NCBI RefSeq assembly: GCF_007993035.1
Contig: NZ_VOOS01000004.1
Location: forward strand, 310,001 to 374,000
Origin: Vicingus serpentipes
GTDB taxonomy: Bacteria > Bacteroidota > Bacteroidia > Flavobacteriales_E > Vicingaceae
Length of the DNA: 64,000 nt
Reading direction: 5' to 3'
Position numbers and translations under genes: made by a program. The notes below the pieces were generated by a model. It did not search any database. It was not told the DNA's origin and saw only the letters and a list, made by a program, of their open reading frames with translations. Positions 1 through 64,000 of the stretch are shown here, one piece after another. Position 1 is the stretch's first letter, and each line of letters begins with the position of its first letter.

Positions 1-1
1 T

Positions 2-529
2 AAAGCTGTTGAGCAATTAGAAAACGAAAGAAATAACAAAGCTGGAGAAATGGCATACCATTACCCAATTGATAAAAACTGTATTCCGCAATGTGATGTT
101 TTTACAGATAATGGATACACAAAAGAGGAGTTAAAATTAATGAATGAACCTAAAAAAATTATGGGTGACGATAGCATTAAACTTTCTGCAACTGCGGTAA
201 GAGTTCCTGTTGTTGGAGGACATTCAGAATCTATCAACATAGAGTTTGAAAACGACTTTGATTTAGCTGAGGTCCGTAAAATTTTACATGAAACGGAAGG
301 AATTACTTTGCAAGATAATCCGGACACCAACACTTATCCAATGCCATTGTATGCAGAAGGTAAAGATGATGTTTTTGTGGGAAGAATTAGAAGAGATGAA
401 TCGCAACTAAATACCATAAACATGTGGATAGTAACCGATAACTTGCGTAAAGGTGCTGCCACGAATGCTGTACAAATTGCGGAGTATTTGGTGGAAAAAG
501 GACTGCTTAAACAAAACGTAGAAAGCTAA
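2..529 (+). CDS. asd: Aspartate-semialdehyde dehydrogenase, C-terminal part (5' end outside window)
   Basis: The reading frame is open from base 2, so the gene starts before the window; about 175 C-terminal residues are visible. Asd reduces aspartyl-4-phosphate to aspartate-4-semialdehyde with NADPH in the cytoplasm, the branch point towards lysine, diaminopimelate, threonine and methionine. The segment RVPVVGGHSES carries the conserved substrate-binding Arg and the acid/base His of the family, and the end (WIVTDNLRKGAATNAVQIAE) is the usual Asd C-terminus that packs against the NADP domain. The catalytic Cys and the Rossmann fold are upstream of the window. A hairpin terminator follows. I am confident in the family. 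Confidence 0.93.
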   Translation, partial: KAVEQLENERNNKAGEMAYHYPIDKNCIPQCDVFTDNGYTKEELKLMNEPKKIMGDDSIKLSATAVRVPVVGGHSESINIEFENDFDLAEVRKILHETEGITLQDNPDTNTYPMPLYAEGKDDVFVGRIRRDESQLNTINMWIVTDNLRKGAATNAVQIAEYLVEKGLLKQNVES

Positions 530-549
530 GAATAAGCTAATAATTTATT

Positions 550-576
550 GAAGCCGAGCCTAAAAAGTTCGGCTTC
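550..576 (+). terminator. Hairpin terminator after asd
   Basis: GAAGCCGA (550-557) pairs with TCGGCTTC (569-576) around an 11-base loop. Only a short T-rich stretch follows, so it is a moderate rho-independent terminator. It separates asd from the M42 peptidase promoter. Confidence 0.6.
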
Positions 577-582
577 TTTCGT

Positions 583-590
583 TAAGTTTG
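583..590 (+). promoter_or_regulatory. Bacteroidota -7 box (TAAGTTTG) for the M42 peptidase
   Basis: The box fits TAnnTTTG and predicts a transcript start near 595, about 17 bases before the ATG at 612. It overlaps an in-frame TTG at 588, which argues against that TTG as the translation start. I see no clear -33 TTTG. Confidence 0.45.
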
Positions 591-611
591 TTTCACTTCA
601 AAAAAATAAAA

Positions 612-1619
612 ATGAGTAAATATAAAACACTACAAGAGCTAATTGCTATCGATTCTCCATCGGGTTATACTGATAACGCAAGTAAATATATTTTTGATTT
701 ATTAACGAGTTATGGGTATTCTCCAGAATATACTAATAAAGGAGCTGTAAAATGTGCTTTGGGAGCAAATCCAAAAGTGGCTATTGCTGGGCATGTTGAC
801 ACTTTGGGAGCTATTGTTTCTGGAATTAAAGCTGACGGAACGCTTTCTTTTTCATTGTTAGGAGGACTTTCATTAACTGGAGCAGAAGGAGAATATGTTA
901 AAATTATTACACATGAAGGAAAAACTTATACCGGAACTATTTTAATTAATAACCCATCGGTACACGCGAATAACGAAAAAGAAAAAACGCAACGAAGCAT
1001 AAAAAGCATGCACATTAGAGTGGATGAAGAAGTTTATACCAAAGAAGATGTAGAAAAATTAGGAATTGGAGTTGGCGATATTATTTGTGTAGATGTAAAA
1101 TATCAGGAATTAGCTAGTGGATTTATCAAATCTCGATTTTTAGATAATAAAGCAGGTTGTTATGTGTTGTTTGAATTGGCTAGAAGATTAAAAGAACAAG
1201 GTAAAGAAGCACCTGTAGAAATTTTCTTTAGCAATTATGAAGAAGTTGGGCATGGTGGAACAGTTGGTTATTCTGATAGTATTGAAGAATTGTTAGTAAT
1301 TGACATGGGTGTGTTGGGGGATGATTGTGAAGGAAACGAAGTAAGTTGTTCTATTTGTGCTAAAGATAGTTCAGGACCTTACGATTACAATTTTAGAAAA
1401 CGATTAGTTGATTTGGCTCAAAAAAATAACATTCCATACAAAGTAGATGTTTATCCTTTTTATGGCTCAGATGGCTCAGCGGCTTTACGTGCTGGTAACG
1501 ATTTTAGAGTTGGGTTAATTGGAATGGGGGTTGCTGCCTCACACGGAACAGAACGTACACACATTAAAGGTATTGAAGCAACCATTGATTTATGTTTGGC
1601 TTATATCAATGAAATGTAG
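612..1619 (+). CDS. M42 family metallopeptidase (glutamyl/leucyl aminopeptidase type)
   Basis: A 335-residue cytoplasmic metal-dependent aminopeptidase of the M42 (PepA/FrvX/TET) family, which usually forms large oligomers and trims short peptides. The expected metal ligands and catalytic residues are present in order: His in AGHVDTLG, Asp in SRFLDNKAG, Glu-Glu in NYEEVGHGG, Asp in VIDMGV and His in SHGTERTH. I chose the ATG at 612 because the earlier in-frame TTG (588) lies inside the promoter box. The last 15 codons recur in diverged form at 14155-14199, beyond the SpoIIE array and the M43 protease. The first SpoIIE gene begins only 12 bases after the stop codon. Confidence 0.9.
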   Translation: MSKYKTLQELIAIDSPSGYTDNASKYIFDLLTSYGYSPEYTNKGAVKCALGANPKVAIAGHVDTLGAIVSGIKADGTLSFSLLGGLSLTGAEGEYVKIITHEGKTYTGTILINNPSVHANNEKEKTQRSIKSMHIRVDEEVYTKEDVEKLGIGVGDIICVDVKYQELASGFIKSRFLDNKAGCYVLFELARRLKEQGKEAPVEIFFSNYEEVGHGGTVGYSDSIEELLVIDMGVLGDDCEGNEVSCSICAKDSSGPYDYNFRKRLVDLAQKNNIPYKVDVYPFYGSDGSAALRAGNDFRVGLIGMGVAASHGTERTHIKGIEATIDLCLAYINEM

Positions 1620-1631
1620 TATTTTAATGAT

Positions 1632-3809
1632 TTGAAAAAACTGTTTCCCATACTCCTAATTGTCATCCTGAGTTTATCGAAGGATAGACAATGTGTTGCT
1701 CAAAATTTTAGTCCAGAAGAGCAACACCAAATAGATAGTTTAAATGCAATTATCAATAACCCAAATAGTCATGATACCTCTATAGCCGGTGCTTATGTTG
1801 GATTAAGTGAAATCTTGTATATATCAAATATTGACACTTTAAATGTCTTATGTAACAAATCAAAAAAAATAGCAGAATCAGGACTAAAAAAGAGTGATTT
1901 ACACCCACAGATTGTTCAATCGTATAAAAAATCTTTAGCTAGATCAGTTACAAACATCGCTTACACATATGTTTTAAGTGGAGAAATTGAAAGAGCATTA
2001 GAAAATTATAAGTTATGTTTAATTCTTTCTCGGGAAATTAGTGACTATGAATTAATAGCATATTCATTAAACAATATTGGCTATCTATACAATCACCAAG
2101 GGGATATTTCTAATGCTCTTCAATATTATTCGGAAAGCCTTAAAATTCAGGAAGAAATTGGTGATGACAGAGGAATTGCTATATCTTTAAACAACATTGC
2201 CGCTATTTACGATGACCAAGATGATAATAAAAAAGCTATTGAATATTACAATAGGAGTTACCTTAAATATAAAACTCTTAAGGATAAGCGAGGGATGGCT
2301 GAATCATTAAATAATATTGCATATAATTATAGCAAACAATCAAATTATGATTTAGCCTTAGATTACAACAAACAAAGCTTATTGTTAAAAGAAGAAATTG
2401 GAGATACCCGAGGTATTGCGGGTTCTTTAATTAATATAGGTGTAATTTATGACAATCAAAACAAATTGGATGAAGCCATAGACTATTATGAAAGAAGCCT
2501 TCATCTATTTGAAAAGATAAATGATAAAAGTAGTATTGCAAAGGCTTTAGGGAACTTGGGAAAGTCATATTTAAATAAAGGGGAGGTTAATAAGGCATTT
2601 AAATTTGCTAACAAAGGCTTATCTATTTCTCAAGAGGTCGGATTTCCTGATAATATAAAAAATATTAGCAAAGTCTTAGAAGAAATCCATTCAAAAAAAG
2701 GAGCATACAAGGAGGCTTTAGAAATGTACAAGTTACACATCCAGATGCGAGATAGTTTGAATAACGAAGAAACCCAAAAAGCAGCCGCCAAGCAACAAGC
2801 CCAATACGAGTACGAAAAACAAAAAGCTGTTGATGATGCGGAACATGAGAAACAAATAGCCATAGAGCAAGAAGCTAAAGAAAAACAACAAATAATTACC
2901 TATGCTACAGCTGGCGGCTTAGGATTGGTAGCTATCTTTTTAGTTTTTGTGTTTAACCGCTTACAAGTAACTAAAAAGCAAAAAGTAGTAATTGAAGGGC
3001 AAAAACAAGAAGTGGAACAGCAAAAAGAAGTAGTGGAATTAGCTCACCATGAATTAGAAGAAAAGAACCAAGAAATAATGGATTCGATTACTTATGCTAA
3101 ACGAATTCAAAATGCAATTTTACCACCACTTAAACTGGTAAAAGAATATTTACAAGAAAGTTTTATTTTATACAAACCCAAAGACATTGTTGCAGGAGAT
3201 TTTTATTGGTTAGAACACAAAGAAGATATAATACTATTTGCAGCAGCCGATTGTACCGGACATGGCGTACCAGGAGCAATGGTAAGTGTGGTCTGTAACA
3301 ATGGGTTAAACAGAAGTGTACGTGAATATGGATTAACCGATCCGGGAGAAATATTAAACAAAACACGAGAGATAGTTATTGCAGAATTTGAGAAAAGCGA
3401 AGAAGAAGTAAAAGATGGGATGGATATCGCCTTATGTAGTTTAGAAGGAAACATATTAAAATATGCTGGAGCTAATAATCCACTATGGATAATCAGAGAT
3501 GGAGAAATAATAGAAACAAAAGCTGACAAACAACCCATAGGGAAGTTTGATGAGTTATTGCCTTATAAAACCCATACTTTTGAACTACAAAAAGGAGATA
3601 GTATTTACATATTCTCTGATGGATATGTTGACCAATTTGGAGGAGAAAAAGGGAAGAAGTTTAAGGCGAAAGCCTTTAGAGAGCTACTTTTATCTATTCA
3701 AGAAACACCAATGGAAGAACAAAAAACGAAAATTGACAATGCATTTGAAAATTGGAGAGGTAACCTAGAACAAATAGATGATGTTTGTGTAATTGGAGTT
3801 AGAATATGA
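1632..3809 (+). CDS. TPR sensor - transmembrane - SpoIIE/PP2C phosphatase (array 1, gene A)
   Basis: A 725-residue protein. In order: signal peptide (about 1-24); periplasmic tetratricopeptide repeats (about 100-385, roughly 40-residue spacing, SLNNIGYLY-type helices); a charged helical stalk; one membrane helix (about 422-443); a cytoplasmic coiled coil; and a SpoIIE-type PP2C domain (about 500-725). Metal-binding acidic motifs are intact: GDFYW, DCTGHG, DGMD, SDGYVDQFGG and QIDDV. Such phosphatases usually dephosphorylate STAS anti-anti-sigma factors in partner switching; the target here is unknown. The start is TTG; the nearby ATG (1627) is out of frame. The signal peptide contains a dispersed repeat (1662-1685) encoding VILSLSKD. 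The stop overlaps the start of gene B (ATGA). Confidence 0.9.
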   Translation: MKKLFPILLIVILSLSKDRQCVAQNFSPEEQHQIDSLNAIINNPNSHDTSIAGAYVGLSEILYISNIDTLNVLCNKSKKIAESGLKKSDLHPQIVQSYKKSLARSVTNIAYTYVLSGEIERALENYKLCLILSREISDYELIAYSLNNIGYLYNHQGDISNALQYYSESLKIQEEIGDDRGIAISLNNIAAIYDDQDDNKKAIEYYNRSYLKYKTLKDKRGMAESLNNIAYNYSKQSNYDLALDYNKQSLLLKEEIGDTRGIAGSLINIGVIYDNQNKLDEAIDYYERSLHLFEKINDKSSIAKALGNLGKSYLNKGEVNKAFKFANKGLSISQEVGFPDNIKNISKVLEEIHSKKGAYKEALEMYKLHIQMRDSLNNEETQKAAAKQQAQYEYEKQKAVDDAEHEKQIAIEQEAKEKQQIITYATAGGLGLVAIFLVFVFNRLQVTKKQKVVIEGQKQEVEQQKEVVELAHHELEEKNQEIMDSITYAKRIQNAILPPLKLVKEYLQESFILYKPKDIVAGDFYWLEHKEDIILFAAADCTGHGVPGAMVSVVCNNGLNRSVREYGLTDPGEILNKTREIVIAEFEKSEEEVKDGMDIALCSLEGNILKYAGANNPLWIIRDGEIIETKADKQPIGKFDELLPYKTHTFELQKGDSIYIFSDGYVDQFGGEKGKKFKAKAFRELLLSIQETPMEEQKTKIDNAFENWRGNLEQIDDVCVIGVRI
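1662..1685 (+). repeat. Dispersed near-palindromic repeat inside a signal-peptide coding region
   Basis: The core CCTGAGTTTATCGAAGG lies between ATCCT and AGGAT arms, with outer TGTC and GACA, so it can fold as a hairpin. From memory, close relatives of this 17-base core occur as scattered repeats in many bacterial genomes, often read as SLSKD. Here it is in frame and supplies part of the h/c-region of gene A's signal peptide. The paralogue B has no such segment. Only one copy is visible in this window. Confidence 0.6.
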
Positions 3810-5959
3810 AAAAGTTAATTTACATAGTACCTTTTATCCTTTGTGAACTTTTCATTGTAAATTCTAACGCTCAAAACTATGCTGATAATCAGTTTTTAGA
3901 CTCATTAAAAAATGAACTAACCAATCCAAATATTGAAGACTCTATGCAAATAATTTTATTGCATCAAATAGGTGAGAACACACCGATATTTAGGGTAAGT
4001 TATTGGGATAGTCTATTGCAAATAAATAATCATATTATTCAGAATTTTAAAAACAAACAACATCCAAAGATTTATTCCGATTATAAAGCAAGAGCAATTA
4101 ATAACATAGGTTATATATATGAAAATGAAGGAGCTATAGATAAAGCTGTTAAAAATTATTTATTGAGTTTGAAAATTCAAAATAAGATTGGTGATAAGGA
4201 AGGGGAAGCTCAATCATATAATAATTTAGGCTTTGTAGAATATAATCGTGGAAATATTGAAGGAGCTTTAAAATATTATCATAAAAGTATAAAGATTAGA
4301 GAATCGATTAACGATGCAACAGGAATGGCTCAATCTTATAATAACATTGGATTACTGTATAAAAATCAAAATGAAATAGAATTAGCTTTAGAATATTACA
4401 CAAAAAGCCTTAAAAAATATGAATTGATAGATAGTAAATATGGACAGGCTTTGGTGTTAATCAATATTGGAATGATTAAAGAACGAGCCAATGATTTAGA
4501 TGGAGCATTACAGTATTATAATCATAGTTTAAAATTAAGAGAAGAAATTGGAGATAAAGCAGGAACAGCAATAGCCTTTAATAATATAGGGGGGATTTAT
4601 AAACTTAAAGGAGATTTCCCTAAGGCATTATCCTATTATCAAAATAGTTTAGAAATTAGAAAAGCCATCAATAATAAGCCAGGCATGGCCACTTCTTATG
4701 ATAATATTGGTGGCATTTATCTAAAATTAAATGATGTAAAAGCAGCAAAAGAGAATGGTCTAAATTCTTTGAATATATCCAAAGAAATTGGTTTCCCAAC
4801 GAATATTTTATATGCTGCAATTTTAATGTGTCAGGTTTATGAGAAAGAATTAAACTATAAATCAGCCTTAGATATGTACAAATTACACATTCAGATGCGC
4901 GACAGTTTGAATAACGAAGAAACCCAAAAATCAGCAGCCAAGCAACAAGCCCAATACGAGTACGAAAAACAAAAAGCCGTTGATGATGCAGAACATGAAA
5001 AGCAAATAGCGATAGAGCAAGAAGCTAAAGAAAAACAACAAGTGATTACTTATGCTACTGGTGGTGGTTTAATGTTAGTAGGTATCTTTTTAGTGTTTGT
5101 GTTTAACCGTTTGCAAGTAACACGTAAGCAAAAGAATATAATTGAAATACAAAAGCAAGAGGTTGAAACACAAAAAGAGGTAGTAGAGTTAGCTCATTCA
5201 GAATTGGAAGAAAAGAATCAAGAAATAATGGATAGTATTAACTATGCCAAACGCATCCAAAATGCCATTTTACCGCCACTAAAAGTCGTTAAGGAATATT
5301 TACAAGAAAGTTTTATTTTATACAAACCCAAAGATATTGTTGCAGGAGATTTTTACTGGTTAGAACACAAAGAAGATAAAATACTATTTGCAGCAGCAGA
5401 TTGTACCGGACATGGTGTACCTGGAGCCATGGTAAGTGTGGTGTGTAATAATGGTTTAAATAGGAGTATTAGAGAATATGGATTAACCGAACCGGGAGAA
5501 ATATTGAATAAAACACGAGAAATAGTAATTGCAGAGTTTGAGAAAAGCGAAGAAGAAGTAAAAGATGGGATGGACATTGCTTTATGTAGTTTAGAGGGAA
5601 ATACATTAAAATATGCAGGAGCTAATAATCCGCTATGGATAATTAGAGATGGAGAAATAATAGAAACAAAAGCAGACAAACAACCCATAGGGAAATTTGA
5701 TGAGTTATTGCCTTATAAAACCCATACTTTTGAACTACAAAAAGGAGATAGTATTTATATTTTTAGTGATGGATATGTAGATCAATTTGGTGGAGAAAAA
5801 GGGAAGAAGTTTAAGGCTAAAGCCTTTCGAGAGCTACTTTTATCTAGTCAAGACAGTCCAATGGAAGAGCAAAGAACGATAATAGATAATGCATTCGAAA
5901 ATTGGAGAGGTAACCTAGAACAAATAGATGATGTTTGTGTAATTGGGGTAAGAATATGA
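3806..5959 (+). CDS. TPR sensor - transmembrane - SpoIIE/PP2C phosphatase (array 1, gene B)
   Basis: A 717-residue paralogue of gene A. It has a signal peptide (MKKLIYIVPFIL, cleaved near SNAQ), about six periplasmic TPRs (about 90-370), a stalk, a membrane helix (about 413-434), a coiled coil and a SpoIIE domain (about 495-717) with all metal motifs. Its ATG overlaps A's stop by four bases, so translation is probably coupled. From the stalk onwards its DNA is very close to A. Two exact runs, 39 bases (4939-4977) and 62 bases (5696-5757), match A at the same offset of 2150, while the sensor halves are diverged. Its last 89 bases of homology (5858-5946) are identical to gene C, so the output end looks recently homogenised. 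Confidence 0.9.
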   Translation: MKKLIYIVPFILCELFIVNSNAQNYADNQFLDSLKNELTNPNIEDSMQIILLHQIGENTPIFRVSYWDSLLQINNHIIQNFKNKQHPKIYSDYKARAINNIGYIYENEGAIDKAVKNYLLSLKIQNKIGDKEGEAQSYNNLGFVEYNRGNIEGALKYYHKSIKIRESINDATGMAQSYNNIGLLYKNQNEIELALEYYTKSLKKYELIDSKYGQALVLINIGMIKERANDLDGALQYYNHSLKLREEIGDKAGTAIAFNNIGGIYKLKGDFPKALSYYQNSLEIRKAINNKPGMATSYDNIGGIYLKLNDVKAAKENGLNSLNISKEIGFPTNILYAAILMCQVYEKELNYKSALDMYKLHIQMRDSLNNEETQKSAAKQQAQYEYEKQKAVDDAEHEKQIAIEQEAKEKQQVITYATGGGLMLVGIFLVFVFNRLQVTRKQKNIIEIQKQEVETQKEVVELAHSELEEKNQEIMDSINYAKRIQNAILPPLKVVKEYLQESFILYKPKDIVAGDFYWLEHKEDKILFAAADCTGHGVPGAMVSVVCNNGLNRSIREYGLTEPGEILNKTREIVIAEFEKSEEEVKDGMDIALCSLEGNTLKYAGANNPLWIIRDGEIIETKADKQPIGKFDELLPYKTHTFELQKGDSIYIFSDGYVDQFGGEKGKKFKAKAFRELLLSSQDSPMEEQRTIIDNAFENWRGNLEQIDDVCVIGVRI

Positions 5960-7995
5960 GGAAGTTAGTTTACATATTATTTTATTTATTACCACTATTT
6001 AACGTGGCTCAAAATCTTTCAAAAGAAGATTTAATAATAATTGATTCTATTAAGGTTGAATTAAACTCAACTAACAATGATTCGGTAAAAGTATTGCTAT
6101 ATGGCGATTGGGATAATATAGTTTATTATAATAATCCTATTCAAGGAATTGAATTGAATCAAAAAATAAAAAGTATTTGTGAACAAAATCTTAATAATTC
6201 AAATTTATCAAAAGGGCAAAAAATATTTTTTCAAGAAAGCCTCGCAAATTCTCATAATAATTTAGGACTATACTATTCTGACCAAGGAAAAATTGAAGAA
6301 GCAGTTGAACAGCATTTTACTGGATTAAAAATTTCAGAATTAATAAACGATTCACTAGGAAAAGCAAATGCTTATAATAATATTGGAAATCTATATGCTG
6401 ATTTAGAAAACTATGATGAGGCTTTAAGTTTTTATGACAAAAGTTTCAAGATAAAAAAAATGCTAGATGATAAAAAAGGGATGTCTTCATACTACACAAA
6501 TGTTGGTAATATTTTTTCCTCATTAGGACAAGATGATAAAGCACTTGATTATTATAAAACAGGATTATCTATAGATATTGAAATAGAAGATAGGATGGGA
6601 GAATCAGTAACATTGCATAATATAGGAGGTATTTATGCATCGCAGAATAAGACTCAATTTGCTAAAGAAAAATTTCTTCTAAGTTTGAAAATTGCTGAAG
6701 ATCTTGATATTATTGAAAGGCAATCATTGACTTTAAACAGCTTGGCATTACTTGAACTTAAGTTGAAAAATTACTCTGCCGCATATAATTATGCAGCTCA
6801 ATCATATAAACTTGCTAAAGAGATAGGATTAATTTATGAGCTTATGGATGCTGCTGATATTTTGTATGAAGTTTATTTTTTTAATAAAGAATACAAAAAA
6901 GCAATTGAAAAACTGGAGGAATATATTTTACTTAATGACAGTCTAACAAAAACAGAAAATCAATCTTCCATTATTAAAGAAAATTTTAGGCATGAGTACG
7001 AAAAGCAAAAAGCCATTGATGATAAAGAGCATGAGAAACAAATTGTTATTGAGCAAGAAGCAAAAAAACAACAACAAGTTATTACCTATGCTACTGCAGC
7101 AGGTTTAGGTTTAGTGGCAATCTTTTTAATCTTTGTATTTAATAGATTACAAGTCACTAAAAAACAAAAACTAATAATAGAAAAGCAAAAAAAATCAGTT
7201 GAATTAGCTAACCATCAATTAGAAGAAAAGAATCAAGAAATACTAGACAGTATTAATTACGCCAAACGAATACAAAACGCTATACTTCCACCAAATAAAG
7301 TTGTAAAAGAATTCCTTCCAAATAGTTTTATATTATACAAGCCAAAAGACATTGTCGCAGGAGATTTTTACTGGATGGAGTCGTTAGTGCCGACTGGCAA
7401 TAAAAAAGATACCGCTATACTTTTTGCAGCAGCAGATTGTACAGGACATGGTGTGCCAGGAGCAATGGTAAGTGTTGTTTGTAACAATGGTTTAAACAGA
7501 AGTGTGCGAGAATATGGATTAACTGATCCTGGAGAGATATTAAACAAAACACGAGAGATAGTTATTGCAGAGTTTGAGAAAAGCGAAGAAGAAGTAAAAG
7601 ATGGAATGGATATAGCCTTATGTTCACTAAAAGGAAACACTTTACACTATGCAGGAGCAAATAATCCCTTATGGATAGTTAGAGAGGGAGAGTTATTAGA
7701 AACAAAAGCAAACAAACAGCCTATAGGACAATTTGATAATCCAGAACCATACAAAACACATACAATAGAATTACAAAAAGGAGATAGTATTTACATATTC
7801 TCAGATGGATATGTTGACCAATTTGGAGGAGAAAAAGGGAAGAAATTTAAGGCTAAAGCCTTTCGAGAGCTACTTTTGTCTATTCAAGAAACACCAATGG
7901 AAGAGCAAAGAACGATAATAGATAATGCATTCGAAAATTGGAGAGGTAACCTAGAACAAATAGATGATGTTTGTGTAATTGGAGTTAGAATTTGA
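5956..7995 (+). CDS. TPR sensor - transmembrane - SpoIIE/PP2C phosphatase (array 1, gene C)
   Basis: A 679-residue paralogue starting at the ATG that overlaps B's stop (ATGA); the longer in-frame extension inside gene B is rejected because it lacks a signal peptide. Signal peptide MRKLVYILFYLLPLFNVAQ, periplasmic TPRs (about 95-330), stalk, membrane helix (about 375-396), coiled coil and SpoIIE domain (about 455-679). Between GDFYW and the DCTGHG motif it carries an insertion, PTGNKKDTAI, absent from A and B but shared with gene G in the second array. The shared DNA includes an exact 32-base run (7396-7427 and 53106-53137). The catalytic motifs are intact. Confidence 0.9.
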   Translation: MRKLVYILFYLLPLFNVAQNLSKEDLIIIDSIKVELNSTNNDSVKVLLYGDWDNIVYYNNPIQGIELNQKIKSICEQNLNNSNLSKGQKIFFQESLANSHNNLGLYYSDQGKIEEAVEQHFTGLKISELINDSLGKANAYNNIGNLYADLENYDEALSFYDKSFKIKKMLDDKKGMSSYYTNVGNIFSSLGQDDKALDYYKTGLSIDIEIEDRMGESVTLHNIGGIYASQNKTQFAKEKFLLSLKIAEDLDIIERQSLTLNSLALLELKLKNYSAAYNYAAQSYKLAKEIGLIYELMDAADILYEVYFFNKEYKKAIEKLEEYILLNDSLTKTENQSSIIKENFRHEYEKQKAIDDKEHEKQIVIEQEAKKQQQVITYATAAGLGLVAIFLIFVFNRLQVTKKQKLIIEKQKKSVELANHQLEEKNQEILDSINYAKRIQNAILPPNKVVKEFLPNSFILYKPKDIVAGDFYWMESLVPTGNKKDTAILFAAADCTGHGVPGAMVSVVCNNGLNRSVREYGLTDPGEILNKTREIVIAEFEKSEEEVKDGMDIALCSLKGNTLHYAGANNPLWIVREGELLETKANKQPIGQFDNPEPYKTHTIELQKGDSIYIFSDGYVDQFGGEKGKKFKAKAFRELLLSIQETPMEEQRTIIDNAFENWRGNLEQIDDVCVIGVRI

Positions 7996-10286
7996 AATAT
8001 TTAATTTACATATTACTTTTTTTACTGCCTTTGGTTGGGTTTTCTCAAAACTTTGCTGATAAAGAATATTATCTTGTTGATTCGTTGGTTTTAGAAGAGT
8101 TTTCGGAAAAAGAAATAGCAATTATAGATAGCTGCCTCAATTTATTTCACTCTTCTAATATTGATACTATAAAGGTTAATGCAATAAGTTTTATGGTTGA
8201 ATCTAGTTCAAACTTTAATTTATGGCCAAAATATAATAGATGGCTTTATCAATATGTTGATTCATTATTGAATAAAGAATTAAGTAAGAAAACCCAAATA
8301 AAATTATTAAACATAAAAGCAGGTACAATAAATAATATAGGGTTTGTTTATGGAGAACAAGGTGATGTTGAAAAACAACTTTTTTATTATAAAAAAGCGA
8401 TGTCTATTTTTAAAGAAAATAATGATTTAAAGGGTGTAGCCGGAGCCCTCAATAATATTGGCTATGTTGTAGAACGTCAGGGAAACTCAGAAGAAGGTCT
8501 AAAGTATTATTTTGAGAGTTTAAAAATTGAAAAAGCACTAAACAACAAAGCTGAGGTTGCAAAAAGACTTAATAATATTGCTGCAGTATATCAAAACCAA
8601 GGGATATTAGAGAAAGCATTAGAATATTATTATAAGAGTATTAAAATTAAAGAAGAATTAGCTGATACTGATGGCTTAGGGTATAGTTATAATAATTTAG
8701 GATACATTTATCTAGATCAAAAAGATTCAGCTCAAGCATTTATTTCACTTATAAAAGGATTAAAAAACTTTAAAGCCTCTTCAAGTACTTTTGGAATCGC
8801 AATGGCCTATAATAGTATTGGTTATGCTTATGACAAATTTAAAAACTATTCTAAGGCTCATCTATACTATCAAAAGAGTCTTAAAATTTATGAAGAACTA
8901 AATAATAAACTGGGATATGCCATTGCCTATAATAATATTGGAGGCCTTTATAAAAAAGAAAGTAGTTACGATTTAGCTCTTAAGAATTACCTAATTGCAC
9001 TTGAATTACTTGAAGAAGTAGGTAACAAGAAATATCTTTCTAAAGCATTACACAGTATCGGAGAATTGTATTTTCTGAAAGGAGATTTTAAAAAAGCAAC
9101 AGATTATGGAGAGAAAAACAGAAAATTAGCTGAAGAAATTGGGTTTCCTTCAAACATTAAAGATGCATCAATCTTACTAAGCCAACTTTATGAAAAACAA
9201 GGAGACGGGATGAAAGCATTAGCTTATTATAAAAAGTATTCTTTAATGAAGGATAGTTTATATAATGATGAAACACAAAAAGTTACAATACAGCAACAAT
9301 CTAAGTTTGAGTATCAAAAGAAAAAAGAATTGGATGATGCAAATAATGAGAAAAGGATTGCGGTTGAAAAAGAAAAACAAAAAAGGCAATACATAGTATT
9401 AATAATAATTATAGTAGCATCAAGTTTGGTTTTTATATTAATGCTAATTATTTATAGAAGACTTAGAATAACTAAAAAGCAAAAAATAATTATTGAAGAA
9501 CAGCGAGATATCGTTGAAGAAGCTCATAAGGAAATTCGAGATTCTATTAATTATGCAGAACGCATCCAGCGAAGCTTTTTAGCAACAGAGGAGTTGTTAA
9601 ACAAAAATTTGGTCGATTACTTTGTGTTTTTTAAGCCTAAAGATGTGGTAAGTGGAGATTTTTACTGGGCAGGATTATTGGCAAATAACCAATTTGCAAT
9701 AGTCAATGCAGATAGTACTGGCCATGGAGTTCCGGGAGCTATTATGAGTATTTTAAATATTTCTTCAGTAGAAAAAGCAGTAGAAAAAGGAATTACCAAT
9801 CCCGCAGAAATATTTAACGACACCAGAAAAACGATTATTGAAAGATTAAAAAAAGATGGAAGTGAAGAAGGAGGAAAAGACGGGATGGATGCCAGTATTA
9901 TCTCTTTCGATTTTGATAACAATAAGTTTAACTATACTGCTGCACAAAATCCTATTTGGATAGTGCGTAATGGAGAATTGCTAGAAATTAAGCCCGAAAA
10001 AATGCCAATAGGTAAGCACGATAACGATACCGCTCCATTTGTTGGTGGAGAATTTGAAACTCAAAAAGGAGATGTTATTTACACGTTAACTGATGGTTTT
10101 CAAGATCAGTTTGGCGGAGAAAAAGGAAAGAAATTTAAAGTAAAACCTTTTAAAAGTTTACTAATCTCAATAGCTTACTTACCAATGGAAGAACAAAAAG
10201 AAATACTAAACAATAAGTTTGCCGCTTGGAAAGGGAAAGAAGAACAAGTGGATGATGTTTGTGTAATTGGAGTTAAAATAAACTAG
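7992..10286 (+). CDS. TPR sensor - transmembrane - divergent SpoIIE/PP2C phosphatase (array 1, gene D)
   Basis: A 764-residue member that starts with TTG overlapping C's stop (TTGA). Signal peptide, then an N-terminal block beginning FADKEYYLVDS that is also found in genes G and H of the other array. It continues with about eight TPRs (about 105-430), a stalk, a membrane helix (about 468-490), a coiled coil and SpoIIE (about 535-764). The output is the most diverged of the set: KPKDVVSGDFYW instead of KPKDIVAGDFYW, NADSTGHG, TDGFQDQFGG, and a short insertion before KDGMD. The acidic metal ligands are kept, so it should be active. The sensor resembles array 2, but its output does not match its array-1 neighbours. 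Confidence 0.88.
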   Translation: MKYLIYILLFLLPLVGFSQNFADKEYYLVDSLVLEEFSEKEIAIIDSCLNLFHSSNIDTIKVNAISFMVESSSNFNLWPKYNRWLYQYVDSLLNKELSKKTQIKLLNIKAGTINNIGFVYGEQGDVEKQLFYYKKAMSIFKENNDLKGVAGALNNIGYVVERQGNSEEGLKYYFESLKIEKALNNKAEVAKRLNNIAAVYQNQGILEKALEYYYKSIKIKEELADTDGLGYSYNNLGYIYLDQKDSAQAFISLIKGLKNFKASSSTFGIAMAYNSIGYAYDKFKNYSKAHLYYQKSLKIYEELNNKLGYAIAYNNIGGLYKKESSYDLALKNYLIALELLEEVGNKKYLSKALHSIGELYFLKGDFKKATDYGEKNRKLAEEIGFPSNIKDASILLSQLYEKQGDGMKALAYYKKYSLMKDSLYNDETQKVTIQQQSKFEYQKKKELDDANNEKRIAVEKEKQKRQYIVLIIIIVASSLVFILMLIIYRRLRITKKQKIIIEEQRDIVEEAHKEIRDSINYAERIQRSFLATEELLNKNLVDYFVFFKPKDVVSGDFYWAGLLANNQFAIVNADSTGHGVPGAIMSILNISSVEKAVEKGITNPAEIFNDTRKTIIERLKKDGSEEGGKDGMDASIISFDFDNNKFNYTAAQNPIWIVRNGELLEIKPEKMPIGKHDNDTAPFVGGEFETQKGDVIYTLTDGFQDQFGGEKGKKFKVKPFKSLLISIAYLPMEEQKEILNNKFAAWKGKEEQVDDVCVIGVKIN

Positions 10287-10287
10287 A

Positions 10288-12135
10288 ATGAAAGGTGCAA
10301 TAAAATATTTAGTGATTTCTTTATCAGTGCTTAGTATTTCATTATTAATTTATTTAATAATTGATTTAAATGCTACAATTGACGAATTAGTAGTTAGCAC
10401 TCTAGAACAAGAATCGGAACAAGTAAAATCTGAGTGTGAAGATCTTTTAGAAAATGTAACCAATGAATTTATTATCTATGAAGAAAATTTGAGTGCTTCA
10501 AAAATTGATTTAAATAAAAACGACTTTTTTTACAATACTTTTATTCCGCTCTTAAAACATTCCAATATAGTTTCATCTTTATTGCTTGCTAATGCAAATG
10601 GTGATGAACTAATGCTGTTAAAAATAGACAGTGTTAACTATATAAGTAGAGTTAGTTTTGATCAAGAATCGACTGAAATAGACATAAAATATAAAGATGG
10701 AGAAATCAGTTTTCTAGATTCTTCTGCAACTAAAGAAAAATATGATGCAAAAATTAGACCCTGGTTTATTAATGCTTACCAAAACCCAAACAAATTAAAC
10801 TTAACAAAGCCATACCTTTTTTTTAGATCAAAAAAAATGGGCGGAACAATATCTAAAACCTTTATATCTTCTACTGATACTATGGTTTTAGCTTTTGACA
10901 TTTTGTTGTCGGACATTTCTAAAGTCACAAAATCATTAGATCTAAGTGAAAATGGATTCTCTTTGGTCGTAAATGAAGAAAACAAAATAATAGGACTGCC
11001 TAAACTTCATTTTGCTCATGATAGTAGTAACAACCTATTAAAGTCCTTTTCAGAAGTTAATCATCCCCTATTAAATATGATAAGTAAAGAAATTGATTTG
11101 TCTGAAGGAGATCAAATTTTTAATGTTGACTTTGAAAATAAGTTTTGGTGGGTCAAAAAAAGTGACTTTAATTTTTGTGGACATGGGTTTAAAATTATTT
11201 TAGCCTCACCAGAATCTGATTTTTCACCAACAATAAATTCAACTAAGATAGTTTTATGGATTTCTGTTTTTACTATTGTGTTTTTTATAATTATAATTAA
11301 TGGATTGTTTAAAAAGAATAATCGTTATATAAAAAGCTTATTTGAAAAAAATATTGAAATACAAAAACAAAAAGAAATAGTTGAAGAAAAGAGTAAAGAA
11401 ATAACAGATAGTATTGAATATGCTAAGCGAATACAATCAGCAATTTTACCTCCCGAAAAATTGGTTAAAGAATATTTGCAAGAAAGCTTTATTCTTTACA
11501 AGCCAAAAGATATAGTTGCAGGTGATTTTTATTGGTTCGAGCAAAAAGATAATATGATAATGTATGCAGCAGCTGATTGTACTGGTCATGGAGTTCCCGG
11601 AGCAATGGTTTCTGTAGTTTGTAATAATAGTTTAAACAGGAGTGTTCGTGAATTTGGACTTGCAATTCCAGGGGAAATTTTAACTAAAACAAGGGAATTA
11701 GTTATTGAAGAATTTGAAAAGAGTGAGGAAGTAGTAAAAGATGGGATGGATATTGCATTATGTACCATAGATGGGACAACGCTAAAATATGCTGGGGCAA
11801 ACAATCCTCTTTGGTTAATTAGAAATGGTGAATTATTAGAAACAAAGGCAAGTAAACAACCAATCGGCTGTTACGATAATTTAGAACCTTATCCCACCCA
11901 TACTATAGAATTACAAAAAGGAGATGTAATTTATACATTCTCTGATGGATATGCTGATCAATTTGGAGGAAAAAAGGGGAAGAAATTTAAAGCTAAAGCA
12001 TTTAGAGAGTTGTTATTAAGCATTCAAGATAAATCAATGGAAGAACAAAAAATAATAATTGATAATGCTTTTGAAAATTGGAAAGGGGATCATGATCAAG
12101 TAGATGATGTTTGTGTGATTGGAGTGAGGATATAA
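10288..12135 (+). CDS. Cache-like sensor - transmembrane - SpoIIE/PP2C phosphatase (array 1, gene E)
   Basis: A 615-residue protein beginning one base after D's stop. Unlike the others it has no TPRs. It has a membrane helix (about 8-28), a periplasmic region (about 30-318) that looks like a double Cache ligand-binding domain, and a second helix (about 320-342). These lead into a short coiled coil and a SpoIIE domain (about 395-615). The Cache guess rests on the topology and on the segment YDAKIRPWFINAYQ, which resembles the DxRxRPWY signature of dCache sensors; it is an inference. The output domain is close to A/B (KPKDIVAGDFYW, AADCTGHGVPGAMVS, SDGYADQFGG), so a different input is wired to the same enzyme. 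The gene ends array 1. Confidence 0.85.
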   Translation: MKGAIKYLVISLSVLSISLLIYLIIDLNATIDELVVSTLEQESEQVKSECEDLLENVTNEFIIYEENLSASKIDLNKNDFFYNTFIPLLKHSNIVSSLLLANANGDELMLLKIDSVNYISRVSFDQESTEIDIKYKDGEISFLDSSATKEKYDAKIRPWFINAYQNPNKLNLTKPYLFFRSKKMGGTISKTFISSTDTMVLAFDILLSDISKVTKSLDLSENGFSLVVNEENKIIGLPKLHFAHDSSNNLLKSFSEVNHPLLNMISKEIDLSEGDQIFNVDFENKFWWVKKSDFNFCGHGFKIILASPESDFSPTINSTKIVLWISVFTIVFFIIIINGLFKKNNRYIKSLFEKNIEIQKQKEIVEEKSKEITDSIEYAKRIQSAILPPEKLVKEYLQESFILYKPKDIVAGDFYWFEQKDNMIMYAAADCTGHGVPGAMVSVVCNNSLNRSVREFGLAIPGEILTKTRELVIEEFEKSEEVVKDGMDIALCTIDGTTLKYAGANNPLWLIRNGELLETKASKQPIGCYDNLEPYPTHTIELQKGDVIYTFSDGYADQFGGKKGKKFKAKAFRELLLSIQDKSMEEQKIIIDNAFENWKGDHDQVDDVCVIGVRI

Positions 12136-12147
12136 GATTATTTTTTT

Positions 12148-12155
12148 TATTTTTG
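12148..12155 (+). promoter_or_regulatory. Bacteroidota -7 box (TATTTTTG) for the M43 protease
   Basis: Fits TAnnTTTG, with a predicted transcript start near 12160 and a leader of about 18 bases. It suggests the protease can be transcribed independently of the upstream array. I see no clear -33 element at the usual distance. Confidence 0.45.
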
Positions 12156-12177
12156 AATAAACCAAAAAATTTCACTA

Positions 12178-14154
12178 ATGAATAAATTTTTACTTAATAC
12201 TTTATTACTATTGCTTTCTCTCTCTGTTTTATCTCAATCAAAAATTGATAGATGTTCAACTATGGAAGTTGATGCAACCTTGAGAGCAAATAATCCTCAA
12301 ATAGGAACTCTTGAAGACTTTGAAGAATGGTTAGCTCCAAAAGTTCAAGAATATAAAAATAGTGTTCAGTCTGGTAATGCAAAAAAAATGGTTTATAACA
12401 TTCCAGTAATTATTCACATTATTCATAATTCTAATGAGAGTGTTGGTTCTGGTAGAAATATATCTAATGCACAAGCGGTTTCTCAGATTAAAGTTTTGAA
12501 TGAAGATTTTAGAAAGTTAAATGCGGACTTTTCAACAACCCCTTCAGTTTTTCAAGCTGTAGCAGCTGATTGTGAGATTAATTTTTGTTTAGCTTCAGAA
12601 GATCCAAATGGGATTGATTTAGATGAAGAAGGAATTGTAAGAATAGATGCTTCTACATTGTCTGGAGTGGGAAATACATCGGGAGGTTATGACAAGCCTA
12701 CAATTGAATCTTCAATTAAGCCTGTTACTCAATGGGATCCATCAAAATATATGAATGTATGGGTAATGGAATTGTCAGGCGGATCATTGGGGTATGCTCA
12801 ATTTCCACAATCATCTGGATTATCTGGATTAACTGGAGGAACTACCACTGCGAATACAGATGGAGTTGTAATAACTTATAATGCTTTTGGGAATACAGGT
12901 ACTTTAAACCCTCAATATCCTTTAGGAAGAACTGCAACTCATGAAGTGGGGCATTTTTTGGGTTTAAAACATATTTGGGGTGATGATTCTCCTCAATCAA
13001 TACAAAATGGGACGTGTGATAGTGGTGAATGTGATGGTAATGATTTTGTGGATGATACCCCTGATGCTTGTGAACCAAATTATGGGTGTAAAACCTATCC
13101 TCATAATGCTTTTAATTCATGTGGGACTGATAGTGATGGAGAAATGTTTGTGAATTATATGGATTATGGAAATGACGCTTGTTTAACTATGTTTACTAAC
13201 GATCAAAAAGCAAGAATGATGGCTGTTATGCAAAATTCTCCAAGAAGAGCTGAACTTAGTTCATCATCTGTATGTGGTTCATGTCAAGCTAATAAAGTTG
13301 TTTCAGATCAAAATTTTTCTGATACCGACACACCTATTTTATATGAGGATGATTTTGGAACACCTCCTTGGGGTTGGATCTCTGGACATAATAGTTTTGG
13401 AGATGATGCAAAATGTGAGCAATTTGAAGGTTGGGTTTCGGGTGTGGAATATGAAGTTCTTACTCTATTTGGTGTTGAAATTTATTTTGCTAAAGCTTAT
13501 GATGCCACAGGTTCTAGTACAGTTAGAGTTTCTGTTTGGAATGATAATGGATCTTTTAATTCAGAGCCTACAACCCTTATTACTAGTGAGGATTTTCCAA
13601 TTAGTCAAATAACAACTGGAAACCCAGAAGTTGTCGATCCGACATATATTTCATTTTCTAATCCTCCATCATGGTATCCTCTAAATGGTAATAAATATTA
13701 TGTGGGTATTGAGCTGAGTTATGGAGTTAATCAAGATTCAGTAGCAATTTATACAAATACTGATGATCCTTCAAATAATCAAACTTCATGGGAAAAATGG
13801 AGTGATGGAACTTGGCACCAAATGTATGCTCAAGATTCATGGGGCAAAAACGTTAACTTTTTAATTATGCCTGATTTGTGTACTCAAATAGTTGGTGTAC
13901 AAGAAAATGATAACGTAAATAATGATATTAATGTTTATCCAAATCCAACAACAGGATTAATTAATATTGAGTTTGAAAATGGTGAATTTTTGGAGGTTTA
14001 TAATCTTTTAGGTGAAGTAGTTTTGAATGAAACCATAGCTGCTGATCAATTTTTAGTTTCGTTAGACTTAACAGATAATCCAAATGGTGTTTATTTTGTT
14101 TCAATCAAAACAAATGACAAAATTTTCACTAAAAAAATATTACTAAGTAAATAG
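12178..14154 (+). CDS. Secreted M43 family zinc metalloprotease with T9SS sorting tail
   Basis: A 658-residue exported protease. Signal peptide (about 1-20); a pappalysin/cytophagalysin-type M43 catalytic domain with HEVGHFLGLKH (residues 255-265) as zinc-binding motif and NYMDY as the Met-turn; a Cys-rich stretch around the active site; and a middle domain of unknown type (about 390-570). The C-terminal type IX sorting domain (about 580-658) starts with NVYPNPTTG and ends KKILLSK, so the protein should cross the outer membrane by the T9SS. It follows array 1 on the same strand after 42 bases with its own promoter box. Its stop codon is directly abutted by an M42 gene relic. Confidence 0.9.
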   Translation: MNKFLLNTLLLLLSLSVLSQSKIDRCSTMEVDATLRANNPQIGTLEDFEEWLAPKVQEYKNSVQSGNAKKMVYNIPVIIHIIHNSNESVGSGRNISNAQAVSQIKVLNEDFRKLNADFSTTPSVFQAVAADCEINFCLASEDPNGIDLDEEGIVRIDASTLSGVGNTSGGYDKPTIESSIKPVTQWDPSKYMNVWVMELSGGSLGYAQFPQSSGLSGLTGGTTTANTDGVVITYNAFGNTGTLNPQYPLGRTATHEVGHFLGLKHIWGDDSPQSIQNGTCDSGECDGNDFVDDTPDACEPNYGCKTYPHNAFNSCGTDSDGEMFVNYMDYGNDACLTMFTNDQKARMMAVMQNSPRRAELSSSSVCGSCQANKVVSDQNFSDTDTPILYEDDFGTPPWGWISGHNSFGDDAKCEQFEGWVSGVEYEVLTLFGVEIYFAKAYDATGSSTVRVSVWNDNGSFNSEPTTLITSEDFPISQITTGNPEVVDPTYISFSNPPSWYPLNGNKYYVGIELSYGVNQDSVAIYTNTDDPSNNQTSWEKWSDGTWHQMYAQDSWGKNVNFLIMPDLCTQIVGVQENDNVNNDINVYPNPTTGLINIEFENGEFLEVYNLLGEVVLNETIAADQFLVSLDLTDNPNGVYFVSIKTNDKIFTKKILLSK

Positions 14155-14199
14155 GAAGTTTCTATCGATTTATGTTTGGCTTATGTGAATGAAATATAA
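14155..14199 (+). pseudogene. Relic of the 3' end of an M42 peptidase gene
   Basis: Starting at the base after the M43 stop codon, 45 bases align without gaps to 1575-1619, the end of the M42 gene. The last 36 columns have five mismatches, and the frame reads EVSIDLCLAYVNEI then stop, against EATIDLCLAYINEM then stop. The changes are conservative or silent, as expected of a once-functional paralogue rather than of a random copy. The rest of that gene is absent. A diverged duplication boundary is the alternative reading. Confidence 0.7.
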
Positions 14200-14207
14200 T
14201 TTCAATT

Positions 14208-15770
14208 CTAATCTAATATTTTATGATTTAGGACAAATAAGGTATTAAAAAAAGCGAAAAACGTAATTCCAATTTGAGTATCTAATGTGTCTTCAGTTAG
14301 CATCGAAACCAAAATAATTAAGAAGAAAGCCACATATAAATAGTTTTGGTAAGATTTTGTTTTAACCATAGGGTAAAACAAAAACCAGCAAAAAAGAACT
14401 ATTCCAACAACCCCAAAAGTTGCTGCAATTGTTATGTATTGGTTATGTGCTCTAAGTCTAAATTGAGGCTTTAAAGTAGAATTGTTTAGTTCATACTGTT
14501 TGTCAAAAGCAGCTTGTATGTCACCAGATCCAACTCCTAAAATTTGATTGTCAATAAAGATTTCCAAACCAGTTTTCCAATATTCTAATCGCATTAGTAT
14601 AGAGTGACCATTAATATCTCCACCATTTTTATAGTTATCAAATTCCCATATAATATCAAACAAACGTTTATCGATGCTTGACATATTTACCAACTTGTAA
14701 TTTGCTACGCCATTTTCTATGGCATTTATTTCTTTTGGTGTTAAATTATAAACAGAGAGGCTGTCTTTATAAACTCCTTTAGAGGTTAGAAAACGGGTAA
14801 GGGTAATTTTTAATTTCTGTCCTTTTAAATCATTTCCATGAAAAGGCAAGGTGCTTTTTTTCTCCCATTCCCAGAACATTTCACCAAAGCAGTTGTTTCG
14901 AAATGTATAATAACCATTCTCTTTGTTTGTTGCTGTAGAATCATGAAAATAAAATCGTCCATTTGCAGTTTTTTCTAGCTCTTTTAAAGGTTTATTATTT
15001 TCATAAAAGCTAGAGTATGATTTTTCTAATTTATAACCTCCAAAAGCTAGAATTAATATAGGGCTGAGGAATAAAGCAATTTTTAGAGGCTTAAGTTTTA
15101 ATTTAAAACTAAAGAACAAAATCATTAAAACAGTTACAACAAATAAAATAGCAATACCAGTAAATAAGGAGATAAATACCATAAAAATTGAGAGCCAAAC
15201 TATAGTTAAAAGCCAAACAATTTTTTCTTTAGCATTTGGAGTTTTAAAAAAGTAATAACCAGCACCAAAAATGGCTAAACATATTTCTAATCCAAAGCGG
15301 ATGTGAGAATTAAATCTCGATAAATCTCGATAATCATGAATAGTAATTCCAAGCCCTCCAAGCTTTACAAAAACACTCCAAAAAGAAGAGGAAAGAACCC
15401 CTCCTATATAGATTATAAAAAATAATTTTAGCTCTTTTGCTGTAAATTTTTTTGAGAATAGCACAAAAGGGATAACAAAAAGTGGGAGTTTTCTTTTAAT
15501 ATCTTTAAAAGCATAACCGAAATCAGATGTATTAATTAATCCAATTAATGTTAGTCCAAAAAAAGCAATTAAAGCTATAGCTAATGGGTTTGTAAAAAAC
15601 GCTTTGATTTTGTTTTTAAGATTTCCATCAACAATCCAAGCAACAGAGATTAATAACTGACCAAGGCCCAACAAAGGTTTTGAAAGCGACAATCCTACAC
15701 AAATTGATATTGCACCAAAAAGATAAAGGTTATGAGAATTAAAATAAGGGTTTTTAAAACTGCTAAGCAT
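14208..15770 (-). CDS. O-antigen ligase/polymerase family membrane protein
   Basis: A 520-residue polytopic protein with about ten hydrophobic helices and a large extracytoplasmic loop (about residues 240-400). The region after the loop contains LGVGSGDIQAAF and then RAHNQYITIAATFG, the signature around the conserved His of the Wzy_C (WaaL/RfaL) fold. Family members transfer or polymerise lipid-linked glycans at the periplasmic face of the inner membrane; sequence alone does not tell ligase from polymerase. It is the last gene of the minus-strand rnpA-yidD-protease-ligase run, nine bases after the S41 protease. No sugar-biosynthesis genes are adjacent, so it is a stand-alone copy. Confidence 0.8.
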   Translation of the reverse strand: MLSSFKNPYFNSHNLYLFGAISICVGLSLSKPLLGLGQLLISVAWIVDGNLKNKIKAFFTNPLAIALIAFFGLTLIGLINTSDFGYAFKDIKRKLPLFVIPFVLFSKKFTAKELKLFFIIYIGGVLSSSFWSVFVKLGGLGITIHDYRDLSRFNSHIRFGLEICLAIFGAGYYFFKTPNAKEKIVWLLTIVWLSIFMVFISLFTGIAILFVVTVLMILFFSFKLKLKPLKIALFLSPILILAFGGYKLEKSYSSFYENNKPLKELEKTANGRFYFHDSTATNKENGYYTFRNNCFGEMFWEWEKKSTLPFHGNDLKGQKLKITLTRFLTSKGVYKDSLSVYNLTPKEINAIENGVANYKLVNMSSIDKRLFDIIWEFDNYKNGGDINGHSILMRLEYWKTGLEIFIDNQILGVGSGDIQAAFDKQYELNNSTLKPQFRLRAHNQYITIAATFGVVGIVLFCWFLFYPMVKTKSYQNYLYVAFFLIILVSMLTEDTLDTQIGITFFAFFNTLFVLNHKILD

Positions 15771-15779
15771 TTTAACTTT

Positions 15780-17438
15780 CTACTTGTTTGTCCCGGCTAA
15801 AATCGAATTGTACAAGTCTTTATCACCTAATGTTTTAATAGCCTCATTAAGGGTTGCATCCTTTTTTAAAGAAATTTCAATTTGCCCTTTTTGATAGTAG
15901 TATCGACCAACAATTTCAGTCTCTAAAATCTTTGAAATCTCTTCCTTAAACGTATTTAAATCATCACCTTTATGTAAGCTTAATTTTTCTTTTAATTGCT
16001 CATATTCAATTTTAACATCTTCAAAATACTTTTCTTCTTTGGTTGTTTTTTCAAGAGAAGCTAATAAATCTTCACTTTCAGTTGTGTAGGCATAATCTTT
16101 ATCCGAAAGAAACTCAACAAATGATTTATAATCTTCTGCAGATAATTCAAACTCTTTTGCAGGAGCAATAGTTTCATGTTTTAAACGATATTCTGTAGCG
16201 AAATTAAAAAACAAGCTTTTAGTTAATAAACTCACTGAAATATCACTAATAGGTTCACGATCAACTTCAATATCAGGAGAAATACCTTTACCATCAAAAA
16301 CTGGACGCTTATTGTGAACGGTTTTAAACTCGGTAATCAAAGAATCAGCAATTTCATTTACTTTTCCTTCATCATCTCTGTGTGAATAGTCTAATTTTTG
16401 AATACATCTTCCGCTTGGCGTATAATATTTAGCAACGGTTACTTTTAGTTTTGAATTATAGCTTAATGGTCTAACTGATTGAACCAATCCTTTTCCAAAA
16501 GATTGAGTTCCCATTACAATAGCTCTATCATTGTCTTGTAAAGATCCTGAAACAATTTCAGAAGCTGAAGCCGAACCACCATCTATTAAAACAACAACAG
16601 GAATGTCCATGTCTAAAGGATTTAAAGTAGCAACATAAGATTTGTCCCAGTCTTTTATTTTTCCTTTAGTGTTAACAATATCAGCACCTTTTGGCACAAA
16701 AAAGTTAACAATACTTACCGCTTCTTTAAGCAATCCTCCACCGTTCCCCCTTAAATCTAAAACAAGCGATTGCATATTTTCTTCTTTCAATTTATTAAAA
16801 GCTTCTTTTACTTCAGCACTTGCAGTTTCTGTAAAGCCAGTTAGTTTAATATATCCAACAGAATCAGCCACCATTCCAAAATAAGGTACATCTTTAATTT
16901 TCACTTCTTCACGAGTTACTTTTTTTAATAAAGGCTCAGGAGTACCTGGTCGCTCAATTTTCAATTCAATCGTAGAGCCTGGTTGTCCCAATAAAAACTC
17001 TCTAATATCTGTTGTTGATTTTCCTTTTACTGATTTTCCATCAACTTCCAAAATTTTGTCACCAGCAATTAAACCTGCTTTAAAAGCACCAAAGCCTTCG
17101 TAGGGTTCAGAAATAATTACATAATCACCTTGTTTTTGAATTAACGCACCAATACCGCCGTATTGACCAGTGGTCATCATTTTATAATCTTCAATATTCG
17201 ATTCTGGGATGTAATTGGTGTAAGGATCTAACGATTTTAACATCGCATCTATCCCTGTTTTCATTAATTTACCTGGGTCAGAATCATCAACATAATAAAT
17301 GTTTAACTCTCTAAAAAGAGTTGCGAAAATGTCAAGGTTTTTAGATACTTCAAAATAACTATCAACAAAACCAACTGAAACTACTGATGAGATTGCTATA
17401 CTAACAATCAACACTATTTTTGAAATTCTATTTTTCAT
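15780..17438 (-). CDS. Carboxy-terminal processing protease, S41 family (Ctp/Prc type)
   Basis: A 552-residue envelope serine protease. An N-terminal hydrophobic segment (signal anchor or signal peptide) leads to the S41 N-domain and a PDZ domain (GGIGALIQ to SVKGKSTTDIREFL). The tail-specific protease core follows, with the nucleophile Ser in GGSASASEIVSG and the Lys of the Ser-Lys dyad in SFGKGLVQ. The C-terminal 150 residues are Lys/Glu-rich. I chose the ATG at 17438 because an earlier in-frame start would run into yidD and carries no export signal; this leaves a 16-base gap after yidD. S41 proteases trim or degrade C-termini of exported proteins; no specific substrate can be inferred. Confidence 0.92.
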   Translation of the reverse strand: MKNRISKIVLIVSIAISSVVSVGFVDSYFEVSKNLDIFATLFRELNIYYVDDSDPGKLMKTGIDAMLKSLDPYTNYIPESNIEDYKMMTTGQYGGIGALIQKQGDYVIISEPYEGFGAFKAGLIAGDKILEVDGKSVKGKSTTDIREFLLGQPGSTIELKIERPGTPEPLLKKVTREEVKIKDVPYFGMVADSVGYIKLTGFTETASAEVKEAFNKLKEENMQSLVLDLRGNGGGLLKEAVSIVNFFVPKGADIVNTKGKIKDWDKSYVATLNPLDMDIPVVVLIDGGSASASEIVSGSLQDNDRAIVMGTQSFGKGLVQSVRPLSYNSKLKVTVAKYYTPSGRCIQKLDYSHRDDEGKVNEIADSLITEFKTVHNKRPVFDGKGISPDIEVDREPISDISVSLLTKSLFFNFATEYRLKHETIAPAKEFELSAEDYKSFVEFLSDKDYAYTTESEDLLASLEKTTKEEKYFEDVKIEYEQLKEKLSLHKGDDLNTFKEEISKILETEIVGRYYYQKGQIEISLKKDATLNEAIKTLGDKDLYNSILAGTNK

Positions 17439-17454
17439 CTTTTTTATTTTAATG

Positions 17455-17676
17455 TTAAGGTACAGGATCGTATCCATTTCCACCCCAAGGGTGACAAGAA
17501 AAAATCCTCTTTAAAGCTATCCAACCACCTTTTAAAGCACCATATTTATTAATTGCTTCAATGCTATATTGCGAGCAAGTTGGTGAATATCTGCAATTTT
17601 GTCCTAAAATGGGCGAAATGCTTAATTGATAAAATCGAATTAAAAGGATAAATATTTTACTTAATATCCTTCTCAT
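17455..17676 (-). CDS. yidD: Membrane protein insertion efficiency factor YidD
   Basis: A 73-residue protein with the family signature [17 protein letters not shown] followed by [24 protein letters not shown]. YidD is a small membrane-associated amphipathic protein that helps YidC-dependent insertion of inner-membrane proteins. It overlaps the 3' end of rnpA by 20 bases, an arrangement common across bacteria, so translation is probably coupled. yidC itself is not next to it here; the S41 protease takes that place. Confidence 0.96.
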
Positions 17677-18055
17677 TCAAAGCTTTTAAACGTTTTAAAA
17701 TTACTTTTATTTTTTCTTCAACCTCTTTGTACGTAAAAATTTCTTTAGCGGTATAAATAAACATTACATTTAATTCTTGCCCATTTTCTTTAAGGCTTTC
17801 TTTTAATTCATGATTATTTAAGCGGTAAGCTTCTTTTATTCTTCGTCGTATTAAATTTCTGTTAACTGCTAGTCGGATGTTTTTTTTAGGCACAGCAAAA
17901 CCTGCGTTTAGATATATTCCTGTCTTCTCCTCTTTTTTAGTATAAACAACTCTTATAGAAGGCTCATTTACAGAACGACCTTTAGCAAACAAAAACTGAA
18001 TGTCGTTGTGACTTTTAAGGTGTTCTTTTTTTGAAAATTTGTTGTTTAACTTCAT
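17657..18055 (-). CDS. rnpA: Ribonuclease P protein component
   Basis: A 132-residue basic protein that binds the RNase P RNA and helps it cut tRNA 5' leaders. The RNR signature region is clear: [25 protein letters not shown]. The C-terminal half is a lysine-rich helix ([16 protein letters not shown]), normal in length for Bacteroidota. It is the first gene of the minus-strand operon and has a promoter box 12 bases upstream. rpmH, the frequent neighbour in other phyla, is not present; a PAP2 gene diverges from it instead. Confidence 0.95.
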
Positions 18056-18066
18056 AATGCTAAAGT

Positions 18067-18074
18067 CAAAGATA
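18067..18074 (-). promoter_or_regulatory. Bacteroidota -7 box for the rnpA operon
   Basis: On the minus strand this reads TATCTTTG, fitting TAnnTTTG, with a predicted transcript start near 18062 and a leader of about seven bases. No convincing -33 box is seen. Confidence 0.45.
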
Positions 18075-18146
18075 CTTTCATTAAAAACAATAGGCTTTAA
18101 TTTCTAAAACAAAAAATATAAATTAAGTTAAAAGGTTTGATTTGGC

Positions 18147-18154
18147 TATTTTTG
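18147..18154 (+). promoter_or_regulatory. Bacteroidota -7 box (TATTTTTG) for the PAP2-crcB-pafA operon
   Basis: Fits TAnnTTTG and predicts a transcript start near 18159. That limits the PAP2 gene start to the 20 bases or so before 18179, since an in-frame stop lies at 18176-18178. Confidence 0.5.
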
Positions 18155-18178
18155 TCAATAAACCAAAACAACACATAG

Positions 18179-18760
18179 ATTCTTTCATTTTTAAACAATA
18201 TTGACACTGAGCTTTTTCTGTTTTTAAACAGTATTCACAACAATTTTTTTGATGTTGTATTTGAATGGATTTCTGATCGTTATATATGGATACCTCTTTA
18301 TTTAGCGCTTCTTATTTTACTTTTTGTAAAATTTAAAAAAGGGTTGCTTTATATCGTTCCATTTATTGTAACGTTAATTTTTTTAAGCGATAAAATTTCT
18401 GTGTATTTTTTTAAAGAGGTATTTATGCGATTACGGCCTTGTCATAATCCTGAAATAGCTAATTTGGTTCATATTGTTAGTGATCATTGTGGAGGTCAAT
18501 ATGGATTTGTATCTTCTCACGCTACAAATACTTTTGCTTTAGCAGTTTTTGTAGGCTTGCTGGTAAAACAAAAAATTTCCTGGTTGTTACCAACACTTGT
18601 AATTTGGGCGGCAGTTGTATCTTACAGCAGAATTTATTTAGGAGTTCATTATCCTGGGGATGTAATTTGCGGTGCAATATTGGGTGCAATTATTGGCAAA
18701 TTTGTTTTTATGATGCTTAGTTTTATCAATAAAAAAATAGACAATAAAATAGGGTTATGA
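18179..18760 (+). CDS. PAP2 superfamily lipid phosphatase, probable ATT start
   Basis: About 193 residues, integral membrane. Phosphatase signatures are present: K-x6-RP in KEVFMRLRP, a Ser-Ser-His version of PSGH (SSHATNTFA) and SRIYLGVHYPGD, matching SRxxxxxHxxxD. Likely substrates are undecaprenyl pyrophosphate or lipid phosphates at the periplasmic face. The first ATG/GTG/TTG in frame is TTG 18344, which would delete the family's N-terminal helices. The frame is open upstream to 18179 and encodes the expected IDTELFLFLNSIH and IWIPLYLALL segments. The in-frame stop before it and the promoter box leave ATT (18179) as the best start; ATT at 18200 is the alternative. It overlaps crcB by four bases. 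Confidence 0.85.
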   Translation: MLSFLNNIDTELFLFLNSIHNNFFDVVFEWISDRYIWIPLYLALLILLFVKFKKGLLYIVPFIVTLIFLSDKISVYFFKEVFMRLRPCHNPEIANLVHIVSDHCGGQYGFVSSHATNTFALAVFVGLLVKQKISWLLPTLVIWAAVVSYSRIYLGVHYPGDVICGAILGAIIGKFVFMMLSFINKKIDNKIGL

Positions 18761-19125
18761 TAAATTATATAGCAATATTTATTGGTGGTGGTTTAGGAAG
18801 TTTATGTCGTTATGTTATATCTAAGTTTAGCACCTCTTTTTTTGATGGAAATTTTCCATTAGGAACCTTTATTTCAAATACATTAAGTTGCATAATTTTA
18901 GCAATTTCAGTATTACTTTTTGCCAACAAAATTGATGCAAGCACCACACTAAAGTTATTTTTAATTACAGGGTTTTGTGGAGGTTTTAGTACCTTCTCAA
19001 CCTTTAGTTTCGAAACATTTGAATTATTAAAATCAGGCAATTATTTCGTTGCTATATTAAACATTTTACTAAGCGTTATAGTTGGTGTTGGATTGATTTA
19101 TATATTATTAAAAAATCAAGGTTAA
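18757..19125 (+). CDS. crcB: Fluoride channel/exporter CrcB (Fluc)
   Basis: A 122-residue protein with four membrane helices. It shows the Fluc signatures GGGLGSLCRY near the N-terminus, GTFISNT in helix two, and GFCGGFSTFSTF, which carries the central sodium site and the Phe box of the pore. Fluc proteins work as dual-topology dimers and expel toxic fluoride. I see no fluoride riboswitch; the gene is embedded in an operon, overlapping the PAP2 stop by four bases and the next gene by one base (TAATG). Confidence 0.94.
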   Translation: MINYIAIFIGGGLGSLCRYVISKFSTSFFDGNFPLGTFISNTLSCIILAISVLLFANKIDASTTLKLFLITGFCGGFSTFSTFSFETFELLKSGNYFVAILNILLSVIVGVGLIYILLKNQG

Positions 19126-20750
19126 TGAAGAATTTTATTTTAGCCATTTTATTAATGGCAACTACAGTTTCAAACGCTCAAAACAACAAGCCAAAACTTG
19201 TTGTTGGTATTGTGGTTGATCAAATGCGTTACGATTATTTAGATCGCTATTGGAATAAATTTGGTGAGGATGGGTTTAAAAAATTAATTAATAATGGTTT
19301 TAATTGTCAGAATACCCATTACAATTATATGCCAACCTATACGGCTCCAGGGCATGCATCTATTTATTCAGGAACAACACCAGAAAACCATGGAATTATA
19401 GCAAATACTTGGTTTAATAAAGAGTCGGGAAAATATTTTTATTGTACTGAAGATACAACAGTAGCTACTTTGGGGAGTGGTTCTAAAAATGGACTAATGT
19501 CTCCTAAAAATATGATTACTACAACAATTACAGATGAGCTAAAATTAGCAACTAATTTTAAAGGTAAAGTAATCGGCGTTTCATTAAAGGATAGAGGAGC
19601 AATATTACCTGCAGGGCACAAAGCAGATGCAGCTTATTGGTACGATGGCGGAAATGAAGGAAAATGGATAAGCAGCACATACTACATGAATGACTTGCCA
19701 AAATGGGTGCAAGATGTTAACTCTAAAAATTCAGCAAATACCTATTTAAACAAACCTTGGAATACACTATTACCAATAAAAGATTATACTGAAAGCATTC
19801 CTGATGATAATCATTATGAAGGAACATTTACAGGTGAAGAAAAACCTATTTTTCCTCATAATTTACCAGCTTTAAGAGATAGTAATTCAAACTATAGTTT
19901 AATTAAAGCTACTCCTTTTGGAAATACCATTTTAAAAGAAATGGCAATTGCAGCAATTAAAGGAGAGCAGCTAGGGAAAGATGATATTACCGACTTTTTA
20001 GCGATTAGTTTCTCTTCACCTGATTATGTGGGGCACCAATTTGGACCAATGTCTATTGAGGTGGAAGATACTTACTTAAGATTAGATAGAGAATTAGCTG
20101 AGATTTTAACATTATTAGAAGCGCAATTTAAAAATGATGAAGTTTTAATCTTTTTAACAGCTGATCATGGAGCAGTTAATGTTCCCCAGTATTTAATTGA
20201 CAATCATATTCCTGCAGGTTATTTTGATATGAAATCTGCTGCAAAAGATTTGAGTAAAAAATGTAAAACTCAATTTGGCGTAGATAGTTTAATTCGAAAT
20301 ATTTCTAATAGCCATGTATTTTTAGATTACAACCGTATTGATGCTAATAAACTAAATCAGAAAAAAATTGAAAATGCTATTGCTACTTGGCTATTGGACT
20401 ACGAAGGCGTTGCATTAACATTAACAAGAAATAGTTTAGAAAGCACAAAATTTGATGAAGGTATAGCCTCAATAATTCAAAGAGGATTTAATCAAAATCG
20501 TTCGGGAGATATTTTGTTTACACTTGAATCGGGCTGGATAATGTCTGGGTACTCAACAGGCACAACACATGGCTCTCCTTATCAATACGATACACATGTA
20601 CCATTGCTTTGGTATGGTGCTGGTATTGCAAAAGGTGAAACGAAAAGTAAAATTGTAATACCAGATATCGCTGCTACTTTAGCAGTAATGTTAAATATTC
20701 AGGCGCCAAGCGCATGTACAGGATTACCAATTAAAGAACTTGTAAAATGA
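19125..20750 (+). CDS. pafA: PafA-like alkaline phosphatase, periplasmic
   Basis: A 541-residue protein with a signal peptide (about 1-18) and an alkaline phosphatase superfamily fold. It opens with VVGIVVDQMRYDYL, supplying the first zinc-binding Asp. It continues with PTYTAPGHASIYSGTTPENHG, holding the Thr nucleophile region, and SLKDRGAILPAGH, with the Lys and Arg that mark PafA-type phosphomonoesterases. Later metal ligands are in SSPDYVGHQFGP, TADHGA and GTTHGSPYQYD. The family releases phosphate from many organic phosphates outside the cytoplasm. A phosphodiesterase role is possible, but the K/R pair favours phosphomonoesters. It starts one base inside the crcB stop. Confidence 0.85.
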   Translation: MKNFILAILLMATTVSNAQNNKPKLVVGIVVDQMRYDYLDRYWNKFGEDGFKKLINNGFNCQNTHYNYMPTYTAPGHASIYSGTTPENHGIIANTWFNKESGKYFYCTEDTTVATLGSGSKNGLMSPKNMITTTITDELKLATNFKGKVIGVSLKDRGAILPAGHKADAAYWYDGGNEGKWISSTYYMNDLPKWVQDVNSKNSANTYLNKPWNTLLPIKDYTESIPDDNHYEGTFTGEEKPIFPHNLPALRDSNSNYSLIKATPFGNTILKEMAIAAIKGEQLGKDDITDFLAISFSSPDYVGHQFGPMSIEVEDTYLRLDRELAEILTLLEAQFKNDEVLIFLTADHGAVNVPQYLIDNHIPAGYFDMKSAAKDLSKKCKTQFGVDSLIRNISNSHVFLDYNRIDANKLNQKKIENAIATWLLDYEGVALTLTRNSLESTKFDEGIASIIQRGFNQNRSGDILFTLESGWIMSGYSTGTTHGSPYQYDTHVPLLWYGAGIAKGETKSKIVIPDIAATLAVMLNIQAPSACTGLPIKELVK

Positions 20751-21358
20751 AAACATTAAATACGCTTATAATCGCCTTGTTTATTTTTGTTGGATGTAAT
20801 ACTCCAGAAAGAGAAAGTAACGAAACAATAGAGTTAATTAAAGAAGATACATTAGAGTTAACAGATAACGTAAATTTAAGAGCATCAAAAACAGAAGTTT
20901 TAACCCCTCAAGATTCTTTTTTAATGATTTTTTCTAGTGTTTCTGAAATGCAAAAAACAGCGGATTATTCATCATTAATAAATGAAAACTATGGCGTTTA
21001 TATCATCAGTAGCAATGGAGCAATGCCCCAAATTGAAAAAAGCTATGAACTTAATGCTGCTATTTTAACCAAAAAGATTTCCAATAAAGCAATAGTTGGA
21101 GAGTTGCCAAAAGTAGTTTGTGAGGATTTTATTTACAACAAACAGGGATGTTTTGCTCAAGAAATCAATTCACTATTAGATGGTCAAATATGGAACTATT
21201 GTGATTTAAATGAGAAGGAAAAACAGGCATTTATAGCTGTTGCTGAAACAATAAAATATACTGTAATCGATACAGAAAGTTATGTTTATTATTTTTCAAT
21301 AGTTGATGATATATGGGCATTAACTTTTATAGATGTTCGAACACCTTGTGAAGGATAA
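20747..21358 (+). CDS. Hypothetical lipoprotein
   Basis: A 203-residue protein I cannot assign to a family. The N-terminus (MKTLNTLIIALFIFVGC) has a lipobox ending at Cys17, so it should be lipid-anchored, followed by an acidic linker. Five further Cys residues are spread through the body, and the C-terminal half looks like a small alpha/beta domain (YVYYFSIVDDIWALTFIDV). Its ATG overlaps the pafA stop (ATGA), making it the last gene of the PAP2-crcB-pafA operon. Its job may relate to the phosphatase, but that is inferred only from position. Confidence 0.75.
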   Translation: MKTLNTLIIALFIFVGCNTPERESNETIELIKEDTLELTDNVNLRASKTEVLTPQDSFLMIFSSVSEMQKTADYSSLINENYGVYIISSNGAMPQIEKSYELNAAILTKKISNKAIVGELPKVVCEDFIYNKQGCFAQEINSLLDGQIWNYCDLNEKEKQAFIAVAETIKYTVIDTESYVYYFSIVDDIWALTFIDVRTPCEG

Positions 21359-21409
21359 AAGCAATCAAAGCAGCAGAAAAAAACACCCTTCTCGTTTGTT
21401 AATTTTTAT

Positions 21410-21428
21410 GTTGATAAATACTATCAAC
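21410..21428. other. Perfect inverted repeat upstream of gyrB
   Basis: GTTGATA and TATCAAC flank a five-base loop (AATAC). It lies about 40 bases upstream of the predicted gyrB -7 box. It has no T-tract, so it is a weak candidate for a terminator; an operator is possible. The rest of 21359-21509 holds only the promoter box. Confidence 0.3.
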
Positions 21429-21466
21429 CAATAAGTATTTACCGCTTATAAACGGCTTCGTTTTGT

Positions 21467-21474
21467 TATATTTG
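21467..21474 (+). promoter_or_regulatory. Bacteroidota -7 box (TATATTTG) for gyrB
   Basis: Fits TAnnTTTG with a predicted transcript start near 21479 and a leader of about 30 bases. No clear -33 element is seen. Confidence 0.5.
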
Positions 21475-21506
21475 TTACACTTCAAAAAACGAGAAATTTT
21501 AGATAA

Positions 21507-23456
<1,950 letters not shown>

Positions 23457-23477
23457 ATAAGAATTCAATGTATAATC

Positions 23478-23511
23478 AAAGCCCAAGAATAGATATTCTT
23501 GGGCTTTTTGT
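23478..23511 (+). terminator. Strong rho-independent terminator after gyrB
   Basis: A 13-base perfect stem (23478-23490 with 23495-23507) closes on a four-base loop (AGAT) and runs into five T residues. Confidence 0.92.
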
Positions 23512-23618
23512 TTTCTGTAAATAGACTTCTTTACAACAAAAAACGATTTTATTCGTAATATTATACTGCTTTGGCATAGACTTTGCCAACTACCAAGTAA
23601 CCTATTAAATTAAAAACT

Positions 23619-24440
23619 ATGAAAACAAAACACATAATATCAGCGATTGCTATTGCAGGGTTGTTTTCTGCATTTAGCGCTCAACAACAAATTGCGATTG
23701 GGCAAACAACTGAAAAAACAGAGTTTAGAAAAATTGAAAGTGAAGCTTATAAGCCAGGAGAAGTTTTAGAGTATAGATTACATTATGGAGTAATTAATGC
23801 TGGAACAGCTAGATTAGAAGTAAATAAATTAGATAAAAAAATTGCTGGACGAGAAGTTTACCATGTGGTTGGAACAGGAAAATCGAAAGGCGCTTTTGAT
23901 TGGTTTTTTAAAGTTAGAGACCGTTATGAAACATTTATCGATAAGGATGGAGCCTTCCCTTGGATGTTTGTTAGAGACGTAAATGAAGGTGGTTATAAGA
24001 TTAAACAGAATTACACCTTTGCTCAAAACAAACAAAAAGTAATTACTCAAGATGGCAATGAATTTGAAGCTCCAGAAGGAATTCAAGATATGCTTTCTTC
24101 ATTTTATTATGCAAGAACTATAGATTTTAGTAATGCTAAAAAAGGAGAAATATTTACAATTTGGTCGTTTGTTGATGATGAAATATGGCCGTTAAAAATA
24201 AGATATGCAGGAAAAGAAAAAGTAGAAGTTAGTGGAGATACTTATAATGCAATGAAGTTTCACCCTGTAATTCAAACAGGTCGTTTGTTTAAAAGTGAAG
24301 ACGATGTAAGTGTTTGGATTTCAGATGATGCAAATAAAATACCACTACTAGCACAAGGTAAAGTTATGGTTGGTTCAGTTAAAATGGAATTAACAGGCTA
24401 CAAAGGATTAGTTGCACCAATTTCAAAAATTGACGATTAA
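23619..24440 (+). CDS. DUF3108 domain-containing exported protein
   Basis: A 273-residue protein with a signal peptide (about 1-22). The body matches the DUF3108 pattern: a segment starting YKPGEVLEYRLHYGVINAGTA, then FKVRDRYETFID and IWSFVDDEIWPL. The family forms a periplasmic or outer-membrane-facing beta-rich fold of unknown function. It stands alone between two strong terminators. The region 23512-23618 must hold its promoter, but I see no clean TAnnTTTG there; TAGACTTTG at about 23577 is one base too wide. Confidence 0.85.
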   Translation: MKTKHIISAIAIAGLFSAFSAQQQIAIGQTTEKTEFRKIESEAYKPGEVLEYRLHYGVINAGTARLEVNKLDKKIAGREVYHVVGTGKSKGAFDWFFKVRDRYETFIDKDGAFPWMFVRDVNEGGYKIKQNYTFAQNKQKVITQDGNEFEAPEGIQDMLSSFYYARTIDFSNAKKGEIFTIWSFVDDEIWPLKIRYAGKEKVEVSGDTYNAMKFHPVIQTGRLFKSEDDVSVWISDDANKIPLLAQGKVMVGSVKMELTGYKGLVAPISKIDD

Positions 24441-24470
24441 TAACAGTTATCTGTTTAAAACAATAGAAAA

Positions 24471-24506
24471 AATAAGGCGATGAAGCAATTCATCGCCTTA
24501 TTTTTA
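24471..24506 (+). terminator. Strong rho-independent terminator after the DUF3108 gene
   Basis: A perfect 14-base stem (24471-24484 with 24489-24502) with a GCAA tetraloop is followed by a T run. The next gene starts 16 bases later. Confidence 0.92.
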
Positions 24507-24521
24507 TGCCTTATTTAAAAA

Positions 24522-25778
24522 ATGAAGATGGGGAAAAAAATAGCTGCGGTTGTATTTGTGTTAATCCTTTTAATAGGAGGGTGTAGAATATATTTCAATG
24601 ATTATTATTACGATTTAGAAACAGAGGAAGACTTAATTAGTCTAGAAGACACCATTCCTGAACCTACTTTTGAGTATGGTATTCAAACGGATTCATTTAC
24701 AGTACATAAAGGAGTAATACAACCGAATGAATTTTTAGCAAACATTTTATTAAAATATAAAATTCCTTATCCAGAGATTGATAAACTGGTTAAAGAATCA
24801 GAAGGTGTTTTTAATGTAAAAAGCTTACATGTGGGTAAAAACTATACAGTAATGTGTAGTAATGATTCTTTAGGTAAAGCACAATGTTTTATATACGAAC
24901 CAAATGCTGTAGAGTATGTGGTGTTTGATATGAGAGATTCGTTAAGAATTTATAAAGAGCGTAGAGAAATTACAACCGAAATACACACAACCTCAGGAGT
25001 TATTACATCTTCTTTATATAAAACCCTGCAGGACGCAAAAGTAAGCCCTGTGTTGGCAATAGAAATGGCAAATGTGTATGCCTGGTCGATAGATTTCTAC
25101 AGAATTCAAGAAAACGATTGGTTTAAAGTAATATATGAAGAAAAGTTTGTTGATGGAAAATCAATAGGTATTGGCAAAGTATTGGCAGCAGAATTTAACC
25201 ATAGTGGTAAAAACTATAATGCTTATTACTTTGAACAAGATAATGTAGGTGATTATTTTGATTCCAAAGCGAATAGTTTAAGACGGGCATTTTTAAAGTC
25301 ACCCTTAGAGTTTGGTCGATTAACCTCTGGTTTTACAATGAAGCGTTTTCATCCGGTACAAAAACGAAATAAACCACATTTAGGAACAGATTACGCCGCA
25401 CCAAAAGGAACACCAATTTTGGCTACTGGAAACGGAGTTGTAATTGCATCTGCACATTCTGTTTATAATGGTAATTACGTTAAAATTAAACACAATAGTA
25501 CTTACACTACTCAATATTTACACATGAGTAAAAGAGCAGCTAAAGTTGGTCAAAGTATAAAGCAAGGAGATGTAATTGGTTATGTTGGTAGCACAGGTTT
25601 AGCAACTGGTCCTCATGTTTGTTATCGTTTTTGGAAAAATGGGCAACAGGTTAATCATTTAAATGAGGATTTTCCTCCATCTGAGCCAATAAAGCCTGCC
25701 TACAAAGCACCATTTGAGCTTAAAAAAGCAGAGTTTGATAAGCAATTACAAAAGGTAAAAGTGAAAGGGCTGGATTAG
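24522..25778 (+). CDS. M23 family peptidoglycan endopeptidase-like lipoprotein
   Basis: A 418-residue envelope protein. The N-terminal hydrophobic stretch ends LLIGGC, a plausible lipobox at Cys21. The middle region (about 60-260) resembles the LysM-like/OapA-type domains before M23 domains. The C-terminal LytM fold has H286 and D290 in HLGTDYAAPKGTPI and the substrate loop QYLHMS. The usual second motif HxH reads H365-V-C367, so the last zinc-ligand or catalytic His is Cys. From memory this HVCYRFWKNG form recurs in Bacteroidota homologues. The protein may be a true cross-link hydrolase with altered chemistry, or a regulator of another hydrolase. ATG 24528 is an alternative start. Confidence 0.85.
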   Translation: MKMGKKIAAVVFVLILLIGGCRIYFNDYYYDLETEEDLISLEDTIPEPTFEYGIQTDSFTVHKGVIQPNEFLANILLKYKIPYPEIDKLVKESEGVFNVKSLHVGKNYTVMCSNDSLGKAQCFIYEPNAVEYVVFDMRDSLRIYKERREITTEIHTTSGVITSSLYKTLQDAKVSPVLAIEMANVYAWSIDFYRIQENDWFKVIYEEKFVDGKSIGIGKVLAAEFNHSGKNYNAYYFEQDNVGDYFDSKANSLRRAFLKSPLEFGRLTSGFTMKRFHPVQKRNKPHLGTDYAAPKGTPILATGNGVVIASAHSVYNGNYVKIKHNSTYTTQYLHMSKRAAKVGQSIKQGDVIGYVGSTGLATGPHVCYRFWKNGQQVNHLNEDFPPSEPIKPAYKAPFELKKAEFDKQLQKVKVKGLD

Positions 25779-25826
25779 TAAACATTCTCTATATTTATCA
25801 AATAAAAAGATTAGATAAATTATACA

Positions 25827-27350
25827 ATGTTAGTGAGGCCATATAATATTTTTATTGTATTAATTTATTTTGCATTTATATTCTTTGGGTGCTCTATAAA
25901 AGAGAAAACAAACAAAAAACAACAGGATAAATATTGTTGGGAAAATATTCATTCTAAAATAGAATCCTATTCAAATTTAGACTCTATTTTAAGTTTTGAA
26001 ATTTCTGAATTTCAATTATTAGTAGAGCAAAGTCTTGTTGTTAGATCAGAAATGATTCAGTTTTCTAATGAAATAAATTTAGATATTGAAAAACCAATTT
26101 CTTCTAAACATTTAGAGTTTTTAAAGTCTAAAACAGAAACATTTTTAGTTTTAAGAGAAAAGTTATACGATATAACCTATAGATATGAATGCGCTCAAGA
26201 AGCATCTAAAGAGAGGCTTGTAAGAGCAAAGGTAAAAGAAAACATTAGGACTAAAGCTGTAATGCTTTCTGTAGCATCAGCGTTAACCTTGTACGACAAT
26301 TATTTGATTGGGGCATTAATATTTGAAAACGACCCTCGTTTAAGGAGGTTGTCAAATGATCCTGACATAGGGTTTGATGTCTCTTCAAATGTATTATTAG
26401 AAATTACACTAGCGGCTAATTCTATTAAAAATCAAAAAAGGATTCAAGATGGGATATCTTTTTTTGAAAAAAAACAGAAACATTTTATCGGTCAAAGTGA
26501 TAACGAATATGAGTATTTGAAATTATTAATATATTCTAGCCCATCTTATAATCATATAAAAAATCTAACCACAAAAGAAATGGTTGGTAAAAAATTTAAA
26601 GTGTTCGGTAGAATGTCGCAAGATATTTTTGCTGAATTAAAAAAAGACGGATTTGACGGAATAAGTAAATTTTTTGGTAACTCTATTGGATTAGTCGAGT
26701 TTAGAAAGGGAAAGCTTTATAAAAACGAGAAGATCAAAGAAGAGCTATTAAAAGAACTTCAACCCCTAGATGTTATTCTAGAAAAAACTCCCTTTCGTTT
26801 AACAGATAAATTAATACCAGGGCATTTCGGACATGTCGCTATTTGGGTTGGGAATGAAAGTGAATTAAAAGAAAAAGGGTTATGGGATAATGAAGTTGTT
26901 AAGCCATTTCATGATCAAATTAGCTCAAAAGGAGCTGATAATTTTGATGGGAATAATATAGTTGAAGCTTTAAGGAGTGGAGTTAAACTTAGCTCTTTAG
27001 ATGAATTTATGAATATTGATGATATTGCTATTTTAAGACCTGTTTTTAATGATAGTATTAGCGAGAACCAATCACTGTTACTTGCATTTAGACAACTTGG
27101 GAAAAAATATGATTTTAATTTTGATGTTAACACAACAGAAAAAATAGTTTGTTCCGAATTAGCTTATGTTTGTTTTCCTCAAGTAGATTGGCCTACAGAA
27201 AAAACATTAGGAAGACATACTATTAGTCCTGACAATGTTGCTAATCAATGTATTAAAGGAGTAAAATTTCAACTGATTACTTTTTATCATGATGGTGTTA
27301 AATGCCAAGAAGATAAACAAATGGAATTATTTAAATCTTTAGTGGAATAA
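25827..27350 (+). CDS. YiiX/YebB-like NlpC/P60-type cysteine hydrolase, lipoprotein
   Basis: A 507-residue lipoprotein (FIFFGC, Cys22). The N-terminal half (about 30-320) is mostly helical and charged and of unknown function. The C-terminal part (about 325-490) resembles the YiiX/YebB-like permuted NlpC/P60 hydrolases. A conserved His sits in PGHFGHVAIWVG, an EALRSGV segment follows, and the catalytic Cys is in EKIVCSELAYVCF. Such enzymes cut amide bonds in peptidoglycan peptides or lipids, but the substrate here is unknown. It lies 48 bases after the M23 gene on the same strand, and both act in the envelope. It converges with the MazG-like gene. Confidence 0.78.
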   Translation: MLVRPYNIFIVLIYFAFIFFGCSIKEKTNKKQQDKYCWENIHSKIESYSNLDSILSFEISEFQLLVEQSLVVRSEMIQFSNEINLDIEKPISSKHLEFLKSKTETFLVLREKLYDITYRYECAQEASKERLVRAKVKENIRTKAVMLSVASALTLYDNYLIGALIFENDPRLRRLSNDPDIGFDVSSNVLLEITLAANSIKNQKRIQDGISFFEKKQKHFIGQSDNEYEYLKLLIYSSPSYNHIKNLTTKEMVGKKFKVFGRMSQDIFAELKKDGFDGISKFFGNSIGLVEFRKGKLYKNEKIKEELLKELQPLDVILEKTPFRLTDKLIPGHFGHVAIWVGNESELKEKGLWDNEVVKPFHDQISSKGADNFDGNNIVEALRSGVKLSSLDEFMNIDDIAILRPVFNDSISENQSLLLAFRQLGKKYDFNFDVNTTEKIVCSELAYVCFPQVDWPTEKTLGRHTISPDNVANQCIKGVKFQLITFYHDGVKCQEDKQMELFKSLVE

Positions 27351-27356
27351 GAACAA

Positions 27357-27683
27357 CTATTTTAACTTAGGATTATTGTGATGACGTTCTCCATCCCTTT
27401 TCGTTTTCTTTTCTAAGTTTTTGTTTAGTGCATCAGTCAAGTCAACACCTGTTTGGTTAGCCAAACACAACAAAACAAACAAAACATCTGCCATTTCTTC
27501 TCCTAAGTCTTTGTTTTTATCGCTTTCTTTTTCAGACTGTTCACCATATCTACGCGCAATAATGCGAGCTACTTCGCCAACTTCTTCTGTAAGCATTGCC
27601 ATATTGGTCAATTCATTAAAATAACGAACACCATGTTCTTTTATCCAATTATTTACTGTTTGTTGTGCTTGTTCTAATGTCAT
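27357..27683 (-). CDS. MazG-like nucleotide pyrophosphohydrolase
   Basis: A 108-residue all-alpha NTP-PPase superfamily protein. The metal-binding pattern is present: EEVGEVARI (ExxE) and, after a helix turn, EEMADVLFVLL (ExxxD). Members hydrolyse (d)NTPs to monophosphates plus pyrophosphate and clean the nucleotide pool. I start it at MTLEQAQ (27683) because the upstream in-frame extension reaches into the preceding gene. It is the last gene of the group FAD oxidoreductase - DUF6150 - MazG, two bases after DUF6150. Confidence 0.88.
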   Translation of the reverse strand: MTLEQAQQTVNNWIKEHGVRYFNELTNMAMLTEEVGEVARIIARRYGEQSEKESDKNKDLGEEMADVLFVLLCLANQTGVDLTDALNKNLEKKTKRDGERHHNNPKLK

Positions 27684-27685
27684 TT

Positions 27686-28036
27686 TTAAAACTTTAATAG
27701 ATGTGATTTTGCATTGTTTTTCCACCCAGCTTGGCTTTCATAATCTACAAAGTAAATTTTTAAATCAGCCTGACTTTCGTAATCAACAAAGTAGATTTTT
27801 TTATCGGCTTGGCTCTCGTATTTTACAACATACCAAAGCCCATCTTTTTTGGCTTGACTCTCATACTTTACATTAAATACTTTTAAGTCGCATTGCGATT
27901 CGTACTTCACAATGTAAACTTTAATGTCTGCTTGACTTTCGTATTTAACTTTAAATATTTTTTGAGCTTTTAATGATGTATTTGAGCTAAGTATAAAACT
28001 AAGAACGAGTGTAAGTAGGAGAATTAAGTTTTTCAT
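27686..28036 (-). CDS. DUF6150-type exported repeat protein
   Basis: A 116-residue protein: a signal peptide (about 1-24, ending LKAQ) and then almost nothing but six copies of a beta-strand unit, V(K/D)YESQA, spaced 13-15 residues apart. Each copy is followed by an alternating strand such as DLKIYF. The pattern predicts a small all-beta prism or solenoid with Tyr and Gln ladders on one face. The family is common in Bacteroidota, and its function is unknown to me. The gene lies between an FAD oxidoreductase (gap four bases) and the MazG-like gene (gap two), so they are co-transcribed. Confidence 0.85.
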   Translation of the reverse strand: MKNLILLLTLVLSFILSSNTSLKAQKIFKVKYESQADIKVYIVKYESQCDLKVFNVKYESQAKKDGLWYVVKYESQADKKIYFVDYESQADLKIYFVDYESQAGWKNNAKSHLLKF

Positions 28037-28040
28037 GGTA

Positions 28041-29093
28041 TTAATTTTCAAAGCGATTAATATCAATTTCCTTATCGAGAGGAGCATTATTTAATAAGCA
28101 ATTTACCAATTTTTGACTAAAAAATGGAGCGAGCATTACTCCTTTTGTGCCTAATCCATTAAAAACGCATAATTGTTTATGGTTAGGATGAACTCCAATT
28201 AGAGGTCTTCTGTCGAGGACCGTCGGTCGAACTCCAGCTTTATGCTCTATTATTTCTATTTTATCATTAATAAATTTTCCTGCTTTTTTTAATAATTCTT
28301 CTTTACCTTCTTCTGATGTTTTTTCATTTAATTCATCCCAATTATAGGTAGCCCCCAGTTTATAATTGTTGTTGTAAGGTAATACAAAAACACCTTTATT
28401 TATCGCAGAATCTAATTTTAAATTTTCAAATTGAACCGTTAAAACTTCGCCTTTGGTTAACTTAAAAGGCAACCAGCTAAAAAAAGGATTATGAATACTT
28501 TGATAACCTTCACAAAAAATAATTTGCTTTGCTTCATATCCATTCCAAGCAACCCCATTTTCTTTAAATTCTATTTTATTGTAATCGAACGTTGAACCGA
28601 GAAAAGAGTTTGATTTTTTTAAATATTCACGAAAATGACTTAACCATTTTGCCGTTTGCAAATAACCAGATTGCAGTGTTTTTGCTGCACCAAATTTATG
28701 GTCAAGATAGGTTGGATTAAAAGGATGTTCTATTTTATGGTTAATCCAATCAAAAAGTTGGGGTTCATTACTTTTTTGTCTCCAAAAATTAGCTTCTTTC
28801 TCATCAACAAACAATTTATAAATAGGAATATCGAAATAGAACTGTTCGCCTAGTAATTTTTCTTGTTGCCTATAAAATGATTTTGCGTTTTCTAATACTT
28901 CATCAACTAACCAACTTTTGGTTAATCGCTTAAACACAACCGGATTGCATAATCCAGCAGCAACTCTTGAAGATGTGTTTTCTTTTTCTTCATCAATAAC
29001 GAGAATAGTCTGTTTATTTTCTAATAATTCATAAGCTAAAACAGAACCAGCCAATCCTTGCCCTACAATAATATAATCGACTTTTTTATTCAT
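28041..29093 (-). CDS. FAD-dependent oxidoreductase, DAO (glycine/D-amino acid oxidase) family
   Basis: A 350-residue flavoprotein. The N-terminus has the dinucleotide-binding signature VGQGLAGSVLAYELL and the acidic end of the second strand (VIDEE). A second family region, LTKGEVLTVQFEN, lies mid-protein, and the C-terminal FAD-contacting segment reads GVRPTVLDRRPLIG followed by NGLGTKGVMLAPF. The DAO family oxidises amines or amino acids, but the substrate cannot be read from sequence. The C-terminal motif is the form seen in ThiO/MnmC-like enzymes; no thiamine or tRNA genes are nearby. It is the first gene of the minus-strand trio. In the 139 bases to its right, shared with the divergent vWA gene, I see no clear promoter box. 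Confidence 0.82.
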   Translation of the reverse strand: MNKKVDYIIVGQGLAGSVLAYELLENKQTILVIDEEKENTSSRVAAGLCNPVVFKRLTKSWLVDEVLENAKSFYRQQEKLLGEQFYFDIPIYKLFVDEKEANFWRQKSNEPQLFDWINHKIEHPFNPTYLDHKFGAAKTLQSGYLQTAKWLSHFREYLKKSNSFLGSTFDYNKIEFKENGVAWNGYEAKQIIFCEGYQSIHNPFFSWLPFKLTKGEVLTVQFENLKLDSAINKGVFVLPYNNNYKLGATYNWDELNEKTSEEGKEELLKKAGKFINDKIEIIEHKAGVRPTVLDRRPLIGVHPNHKQLCVFNGLGTKGVMLAPFFSQKLVNCLLNNAPLDKEIDINRFEN

Positions 29094-29232
29094 TTCAACA
29101 TACTGTTTTTGTGGTTTCGAAAGGCTTTCGATTTATACTTCGAAATTAAAAATTAAAAATTGTTTTATGGATTTTTTATGATTCAAACATCTAACTACAA
29201 AACAAGCATTAACTCACTTAAAAAATAAACTT

Positions 29233-31191
29233 ATGAAAACTCAAAAAACAAAAGCACTTCACTATCTATTGGTAGTTATTTTAATCGGACTATTTAATCA
29301 GTCTTATGCAGCAGATGCCATTTTAAAAGGAAAAGTAATTGATAAACAAACAAAAGCAACATTACCAATGGTAAATGTTTATTTAAAATCAGAAACGGGT
29401 AAAACTATAAAGTCGACCTTAACAGACGTTGATGGGAAGTTTGAAATTACAGGTATTGCACCTTCAACATATAACGTGATTGTTGAAATGATAGGGTATA
29501 GAAAATTTACTAAAAAAGGGATAATTCTTAGCTCAGCAGTTACAAAAAATATGGTTTTTGAATTGAGCAGTAATACTCCTCAAATTGTAGACGAAATTGA
29601 TGTAGTTAATGCTGAAGACGAAAAAGAGGAAAGCATAAGTACGGTAGCTGTTTCGAAAGATAAATATAAAAAAGATAGAAGAATGAAAAGTGCAGAGATG
29701 AGCGCTGGTTATGCTAGTCCAATGATTATTGGCAACGTAGTTTCTCGACAAGATAATTTTAATACAGAGTCTTACAGCCCAATTTCGGAGAATGATTTTA
29801 AAAATGTAATAGCAAGCCCTTTATCTACTTTTTCAATAGATGTAGATGCTGCTTCATATTCAAATATGAGAAGATTTATTACAAATGGACAAAATCCACC
29901 AGCAGATGCAGTAAGAATAGAAGAAATGATTAATTATTTCTCTTACGATTATCCACAACCAAAAGGAGAACATCCTTTTAGCATTACTACTGAAATGAGC
30001 GATTGTCCTTGGAATAAAAACAACAAATTAATTCATATCGGATTGCAAGGTAAGAAAATGGATATGAGTGAATTACCATCAAGTAATCTAGTATTTTTAT
30101 TAGATGTTTCAGGGTCGATGAGTTCGCTAAACAAATTGCCATTATTAAAAAAATCGTTTAATCTTTTAGTAAATAACTTAACCGAAAATGATAGAGTTGC
30201 AATAGTAGTTTATGCTGGGGCAGCAGGATTGGTTTTACCATCAACCCCAGGGAACGATAAAGAAAGAATAATGGAAGCATTAAACAATTTAAATGCTGGA
30301 GGTTCAACAGCAGGAGGTGCTGGTATAAAGTTAGCTTATAAAATAGCACAAGAAAACTTTATTAAAGAAGGAAACAACAGAATTATTTTAGCAACAGATG
30401 GCGATTTTAATATTGGAGCAAGTAGTGATGGTGAAATGACTCGATTGATTGAAGAGAAAAGAAAATCTGGAGTTTATTTGACTTGTTTAGGTTTTGGAAT
30501 GGGAAATTACAAAGATTCTAAAATGGAAACATTAGCTGACAAAGGAAATGGCAATTATGCTTACATCGATAATATTTTAGAAGCGAAAAAAGTATTGGTT
30601 ACCGAAATGGGAGGAACAATGTTTACAATAGCTAAAGATGTAAAATTGCAATTAGAGTTTAATCCAGAAAAAATAGAATCGTACAAATTAATAGGATATG
30701 AAAACCGATTGTTAAATGATGAAGATTTTAATGATGATACTAAAGATGCAGGAGAATTAGGTGCAGGACATACAGTAACTGCTCTTTATGAAGTTGTTTT
30801 AAAAGGACAAGGAATTGCTCCTTCAGTTGATCCATTACGTTACCAACGATTAACCGAACTAATTCCAACGCCTAAAACTGATGAGATTTTGACTGTAAAG
30901 TTTAGATATAAAAAACCAACAGAAGATAAGAGTAACTTAATTGTAAATCACTTAACTGACAAAAGTGTTTTATTAAATAAAACTTCAGAAAACTTTAGAT
31001 TTTCGGCTGCTGTTGCTGAGTTTGGATTGTTGTTAAGAAATTCAAAACATAAAGCGGAAGCTTCTTTCGAAAAAGTGTTGGCTCTTGCAAAAGCAAGCAA
31101 AGGAAAAGATGAGTTTGGTTATAGAGCAGAATTTATTAGGCTGGTAGAAATGAGTGAGATGCAAGCAAGTGCGTATTTAAACGAAGAATAG
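29233..31191 (+). CDS. YfbK-like von Willebrand factor A protein with carboxypeptidase-regulatory domain
   Basis: A 652-residue exported protein. Signal peptide (about 1-26); a carboxypeptidase-like regulatory beta-sandwich (about 28-115, LKGKVIDKQTKATLPMVNV); a vWF-associated N-terminal domain (about 185-280, NVIASPLSTFSIDVDAASYSN); a vWA domain with a MIDAS metal site (DVSGSMS from residue 291, later ATDGDFN); and a C-terminal DUF3520-type region (about 465-650). The architecture is that of YfbK-type proteins, thought to bind partner proteins through the metal site in the envelope. No partner genes adjoin it. A strong terminator follows, so it is likely monocistronic. Confidence 0.88.
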   Translation: MKTQKTKALHYLLVVILIGLFNQSYAADAILKGKVIDKQTKATLPMVNVYLKSETGKTIKSTLTDVDGKFEITGIAPSTYNVIVEMIGYRKFTKKGIILSSAVTKNMVFELSSNTPQIVDEIDVVNAEDEKEESISTVAVSKDKYKKDRRMKSAEMSAGYASPMIIGNVVSRQDNFNTESYSPISENDFKNVIASPLSTFSIDVDAASYSNMRRFITNGQNPPADAVRIEEMINYFSYDYPQPKGEHPFSITTEMSDCPWNKNNKLIHIGLQGKKMDMSELPSSNLVFLLDVSGSMSSLNKLPLLKKSFNLLVNNLTENDRVAIVVYAGAAGLVLPSTPGNDKERIMEALNNLNAGGSTAGGAGIKLAYKIAQENFIKEGNNRIILATDGDFNIGASSDGEMTRLIEEKRKSGVYLTCLGFGMGNYKDSKMETLADKGNGNYAYIDNILEAKKVLVTEMGGTMFTIAKDVKLQLEFNPEKIESYKLIGYENRLLNDEDFNDDTKDAGELGAGHTVTALYEVVLKGQGIAPSVDPLRYQRLTELIPTPKTDEILTVKFRYKKPTEDKSNLIVNHLTDKSVLLNKTSENFRFSAAVAEFGLLLRNSKHKAEASFEKVLALAKASKGKDEFGYRAEFIRLVEMSEMQASAYLNEE

Positions 31192-31222
31192 TAATTTAAA
31201 ACCCACATCACTTACCAGTTTT

Positions 31223-31250
31223 GCCCCAACTTCGGTTGGGGCTTTTGTTT
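31223..31250 (+). terminator. Rho-independent terminator after the vWA gene
   Basis: GCCCCAAC (31223-31230) and GTTGGGGC (31235-31242) close on a TTCG tetraloop, followed by a T-rich tract. Confidence 0.9.
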
Positions 31251-31259
31251 ATTAAGAGA

Positions 31260-31267
31260 TAATTTTG
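31260..31267 (+). promoter_or_regulatory. Possible -7 box (TAATTTTG) upstream of the SprB/CHU_C gene
   Basis: Fits TAnnTTTG just after the terminator, but it would give a leader of about 150 bases and lacks a -33 partner at the right distance. The rest of 31268-31420 is AT-rich and I see nothing else in it. Confidence 0.3.
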
Positions 31268-31420
31268 CAAATTATAATACTGCACAAATGATTAAACACA
31301 AAACAAAATATTGATTTACACAAAATGCACAGTTTTAACGAAACATAATATTTAACACTATCGTTGAAATATAATAGTTGACAACAACAAAGTTCTTTTA
31401 TTTACTAATACCTAATAGCC

Positions 31421-34400
31421 ATGAAACTAATTTACCATTTTCCAAGGTTAAAAACCTTATTACTAATCATAGCGTTTATTCAACTTAGTGGTGAAGCATA
31501 TGCAAGCCATGCTCAAAGTGCAGATATTACTTATCAATGTTTGGGGGGAAGCCAATATCAGATTAGCGTATCTTTTTACCGAGATTGTAGCGGGATTAAT
31601 GCACCGGGCTCTGTTGATGTAAATCTTTACTCTTCATCTTGTAATCAAGACTTTAATATTACCTTGAATCAAGCTGCAGCAACAGGAAATGAAGTTTCAT
31701 TGGTTTGTAGTTCAGTAAATACAGTGTGTTCAGGAGGAACTTACCCTGGAGTTGAAGAATATATATATCAAGGGGTTGTTACTCTACCTGCTCAATGTAA
31801 CGATTGGATTTTTAGTTTTTCTTTATGTTGTAGAAATAATGCAATTAATACAATTAATAATCCTGGAGATGAAAATATTTATGTTGAAGCTCAACTAAAT
31901 AATTTAGATTTCGTTTGTAATAATTCTCCAACATTTTCAAACCCACCAGTATCCTATCCATGTATTGGACAAACCTCTTGTTTTAATCATGGAGCTTATG
32001 AACCAGATGGAGATTCTTTGTATTATTCTTTATTTGCACCTGCGACTGGACCAGGAACAACAGTAACATATGTGCCAGGATATTCTGAAACACAACCTTT
32101 ATTATCAAGCCCATTAGTTAGTTTTAATTCAAATACTGGAGATATATGTGTTACACCAACCAATATTGAAGTAACAGTACTTGCTGTTAAAGTAGAAGAA
32201 TGGAGAAATGGTGTTTTGATAGGTAGTGTAGTAAGAGATATTCAACTAAGAACAATAGTTTGTAGTAATAATTTACCTGAAATTACAGGGATTAATGGTA
32301 CAGGGCAATATTCAATAACTGCTTGTGCGGGATCAAATTTAACTTTTGATATTTTTTCAAACGATATAGATGCTGGTCAGAATGTAACATTAGCATGGAA
32401 TAATGCTATTCCTAGTGCTACATTCACAACAAATGCATCAAATCATCAAACAGGAACATTTAATTGGACTCCAAATGTTGGAGACATAAGTTCAATTCCT
32501 TATTGTTTTACAGTAAATGTTGCTGATGATAATTGTCCTATAACTGGGCTGCAGGTTTATTCTTTTTGTATTACAGTTACAGGATTTGATGTCAGTATGG
32601 GTTCAACTGATGCTAATTGTGGTGCATCCAATGGAACTGCAACAGCAACTCCATCAGGGGGTACAGGGCCATACACATATGCATGGAGTCCAACAGGAGG
32701 GAATAATTCAGTAGCTCATGGATTAAATGCAGGGACATATACTGTAACTGTAACCGATGTTAATGGATGTACAGCTATAGGAAATACCACTGTTGGAAGT
32801 GGTGCCGCTCCTGGCAACATTAATATAAACTCAACTGATGTTAGTTGTTTTGGAGGGAATAACGGAACAGCAACAGTAGTTGCAAATGGAGGACAACAAC
32901 CATACACTTATCAATGGTCAAATGGAGACTCGATTGACAATATTTCAAATTTATCTGCAGGAACTTATTATGTAGATGTAATAACAAGTAATGGTTGTAT
33001 TACTTCTGATAGTATTATTATTACGGAGCCACAAGAACCTCTAACAATAAACACTTCAACAACAAATGTAATTTGTAATGGAGAAAATACTGGTACAGCA
33101 AGTGTTCTGGCAAATGGAGGAACTTCTGGTTATACTTATTTATGGAATACTACTCCTAATCAGTTTAGTGATATAGCTACAGGATTATCTTCAGGAAGTT
33201 ATTTGGTAACAGTAACAGATGCTAATGGATGTCAAGTTTTAGATGAGGTAAGCATCAGCCAGCCAGACCCATTGTCTATAAATGTAATTGACCAAATTGA
33301 TGTTTCTTGTAATGGAGGAAATGGTGGATTATTGAATGTAAATGCATTTGGAGGGACATCACCATATTCTTATTCATGGAACTCAGGAATTTACTCAGGA
33401 AATTCTATTAATATGTTAACACAAGGTAATTATCAATTAGAGGTAACTGATAATAATGGTTGTAATCAAATAGGTTCTTTTATAATTAATGAGCCTTTGC
33501 CATTAGAAGCATCAGTGATTAATCAAACTGATATTAGTTGTTATCAAGCTAATGATGGAGAAATTGAAGCCTCTGTTGTTGGAGGGACACCACCATATTC
33601 TTACTTATGGAGCAATAGTGCTACATCTCCTCAAATAGGTTCTTTATCAGAAAATATGTATATGTTAACAGTAACAGATGCAAATGGCTGTGAAGATACA
33701 ACATCAGCTATTATAAAAGAACCTGAAAAGTTGGTTATTACGTCTTCAAGTCAATCGACTATTTGCCCAGGTGAAAATATTAACTTACAAGCTTTTTCAA
33801 CAGGAGGTACGGGAGCTATTCAATATTATTGGGATAATGGAATAATATCAGACTCTCAGTTAGTTTCTCCCTCACAATTAACAGAATACCAAGTATACGG
33901 AATAGATGAAAATGGTTGTATAGGAGCAACGGTTTCTACTATTGTTTTAGTTAATGACATCAACCTTTCAACCTTAACTGTTGCTCCTGATACAGCTATT
34001 TGTATAGAAGAAAACGGGGTTGTTTTTGCGAATTTTACACCAGGAATTGGGGTTTATACTTTTCAATGGAGCAATGGATTAGGAACTAATCTTGGGCCTC
34101 ATTATGTATATCCAGATGAAGCAGAAACCTATGTAATTCAAGTAACGGATGATTGTGGGAATACATTATTAGATAGTGTAAATATAGATGTTAACTCATT
34201 GCCTAATATAGATTTAACTCCACAAACTTCAACAGGATGTGGAGAGGCGACTTTTAATCTACAGAATAATGCACCTTATGTTTCTCAAGATTTATATAAT
34301 TGGAATTTTGGCGATAATACCTTTTCAACAGTTACAATGCCTGAAAAATCATATTCTCAATCAGGAAGTTATACCGTAACCTTAATTGTAACTTCAGCAC

Positions 34401-34978
34401 AAGGGTGTATTAATTTGGCGACAACAAATTTAAACGCGATTGTTAACCCAATAGCGAAAGCTAATTTTAGCTTTACACCAGATGAAGAGATTAGCACACT
34501 AAACTCAAAACTTTATTTTGATAATACTACAACAGACGCCACTATTTATAATTGGGATTTTGGTGATGGATCAAGTTCTTCAGAAATGAATCCTATTTAC
34601 AGTTATAAAGATAAAGGAACGTATACCATAACTTTATTTGCTAATAACTATTTTGGTTGTTCTGATACTTACGAGCAAGAGGTTACCGTTGATCCTGCTT
34701 ATACATTTTATATTCCTAATGCTTTTACGCCAGATGAAAATGGATTAAATGAAGTTTTTACTGCTGTTGGTGAAGAAATAGATGAGTTTGAAATGCAAAT
34801 ATTTAATCGATGGGGAGAAAAAATATATGAAACAACAAGCCTTAATCAAGGATGGGATGGGTCTGCTAATGGTAGCAATCAAATTTCTGAGCAAGGAGTG
34901 TATGTATATAATATTAGATTAAAAGATTATACTGGTCAATTTCACCGTTTTACAGGAAAAGTAACATTACTAAAATAG
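31421..34978 (+). CDS. Giant secreted SprB-repeat/PKD protein with gliding-type (CHU_C) T9SS C-terminus
   Basis: A 1185-residue cell-surface or secreted protein. A signal peptide (about 1-30) leads to a Cys-rich N-terminal region (about 30-385, FYRDCSG, SFSLCCRNN). Then come five SprB-type repeats of about 70 residues (about 390-766), each with a TDVSCFGGNNGTA-like start and a YTYQWSNG core. Two PKD domains follow (NWNFGDN and NWDFGDGS, about 940-1085), and finally a CHU_C domain (about 1095-1185, PNAFTPDENGLNEVF to FNRWGEKIY). CHU_C is the type B signal for the type IX system. SprB repeats are known from the gliding adhesin SprB, but this protein is much shorter, so a role in adhesion is only likely. 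Confidence 0.9.
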   Translation: MKLIYHFPRLKTLLLIIAFIQLSGEAYASHAQSADITYQCLGGSQYQISVSFYRDCSGINAPGSVDVNLYSSSCNQDFNITLNQAAATGNEVSLVCSSVNTVCSGGTYPGVEEYIYQGVVTLPAQCNDWIFSFSLCCRNNAINTINNPGDENIYVEAQLNNLDFVCNNSPTFSNPPVSYPCIGQTSCFNHGAYEPDGDSLYYSLFAPATGPGTTVTYVPGYSETQPLLSSPLVSFNSNTGDICVTPTNIEVTVLAVKVEEWRNGVLIGSVVRDIQLRTIVCSNNLPEITGINGTGQYSITACAGSNLTFDIFSNDIDAGQNVTLAWNNAIPSATFTTNASNHQTGTFNWTPNVGDISSIPYCFTVNVADDNCPITGLQVYSFCITVTGFDVSMGSTDANCGASNGTATATPSGGTGPYTYAWSPTGGNNSVAHGLNAGTYTVTVTDVNGCTAIGNTTVGSGAAPGNININSTDVSCFGGNNGTATVVANGGQQPYTYQWSNGDSIDNISNLSAGTYYVDVITSNGCITSDSIIITEPQEPLTINTSTTNVICNGENTGTASVLANGGTSGYTYLWNTTPNQFSDIATGLSSGSYLVTVTDANGCQVLDEVSISQPDPLSINVIDQIDVSCNGGNGGLLNVNAFGGTSPYSYSWNSGIYSGNSINMLTQGNYQLEVTDNNGCNQIGSFIINEPLPLEASVINQTDISCYQANDGEIEASVVGGTPPYSYLWSNSATSPQIGSLSENMYMLTVTDANGCEDTTSAIIKEPEKLVITSSSQSTICPGENINLQAFSTGGTGAIQYYWDNGIISDSQLVSPSQLTEYQVYGIDENGCIGATVSTIVLVNDINLSTLTVAPDTAICIEENGVVFANFTPGIGVYTFQWSNGLGTNLGPHYVYPDEAETYVIQVTDDCGNTLLDSVNIDVNSLPNIDLTPQTSTGCGEATFNLQNNAPYVSQDLYNWNFGDNTFSTVTMPEKSYSQSGSYTVTLIVTSAQGCINLATTNLNAIVNPIAKANFSFTPDEEISTLNSKLYFDNTTTDATIYNWDFGDGSSSSEMNPIYSYKDKGTYTITLFANNYFGCSDTYEQEVTVDPAYTFYIPNAFTPDENGLNEVFTAVGEEIDEFEMQIFNRWGEKIYETTSLNQGWDGSANGSNQISEQGVYVYNIRLKDYTGQFHRFTGKVTLLK

Positions 34979-35006
34979 TTCTTGTTTTTTACTGTGTACA
35001 ACTTTG

Positions 35007-35014
35007 TATATTTG
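35007..35014 (+). promoter_or_regulatory. Bacteroidota promoter (TATATTTG) of the sulfoxide reductase, probably leaderless
   Basis: The -7 box is followed by only four bases before the ATG at 35019, so the transcript should begin at or next to the start codon. A TTG at 34982-34984 lies 22 bases upstream, within the usual range for the -33 element. Confidence 0.65.
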
Positions 35015-35018
35015 CAAC

Positions 35019-35504
35019 ATGGCGGAAGAATTAATAGTTTCGGATGGTATTTCGAAAGAAAAAAAATATGAGGAATTAATACCTCAAATAAAGGCATTAG
35101 TTGAAGGTGAAAGCGATAAGACCGCTAACCTTTGTAATATAATGTCTGCTTTAAAATGGACCTTCAATTGGCTTTGGATAGGTGTTTATATCGTTAGGGG
35201 TGATGAATTAGTTTTAGGACCTTTTCAAGGACCAATTGCTTGCACTAGAATACAATTAGGAAGAGGTGTAAGCGGAACAGCTTGGCATAAAAAAGAGGTA
35301 ATTATTGTGCCTAATGTGGATGAATTTCCAGATCATATTATTTGTAATTCCGCTTCTAAATCAGAAATTGTATTACCCGTAATGAATAAAAATGGAGATG
35401 TTTCTATGATTTTAGATGCAGATAGTGACAAGCTGAATGATTTTGATGAAATAGACGAAAAATACTTATCGCAAGTTATAGAAATTATAAAAAAACTGGG
35501 TTGA
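35019..35504 (+). CDS. Free methionine-(R)-sulfoxide reductase, GAF-fold (fRMsr/MsrC type)
   Basis: A 161-residue single GAF domain that reduces free methionine-R-sulfoxide. Family motifs are clear: WIGVYI, LGPFQGPIACTRIQLGRGVSGTAW and FPDHIICNSASKSEIVLPV. The three-Cys pattern of E. coli MsrC (84, 94, 118) aligns as C75, S85 and C109 with identical spacing. The nucleophile (C109) and one resolving Cys (C75) are therefore kept, while the middle Cys is Ser. I start at ATG 35019 because an earlier in-frame ATG (35004) would precede the predicted transcript start. Its stop overlaps the TTG start of the next gene. Confidence 0.88.
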   Translation: MAEELIVSDGISKEKKYEELIPQIKALVEGESDKTANLCNIMSALKWTFNWLWIGVYIVRGDELVLGPFQGPIACTRIQLGRGVSGTAWHKKEVIIVPNVDEFPDHIICNSASKSEIVLPVMNKNGDVSMILDADSDKLNDFDEIDEKYLSQVIEIIKKLG

Positions 35505-37087
35505 GACAGAAGTACATCATATTGTTAGTTGTCTCAATTTTTATAATTTCTTGTGCTCAACGTTCTGCCTTGTCGGGAGGAGATAAAGATATTTTACCTC
35601 CAGAAGTAAAAGAGGAATTTCCAGCAAATAAGACAACCAATTTTATTGAAAATACGATTACAGTTGAGTTTAATGAATTTATAAGTTTAGATAATTTATC
35701 TAGTCAATTAATAGTTTCTCCTCTAATGGATGAAACACCTGATATAGCTGTGAAAGGTAAAAAATTGGTAATTAAAATTAAAAGCGAGTTAAAACCAAAT
35801 ACTACCTATAGTTTAAATTTTGGAGATGCGATAAAGGACATTACCGAAGGAAATATTTATCCAAATTATAAATATGTTTTTTCTACAGGTAGTTTTATTG
35901 ACTCTTTAAATTATGAAGGAAAGGTTATAGGAGCTTTTGATTTAACGCCAAAAGAAAACGTTTTTGTAATGCTTTATGATGAGTTTGAAGATTCTATTCC
36001 TAAAACAAAAAAGCCGAGATATATTGCTAAAACGAATAAAGATGGAGATTACCAAATTACAAATATTAGTAAAGGAAAATATAAATTATTTGCTTTAACT
36101 GATATTAATAGCAATTATTTATTCGATTTACCAAATGAGGAAATAGGTTTTTACAATGAGTTAATACAAATTGATTCTTCAAAAACTAATAATATCATAT
36201 ACTCATTTACAGAAAATACAGATTTACAATACGTAACAAAAAGTTCAAATACAGCTTATGGAAAAATAGTGCTTGAATTTAATATGCCAGCAGATAGTAT
36301 AATAATAAAATCTTTAAATGAAGATATTAGCCTTGATATTGAAGAGGTTTCAGATGACAAGAAAAAGAAAACATTTTGGTTATCTGACCCATCATTTACA
36401 GAAAAACTAGATATAGTGGTTTATAATAATAAAGCCATTATTGATACCCTTGAACTTGAGTTAATTAATCCTGATTTATTTTTAGACTCAACATTAACAG
36501 TTAATACAAATGTTGGAGTTAAGTTTGATTTAAACACAGCTATTCAATTTACAACCGCTCAACCCATAGCTGGAATAGATACTTCTAAAATTAGCTTGTT
36601 AGAAGATAGTATAAAAGTCGATTTTAAGTTTACACAAGACTCTGTAAATATTAGAAGATATAATTTAATTTATCCATTTAAAGAAAAAACGGATTATCTA
36701 TTATTTGCAGAACCATCAGTATTTACCGATATATATGGTTTACATAATGATACTATCTTAAAAACCTTTAAAACAAAAAGGGAATCAGATTATGGTAATT
36801 TAGTTTTAAATGTAACTCCAAACATTACTGACAACTATATCATTCACTTTACATTAAATAATAAAATTGTTGAAACTAGATATGGAGTTGGTAAAGCAGT
36901 ATTTAATTTTGATTATTTAACTGCTGGTAGTTATGGTATAAAACTTATTGTTGATAGGAACAACAATAAGAGTTGGGACACAGGAAACTACAATGAAAAA
37001 TTACAACCAGAAGAAGTAATTTATTACCAAGGAACTATTTCGATTCAAGAAAATTGGGACAACAAAATTGATTGGATTATAGAGTAG
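35501..37087 (+). CDS. Ig-like (Big_5/SbsA-type) domain lipoprotein
   Basis: A 528-residue lipoprotein (VSIFIISC, Cys17) followed by SGGDKDILPPEV, a typical start of this Bacteroidota family. The first domain (about 30-130) is a Big_5 Ig-like fold (ITVEFNEFISLDNLSSQLIV, LKPNTTYSLNFG). A carboxypeptidase-regulatory-like strand set follows (DGDYQITNISKGKYKLFAL), and the rest is beta-rich. The function is unknown; it is probably an outer-membrane structural or scaffold lipoprotein. The start is TTG, overlapping the sulfoxide reductase stop (TTGA), so the two are co-transcribed. It converges, stop against stop, with the minus-strand gene at 37088. Confidence 0.8.
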   Translation: MRQKYIILLVVSIFIISCAQRSALSGGDKDILPPEVKEEFPANKTTNFIENTITVEFNEFISLDNLSSQLIVSPLMDETPDIAVKGKKLVIKIKSELKPNTTYSLNFGDAIKDITEGNIYPNYKYVFSTGSFIDSLNYEGKVIGAFDLTPKENVFVMLYDEFEDSIPKTKKPRYIAKTNKDGDYQITNISKGKYKLFALTDINSNYLFDLPNEEIGFYNELIQIDSSKTNNIIYSFTENTDLQYVTKSSNTAYGKIVLEFNMPADSIIIKSLNEDISLDIEEVSDDKKKKTFWLSDPSFTEKLDIVVYNNKAIIDTLELELINPDLFLDSTLTVNTNVGVKFDLNTAIQFTTAQPIAGIDTSKISLLEDSIKVDFKFTQDSVNIRRYNLIYPFKEKTDYLLFAEPSVFTDIYGLHNDTILKTFKTKRESDYGNLVLNVTPNITDNYIIHFTLNNKIVETRYGVGKAVFNFDYLTAGSYGIKLIVDRNNNKSWDTGNYNEKLQPEEVIYYQGTISIQENWDNKIDWIIE

Positions 37088-37429
37088 TTATAAGTATCCA
37101 AAAAGAACCCAAAACGTAAAGAACATATTAATAGCAAAAGCAATTATTTTAAAACTTTTCAATTTGATGGTTTTATCTTCCAAGCTATTAATTAAGCTGA
37201 TTAATAATAACAAGCTACCAATTAATCCTAGAGTTAACAGAGAAAGACCAAATGTTCTATTTGTTTCAACTAGGTTGAAAAAGACTTCTTCATCAAACTT
37301 TTGCCCCAAATCTTGAAGTGATAATTCTTGATATTTGTAACAAAGCCACCACCAACCCAAATCATAATATATGGGGAACAAGGTCAAGATAGAGCCAATA
37401 ATTAATAAAGGACGATCATACTTTTTCAT
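37088..37429 (-). CDS. Hypothetical membrane protein
   Basis: A 113-residue protein with three hydrophobic helices (about 8-28, 60-82 and 90-112) and a loop rich in Trp and Tyr after the first (DLGWWWLCYKYQEL). I recognise no family. Its stop codon directly abuts the stop of the convergent Ig-like gene. It lies nine bases downstream of dinB on the same strand and is probably co-transcribed with it. Confidence 0.65.
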   Translation of the reverse strand: MKKYDRPLLIIGSILTLFPIYYDLGWWWLCYKYQELSLQDLGQKFDEEVFFNLVETNRTFGLSLLTLGLIGSLLLLISLINSLEDKTIKLKSFKIIAFAINMFFTFWVLFGYL

Positions 37430-37438
37430 TACTGAAAG

Positions 37439-38521
37439 TTAAGGTTTAAAATCAAATTCCAATTGCCCTAAAAATTGGTCGTTATTTTCTTGTTCAAAAT
37501 TTGAAATTTGCAAACCTAGTAAGCGAATCCCTTTTTCAGTTTCTGGAATTAAATCAATTAATTCAGCACTCATTTTTTTTATTTCTTGATGAGAAATAGG
37601 CTCGGGTAAGGTTTTACTTCGAGTAATCTGCTTAAAATCGGCATACTTTACTTTTAGCGTTAAGCTTTTTCCGTTGGTTTCACTTTTACTTAAGCGTTTA
37701 ATTAAAATGTCAGCAACTTCATTAACTCGTTCTATTAACAAGGGGGTTGTACTTATATCTCTGCTGTACGTTCGTTCAGCAGCAATCGATTTTCTAATTC
37801 TGTTTGGATTTACCAACCTATTATCTATTCCTCTAGAAACATTGTAATAGTATTTACCCGATTTACCAAACCAACGTTCTAAATCATATAAACTTTTATT
37901 TTTTAAATCAGCACCCTTAAAAATACCGTGTTTGTGCATTTTTTGAGCTGTAACTTTTCCAACTCCAAAAAACTTTTCAATTTTTAGTTCTTCAACAAAA
38001 GTAGTAGCCATTTTTGGGGTAATCACATAAAATCCATCAGGTTTGTTAAAATCAGAAGCAATTTTGGCTAAAAATTTATTGTATGAAATTCCTGCAGAAG
38101 CTGTTAATCCTGTTTTTGCTTTTATCTTATCTTTAATTTCTTGAGCGACATCCATTGCAAACTCTAAGTTCATTTTGTTTTCAGTTACATCTAAATAAGC
38201 TTCATCTAATGATAGTGGTTCTATTAAGTCGGTATATTCAGCAAATACTTCATGTATCTGTCGCGAAGCTTCTTTATAGGCGTCGAAGCGAGGTTTTACA
38301 AAAATAATATGAGGACATTTTTTGTAAGCAGTAATCGAGGGCATTGCAGAACGAACACCATATTTACGTGCCTCATAACTTGCAGCAGCAACTACACCTC
38401 TTTCTTTAGAACCGCCAACAGCTATTGGTTTACCTATCAGTTCAGGGTTGTCTCTTTGCTCTACTGAAGCATAAAATGCATCCATATCAATGTGCAATAT
38501 TTTACGAATTGTATCAGGCAT
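37439..38521 (-). CDS. dinB: DNA polymerase IV (Y-family)
   Basis: A 360-residue translesion polymerase. Catalytic acidic residues are in HIDMDAFYASVEQRDNPEL and PLSLDEAYLDVT, and the steric and fold motifs in GVVAAASYEARKYGVRSAMP. A helix-hairpin-helix thumb (IEKFFGVGKVTAQKMH) and the little-finger domain follow. The C-terminus GQLEFDF resembles a sliding-clamp binding peptide. It extends mismatched or damaged primers with low fidelity. It begins immediately after the stop of the DUF5686 gene with no gap. No LexA-like site is visible. Confidence 0.95.
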   Translation of the reverse strand: MPDTIRKILHIDMDAFYASVEQRDNPELIGKPIAVGGSKERGVVAAASYEARKYGVRSAMPSITAYKKCPHIIFVKPRFDAYKEASRQIHEVFAEYTDLIEPLSLDEAYLDVTENKMNLEFAMDVAQEIKDKIKAKTGLTASAGISYNKFLAKIASDFNKPDGFYVITPKMATTFVEELKIEKFFGVGKVTAQKMHKHGIFKGADLKNKSLYDLERWFGKSGKYYYNVSRGIDNRLVNPNRIRKSIAAERTYSRDISTTPLLIERVNEVADILIKRLSKSETNGKSLTLKVKYADFKQITRSKTLPEPISHQEIKKMSAELIDLIPETEKGIRLLGLQISNFEQENNDQFLGQLEFDFKP

Positions 38522-40939
38522 CTAAAACGAATATCCTAAACTCATTTTTACGGTAAAATTTTCGCTTGCTTTCTTAAACTGATAAGGGCCATAACGATAA
38601 TGAGCAGAAACACCAAAAGTGCTAAAGTTTGCTTTTAAAATATTATTTATCGCAATACCCGATTCATAAAAACCTTTCTCCATTGTTTTAAAAACAACTC
38701 CTCCATGATTTTGAGGTTTTGAAAGATCACCATACCCAACACTTGTAGTAACAACAAATTCTGGAGCAAATTTTTTGATTTTTAACAACAAACTTCCAAA
38801 ATTGTGTCTAAAGTGTAGTGAAGCAAAACGGTCAGAGAAAAACTCGTAAGGGAGCATTGTTTCGAAAGCATTTTCGGTAGCAACCAAAAAGTTTTTTGGT
38901 TTAAATGTACCAATGCTTGTATTCATTTTCACAATGGGAGCATCTCCAACAATAAAGCCAGTTTCAATAAAAAATTTAGGCTTACCAATGTTCTTTATAT
39001 TAAATTGTTTTTCGGTTCTAAATGTAAATCGAGTGTATTCATAATCACCATCAGCTTGATTTAACCCTTGCTCAACCTTAGCATAAAGAATAGGATACTT
39101 TGTTGCCTTAGCGTATTTATAATTCAACGTTTGAATTACTTTTTGTTTAAAGGCATATTTAAATTCTGCTCCAACTTCTGCAAAAGTATAATCCTGAACA
39201 AACAAGGTGGTGTTATCATCAATTTTATTGCGATAAAAATAATTGTTGGTTACACTTACTTTTTCTTGGTTTGCAAACAAAAACACTTTTAAATAACGAA
39301 GTGTTCTAAATTGAAAACGAGCTTCCATTTTTTCATTGTCGTTCATTCTACTTAGATAGAAATTTCGATTAGAAGCAGCTGATAACAAAGGTTTTTCATA
39401 ACTATTAAATTGAACGACTCCTGGTTCTACAACGTCTTTTTGATAAGAAAAATTAAGTTCAATATCACTTTGTTTGCTTATTATAGTATTAAAATCACCA
39501 CCATATTTAACAGTTTTATCTTTTGTTCCATAAGCTGCATAACCACCTATTGAAAATACTTTTGACACTTTCGAACTTGTATGAAGCCCAGCTCCTAGTC
39601 GAAACCCTTCATAATCATTATACTTAACAAAACGATTCAAATCTAAATTAACATAACCCCATTTTAATTTTCCGGTCAATAATGCTTCAAGGCCTGTTAT
39701 TTTTTTATCGAAGTTTTCAGCTTTACCAACACTATCAATCACATGGTAAGTTGCTTGTTCTTTTTCTGATAAGGTGTCGCCACGATATTTAAACCAAAAC
39801 GCTTCATCTTTTTTTGTTACATCATCAGCAACTTCAGTAGTAATTATTCCAAATTCTTTTTTGTTTAAATCGGGATTAATCTCGATGTTTTTAAGGTAAG
39901 ATTTACCTATTCCTAGCATTTTAAAATCGTTGATTTGAGCAGTTTTAAATAAAATTGTGGTGTTTAATTGAACGGGAAACCAACTGTTTTCTATTTTCTC
40001 ATATTGTTGTTGAATTTTCACACCAAAACCTTCCTCTTCTTGAGCAGGTTCGGCAATTACATTTTGTACTGCAAAGCCATTGGTGTTAATATAAAGCAAT
40101 CCTTTTAATCCTTTAAAATTTTTACCTTTTTTTGGTCGGAAAGAAATCACAAAAACAGTATCAGACCCACTAAAAGTTGTGTCTTCAATCAAGAAAAAAT
40201 ATTTATTGCTACTATTTACGCTTATCGGATTAAGATATGAATTGTCCATTACGGTTAGCATTTCCTCATAAAATGAAAACGATTGAATTTCTGTAGCGAT
40301 AAGTGAAAAAGTATTATTTTGAAGACCTGAAACTCTAGATGCAAGCACTTTTTCATAACTTTTGTCGGGCTGCATATATTTTCGTTCAGTTACCGATTCC
40401 ATTAAAAATAAATGATGTTTTTCTAAAAATTCTATTGCTTTTTGGTTGTTGGTGTCAAGTGAGCTTATCTTCTCAGGGTTGTTCAGTATAGCTGTGTCAA
40501 CAGCACCAGTAATATAAAGTTTGTTATATGACTCGTATTTAAAATCTAAGCTTTTTTCCGGATTATGTATTTTTCGGTTGGCAACTACATTATTAATAAT
40601 TCTATGTGCAGGGTTCTCGCCTGGTAATAAAACGAATTCGTTTAATTCATAACTGGTTGAGGTTAATTTTGCTACAATGTATTGTTGATTGGAAACATTG
40701 ATTTCTGCAACTTGATAGCCAACATAGCTAAACTTTAAGGAGTTAATAGATTTAGTTGAGACTATACTAAAATTACCATCTATGTCGGTTGTAGCTCCAT
40801 TGTTATTATTGTCAATAATATTTACAAATGGTAAGGCTTCTTTTGTTTTTTCGTCAATAACTTTCCCTTTAATGGTGTTTTGGCCATAAATTGTAACAAG
40901 GCTAAATAGCCCAAAAAGTATACTTAAGAAGTGTTTCAA
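38522..40939 (-). CDS. DUF5686 family outer-membrane protein with carboxypeptidase-regulatory domain
   Basis: An 805-residue exported protein. Signal peptide (about 1-19); a carboxypeptidase-like regulatory domain (about 20-105, IKGKVIDEKTKEALPFVNI); then the DUF5686 region (ENPAHRIINNVVANRKIHNPEKS). The C-terminal 400 residues have alternating strands rich in Tyr and Phe, ending in a terminal aromatic (KMSLGYSF), as in outer-membrane beta-barrels. It resembles a TonB-dependent receptor without a plug, and its function is unknown to me. It heads a minus-strand run with dinB and the small membrane protein, and diverges from the radical SAM gene. Confidence 0.85.
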   Translation of the reverse strand: MKHFLSILFGLFSLVTIYGQNTIKGKVIDEKTKEALPFVNIIDNNNNGATTDIDGNFSIVSTKSINSLKFSYVGYQVAEINVSNQQYIVAKLTSTSYELNEFVLLPGENPAHRIINNVVANRKIHNPEKSLDFKYESYNKLYITGAVDTAILNNPEKISSLDTNNQKAIEFLEKHHLFLMESVTERKYMQPDKSYEKVLASRVSGLQNNTFSLIATEIQSFSFYEEMLTVMDNSYLNPISVNSSNKYFFLIEDTTFSGSDTVFVISFRPKKGKNFKGLKGLLYINTNGFAVQNVIAEPAQEEEGFGVKIQQQYEKIENSWFPVQLNTTILFKTAQINDFKMLGIGKSYLKNIEINPDLNKKEFGIITTEVADDVTKKDEAFWFKYRGDTLSEKEQATYHVIDSVGKAENFDKKITGLEALLTGKLKWGYVNLDLNRFVKYNDYEGFRLGAGLHTSSKVSKVFSIGGYAAYGTKDKTVKYGGDFNTIISKQSDIELNFSYQKDVVEPGVVQFNSYEKPLLSAASNRNFYLSRMNDNEKMEARFQFRTLRYLKVFLFANQEKVSVTNNYFYRNKIDDNTTLFVQDYTFAEVGAEFKYAFKQKVIQTLNYKYAKATKYPILYAKVEQGLNQADGDYEYTRFTFRTEKQFNIKNIGKPKFFIETGFIVGDAPIVKMNTSIGTFKPKNFLVATENAFETMLPYEFFSDRFASLHFRHNFGSLLLKIKKFAPEFVVTTSVGYGDLSKPQNHGGVVFKTMEKGFYESGIAINNILKANFSTFGVSAHYRYGPYQFKKASENFTVKMSLGYSF

Positions 40940-40991
40940 TGTAATATTTTTACGAAGTGAATTTACTATTATTTCAGCAAATACTATTTCG

Positions 40992-40999
40992 TATTTTTG
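40992..40999 (+). promoter_or_regulatory. Bacteroidota -7 box (TATTTTTG) of the radical SAM gene, probably leaderless
   Basis: The box ends four bases before the ATG at 41004, the same geometry as at 35007-35014, so the mRNA should start at the AUG. The -33 region has only a TTTC-like sequence near 40973. Confidence 0.55.
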
Positions 41000-41003
41000 A
41001 GAT

Positions 41004-42026
41004 ATGACAACAGGATTTAATGATACGTTTAATTTAATTAGGAAACTAAATTTTAGCCGTATTGTAAATGCTCTAAAAGTTTATATAAGTTTTTATTTAG
41101 CAAAGCATTTTAATACTCAAAAAGCTAAAGGATTACCATTAAGTATAACAATTGAACCAACTACCGCTTGTAATTTAGGCTGTCCCGAATGCCCAAGTGG
41201 ACTTAAACAGTTTACTCGTCCTGAAGGAAATTTAAAAACAGATTTTTATAGAAAGGTGATTGATGAGGCTAAGCAGCATGCTTTTTATCTTAATTTTTAT
41301 TTTCAAGGCGAGCCGTTTATTAATCCTAATTTTTTGGATATGGTTGGTTATGCTAACCAGCAAAATATTTATACCGCAACATCAACCAATGCTCATTTTT
41401 TATCCGATAAAAAAGCCAAAGAAACAGTAGAGTCAGGATTAAGTAGGTTAACTATTTCTATTGATGGGACAACACAAGAAACCTATGAAAGTTATAGAAA
41501 GCAAGGTGAATTAGCAAAAGTTTTAGAAGGTACTCGAAACATTTTGAAATGGAAAAAGGAGTTAAATTCTAAAACACCCTATGTAATTTTTCAGTTTTTG
41601 GTGGTAAAACCAAACGAACATCAAATTGAAGATGCAAAACAATTGGCAACAGAAATGGGAGTAGATGAAATTCGTTTTAAAACGGCACAATTGTATGATT
41701 ATAAAAACGGCAACGAATTAATGCCAACAATCGAAAAATACTCGCGTTACAAAAAACAAAAAGACGGTACTTTCCGATTAAAAAACAAAATGTTAAATGA
41801 GTGTTGGCGGATGTGGAGCAGTTGTGTGGTAACATGGGACGGCAAAATTGTTCCTTGTTGTTTTGATAAAGATGCCAAACATCAATTAGGTGATTTAGCA
41901 CAAAATTCGCTGAAAAATATTTGGCAGAACGATAAGTATGTTGGGTTTAGAAAAGCCTTACTTACCAATCGTCAAGCTATAGATATTTGCCAAAACTGTA
42001 CAGAGGGCACAAAAGTGTGGGAGTAG
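41004..42026 (+). CDS. Radical SAM protein with SPASM domain
   Basis: A 340-residue iron-sulfur enzyme. The S-adenosylmethionine cluster motif CxxxCxxC is in TTACNLGCPECPSG (about residue 55). The barrel follows, with STNAHFL and SIDGTTQETYESYRKQ. The C-terminal SPASM domain has CWRMWSSCVVTWDGKIVPCCFD and a final IDICQNC, giving Cys ligands for one or two auxiliary clusters. SPASM enzymes often modify peptides or act as dehydrogenases, but no precursor peptide gene is seen nearby. The product is unknown. It converges with rlmF, whose stop lies one base away. Confidence 0.87.
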   Translation: MTTGFNDTFNLIRKLNFSRIVNALKVYISFYLAKHFNTQKAKGLPLSITIEPTTACNLGCPECPSGLKQFTRPEGNLKTDFYRKVIDEAKQHAFYLNFYFQGEPFINPNFLDMVGYANQQNIYTATSTNAHFLSDKKAKETVESGLSRLTISIDGTTQETYESYRKQGELAKVLEGTRNILKWKKELNSKTPYVIFQFLVVKPNEHQIEDAKQLATEMGVDEIRFKTAQLYDYKNGNELMPTIEKYSRYKKQKDGTFRLKNKMLNECWRMWSSCVVTWDGKIVPCCFDKDAKHQLGDLAQNSLKNIWQNDKYVGFRKALLTNRQAIDICQNCTEGTKVWE

Positions 42027-42027
42027 A

Positions 42028-42999
42028 TTAAGCTTTATTCCACTTTTTGTCTCGCCATTCTTTTTGTTGTTCTGGAGTTAAAAAAGTCCAAGCTACAATT
42101 CTACTAATTTTGTTGCCTTGCCCCATCGGAATAGTTTTTACTTCAATTGCATCAACTTTTTTTAGCGCATCGTAAATGTTGTTAAGGTTATCTTTTTTAG
42201 AGATTAGCGAAGTAAACCAAAAACAATTTTCGCTAAAATTTTTACTTTGTCTGATATAGTCACCGACAAATTTTTTCTCACCACCCTTGCACCATAATTC
42301 GTTTTGCTGACCTCCAAAATTTAAAACAACTTCATCTGTTTTCTTGTCGTTGAGGTTTTTTAACTTTTTTAATGTTCCAGCTTTTGCAACTTCTTCAGAG
42401 CTATGAAAAGGAGGGTTGCATATCATTACATCAACAGCTTCATCTTTCCCTAAAACACCATAAATAATATCATTGATTTTGGGCTGTAATCTTAATTCAA
42501 CCTTTCCAACTAAATTTGAGTTTGTATCAATTATCTGTTGAGAAGAAGCTAAAGATGCTTTATCAATGTCTGTACCGATAAAAGACCAATTGTACTCTGA
42601 AGTCCCAATAATAGGGTAAATACAACTTGCTCCTACACCAATATCTAAACAAGTTATAGATTTACCAAAGGGTATTTTTCCATAATTAGAATTACCTAAC
42701 AAATCAGCAGCATAGTGTATGTAATCTGCTCTTCCAGGTATTGGAGGGCATAAATAATTTTCAGGAATATCCCAATAACTAATTCCGTAATGGAACATTA
42801 GTAAAGCTTTGTTTAGTGCTATAACTGCTTTTGGGTTAGCAAAATCAATTGTTTCATCATCGTATTTATTAATGATTACAAAAGTTTTTAACTCAGGGCA
42901 AACGTTCAACAATGCTTTAAAATCGTATCGCCCACGATGTTTACTTCTTGAGTGTATTTTAGTTTTTTCTTTTGGGTGTACTTTTTTTTTAGGGTTCAT
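42028..42999 (-). CDS. rlmF: 23S rRNA (adenine(1618)-N6)-methyltransferase
   Basis: A 323-residue enzyme that methylates A1618 of 23S rRNA. The basic N-terminal tail leads to HSRSKHRGRYDF, the family start, then PPIPGRADYIHYAADLL. The SAM-binding LDIGVGASCIYPIIG follows, and the catalytic N6-amino motif is NPPF in VMICNPPFHSS. The C-terminal half (LWCKGGEKKFVGDYIRQS, WFTSLISKK) matches RlmF. It is a monocistronic minus-strand gene. The 110 bases to its right up to the ECF promoter hold no clear -7 box. Confidence 0.94.
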   Translation of the reverse strand: MNPKKKVHPKEKTKIHSRSKHRGRYDFKALLNVCPELKTFVIINKYDDETIDFANPKAVIALNKALLMFHYGISYWDIPENYLCPPIPGRADYIHYAADLLGNSNYGKIPFGKSITCLDIGVGASCIYPIIGTSEYNWSFIGTDIDKASLASSQQIIDTNSNLVGKVELRLQPKINDIIYGVLGKDEAVDVMICNPPFHSSEEVAKAGTLKKLKNLNDKKTDEVVLNFGGQQNELWCKGGEKKFVGDYIRQSKNFSENCFWFTSLISKKDNLNNIYDALKKVDAIEVKTIPMGQGNKISRIVAWTFLTPEQQKEWRDKKWNKA

Positions 43000-43109
43000 T
43001 ATCAGAAAATAAATTTAGGTTCAACTAAAAGAAAAACATTGATTTTACTAGACTCAAAAATAAAAGTAATTTGGTATAAAATTGGGTTTTATAAATTTTT
43101 TATAAAACA

Positions 43110-43143
43110 GTTGTAACTTTTTAATAGTTGTGAGCGTCACATT
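43110..43143 (+). promoter_or_regulatory. Candidate ECF sigma promoter upstream of the sigma gene
   Basis: GTTGTAAC (43110-43117), 17 bases, CGTCACATT (43135-43143). The same two elements with the same spacing occur at 44691-44724 before the DUF2807 gene. AAC in -35 and CGTC in -10 are typical of ECF-dependent promoters. The predicted start near 43149 leaves about 18 bases to the TTG start codon, which suggests autoregulation. Confidence 0.75.
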
Positions 43144-43166
43144 CACAAACACTACAAAACAGAACG

Positions 43167-43652
43167 TTGACAGTAAGGGAATTTAATAAATGTGTGGATG
43201 ATTATTCCGATAATCTTTATCGCTTTGTGTTGAAAAACATTAAGGACGAGGATAAGGCTAAGGATATAATTCAAGATACGTTTGAAAAATTTTGGAATAA
43301 GAAAGACGATGTGCAGGAAGGAAAAGAAAAATCTTATTTGTTTACAACGGCATACCATACCTTAATAGATGTAACCAGAAAGGAAAAAAGACAAGGAAAT
43401 TTTAGCGAGGTTAAAGAAGAAAGTTATAGTGTAGATAGTCAGTATTCTGATTTACAAGAAGTGCTGGAAGAAGCAATAAATAAATTACCAGAAGATCAAA
43501 AAGCAGTAATAATGTTGAGAGATTATGAAGGTTATGCTTACGATGAAATAGCTGAAATAACTAAGCTTTCAGAGTCGCAAGTAAAGGTTTACATATTTAG
43601 AGCACGAAAATTTTTAAAACAATATTTAGGAAGTATAGAACAGGTTTTATGA
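43167..43652 (+). CDS. ECF RNA polymerase sigma factor
   Basis: A 161-residue sigma-70 family protein of the ECF group. Region 2 (about 8-75) has YRFVLKNIKDEDKAKDIIQDTFEKFWNKK and a SYLFTTAYHTLIDVTRKEKR segment for -10 binding. Region 4 (about 100-155) has INKLPEDQKAVIMLRDYEGYAYDEIAEI and the recognition helix LSESQVKVYIFRARKFLKQYL. The start is TTG (43167), about 18 bases after the predicted transcript start. It overlaps the next gene by four bases (ATGA), and that gene looks like its anti-sigma factor. A shared promoter motif upstream of itself and of the DUF2807 gene suggests these are its targets. Confidence 0.93.
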   Translation: MTVREFNKCVDDYSDNLYRFVLKNIKDEDKAKDIIQDTFEKFWNKKDDVQEGKEKSYLFTTAYHTLIDVTRKEKRQGNFSEVKEESYSVDSQYSDLQEVLEEAINKLPEDQKAVIMLRDYEGYAYDEIAEITKLSESQVKVYIFRARKFLKQYLGSIEQVL

Positions 43653-44680
43653 GCTTAATTAACAAAAATAACTACGAAGCATTTTTGCTTGACTATATGG
43701 AGCAGAACCTTTCTGCTGATATGGTAGCGGAATTGATGTTGTTTTTTGAGCAAAATCCTGACCTAAAACATGATTTAGAGGAGTTGGGCGAAGTTGCTTT
43801 ACCGATAGAAGACATAGTATTTGAAGGTAAAGATGATTTGAAGAAAGAAGTTTTAGAAAACTTAATGATTGCTGAAATTGAAGGATTAAACTCTGTTGAT
43901 CAAAGTAAAGAATTACAAGAAGCAATAGAAGAAGATAATGTCACCGAAAAAGCTTTTTTACTGTATCAAAAAACAGTATTAAAACCAACGCCAGTTATTT
44001 TTGAAAACAAAGAATCATTAAAAAGAGAAAGAAAAATTATTCCAATGTATTGGTGGGCGACCTCTGCTGCCGCAATTCTAATCGCGTTCTTCTTAATAAG
44101 AAATATGAATACTGATGGTGTTCAGAAAACGCAAAATAATTTTGCGGATAACAAAGAATTAGAATTTAAAAAGAATAGCAGTGAAGTGGAAGAATTGCCA
44201 AAACCTATTGAAAAGGAATTTTTAGACAATGAGACCATTCAGGTAGCTAAAAAAGTAAATACAACTCCAATAAAAGTTGAAAAGAAAAAAGTAAAACCAA
44301 CAATTAAAGAAGAACAACCTATCGAAAACAATTTAGTTGCAGAACAAGAACCAATAAATGAAAAAGACAGCATAACGATACTGCCAACAATTTATGAAGA
44401 AGAAGTTTTGTTAGCAGAGAATAACATCCAAATCGAAAAGGAAGTAAAAGGAGAGCCGTTAAGTGTTGGTCAGTTTTTGAAAAAAGAAGCGCAGAAAAAA
44501 GTACTAAAAGATGAACAACCTGAGCCGAATAAGAAAGCAGAAATTATGGTGGTTGATTTATTGGCTAAAGTTGCTGGTAAAAATGCACGTGTAGATAAAA
44601 CTAAAAATGATGAAGATGAGACAGAACAATATGCTTTAAATATAGGCGGTTTCTCATTTTCTAAAAAAGTTAGAAAATAA
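43649..44680 (+). CDS. Probable single-pass anti-sigma factor
   Basis: A 343-residue protein whose ATG overlaps the sigma stop. The cytoplasmic N-terminus (1-130) contains YEAFLLDYMEQNLSADMVAELMLFFEQNPDL, the helical start common to Bacteroidota anti-sigma factors. There is no Cys/His zinc motif. One membrane helix (about 132-149, YWWATSAAAILIAFFLI) separates it from a long periplasmic part (about 150-343) rich in Lys, Glu and Pro, with repeated EE/KK patches and no obvious fold. The position and topology make it the likely membrane regulator that holds the sigma factor and senses an envelope signal. That role is an inference; I recognise no catalytic feature. Confidence 0.72.
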   Translation: MSLINKNNYEAFLLDYMEQNLSADMVAELMLFFEQNPDLKHDLEELGEVALPIEDIVFEGKDDLKKEVLENLMIAEIEGLNSVDQSKELQEAIEEDNVTEKAFLLYQKTVLKPTPVIFENKESLKRERKIIPMYWWATSAAAILIAFFLIRNMNTDGVQKTQNNFADNKELEFKKNSSEVEELPKPIEKEFLDNETIQVAKKVNTTPIKVEKKKVKPTIKEEQPIENNLVAEQEPINEKDSITILPTIYEEEVLLAENNIQIEKEVKGEPLSVGQFLKKEAQKKVLKDEQPEPNKKAEIMVVDLLAKVAGKNARVDKTKNDEDETEQYALNIGGFSFSKKVRK

Positions 44681-44690
44681 TTTCGTTGGA

Positions 44691-44724
44691 GTTGTAACAA
44701 ATTCAAACCTCAGTTCGTCACATT
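44691..44724 (+). promoter_or_regulatory. Candidate ECF sigma promoter upstream of the DUF2807 gene
   Basis: GTTGTAAC (44691-44698), 17 bases, CGTCACATT (44716-44724), matching the site at 43110-43143 base for base in both elements. The spacers themselves are unrelated, which argues for function rather than recent duplication. The predicted start is near 44730, giving a leader of about 60 bases. Confidence 0.78.
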
Positions 44725-44789
44725 ATCAAACAACAATAAATACTTGTTTTAATAGCTATAAAAACAAAAAACATTAAAAATAGATAATC

Positions 44790-46385
44790 ATGAAAAAATT
44801 AGCATTTATAATCTCATTCTTTGTATTAACCTCATTAGGTTTTAGCCAAGGTGTAGAAAGAAGTTTAGAAAGTTTTACAGGAGTAAAAATTTCATCAGCG
44901 TTCAATGTTGAATTAATAGAAGGTCCTTCAAGTTCTGTTAAAATAGAAGGTGTACCTGAGCAATATATTGAAAACATTATTACAGAAGTAAACGGAGATG
45001 TGCTTAATGTTTATGTAAAAGGGAAAGTAAAAGCAGCAAATGATATGAGATTAACCATTAGTTACCAAACGCTTAATTCTGTTGAAGTAAGTGGGGCATC
45101 ATCAGTAAAAGCAAATAATGCAATAAATGCTAACAACTTTACAATTAAAACAAGTGGAGCTTCCAGTCTTGAATTAGATGTAAATGCACAAGATGTTAAA
45201 TTAACTTCTTCTGGAGCAAGTGAAACAATACTAAAAGGATTTGCAAAAACTTTTAGCCCTTCATTATCAGGAGCTTCAACACTTAAAGCAAAAAACTTTC
45301 AAGCAAATAAAGTAGAAATTAGTACTTCAGGAGCTTCTAATGTAAGTGTTTATGCAGCTGAAGAAATTTATGGATCAGCAACTGGAGCTTCTGATGTAAA
45401 TGTATATGGAAATCCTCCAGTAAGTGTTATATCAAAATCTGGAGCATCTGATGTTAAAGGTGAAGAAGGAGGGTTAAATATTACTATTGGGAATAGCAAT
45501 AATAGCGAAGATGTAAATGTAATAGTTGGTAAAACGGGAGTAAGAGTTAGTGATGACGAAAGTGTAAATGTAAATACTGCCAATAATAATGTAAGTGTTA
45601 TTAATGATACAACAAGAGTAAAATGGAGAAACACTCAAATTTTAATTATCGATGATAATGTGTCAATTAAAAGAGAACCTAAAAAAAGAAGAAACCATTG
45701 GGCAGGAATTGATTTAGGTATAAATGGTTTTGTAAATTCTTCAGGTAGTTTCGACCTAAAAAATGATCCTAGTCTTGAAGCGGCTGACCCCAAAAAAGTA
45801 ACTCAATTTATGGAGTTAGATTATGCTAAATCATGGAAATTAGGAATAAACTTTTGGGAACATTTTTTTAAATTAAAAGAACACCATGTAGGTTTAGTTA
45901 CTGGATTAGGTTTGGAATATAATAATTATGAGTTAAGAAATAACGTTAGTTTAATTGCTGATGGAGGTTCATTTGTAAACAATACGTTAACTCCATTTAA
46001 TGAAGAATATACGTGGGGAATTGTTGACACAACTTTAAGTTATTCTAAAAACAGATTTAAAACATTTTACATTACAGCTCCTTTTTTGTTTGAAATAAAC
46101 ACTGGGCAACATAAAAATAAATCTTTTCATGTTTCTACAGGAGCTATTTTAGGCTATAAGTTTAAAACAAAAATGAAATATAAGTATGAAGAGAATGGTG
46201 ATACACAAAAGTATAAAGACACTCAAAACTTTAATACAAACCCTTTTAAAGTTGATTTAACAGCCAGAGTAGGTTATGGATGGTTTACAGCTTTTGCCAC
46301 GTATAGTTTAACTCCATTGTTTGAAAATAATAGAGGACCAGAATTACACGCTTTTAGTGTTGGTATGGCCTTAATAGGATTTTAG
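44790..46385 (+). CDS. DUF2807 head-GIN protein with C-terminal outer-membrane barrel
   Basis: A 531-residue exported protein. Signal peptide (about 1-19); a DUF2807 beta-helix-like domain (about 25-235) built on repeats of the type VSGASSVKANN, TSGASSLELDV, SSGASETI and LSGASTLKAKN; then a linker (about 240-300). The C-terminal region (about 305-531) has alternating amphipathic strands and an aromatic-rich end, as in a small outer-membrane barrel. The fusion suggests a surface or periplasmic head anchored by its own barrel. Its upstream promoter matches that of the ECF sigma gene, so it is the most likely output of that sigma factor. Its function is unknown. Confidence 0.85.
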   Translation: MKKLAFIISFFVLTSLGFSQGVERSLESFTGVKISSAFNVELIEGPSSSVKIEGVPEQYIENIITEVNGDVLNVYVKGKVKAANDMRLTISYQTLNSVEVSGASSVKANNAINANNFTIKTSGASSLELDVNAQDVKLTSSGASETILKGFAKTFSPSLSGASTLKAKNFQANKVEISTSGASNVSVYAAEEIYGSATGASDVNVYGNPPVSVISKSGASDVKGEEGGLNITIGNSNNSEDVNVIVGKTGVRVSDDESVNVNTANNNVSVINDTTRVKWRNTQILIIDDNVSIKREPKKRRNHWAGIDLGINGFVNSSGSFDLKNDPSLEAADPKKVTQFMELDYAKSWKLGINFWEHFFKLKEHHVGLVTGLGLEYNNYELRNNVSLIADGGSFVNNTLTPFNEEYTWGIVDTTLSYSKNRFKTFYITAPFLFEINTGQHKNKSFHVSTGAILGYKFKTKMKYKYEENGDTQKYKDTQNFNTNPFKVDLTARVGYGWFTAFATYSLTPLFENNRGPELHAFSVGMALIGF

Positions 46386-46425
46386 TTAGTACCCCTTTTT
46401 TCCTTCCTGTTTAGTTAGTGCAAAT

Positions 46426-46455
46426 AAAAAACCCATCAATTCTGATGGGTTTTTT
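46426..46455. terminator. Bidirectional terminator between the DUF2807 and M1 peptidase genes
   Basis: ACCCATCA (46431-46438) and TGATGGGT (46443-46450) close on ATTC, with A5 before and T5 after. It can serve both convergent genes. Confidence 0.9.
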
Positions 46456-46459
46456 GGTT

Positions 46460-49087
46460 TTATTTTATACCTAAAATTTGTTTTAATCTCGGATTAGTTT
46501 CGGTTTCTTTAACTTTATTAATAATTGTCATTAATTGTTTTTGTTGTTTTTCAGCGATTTCAATTTTTGTATTTAAATCAACTGCTTCTTGCGAATCGGG
46601 TTTTAAAGTTTTTAAATCTGTTTTATAATCGATTATCTGTTGAACATATTTATTTTCAAGTTCTGCAACAGCATTAATTCCTGTCATTCTCATCCACCAA
46701 GCTTCCTCTTTAATCGAAACTTCCTCTAATAAAGGCAAAGCTTCCTCAATCACGTTGTCAGGCTGTTTTTGTAAATAATTACCATAAGATGAAATAAAGT
46801 TGTATTTACCAAATCCATTAAGTTGAGGATATTTTTCGATAAAAAATTTATTTTGCTCTGGACCGCCATGTTTTTCATATACAGTAGCTACAGCATTTAT
46901 TAGTGAAACGTTTGTTTCCTTTTCATACTTTTTCGCATAAGTTAAAGCGTCTTCCTTGCTTGAATAGGCTAATGCATTTAATGATTTACCAGCGATGTAA
47001 TAAGAATCTTCTTCAACTCCTTTTTTTACAATTTCTATAGTAGCAGCATCATCAGAAAAATGTTTAGCTAATACACCTATTGCATCTCCTTTAACCCTAG
47101 TATTTTCTTCTATATTAATTAAAGCAATAAGTTTAGCTTTCACTTCATCAGGACTGGTTTTAATAGCATTGTCTAAACTTCTTATAGCAGTTCTACGAAT
47201 GTGTTCAAATTTATCACCTACAGCATCAATAATTATTTTTGTAGCGAAAGGTTCATTTACTTCGGCTAACTTTTTTATTGCTTCATACCTATCTAAATAT
47301 TTTGGAGCATTTGCATACATATAAACCCACTCTTCGTTAGTATGGCTATCAACTTTTTCACACAATAGCATTTTATCTCCGTCAACATTTACTAAATCAG
47401 GTTTAGAGCTCATTTCGTAAGAGAATACATTTAAAGCTTTATCAATAACCACCTCTTTGCGTTCAACTTTTCCTTCAACATAAATATCTATAGCAATAGG
47501 TAATTTATATAGCGGTGTAGTGTTAAAGTTTTGCTCTTGATTAATGTATATATTTTGAATTTTTAGTGAATCGTTATATTCATAATTTATATTTAACATT
47601 GGATGTCCGCTCGCATAAAACCATTGATTAAAAAACCAGTTTAAATCTTCTCCAGAAACATCTTCACATGCAATTCTAAGTTCGTGCATTTCTACATCAG
47701 TAAATTGGTGTTTGTTTAAGTAGTATTTTAATGATTCAAAAAAAGCATCGTCACCCAAGTAGTTTCTGAGCATATGTAATATTCTTCCTCCTTTTTGGTA
47801 TGAGTGAGCATCAAACATATCTTCTCTTGCTTCAAAATCAAACCTAATCATATCTACTTGCTTATCTTGAGCTTCTTGTAAGTATGACGACAGGTCATTT
47901 CTTAAGCCGTAGTCTGCTTTATCTAAGCCATATTTATATTCGTTCCATAAATACTCGCCATAAGTAGCAAACGATTCGTTTAAAGGAAGGTTTGACCATG
48001 ACTCGCAAGTAACTAAATCGCCAAACCAATGGTGAAATAACTCATGCGCAATAACATCTTCTCCTGCGCTTCCATCTATTAGCTCTCTTTTTGTTTGTTG
48101 TACAAATTCACCATGAATAACCGCTGTGGTATTTTCCATTGCTCCAGAAACGTAATCACGAACAACAATTTGGCTGTATTTTTTCCAAGGATAAGTTACG
48201 CCTAACCTTTTTGAATAAAACTCTAACATTTCGGTAGTTAAGCCAAAAATATCATTAGCGTATGGCGCGTAATCTTTCTCTAAATAATAATCTACATCAA
48301 TTCCATTCCAAGTTTCTTTTGTAACTGAAAACTCTCCAATAGCCATCATAAACAAATACGGAGCATGTGGTTGATCCATTTCCCAATAATCTGTTCTTGT
48401 TCCATCTGCATTAATGGTTTGAAGATTCAAAATTCCGTTAGAAAGGGTTTTATATTTATCTTCAACAGTTATTGCAATTTCTCCAGTACATCTTTCGTTT
48501 GGAGAATCAATAGTTGGAAACCAAGCAGAATTTGATTGCGTTTCTCCTTGTGTCCAAATTTGTTGAGGTTTATCTTTTTCTTCTCCTCTAGGATTAATAA
48601 AATACAATCCTTTATCTGAAGAGATAGCATCACTTCCACCTAATGTTAATTCATCAGGCTTAGCGGTATAATCAACGAATAACTTTAAAGTGTCATTTCG
48701 TGTATATTCTTTATCTAGGTCAACAATTAACATTAACCCATCATAATTGTATTTTAAATCAATATTTTCTTCTCCAACTAATTGTACTTTATTAATATCA
48801 AAGCCACGTGCGTTTAAGGCTAATGTATTATTAGCATGAAAATAAGGCTTTAACGTAAGCTCAGCTTTTCCATATAAATAAGCTTTTTCCCAATTAAATT
48901 TTACATCTAGCTTAGTGTGTAACAAATCAAAAAGTTTAGTATTTGATGCTTGGTAAACAGCTCGTTCAGGAAGTTTGTTTGGATCATTAATTTCAATTAC
49001 CTGCTCTGGTAAATTAATAGTTTCGGTAGGTTTACAACCAAATATAAATAACATTGCCGAGGCAATTAATAGTGCTTTGTTAGTCAT
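46460..49087 (-). CDS. M1 family zinc aminopeptidase, lipoprotein
   Basis: An 875-residue lipoprotein (FIFGC, Cys18) with the gluzincin aminopeptidase layout. An N-terminal beta domain leads to the substrate-anchoring GAMEN motif in YVSGAMENTTAVIHG. The zinc site HELFHHWFG (H348, E349, H352) follows, with the third ligand Glu371 in NLPLNESFATYGEY. The C-terminal half (about 590-875) is alpha-helical with HEAT-like repeats (VKAKLIALINIEENTRVKGDAIGVLAKH is in this region). It removes N-terminal amino acids from peptides in the periplasm or on the surface. It is monocistronic. The 158 bases upstream (49088-49245), shared with the divergent SpoIIE gene F, show no clear TAnnTTTG. Confidence 0.93.
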   Translation of the reverse strand: MTNKALLIASAMLFIFGCKPTETINLPEQVIEINDPNKLPERAVYQASNTKLFDLLHTKLDVKFNWEKAYLYGKAELTLKPYFHANNTLALNARGFDINKVQLVGEENIDLKYNYDGLMLIVDLDKEYTRNDTLKLFVDYTAKPDELTLGGSDAISSDKGLYFINPRGEEKDKPQQIWTQGETQSNSAWFPTIDSPNERCTGEIAITVEDKYKTLSNGILNLQTINADGTRTDYWEMDQPHAPYLFMMAIGEFSVTKETWNGIDVDYYLEKDYAPYANDIFGLTTEMLEFYSKRLGVTYPWKKYSQIVVRDYVSGAMENTTAVIHGEFVQQTKRELIDGSAGEDVIAHELFHHWFGDLVTCESWSNLPLNESFATYGEYLWNEYKYGLDKADYGLRNDLSSYLQEAQDKQVDMIRFDFEAREDMFDAHSYQKGGRILHMLRNYLGDDAFFESLKYYLNKHQFTDVEMHELRIACEDVSGEDLNWFFNQWFYASGHPMLNINYEYNDSLKIQNIYINQEQNFNTTPLYKLPIAIDIYVEGKVERKEVVIDKALNVFSYEMSSKPDLVNVDGDKMLLCEKVDSHTNEEWVYMYANAPKYLDRYEAIKKLAEVNEPFATKIIIDAVGDKFEHIRRTAIRSLDNAIKTSPDEVKAKLIALINIEENTRVKGDAIGVLAKHFSDDAATIEIVKKGVEEDSYYIAGKSLNALAYSSKEDALTYAKKYEKETNVSLINAVATVYEKHGGPEQNKFFIEKYPQLNGFGKYNFISSYGNYLQKQPDNVIEEALPLLEEVSIKEEAWWMRMTGINAVAELENKYVQQIIDYKTDLKTLKPDSQEAVDLNTKIEIAEKQQKQLMTIINKVKETETNPRLKQILGIK

Positions 49088-49245
49088 GATGTTCTTTAGT
49101 TAGTTTTATAGCCGACAAAGATGCTTAATTAATTGCTTATTTTCAACCAAATAATGATGAGTGGAAATATTGATTGAAGAAGTTGGTATTGAGTTGGTTA
49201 AACTCATCAATAATTTGTATTATTGAATAGCTGAAATGTAAACAG

Positions 49246-51522
49246 ATGTTGAAATACCTTCTTTTTCTTACAACAACTTTTATTACTACTCTTTTGTTGG
49301 GTTCTACTAACGATAGTTTGCAACAAGTTATTCAATCAAACGCTCACGATACGGTTAAGATATTGGTTTTTGAGCAATTAGCTGCTAACCACCGAAAAAA
49401 TAATGAAGATTCTGCGTTTTATTATAATCAAAAAGCGATTGATTTAGCTAAGAAAATTTCTAATCAAAAAGAAACTGCTGAAGCTTATCGAGAATATGCA
49501 TTAACAGCTCAAGCAGTTGGAAAATATCCATTAGCTGTTGAATATTATACTAAAGCACAAAAAACTCATGAAAAACGAAAGAATAAAAATGGCGTTGCAG
49601 AAGGATATAACGATATTGGAATCGCTTATTATTATGCCGGTGAATATGAAAAAGCGCGAGAAAATTTTGAAAAATCAGGAGAAATAAAAATTCAAATTGG
49701 AGATAGTATTGGTGCTGGACAATCGTTTAACAATACAGGAATTATGCATGACATTGCAGGAAATCCAACTGAGGCAATTAAGTTATATTTAAGAGCGATT
49801 GAAATTTATGAAAATCTAAAAGATACCAATATGGCCATTGGAACAATGGCTAACATTGGACTTATATATATCGGACAAAAAAACTATACTGAAGCATTAA
49901 AAGTTTATACAAAACAGAAAAAATTAGCCAAGGCAATAAAAGCTAAAAAGCATTATGGAATAGCTCTTACTAGTGAAGGTACTGCATATGATTATTTAGA
50001 AAAATATGATGAAGCTCGCAAACATTTTTTTGAAGCGTTAGATATTTTTTTAGAACTAGGAGATAAACCATTAATTGCTCAGTGTTATAATAATATAAGT
50101 GTTAATTACGAACTAACTAATAATGATGATAAGGCACTTGAATATGCTTTGAAAGCAATTAAAATTAAAACTGAAATTGGAAGTTTTGGTAAAATTGCTG
50201 TATCGCAAATTGCAGCCGCTAAAATTTATAACAAAAGAGGTGAATATAACAAAGCATTAAACTTATACCAAGAAGCATTAACTAATGCTGAAAATACTGG
50301 GTATATGGATTATGTGATTAAATCGCATAAAGGATTGTCAATGGCTTACGAAAAACTTAAAAAGTTTGAAAAAGCATATTATCATCAATCGCAATATATA
50401 ACATTGGCGGATAGTGTTACCAATAAAGAAAACACAGAATTAATTAATGAGTTAGAGAAAAAATACCAAAGTGAACGTAAAGAGCAAGAAATAGAATTGC
50501 TAAATAAAACCAATGCAATTAAAGATATTGAGCTTGAAAAAGCCGGTGAAGAATCGAAGCGTAAATCCATTCAATTATTTGGGTCGTTAGGAGTTGGGAT
50601 TATTTTACTTGGGTTTTTAATTTTTGTTTATCGAGTAAATCAACAACGGAAAAGAAATAATGTGTTGTTAACCCAAAAGAATAAAGAAATAACACACCAA
50701 AAAGAAATTGTAGAAGAGCAGCATCAAGAAATTACAGACAGTATAAATTACGCAAAACGAATACAAACAGCGCTCTTAACAAGCGATGAATATTGGAATC
50801 AAATATCATCAGAACATTTTGTGTTGCTAAAACCCAAAGATGTGGTGAGTGGCGATTTCTTTTGGGCTTTTCATACCGAAACTAACTTAGCCATTTGGGT
50901 GGCTGCCGACTGTACTGGGCATGGTGTTCCTGGTGCGTTTATGAGCATGTTGGGCATTAGCTTTTTTAATGAGATTGTTGTGGAAAACAACATCACTCAA
51001 CCTTCAATAATTTTAAATAAGTTGCGTGATAAAATTATAAAAGCATTAGAGCAAAAAGGTATAGATACTCAACAAAAAGATGGGATGGATTTAGCGTTGT
51101 GCGTATGGGATAAAAACACCAACAAACTAACTTTTGCTGGTGCAAATAACCCAGTTTGGATTATTAGAAAAGCAACGGATCAAAATGAAGATACATTAAT
51201 TATAGACGGTTACGAATTGATAGAACACAAAGCCGACAAACAACCAGTAGGATTATATTCTGGAGAGCTAAAACCATTTACAGAAAGAGAAATAGAACTT
51301 CAAAATGGAGATAGTATTTATACCTTTAGCGATGGTTATGCCGACCAGTTTGGAGGTGAAAAAGGAAAGAAATTCAAACTTAAATCATTAAAACAATTGT
51401 TGCTATCAGTACAAGGTAAAAACATGGAAGATCAAAAACAGATCTTAGATAAGATGTTTGAGGATTGGAAAGGTAACCTAGAACAGATTGATGATGTGTG
51501 TGTAATAGGTGTGAAGGTTTGA
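49246..51522 (+). CDS. TPR sensor - transmembrane - SpoIIE/PP2C phosphatase (array 2, gene F)
   Basis: A 758-residue protein opening the second array from ATG 49246. Signal peptide (about 1-20); about eight periplasmic TPRs (about 45-390, YNDIGIAYYYAGEYEKARENF type); a stalk (EKKYQSERKEQEIELLNK); a membrane helix (about 444-463); a coiled coil; and SpoIIE (about 515-758). The output differs from most of the set. It has LKPKDVVSGDFFW like gene D, AADCTGHGVPGAFMSMLG, and a longer loop before the ADKQPVG motif. The acidic metal sites (GDFFW, DCTGHG, DGMD, SDGYADQFGG, QIDDV) are complete. It looks like an older, non-homogenised member. Its stop overlaps the TTG start of gene G. Confidence 0.9.
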   Translation: MLKYLLFLTTTFITTLLLGSTNDSLQQVIQSNAHDTVKILVFEQLAANHRKNNEDSAFYYNQKAIDLAKKISNQKETAEAYREYALTAQAVGKYPLAVEYYTKAQKTHEKRKNKNGVAEGYNDIGIAYYYAGEYEKARENFEKSGEIKIQIGDSIGAGQSFNNTGIMHDIAGNPTEAIKLYLRAIEIYENLKDTNMAIGTMANIGLIYIGQKNYTEALKVYTKQKKLAKAIKAKKHYGIALTSEGTAYDYLEKYDEARKHFFEALDIFLELGDKPLIAQCYNNISVNYELTNNDDKALEYALKAIKIKTEIGSFGKIAVSQIAAAKIYNKRGEYNKALNLYQEALTNAENTGYMDYVIKSHKGLSMAYEKLKKFEKAYYHQSQYITLADSVTNKENTELINELEKKYQSERKEQEIELLNKTNAIKDIELEKAGEESKRKSIQLFGSLGVGIILLGFLIFVYRVNQQRKRNNVLLTQKNKEITHQKEIVEEQHQEITDSINYAKRIQTALLTSDEYWNQISSEHFVLLKPKDVVSGDFFWAFHTETNLAIWVAADCTGHGVPGAFMSMLGISFFNEIVVENNITQPSIILNKLRDKIIKALEQKGIDTQQKDGMDLALCVWDKNTNKLTFAGANNPVWIIRKATDQNEDTLIIDGYELIEHKADKQPVGLYSGELKPFTEREIELQNGDSIYTFSDGYADQFGGEKGKKFKLKSLKQLLLSVQGKNMEDQKQILDKMFEDWKGNLEQIDDVCVIGVKV

Positions 51523-53705
51523 GAAGTTTAATTTACATATTATTTTTTTTGTTACCTATTATTGGGTTAGGGCAAGACTATGCTGATAAAAACTATTATT
51601 TAGTAGATAGTTTAGACTTAACTCAATTGTCTGAAGAAGATAAACAGTTAATAGTAGAAAGTTTAAAAATATTTCATTTAGCGAATGACGACACAAGCAA
51701 AGTGTATGCCTTAAGTAATATCTGCGAAAATATGAGCCATGATGATTGGAGTAAATACCAATTCTATCAATATCAAATAATAAAAGAGGGATTAAAGAAA
51801 AATAATTCATTAGAAGTAAATGATAAACTGACAGCATCATTGTCTGGAGCTTTAAATAACCTTGGAATTATATATGAAATAAAAGGAGATGTAAAAAAAG
51901 CAATAAACTGTTATAAGAAAAGTATTTCTATTGATAAAAAAAGGAATGATAAAAAAGGAGTTGCTTTTACATTAAATAATTTGGGGTTTGTTTATGATAA
52001 ACAGGGGGACATACCAAAAGCGCTTGAAATTTATCATCAAAGTTTAAAATTTCTTGAGGAAAACAAAGACAAGTATGGCATGGGTGTCACTCTAAATAAC
52101 ATAGGGCTTATATATAAATATCAAGGAGATAGTTCAAAAGCTTTAGAGTATTTAAATAGGAGTTTAAAACTTAGAGAAGAACTTGGAGATAAAAGTGAGA
52201 TGGCAAATGCCTTAAATAATATAGGACTAGTTTATGGGGTTAGTGATAAAGCGTTAGAAATTCATAAAAAAAGTTTACAATTACGACAAGAAGCAGGAGA
52301 TAAATATGGGAGTGCGTTTTCTTATATTAACATTGGCAATATTTATTTATTACAAGGGGAAGCATTAAAGGCAATTGATTTTTTTCAGAAAAGTTTAGAC
52401 TTGAGAAAAGAAATTGGAGATAAATCAGGAATTGCTATTTCATTAAGTCATATCGGAAGAGCAAATTTAGCATTAGGAAACACTAATGAAGCAAAAATTA
52501 ATCTAGAGAATAGTTTAAAAATAGCACAAGAACTAGGATATCCTACTGAAATACAATCTGCTTCTGAATTGTTAAGTAAAGTTTATGAAGAAAAATCGGA
52601 ATATTCTAAATCTTTAAAAATGTATAAATTATTTATACAGATGAGGGATAGTTTAAACAATGAAGAAAGCCAAAAAGCTACAGCGAAACAACAAGCAAAA
52701 TACGAATATGAAAAACAAAAGGTTTTGGATGATGCTAAACATGATAAGCAATTAGCCATAGAAAAAGAGGCGAAAGCAAAACAAAAAATAATAACATATA
52801 GCATTGCATTAGGTCTTTTTTTAGTTGGCATATTCTTGTTGGTGGTATTTAATCGATTAAAAGTTACGCGTAAACAAAAAGGGATAATTGAGAAGCAAAA
52901 AGCAGAAGTAGAGTTAGCTCATTCAGAACTTGAAGAAAAGAACCAAGAAATAATGGATTCTATCACCTATGCCAAGCGCATCCAAAATGCAATTTTACCC
53001 CCACTTAAAGTGGTTAAAGAGTATTTACAAGATAGTTTTATCCTTTATAAACCAAAAGACATAGTAGCAGGAGATTTTTATTGGCTAGAGTCGGTATCAC
53101 CGACAGGCAATAAAAAAGATACCGCTATACTTTTTGCTGCTGCAGATTGTACTGGTCATGGCGTGCCAGGAGCAATGGTAAGTGTGGTGTGTAATAATGG
53201 GTTAAACCGAAGTGTGCGTGAATATGGTTTGACAGACCCCGGAAAAATTTTAAATAAAACTCGAGAAATAGTAATTGCAGAGTTCGAGAAAAGTGAAGAT
53301 GAGGTAAAAGACGGAATGGATATCGCTTTATGTAGTTTAGAAGGGAGTACATTAAAATATGCAGGAGCTAATAACCCACTTTGGATAATTAGAAATGGAG
53401 AAATAATAGAAACAAAAGCCGATAAGCAACCAATAGGAAAGTTTGATGAGTTGTTACCTTATACTACTCACATCTTTGAACTACAAAAAGGAGATAGTAT
53501 TTACATCTTCTCTGATGGATATGTTGACCAATTTGGAGGAGAAAAAGGTAAAAAATTTAAAGCAAAAGCATTTAGAGAATTGTTACTTTCTATCCAAAAT
53601 GAACCAATGGAAGAACAAAAAACAATTATAGACGAGAACTTTGAAAACTGGCGAGGTAACTTAGAGCAAATTGATGATGTTTGTGTAATTGGAGTGAAAA
53701 TATGA
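51519..53705 (+). CDS. TPR sensor - transmembrane - SpoIIE/PP2C phosphatase (array 2, gene G)
   Basis: A 728-residue paralogue. I start it at TTG 51519, in the TTGA overlap with F; the longer in-frame form would lie inside gene F without a signal peptide. The signal peptide is followed by YADKNYYLVDS (shared with H and gene D), about seven TPRs (about 105-370), a stalk, a membrane helix (about 424-446), a coiled coil and SpoIIE (about 500-728). The TPR run contains one short repeat (VYGVSDKALEIHKKS), as if about six residues were lost. The output carries the PTGNKKDTAI insertion seen only in gene C of array 1, 45.7 kb away, with an exact 32-base match (53106-53137). It overlaps H by four bases. 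Confidence 0.9.
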   Translation: MRSLIYILFFLLPIIGLGQDYADKNYYLVDSLDLTQLSEEDKQLIVESLKIFHLANDDTSKVYALSNICENMSHDDWSKYQFYQYQIIKEGLKKNNSLEVNDKLTASLSGALNNLGIIYEIKGDVKKAINCYKKSISIDKKRNDKKGVAFTLNNLGFVYDKQGDIPKALEIYHQSLKFLEENKDKYGMGVTLNNIGLIYKYQGDSSKALEYLNRSLKLREELGDKSEMANALNNIGLVYGVSDKALEIHKKSLQLRQEAGDKYGSAFSYINIGNIYLLQGEALKAIDFFQKSLDLRKEIGDKSGIAISLSHIGRANLALGNTNEAKINLENSLKIAQELGYPTEIQSASELLSKVYEEKSEYSKSLKMYKLFIQMRDSLNNEESQKATAKQQAKYEYEKQKVLDDAKHDKQLAIEKEAKAKQKIITYSIALGLFLVGIFLLVVFNRLKVTRKQKGIIEKQKAEVELAHSELEEKNQEIMDSITYAKRIQNAILPPLKVVKEYLQDSFILYKPKDIVAGDFYWLESVSPTGNKKDTAILFAAADCTGHGVPGAMVSVVCNNGLNRSVREYGLTDPGKILNKTREIVIAEFEKSEDEVKDGMDIALCSLEGSTLKYAGANNPLWIIRNGEIIETKADKQPIGKFDELLPYTTHIFELQKGDSIYIFSDGYVDQFGGEKGKKFKAKAFRELLLSIQNEPMEEQKTIIDENFENWRGNLEQIDDVCVIGVKI

Positions 53706-55987
53706 GGTGTTTAATATATATATCATTTTTCTTATTGCCACTAATTGGGGCTTCTCAAGACTATGCTGATAAAAACTATTATTTAGTAGATAGTATAGAT
53801 TTAAAAGGGTTAACAGCCCCTGACAGAATACTGCTTGATAGTTGTTTAGTATTATTTCATAAATCAAATCAGGACACCTCTAAAGTAATTGCACTTAATG
53901 GTATTTGTGAAAATATGGTCAGCGCTTACTGGGTTAAATATCAATTTTATCAATATCAGCTAATTAATAAAGCAATTAAAAAACAGCCTCAGGATAAAAG
54001 GTTAAAAAAGTCATTAGCAAATGCACTAAATAATCTTGGACTAATATATAGAGATGAAGGCGATATAGAGAAAGCTTTAGATTATTATACACAAAGCCTA
54101 AAATTGTTAGAGGTCACTAATGATAAACATGGGCTAGCAGATTGTTTAAATAATATAGGGTTTTTGTATAAAAATAAAGGAGAGTTGAATAATGCACTCG
54201 ATTATTATAAAAGAAGTTTAAAGATTAGAACTGAACTTAATGAAAAAGAAGGGATAGCATTAAGTTTAAACAATATTGGCCTTTTGTATTTAAATCAAGG
54301 TTTAATTAAAGAAGCTCTAAATTATAGTTTAAAAAGTTTAAAAATAAGAGAAGAAATTGGGGATAAAAATGGTATAGCACAAAGTTTAAATAATATTGGA
54401 ATGTTATATAATAATCAAGGCTCGATTGAAGAAGCTTTAAATTACTATAGCCAAAGTTTAAAATTATATGAAGAGTTAGGTGATAAAAAAGGAATAGCGT
54501 TTAGTTTAAATAATGTTGGATTCATTTTATATAATATGGGGCTTAATGATAAAGCTAAAGAGTGCTATGAAAAAAGCTTGAAACTAAGAAAGGAGTTGGG
54601 GAATAAACAAGGTATAGCTGAAAGTTTAAATAATATAGGATACATCTATATTGAAAGTGACTCTAATGATTTAGCACTGAGGTACTTTGAACAAAGTTTA
54701 ATCCTTCAAAAAGAATCTGAAAATAAGAAAGGAATTTCAAACACACTTAACAATATTGGTTATATATATTTTCTTAATAATAACTTGAATAAGGCACTTA
54801 ATTACTCTAAAAAAAGTTTAGAAATTGCTAATCAAATTGGGTTTCCTGAAAGCATTAAAAACGCAGCAAATAATTTAAGCCAGATTTATCAAAAGCAAGG
54901 TAATTATAAGGAGGCTTTTAATATGAAAAATTTACAAATTCAAATGCGAGATAGTATTAATAATGATGAAAATCAAAAGGCTACGTTACTTCAGCATGCT
55001 AAATATGAATATGAAAAACAAAAAGCTTTAGATGATGCCGAGCATGAGAAAACTTTAGCAATAGAAAAAGAATCGAAAGCAAAACAAAAAATTATTATTT
55101 ATTCAATTGCTTTCGGATTACTTTTAGTAGCTATATTTTTAATATTTGTAATCAATCGATTGCAGGTTACTCGTAAACAAAAAGAGTTAATTGAAATCCA
55201 GAAAAAAGAAGTAGAAAGCGCCCATCATGAATTAGAGGATAAAAATCAAGAAATAACAGATAGTATTCGTTACGCAAAAAGAATTCAGTCGGCTATTTTG
55301 CCTTCTAATAAAACCATAAAAGAGTATTTACCAGATAGTTTTATTTTATATAAACCAAAAGATATTGTTGCAGGAGATTTTTATTGGATGGAGCACAAGG
55401 AAGGCAGAGTGCTTTTTGCAGCCGCCGACTGCACCGGTCATGGAGTACCCGGAGCAATGGTAAGTGTAGTGTGTAATAATGGGTTAAATAGAAGCGTTCG
55501 TGAATATGGATTGAAAGACCCTGGAGAAATACTTAATAAAACTCGAGAAATAGTAATTGCTGAGTTTGAAAAAAGTGAAGAAGAAGTAAAAGACGGAATG
55601 GATATAGCTCTTTGTTCATTAGAAGGCAATACTTTAAAGTACGCAGGAGCCAATAATCCTTTATGGATAATTAGAAATGGGGAAATAATAGAAACAAAAG
55701 CCGATAAGCAACCAATAGGAAAGTTTGATGAGTTGTTACCTTATACTACTCACACCTTTGAATTACAAAAAGGAGATACCATTTACATTTTCTCTGATGG
55801 TTATGTAGATCAATTTGGAGGAGAAAAAGGGAAAAAGTTTAAAACAGCTAATTTCAAAAAACTGTTACTTACCATCCAAAACGAATCAATAGAGAAGCAA
55901 AAACAATTAATTAACGAATCATTCGAAACCTGGAAAGGTAATTTAGAACAAATTGATGATGTTTGTGTAATTGGAGTTAAAATTTAA
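53702..55987 (+). CDS. TPR sensor - transmembrane - SpoIIE/PP2C phosphatase (array 2, gene H)
   Basis: A 761-residue paralogue starting at the ATG that overlaps G's stop (ATGA). Signal peptide; YADKNYYLVDS block; about nine very regular 40-residue TPRs (about 100-430, consensus AxSLNNIGxLYxNQGxxxxALNYYxxSLKI); a stalk; a membrane helix (about 464-486); a coiled coil; and SpoIIE (about 540-761) of the common type (KPKDIVAGDFYW, AADCTGHGVPGAMVS, SDGYVDQFGG). The repeats are more alike than in any other member, which points to recent internal repeat expansion. It ends array 2, one base from the stop of a small convergent lipoprotein gene. Confidence 0.9.
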   Translation: MRCLIYISFFLLPLIGASQDYADKNYYLVDSIDLKGLTAPDRILLDSCLVLFHKSNQDTSKVIALNGICENMVSAYWVKYQFYQYQLINKAIKKQPQDKRLKKSLANALNNLGLIYRDEGDIEKALDYYTQSLKLLEVTNDKHGLADCLNNIGFLYKNKGELNNALDYYKRSLKIRTELNEKEGIALSLNNIGLLYLNQGLIKEALNYSLKSLKIREEIGDKNGIAQSLNNIGMLYNNQGSIEEALNYYSQSLKLYEELGDKKGIAFSLNNVGFILYNMGLNDKAKECYEKSLKLRKELGNKQGIAESLNNIGYIYIESDSNDLALRYFEQSLILQKESENKKGISNTLNNIGYIYFLNNNLNKALNYSKKSLEIANQIGFPESIKNAANNLSQIYQKQGNYKEAFNMKNLQIQMRDSINNDENQKATLLQHAKYEYEKQKALDDAEHEKTLAIEKESKAKQKIIIYSIAFGLLLVAIFLIFVINRLQVTRKQKELIEIQKKEVESAHHELEDKNQEITDSIRYAKRIQSAILPSNKTIKEYLPDSFILYKPKDIVAGDFYWMEHKEGRVLFAAADCTGHGVPGAMVSVVCNNGLNRSVREYGLKDPGEILNKTREIVIAEFEKSEEEVKDGMDIALCSLEGNTLKYAGANNPLWIIRNGEIIETKADKQPIGKFDELLPYTTHTFELQKGDTIYIFSDGYVDQFGGEKGKKFKTANFKKLLLTIQNESIEKQKQLINESFETWKGNLEQIDDVCVIGVKI

Positions 55988-55988
55988 T

Positions 55989-56165
55989 TTACTCCGTTGG
56001 ATACGTTAAACTTTTAAGGTTGGTAGGCTTTTTTGGCGAAGTCTCAGTTGGCTTAACTGTTTCTTCATTAGTAGTATTATCAGTTGATGATGTTGTTGTA
56101 GATGAAGTTTTACAACTTACTAACGTAAACATTAATACACCTGCGAATATTGATAATTTTTTCAT
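55989..56165 (-). CDS. Small lipoprotein, 58 residues
   Basis: ATG at 56165, stop at 55989. The N-terminus is a lipoprotein signal (MKKLSIFAGVLMFTLVSC, Cys18). The mature 41 residues are low-complexity: a Thr/Ser run, then acidic and Pro/Lys-rich (ETVKPTETSPKKP). No fold is expected, so it resembles a lipid-anchored tether or a small envelope lipoprotein. It converges with gene H, the stops one base apart, and lies 35 bases downstream of the LolC/E-like permease on the same strand, with which it may be co-transcribed. Its strand is opposite to a slightly longer but implausible frame at 56020. Confidence 0.75.
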   Translation of the reverse strand: MKKLSIFAGVLMFTLVSCKTSSTTTSSTDNTTNEETVKPTETSPKKPTNLKSLTYPTE

Positions 56166-56200
56166 GATTATTATTTTTAAAATTCAAAAATACGATTGTT

Positions 56201-57409
56201 TTACAAATGTTTTTTCGTCAAAATCCGTGCCGGATACCAAGAGGCTAGTAATCCAATTACTAAAACAATACCGGTTACATTTATAAAATCCATAAGCTGT
56301 AATTCAACGGGATAAAAATCTACAATACCTCCATTAAGTCTAAGTAAGCCAAATGTTTGTTGAACCCAACAAATTAATGCGCCTAAAACCATTCCCGTAA
56401 AAGCGCCAAGCAAGTTTATAAGCATGCCTTCAGCAAAAAATATTTTTTGAATTAAGGAGTTGTTTGCACCCATTGTTTTTAAAATCCAAACATCTTTTTT
56501 CTTATCAATAATAAGCATGGTTAAAGAACCAACAATATTAAATGAAGCAATAATTAGAATGAATGTTAGAATTAAAAAAGTAATCCATTTTTCAGTTTCG
56601 TTGGTTTTAAATATTAATTCATTTAATTCATAACGAGTTTGCACCTTATAATTTGCACCAACAATCACCTTTATTTCATTATTAACCATATCAAGGTTTG
56701 CATTAGTATTTATTTTTAATTCAATTGAAGATATTTTGTTTTTATGATTCAACAACTCTTGAGCAAACGACAAAGAAGATAAAACATATTTAGAATCGAA
56801 ATCAGGACTTACAGAAAAAACACCTGCAGCACTAGCGTATTTTCGATTAAACTCATCAGTTGGAACAAAAGATTTTTTATTTCCTCTTTTTGGAACAATT
56901 ACACTTACCTTTTCTTGAAATTTACTTCCAAGATATAAAGATAAGTTATCAGCGATTCCATAACCCAAGTGTAAATAATTTGTTTCCTCATCATCAAATC
57001 GAACTTTACCTTCAAACATCAAAGAATCTAGCCCTGTCATTTTATAAAACGAAGGGTCAACACCTTTTAAGGTAGCTACAGTTTGTTTATCATTGTATTT
57101 AAAAAGGGCAACATCCTCAATCGATTCTAAACAGAATTCGACATCTTTATGGCTTGCAATTTCTTCTTTTGGAAAATCTGAAATATGAAAAGTTTTGCCG
57201 GTTACAGCTGTAATTTTAATGTCTGGATCAAAAGAAGCGTAAAGGTCTTCTACTAATGTTTGTAAGCCGTTAAAAGCAGACAAAACGACAATTAAAGCTA
57301 ATGTTCCAACTCCAATTCCTGCAACAGAAATCCAAGAAATAATATTGATTACATTGTGCGATTTTTTAGATATTAAATATCGTTTCGCTATGTAAAAAGG
57401 AACGTTCAA
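56201..57409 (-). CDS. LolC/LolE-like ABC transporter permease (FtsX fold)
   Basis: A 402-residue inner-membrane protein of the lipoprotein-releasing (LolC/E) type. The start FYIAKRYLISKKSHNVINIISWISVAGIGVGT contains helix one (about 22-48). A periplasmic MacB-like core domain (about 50-265) follows, then three helices (about 275-400) with the FtsX-domain segment KKKDVWILKTMGAN and the C-terminal GLLASWYPARILTKK. With a LolD-type ATPase, not seen nearby, it would extract lipoproteins from the inner membrane. In Bacteroidota one such permease often serves as both LolC and LolE. It lies two bases after rbfA. Confidence 0.88.
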   Translation of the reverse strand: MNVPFYIAKRYLISKKSHNVINIISWISVAGIGVGTLALIVVLSAFNGLQTLVEDLYASFDPDIKITAVTGKTFHISDFPKEEIASHKDVEFCLESIEDVALFKYNDKQTVATLKGVDPSFYKMTGLDSLMFEGKVRFDDEETNYLHLGYGIADNLSLYLGSKFQEKVSVIVPKRGNKKSFVPTDEFNRKYASAAGVFSVSPDFDSKYVLSSLSFAQELLNHKNKISSIELKINTNANLDMVNNEIKVIVGANYKVQTRYELNELIFKTNETEKWITFLILTFILIIASFNIVGSLTMLIIDKKKDVWILKTMGANNSLIQKIFFAEGMLINLLGAFTGMVLGALICWVQQTFGLLRLNGGIVDFYPVELQLMDFINVTGIVLVIGLLASWYPARILTKKHL

Positions 57410-57411
57410 TG

Positions 57412-57750
57412 TTATTGTTTTAGCGCTTCATCTAAAGCTTCAGCATAGTCTAAAGAGTCATCTAAATAGAACGCAATTTCAGGAACAATTCGAAGTTGTT
57501 TTTTTATTATTTTCCCTAACAAACCTCTTATCATTTTAGAATTTTCATTTACCCCTTTTACACAGTCTATAGGTTCGGTTGCCCCAAAAATACTTAGGTA
57601 AACTTTTGCAAAACTTAAATCAGGAGAAACTCTAACTACAGTAACACTAATCATGGTGTTAGGAAACCAATCGGTACCATTCTGCTGGAAAATAATACTT
57701 AATTCTTTAAGTAATAATCGAGATACTTTATTTTGTCTTAGTGAACTCAT
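57412..57750 (-). CDS. rbfA: Ribosome-binding factor A
   Basis: A 112-residue KH-fold protein that binds immature 30S subunits and helps 16S rRNA 5' processing and cold adaptation. The family pattern is clear: RQNKVSRLLLKELSIIFQ, ISVTVVRVSPDLSFAKVYLS, IRGLLGKIIKKQLRIVPEIAFYLDDSLDYA. Its length is typical. It lies between hflX (66-base gap) and the LolC/E-like gene (two bases), both on the minus strand. Confidence 0.95.
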   Translation of the reverse strand: MSSLRQNKVSRLLLKELSIIFQQNGTDWFPNTMISVTVVRVSPDLSFAKVYLSIFGATEPIDCVKGVNENSKMIRGLLGKIIKKQLRIVPEIAFYLDDSLDYAEALDEALKQ

Positions 57751-57816
57751 GGAGCAAAGTTATAAATTCTAAATTAGATACTTATTCTAAAATGAATGGT
57801 TAGAAGAATATAGAGA

Positions 57817-59013
57817 TTAATACAATAATTGATGAGGATACATTCTTAAGTGCACACTTTTAATCTCTTCGTAAAGAACTGATTTTAATTCTTCAATATT
57901 AAGTTTATTAGTTGCCGAAATGTAAACTGTTGGATGATTACTTTTACTCATCCACATTTTTTTAAGGTCATCTAATGAGTAGTTTTCCCTTGTTTCAGGG
58001 GTTAAATCATCTTCATCTTTTTTCTCGTAGGTAAAAGCATCAATTTTGTTAAAAACCATAATTGTGGGTTTATCTAGCGCTTCTAAATCTGCAAGAGTTT
58101 CATTTACAACTTGAATTTGATCTTCAAAATTAGAATGAGAAATATCAACCACATGAACTAAAACATCTGAATCTTTTACTTCATCTAAAGTAGATTTAAA
58201 TGATTCAATTAAATGGTGAGGTAATTTTCTGATAAACCCAACAGTATCAGTTAGCAAAAAAGGTAAATTTTCAATAACTACTTTTCTGATTGTGGTGTCA
58301 AGTGTTGCAAAAAGTTTGTTTTCAGCAAATACTTCCGATTTGCTTAGCATATTCATCATTGTTGATTTACCAACATTGGTATAACCAACTAATGATACTC
58401 GAACCATTTGTAAACGTTTCTTACGTTGGGTTGATTTTTGCTTATCTATCGTCTTTAATTTTTCTTTAAGTAAAGCGATTTTATTTAAAATAATACGTCT
58501 ATCTGTTTCAATTTGTGTTTCCCCTGGACCACGTAACCCAATCCCACCTTTTTGTCTTTCTAAGTGAGTCCACATTCTTGTTAAACGAGGCAATAAATAC
58601 TGACATTGAGCTAATTCAACTTGAGTTCTAGCATTAGAAGTTTGTGCTCTACTAGCAAAAATATCTAGAATTAAACTACTTCTATCAAGCACTTTAATTT
58701 CTATTACTTTTTCAATATTCCTTGCTTGTGAAGGAGATAGTTCATCATCAAAAATGATAACATGTACTTCGTTTTCTTGAATGTAATTTAAAATTTCCTC
58801 AAGTTTTCCTTTTCCAACAAATGTTTTCGGATCAGGATGTGTTACTTTTTGTGTAAATCGTTTTACTTCAATTGCACCAGCCGTTTCAGCTAAAAATGAT
58901 AATTCATCCAAATATTCTTTTAACTGAGTCTCGTTTTGGTTTTGTGTAATAACACCAACTAGTATTGCTTTTTCAACTACCGCTTCGTTTGTAATATGTA
59001 AGTTACCTTTCAT
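57817..59013 (-). CDS. hflX: GTPase HflX
   Basis: A 398-residue ribosome-associated GTPase that splits stalled or heat-damaged 70S ribosomes. The N-terminal HflX domain has THPDPKTFVGKGKLEEI and DDELSPSQARNIEK, followed by the diagnostic GLRGPGETQIETDRR. The G domain has G1 VGYTNVGKSTMMN, G3 DTVGFIRKLP and G4 VFNKID. It starts three bases after the stop of the membrane protein gene upstream and is followed by rbfA, giving two ribosome genes in one minus-strand run. Confidence 0.96.
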   Translation of the reverse strand: MKGNLHITNEAVVEKAILVGVITQNQNETQLKEYLDELSFLAETAGAIEVKRFTQKVTHPDPKTFVGKGKLEEILNYIQENEVHVIIFDDELSPSQARNIEKVIEIKVLDRSSLILDIFASRAQTSNARTQVELAQCQYLLPRLTRMWTHLERQKGGIGLRGPGETQIETDRRIILNKIALLKEKLKTIDKQKSTQRKKRLQMVRVSLVGYTNVGKSTMMNMLSKSEVFAENKLFATLDTTIRKVVIENLPFLLTDTVGFIRKLPHHLIESFKSTLDEVKDSDVLVHVVDISHSNFEDQIQVVNETLADLEALDKPTIMVFNKIDAFTYEKKDEDDLTPETRENYSLDDLKKMWMSKSNHPTVYISATNKLNIEELKSVLYEEIKSVHLRMYPHQLLY

Positions 59014-59016
59014 TTA

Positions 59017-59457
59017 TTAAAACATTCCTCCACCAACTAAAGTTGGTTTAATTAATCCAGCCCACAAAATAAGTATAAAGGCAATAGTATAAAAAATAGC
59101 TCCTTTCTTAAATTTATAAACGCTTTCAGTTGCTTTTTTAGATTTTACTCTACCAATTGTAATTAAAGCAATTGCGATTAACATCGTTACACCATGTTCC
59201 ATAGCCCAAAATCTCAATACGCTATCTTTCATTGCATCACCAATTGCTACTACTTTTTCGCTTATAAAATAAAGGACAACTCCAATTATCATTTGAGTAT
59301 GAGTAAAACTTAGTAGTAACAGCGCAATTAAATTATCGGATTTATTGTAGTCTTTTTTACCAAACCAACCAGCAAATGATTTAATAATTGCTATAACTAA
59401 AAAGATTAATACTAGCCATCTTAGTCCTGAGTGTGCATGAAGCATTCCATTGTACAT
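59017..59457 (-). CDS. Hypothetical four-helix membrane protein with conserved-looking His residues
   Basis: A 146-residue protein with four membrane helices (about 9-30, 42-66, 85-103 and 120-140). His residues sit at helix edges: LHAHSGLRWL, SFTHTQMIIGVVLYF and FWAMEHGVTML. This spacing would allow heme or metal binding as in small b-type cytochromes, but that is an inference and I do not recognise a named family. It is first in a minus-strand run with hflX three bases downstream, and has its own promoter box. Confidence 0.7.
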   Translation of the reverse strand: MYNGMLHAHSGLRWLVLIFLVIAIIKSFAGWFGKKDYNKSDNLIALLLLSFTHTQMIIGVVLYFISEKVVAIGDAMKDSVLRFWAMEHGVTMLIAIALITIGRVKSKKATESVYKFKKGAIFYTIAFILILWAGLIKPTLVGGGMF

Positions 59458-59483
59458 AAATTATAGTTTTGTTAGGTTACGCT

Positions 59484-59491
59484 CAAAATTA
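59484..59491 (-). promoter_or_regulatory. Bacteroidota -7 box for the membrane protein-hflX run
   Basis: On the minus strand this reads TAATTTTG, fitting TAnnTTTG. The predicted start near 59479 gives a leader of about 22 bases. Confidence 0.5.
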
Positions 59492-59547
59492 ACCAAAAAG
59501 GCTTAGGATATATTTTTAACAGTGAAAATTAACTCGATTTAAAATAT

Positions 59548-59555
59548 TATTTTTG
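59548..59555 (+). promoter_or_regulatory. Bacteroidota -7 box (TATTTTTG) for the amidohydrolase operon
   Basis: Fits TAnnTTTG. The predicted start near 59560 gives a leader of about 18 bases before ATG 59578, similar to several other genes in the window. Confidence 0.5.
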
Positions 59556-59577
59556 GACATCTATTAAAAAAATATCA

Positions 59578-62500
59578 ATGAAGAAATTCTTTTTAACTGT
59601 TTTTGTAGTTTGTAGTTTCCTTGCAAATGCTCAAGAGACTTTTATTACCAATGGCTCAAAAAACAATATCCATAATTATTACGCCTTTAAAAATGCAACC
59701 ATTTTTAAAGATTATCAAACTAAAATTAATAAAGGAGTTTTATTAATAAAAGATGGGAAGGTAGTAGAAATTGGAGAGGAAGGGAAAGTTAAAATTCCTA
59801 AAAACGCTATAGTTTACGATTTAGATGGAAAATTTATTTATCCTTCTTTAATTGATCTTTATTCTGATTACGGAATTCCGGTTGCCGAAAAAAGCAAAAA
59901 GCCAAACTTTGGGCCTCAGTTTGAAAGTAACAGAAAAGGAGCATATAACTGGAATGAAGCAATTCATCCGGAAGTTGAATCTGGTATGTTATTTACAGTT
60001 AACAATAAAAAGGCGGAAGAATTAAGAAACTTAGGTTTTGGGGTAGTTCTAACACATCAGCAAGATGGAATAATGAGAGGAACCTCAGCTTTGGTTACAT
60101 TAGCTGATGATATTGCTAATCAAGTAATGTTAAAAGATAAAGTTGCTATGCAACTTTCATTCAATAAAGGAACTTCTACTCAAGATTACCCGGGGTCTTT
60201 AATGGGATCTATTGCATTAATTAGGCAAACTTATTATGACGTAGATTGGTATTTTAACAATAAAAATCTACCAGAATATAATATTTCATTAGCTAAAATA
60301 GTCGATAATTGGGAATTGCCTTCAATTTTTGACACCCAAGATAAGTTAGATATATTACGTGCTGATTTAATTGGTGATGAATTTGAAATGCAATACATCT
60401 TCAAAGGGAATGGAGATGAATATCAACGAATTAATGAAATTAAAGCAACAAAAGGAAGATTAATTTTGCCAATTAATTTCCCAGAAGCTTATGATGTAAC
60501 TGACCCTTATAACGCAATGGTTGTTCCTTTTAAGGATATTAAAGAATGGGAGTTAGCACCATATAATTTAGGAGTAGTAGAGAAAAATAAAATTGATTTC
60601 GCAATTACGACAGCTGATTTAAAAGACAAAAAAGTATTTTGGAATAACTTAAGAAAAGCCATAGAAAATGGATTGTCCGAGGAGTCTGCTCTAAAAGCTT
60701 TAACTTATTCTCCTGCTGAATTTATAAAAATGAATGACCAAGTTGGAAGTTTGAATAAAGATATGTGGGCTAACTTTATAATCACTTCTGAAAATTTATT
60801 TAGCGAAAAAAATATTATTTACGAAAACTGGATAAAAGGTAAAAAGTACTTACTAAAAGATTATTCTTTAGTTGATGTTAGAGGTGATTATCATTTAAAA
60901 ATTAATGAAAAAGTATATGATTTAAATATAAAAGGAGAAAAAGAAAAGCCTGCAGGAACTATCGAAATAGTAACCTTAAGTGATACAGCAAAAGCAGACA
61001 CTTCTTCTGTGAAAGTTAACTTATCACTTCAAGCAAACAATATTACAATTAGTTTTAACCCAAATGATGATTTAGATTCAGCAACAATTAGACTTAGTGG
61101 TTATGTAAATCACAATGCTGTAGTTTGGGAAGGAAAAGGACAACTAAGTAATGGTGATTGGATTAGTTGGTCAGCAATTAAAGGAGAACACCATAAAGAA
61201 GAGAAAAATGAGAAAGAAGAAAAGATAGATTCAACTGCTTCTGACTCCTTAATCATACCAAATATTTATTATCCAAACATGGCTTATGGTTTAGATTCTA
61301 TACCCAAAGCTGAAACCTTAATTATTAAAAATGTTACTGTTTGGACAAATGAAGACGAAGGAATTCTTAAAAATACTGACGTATTGTTAAAAGATGGAAA
61401 GATTAGTCAAATTGGTAAAAACTTAGCAATTGAAGGAGCCATTATTGTTGATGGATCTGGTAAACATTTAACTGCTGGAATTATTGATGAACACTCACAC
61501 ATTGCAATAAGTAGAGGTGTAAATGAGTGTACACAAGCTGTTACAGCTGAAGTAAGTATTGCAGATGTTGTAGATTGTGATGACATAAATATTTACAGAC
61601 AACTAGCTGGAGGGGTTGTTGCTTCTCAATTGTTACATGGTTCTTGCAACCCAATTGGAGGACAATCAGCTTTAATAAAATTGAAATGGGGAAGTAGTCC
61701 AGAGGAAATGAAAATTAAAGAAACAGATGGCTACATCAAATTTGCATTAGGTGAAAACGTAAAACAATCAAACTGGGGGATGTTTAATAGAAGCCGTTTT
61801 CCACAAACAAGAATGGGAGTTGAGCAGGTTTATTATGATGCTTTTACTAGAGCAAAAGAATATCAAAGTATTTGGGATAAATACGCTGCTTTACCTTTAA
61901 AAACAAAAGCAAATACTTACGCTCCAAGAATTGATCTTGAAATGGAAACGTTAAATGAGATTTTAAATAAAGAGCGTTTTATTTCTTGTCACTCTTATCA
62001 ACAATCGGAAATTAACATGCTAATGCATGTTGGAGATTCAATGGGTTTTACTGTAAATACTTTTACACATATTTTAGAAGGGTATAAAGTAGCAGATAAA
62101 ATGAAAGAACATGGAGCAGGTGGCTCTACTTTTTCTGACTGGTGGGCATATAAGTTTGAAGTAAATGATGCAATCCCTTATAATGGTGCCATTATGCACG
62201 AACAAGGAGTTTTAACAGCGTTTAATTCAGATGATGCTGAGATGGGAAGAAGATTAAATCAAGAGGCTGCAAAAGCCGTAAAATACGGAGGAGTGTCAGA
62301 GGAAGAAGCATGGAAGTTTGTTACATTAAACCCTGCTAAATTATTGCATTTAGATGATAAAATGGGAAGTATAAAAGTTGGTAAAGATGCTGATGTAGTA
62401 TTGTGGTCCGATAATCCATTATCGGTTTATGCAACTGTTGAAAAAACAATTATAGAAGGAGTAGTTTATTTTGATAGACAAATGGATGAAGCTTTGCAAA

Positions 62501-62628
62501 AAAGAAATAGAGAAGAAAAAGCTGCAATTATAGAGAAAATGATAGGTGTAAAAGCTAAAGGAGGAAAAACTCAGAAACCAAAGGCAAAATACAATAGAAC
62601 TTATCATTGTGATACAGTGGGAGAGTAA
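59578..62628 (+). CDS. Tandem amidohydrolase-domain exported protein
   Basis: A 1016-residue exported protein made of two amidohydrolase-like halves. After the signal peptide (about 1-19) the first half (about 30-430) keeps the family outline (VLLIKDGKVVEIG, TYSPAEFIKMNDQVGSL) but has YPSLIDLYSDYG where the metal-binding HxH should be. A middle linker (about 430-570) is Lys/Glu-rich. The second half (about 575-990) is canonical: AGIIDEHSHIAI (HxH), SCHSYQQSEI, FTHILEG, a metal Asp in TAFNSDDAEMG, and the closing GKDADVVLWSDNPLSVY. It is probably a periplasmic metal-dependent amidase or dipeptidase with one working site. The substrate is unknown. A related gene follows after 26 bases. Confidence 0.85.
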   Translation: MKKFFLTVFVVCSFLANAQETFITNGSKNNIHNYYAFKNATIFKDYQTKINKGVLLIKDGKVVEIGEEGKVKIPKNAIVYDLDGKFIYPSLIDLYSDYGIPVAEKSKKPNFGPQFESNRKGAYNWNEAIHPEVESGMLFTVNNKKAEELRNLGFGVVLTHQQDGIMRGTSALVTLADDIANQVMLKDKVAMQLSFNKGTSTQDYPGSLMGSIALIRQTYYDVDWYFNNKNLPEYNISLAKIVDNWELPSIFDTQDKLDILRADLIGDEFEMQYIFKGNGDEYQRINEIKATKGRLILPINFPEAYDVTDPYNAMVVPFKDIKEWELAPYNLGVVEKNKIDFAITTADLKDKKVFWNNLRKAIENGLSEESALKALTYSPAEFIKMNDQVGSLNKDMWANFIITSENLFSEKNIIYENWIKGKKYLLKDYSLVDVRGDYHLKINEKVYDLNIKGEKEKPAGTIEIVTLSDTAKADTSSVKVNLSLQANNITISFNPNDDLDSATIRLSGYVNHNAVVWEGKGQLSNGDWISWSAIKGEHHKEEKNEKEEKIDSTASDSLIIPNIYYPNMAYGLDSIPKAETLIIKNVTVWTNEDEGILKNTDVLLKDGKISQIGKNLAIEGAIIVDGSGKHLTAGIIDEHSHIAISRGVNECTQAVTAEVSIADVVDCDDINIYRQLAGGVVASQLLHGSCNPIGGQSALIKLKWGSSPEEMKIKETDGYIKFALGENVKQSNWGMFNRSRFPQTRMGVEQVYYDAFTRAKEYQSIWDKYAALPLKTKANTYAPRIDLEMETLNEILNKERFISCHSYQQSEINMLMHVGDSMGFTVNTFTHILEGYKVADKMKEHGAGGSTFSDWWAYKFEVNDAIPYNGAIMHEQGVLTAFNSDDAEMGRRLNQEAAKAVKYGGVSEEEAWKFVTLNPAKLLHLDDKMGSIKVGKDADVVLWSDNPLSVYATVEKTIIEGVVYFDRQMDEALQKRNREEKAAIIEKMIGVKAKGGKTQKPKAKYNRTYHCDTVGE

Positions 62629-62654
62629 TTACGAACTTGAAAACAATACTTAAA

Positions 62655-63935
62655 ATGAAAAATATATTTTTAATACTATTAATTGGAGCATTTTTTGGTG
62701 CCAAAGCTCAAGTTGAAACACCTGCATCACCTCAAACTAAGTCTATTCTTTTAATGAATGGATTTGCTCATTTAGGAAATGGTAAAGTAATAGAAAATGC
62801 TGCAATTGGGATTAAAGATGGCAAGCTAACGTTAGTGGCTGATGCTAGGGTTATTAAGCTTGAACAAAATGCTTATGACACAGTTATTAATATTCAAGGC
62901 AAACATGTTTACCCAGGTATTATAGCACCAAATTCTACTTTAGGTTTGGTAGAAATAGATGCAGTAAGAGCTACCGATGATCAGAGAGAAGCGGGAACTT
63001 ACACTCCTCATGTTCGTTCAATTATTGCTTACAATACGGAATCGAAAATTACAACCACAGTTCGTTCAAATGGTGTGTTAATGGGACAAATTACCCCAAG
63101 AGGAAATTATATTTCTGGAACATCTTCAATTGTTCAGTTTGATGCTTGGAATTGGGAAGATGCTGTTTACAAAGAAGATGATGGAGTTCATTTAAATTGG
63201 TACGCCATGTTTAATAGATGGAATGGCAAAGCCAATAAAAATTATGGAGAACGAGTAGAAGAGTTAAAAGAGTTTTTTGCGAATGCACAGGCTTATAGTA
63301 AGGAAAATAATTATGAAGAAATAAATTTAAGATTTGAAGCAATGAGAGGCGTTTTTTCTGGAGAACAAACACTTTTTATTCATGCAAATTTTGTGAAAGA
63401 GATAACTGAAGCTATTGATTTCGGAAAAAAATTCGATATTAAGAAAATGGTTATTGTTGGTGGATATGATGCTTGGAGAGTAAGCGATATGCTTAAGGAC
63501 AATAATGTTGCAGTAATTTTAAGAAGAGTTCACGAACTTCCTATACATGAAGATGATGATGTTTATTTGCCTTACAAATTACCTAAATTACTATTTGATG
63601 CAGGAGTTTTATTTTGCTTAGAAAATTCAGGAGATATGGAAACTATGGGTACAAGAAACTTACCTTTTTATGCTGGTACTGCTGCTGCTTATGGAATAGA
63701 AAAAGAGGAAGCTTTAAAGCTAATTACATTAAATACTGCTAAAATACTAGGTATTGATTCTACAACAGGGAGTTTAGAATCAGGTAAAGATGCTACACTA
63801 TTTATTTCTACTGGTGATGCGCTTGATGTAAGAACTAATAATGTAATAGCTGCATTTATTCAAGGAAGACTAATTGACGTAGATAACCACCAGAAAAAAC
63901 TATACAGAAAGTATTCTGAAAAGTATAAAAACTAA
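62655..63935 (+). CDS. Amidohydrolase-like exported protein lacking the HxH motif
   Basis: A 426-residue protein with a signal peptide (MKNIFLILLIGAFFGAKAQ). The outline is amidohydrolase (IGIKDGKLTLVADARVI, GKHVYPGIIAPNSTLG, ITLNTAKILGIDSTTGSLESGKDATLFI), but HxH is absent and later metal ligands are not evident, as in the first half of its upstream neighbour. It is therefore more likely a non-catalytic partner or a metal-independent variant. I start it at ATG 62655; a TTG at 62637 would add six residues before the signal peptide. The next gene begins one base after its stop. Confidence 0.8.
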   Translation: MKNIFLILLIGAFFGAKAQVETPASPQTKSILLMNGFAHLGNGKVIENAAIGIKDGKLTLVADARVIKLEQNAYDTVINIQGKHVYPGIIAPNSTLGLVEIDAVRATDDQREAGTYTPHVRSIIAYNTESKITTTVRSNGVLMGQITPRGNYISGTSSIVQFDAWNWEDAVYKEDDGVHLNWYAMFNRWNGKANKNYGERVEELKEFFANAQAYSKENNYEEINLRFEAMRGVFSGEQTLFIHANFVKEITEAIDFGKKFDIKKMVIVGGYDAWRVSDMLKDNNVAVILRRVHELPIHEDDDVYLPYKLPKLLFDAGVLFCLENSGDMETMGTRNLPFYAGTAAAYGIEKEEALKLITLNTAKILGIDSTTGSLESGKDATLFISTGDALDVRTNNVIAAFIQGRLIDVDNHQKKLYRKYSEKYKN

Positions 63936-63936
63936 A

Positions 63937-64000
63937 ATGAAAAGAACCTTAATATTAGGAGCAAGCCCAAACCCAGAAAGATATGCTTATAAAGCAACTG
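63937..64000 (+). CDS. CoA-binding protein, N-terminal fragment (runs off the window)
   Basis: Only 21 codons are visible, starting with ATG one base after the previous stop. The reading MKRTLILGASPNPERYAYKA has the GASxNPxRYAY start of small Rossmann-fold CoA-binding domain proteins. The remainder is outside the window. Confidence 0.7.
   Translation, partial: MKRTLILGASPNPERYAYKAT

Follow-up and report, generated by a model that had tools for sequence, protein, structure and literature searches.

Two matching ECF-type promoters probably connect a sigma/anti-sigma operon with a predicted outer-membrane barrel gene in Vicingus serpentipes

Introduction

The FecI-FecR-FecA system consists of an ECF sigma factor, an inner-membrane anti-sigma protein with a periplasmic C-terminal domain and an outer-membrane barrel. 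The locus described here has the same three-part layout of sigma factor, anti-sigma protein and barrel. It differs in that a copy of the promoter stands before the barrel gene, and the product of this third gene (gene 3) is not a TonB-dependent receptor with an STN domain: it matches OMP_b-brl_2 and DUF2807, and no TonB-dependent receptor or STN family was found.

The Dma systems share with the locus their occurrence in Bacteroidota, an ECF sigma factor encoded beside a membrane anti-sigma protein, and a link to the outer membrane. Structural modelling and profile comparison recovered the N-terminal anti-sigma domain, the single membrane helix (at moderate confidence) and the long disordered tether of a Dma, but not the C-terminal beta-barrel on the same chain: at its C-terminal end the model has a helix and three strands, and no barrel family was matched. 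By this last feature the anti-sigma protein is not a Dma; as modelled, it is like a Dma anti-sigma protein with the barrel on another chain, encoded here by a separate gene with its own promoter copy.

Three further systems invite comparison. Toastrack domains (DUF2807/DUF4097) are known from PSP-like envelope stress systems, and the head of the gene 3 product is a DUF2807 domain. PMC11237479 mentions an operonically linked sigma factor for toastrack in some contexts and infers an intracellular domain, whereas here the domain is optional, comes after an apparent signal peptide and shares its chain with an outer-membrane barrel. None of the PSP/Lia partners PspA, PspC and LiaI-LiaF was found among the six locus proteins scanned (radical SAM, methyltransferase, sigma, anti-sigma-like, DUF2807-barrel and M1 peptidase). 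The CGT-box motif SM6 of Flavobacterium psychrophilum has an ECF-type CGT -10 box and, according to PMC9723704, one sigma/anti-sigma operon among its targets; the listed targets also include type IX secretion genes, and the likeness lies in the -10 box and that operon. Finally, the best NCBIfam match of the sigma factor is the GFO_1088/PG0214 family (NF058625), which it matches with 127.7 bits, under the cut-off of 130; according to PMC10101095, the gene that follows PG_0214 and PG_0215 in P. gingivalis is a different one, the DUF4252 gene PG_0216.

Nothing in the literature searched links a 'head GIN domain' with a sigma factor, and the accessible parts of the papers on DUF2807 and sigma factors do not describe the circuit. 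Nor did we find an account of a Bacteroidetes ECF promoter motif of the GTAAC/CGTC type, in a search whose scope stopped short of the ECF classification and the first Dma descriptions, where a prior description of the promoter group is possible; related searches led to one paper on Bradyrhizobium and to the Dma2 paper.

Results

The locus

By the window we mean the whole stretch of DNA that was analysed, 64,000 nucleotides long. The features that matter here are the following:

43110..43143, + strand: P_sigma, candidate promoter; -35 box TGTAAC at 43112-43117, spacer 17, -10 box CGTCACA at 43135-43141, predicted start A43147
43167..43652, + strand: ECF sigma factor, 161 aa; Pfam Sigma70_r2 and Sigma70_r4_2 above cut-off; D68 in region 2.4
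43649..44680, + strand: anti-sigma-like membrane protein, 343 aa; overlaps the sigma stop (ATGA)
43673..43972, + strand: predicted anti-sigma helical domain, aa 9-108; AlphaFold2 pLDDT about 90-98 except residues 41-60
44051..44107, + strand: predicted inner-membrane helix, aa 135-153, moderate confidence; hydrophobic, pLDDT about 62-81
44111..44458, + strand: predicted disordered tether, aa 155-270, poorly conserved (low column information); pLDDT about 46-54 over most of it
44537..44668, + strand: predicted C-terminal mini-domain, aa 297-340; a helix (pLDDT 58-70), then three strands (residues 311-340, pLDDT 85-88)
44691..44724, + strand: P_g3, candidate promoter; -35 box TGTAAC at 44693-44698, spacer 17, -10 box CGTCACA at 44716-44722, predicted start A44728
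44790..46385, + strand: gene 3, 531 aa; DUF2807 (toastrack) head and outer-membrane beta-barrel, Pfam PF10988 and PF13568 (OMP_b-brl_2)
44874..45416, + strand: DUF2807 head, aa 29-209; in 27/49 aligned members
45705..46373, + strand: beta-barrel, aa 306-528, the constant part of gene 3; in 46/49 aligned members
46425..46456, + strand: terminator-like hairpin 3' of gene 3

The sigma factor belongs to the ECF group, having only sigma-70 regions 2 and 4; its TTG start aligns with Met1 of its homologues.

Two sites with identical boxes

The sequence-only reading had described two bipartite sites free of mismatches, and this proved correct: GTTGTAAC-N17-CGTCACATT occurs at 43110-43143 and at 44691-44724 with identical boxes (8 + 9 bases), 17-base spacers and differing spacer sequences. 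Both sites have AAC in the -35 box, CGTC in the -10 box and a spacer within 16-17 bases, as ECF-type promoters do. No third exact copy with a spacer of 15-19 exists in the whole 2.92-Mb genome. When the genome was scanned with a promoter profile derived from relatives (44 sites, the window held out), P_sigma and P_g3 ranked top with 31.0 and 28.9 bits, and the next-best scores were 19.4 and 17.2 bits, more than 9 bits below the pair. Within the window the next-best score was only 8.7 bits, in agreement with the earlier remark that no further copy was noticed there.

Such a pair could in principle stem from chance or from a recent local duplication of DNA, since there are just two copies and they lie 1.6 kb apart, but the spacers and flanks are unlike. 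Dinucleotide shuffles of the window (n=100) gave no match to the bipartite pattern; in shuffles restricted to the intergenic sequences, for which box lengths and spacer were fixed from the finding itself, none of 1000 pairs had 17/17 matching positions and two had 16/17. Together with conservation at both places across many genomes (see below) the shuffles rule out this origin, to which we assign a negligible probability. On these comparative grounds P_sigma and P_g3 are very probably a real promoter pair. The full identity over 8 + 9 bases is nevertheless partly luck, because the two sites in one relative's genome usually differ outside TGTAAC and CGTCNYA.

A possible third site in the window, at 37947, was rejected as a half match that lacks the -10 box, and none was found in the gap (40940-41003) before the neighbouring gene 38522-40939. 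One relative has a strong site (L154, G010:C33, 3127-3165) before what appears by eye to be the orthologue of that neighbouring gene. After TGTAAC the window has TTTT (43118-43121) in the sigma promoter and AAAT (44699-44702) in the barrel promoter; TTTT in the one and AAA- in the other was also seen in all ten g13 loci and in 3/5 g4 loci, and is absent from the three other g1 loci.

Conservation in relatives

Two sets of loci were compared. The first comprised 81 loci, namely 76 from a sigma-protein search of 149 relatives, four more, and the window; not among them are G068 and G076, each with E <1e-30, or the second copies that some genomes carry. Over its 603 kb the pattern GTAAC-N15-19-CGTC had 109 sense matches, 13 matches to the reversed pattern and 8 antisense matches. 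The core stands before the sigma gene in 57/81 loci and just past the anti-sigma gene in 47/77, leaving 24 and 30 loci, respectively, without it; where gene 3 is of the barrel type by a sequence criterion, P_g3 is retained in 33 of 41 loci. The second set consisted of the best 80 loci from a scan of named genomes, 77 after removal of 3 duplicates. Here, among the matches listed, the stricter GTAAC-N16/17-CGTCNYA occurs before sigma in 69/77 loci (absent in 8) and past the anti-sigma gene in 29/70 (absent in 41), against a background, again among the matches listed, of 4 other sense, 3 antisense and 1 reversed-control matches in 688 kb. In both sets the absence of P_g3 falls partly on loci where a different gene comes next. 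The logo of the first set reads roughly cTGTAAC-wwww-...-CGTCNYA-N5-AAA, TGTAAC and CGTCNYA being its conserved core.

Among genomes that have a close sigma orthologue (E <=1e-30), a profile match with E <=0.002 was counted by eye in 19 of 29; among those lacking one, the count was 1 of 17. This comparison is biased by the training of the profile on loci from many of the orthologue-bearing genomes.

In the structure of sigmaH the G:C pair at -11 is contacted by I91 and N92, according to PMC6411747. If the G of CGTC is set at -11 as in that structure, transcription would start at 43147 and 44728. These positions lie four bases past the element, not 6-8 bases as the sequence-only reading had it. 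Among the sites with spacer 17, A occupies the predicted +1 position in 63/67, and the third base after CGTC is A in 67/67, although it lies outside the search pattern.

It could be argued that the boxes bind a dedicated DNA-binding regulator instead of RNA polymerase with an ECF sigma factor, as a bipartite repeat before two operons would suit a dimeric regulator too. The boxes are, however, not palindromic and have a fixed orientation, the spacer is 16 or 17 in all 109 sense matches of the first set (the pattern allowed 15-19), the A at the expected start is nearly fixed, and the -10 box varies together with a residue of the sigma factor, as shown next. We consider a dedicated regulator very improbable.

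Residue 68 of the sigma factor and the second base of the -10 box

The -10 register was scored leaving its second base out, and sigma residues were taken from the alignment; sequences with in-frame stops were dropped from the tree and co-evolution work and kept with X in this tally. With Asp at residue 68 the second -10 base is G in 135/135 readable P_sigma sites (16 unreadable) and in 71/72 readable P_g3 sites (79 unreadable), the sole exception, L196, being a poor match. With Glu-68 (families f3 and f14) it is C or A in 11/11 P_sigma and 7/7 readable P_g3 sites (4 unreadable). Four of these Glu-68 genomes were in the first set; seven more were added by searching family f3 specifically, and each of them agreed. 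Sigma factors with Asn-68 (family f12) have G in 3/3 P_sigma sites. In the tree the lineages with Glu-68 group as a single clade (support 95/86), which makes one origin of the change possible.

That residue 68 and the second -10 base vary together at both promoters argues for one reader, i.e. for one sigma factor that reads P_sigma and P_g3 alike. By residue counting D68 may correspond to N92 of sigmaH, which according to PMC6411747 contacts the -11 pair: counted from W81, as the counterpart of Y57, an Ile-Asp lies at equal spacing, namely I67-D68. Alignment with SigW also places D at this position.

The fourth -10 base changes in step only in part. Family f11 has CGTA at P_sigma and P_g3 alike (3 loci), in favour of one reader, but the two promoters are out of step, with CGTT at P_sigma and CGTC at P_g3, in 4/5 g12 loci (L061, L062, L067 and L076) and in the named loci L193 and L199.

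Other candidate targets

A broad regulon was rejected, as the loose core TGTAAC-N16-18-CGTC showed no excess in the genome (8 matches vs 16 for the reversed control). The sequence-only reading had proposed a genome-wide search and expected its hits before envelope genes. The search yielded no third exact copy, before envelope genes or elsewhere, and only one or two weaker candidates; the expectation held for canonical sites of some relatives, the genes there having been judged by eye. The weaker candidates by profile precede an ABC-transporter operon (G000 C2:432467) and a gene for a small secreted protein (C1:335698). The strict core of the former is present in G000, G001 and G002, which are of one genus, and in G014 and G027 (g12), and absent in G015, G024, G005 and more distant loci; its -10 box does not fit CGTCNYA, and we list the operon as a candidate target. 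In the locus collection the GTAAC-N-CGTC core with an off-consensus -10 box is seen before the ABC-transporter operon at L253-L255, L258 and L259. The small secreted protein gene is a weak candidate, with 1 strict and 3 loose sites at 6 loci.

In relatives, sites also stand before carboxypeptidase-regulatory outer-membrane-like genes (by eye), and G060 has two good ones, L155 and L170, ahead of genes that by eye resemble lipoprotein genes. Close to a LolA-like gene (by eye) lies a small gene that is preceded by sites at 4 of the 10 loci examined, out of 13 found; this genome has no match to it at E 1e-4. In L276, L277, L278 and L280 a site lies 218-238 bases before the gene of a small exported-looking protein; in the L156, L157 and L169 contexts such a gene adjoins the LolA-like gene (by eye).

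These sites bear on the question whether the promoters, genuine as they may be, serve more than one ECF sigma factor of the cell, in which case the circuit would not be a dedicated one. G060, with its two good sites, lacks a close orthologue of the sigma factor (best E 9.8e-12), so another ECF sigma factor may share the motif; the ABC-transporter operon is preceded in 5 genomes, from two genera, by a related core with an off-consensus -10 box; and the authors of PMC9723704 suggest that more than one ECF factor may read SM6. Yet of a genome with 12 sigma-like matches only P_sigma and P_g3 score high, and the -10 change tracks the residue of this sigma factor in both promoters. Shared reading thus seems unlikely to us, if by no means far-fetched, and we prefer a circuit served by the sigma factor of the locus.

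The anti-sigma protein and the product of gene 3

The layouts of both proteins are predictions. The window anti-sigma protein had no match in Pfam or NCBIfam; the anti-sigma models NF052375 and NF010501 were matched (E <=0.01) by 5 and 4, respectively, of 59 aligned members. Its AlphaFold2 model has a mean pLDDT of 72 and a pTM of 0.33, and a PDB fold search with the whole model found no match at E 0.001. The helical domain (aa 9-108) is its best conserved stretch. The C-terminus carries a recurring strand motif, e.g. YALNIGxFSxSRK, which varies in distant members.

In a profile comparison the N-terminal domain aligned with that of fused anti-sigma proteins (69 columns, probability 97), the homologous domain being fused in family f12 to a PorP/SprF barrel; this barrel and that of gene 3 showed no relation by the same kind of comparison (probability 0.8). 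Three loci contain an anti-sigma domain fused to a PorP/SprF-type barrel (L112:4368-6032, - strand; L113:4423-6090, - strand; L116:2017-3726, + strand), followed by a separate gene of ~320 aa, which in L112 is PorP/SprF itself; these look like Dma-type fusions tied to type IX secretion proteins.

The gene 3 product begins with an apparent signal peptide (by eye), and its model (mean pLDDT 86, pTM 0.49) consists of a beta-helix head, a disordered link and a barrel. The head is a DUF2807 domain by PF10988 (128.9 bits), and its beta-helix matches 3pet with a TM score of 0.88 by target length. As the counts in the feature list show (46 vs 27 of 49), the barrel is the constant part of gene 3 and DUF2807 is optional. 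The circuit of a sigma/anti-sigma pair and a DUF2807 gene, as first proposed from the sequence, therefore needs to be reworded in its last member, while the pair of ECF-type promoters on which it was built has gained strong comparative support.

Discussion

Our main reading is that both sites are -35/-10 promoters for the ECF sigma factor encoded at 43167-43652; judging from the comparative sequence evidence, we put its probability at roughly 0.87. Most likely, a stress-response sigma factor activates both the pair of genes to which it belongs and an adjacent outer-membrane gene. P_sigma would drive the sigma/anti-sigma pair, which makes autoregulation a natural conclusion, and P_g3 would drive the barrel gene. 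With one promoter per target the sigma factor would amplify its own operon, inhibitor included, and at the same time make the barrel.

How the sigma factor might be controlled can be sketched from the predicted layouts. The anti-sigma protein would keep sigma at the inner membrane, and its disordered tether would offer the C-terminal domain at the outer membrane, where this domain could dock on the barrel. Sigma would be freed when the barrel is lost or misassembled, or when the envelope is damaged, and would then restore both barrel and inhibitor. We infer both the docking and the signal that leads to release; for docking we would put the odds somewhat below even.

An equally balanced proposition, which we think may or may not hold with about the same chance, is that the promoter circuit is as described and the barrel is output only, the anti-sigma protein sensing something else and its C-terminal domain binding another partner. 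The C-terminal motif persists in several anti-sigma genes that have no adjoining barrel gene (by eye), and a distance-matrix test gave no specific sign that the C-terminal domain co-evolves with the barrel (partial r 0.35 vs 0.37 for the N-terminal domain). On the other hand, the promoter is kept in most loci with a barrel-type gene 3, and family f12 provides a homologous anti-sigma domain physically fused to an outer-membrane barrel. The docking model would, in its general form, describe a split dual-membrane system widespread in Bacteroidota, in which a tethered anti-sigma protein docks on a separately encoded barrel that is itself a sigma target. We put this generalisation forward tentatively, as the less probable outcome. 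If it is true, the cell counts its outer-membrane barrels by their occupancy of the anti-sigma protein, and the lineages with the joint change of sigma residue and promoter record a natural rewiring of the circuit.

As promoters the pair is ordinary in kind. What makes it worth following is its wide conservation, the joint change of sigma factor and promoter, and its two-piece connection with the outer membrane. The results link an apparently uncharacterised, widespread group of Bacteroidota ECF sigma factors with a defined promoter and with a target in the outer membrane, so that the regulon of this group can be read from the sequence. How ECF sigma factors recognise the -10 box is put to a natural test by the joint change of residue 68 and the second -10 base. 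Should the anti-sigma protein indeed dock on the barrel, it would represent a second, two-piece route of signalling from the outer membrane to an ECF sigma factor, beside Dma.
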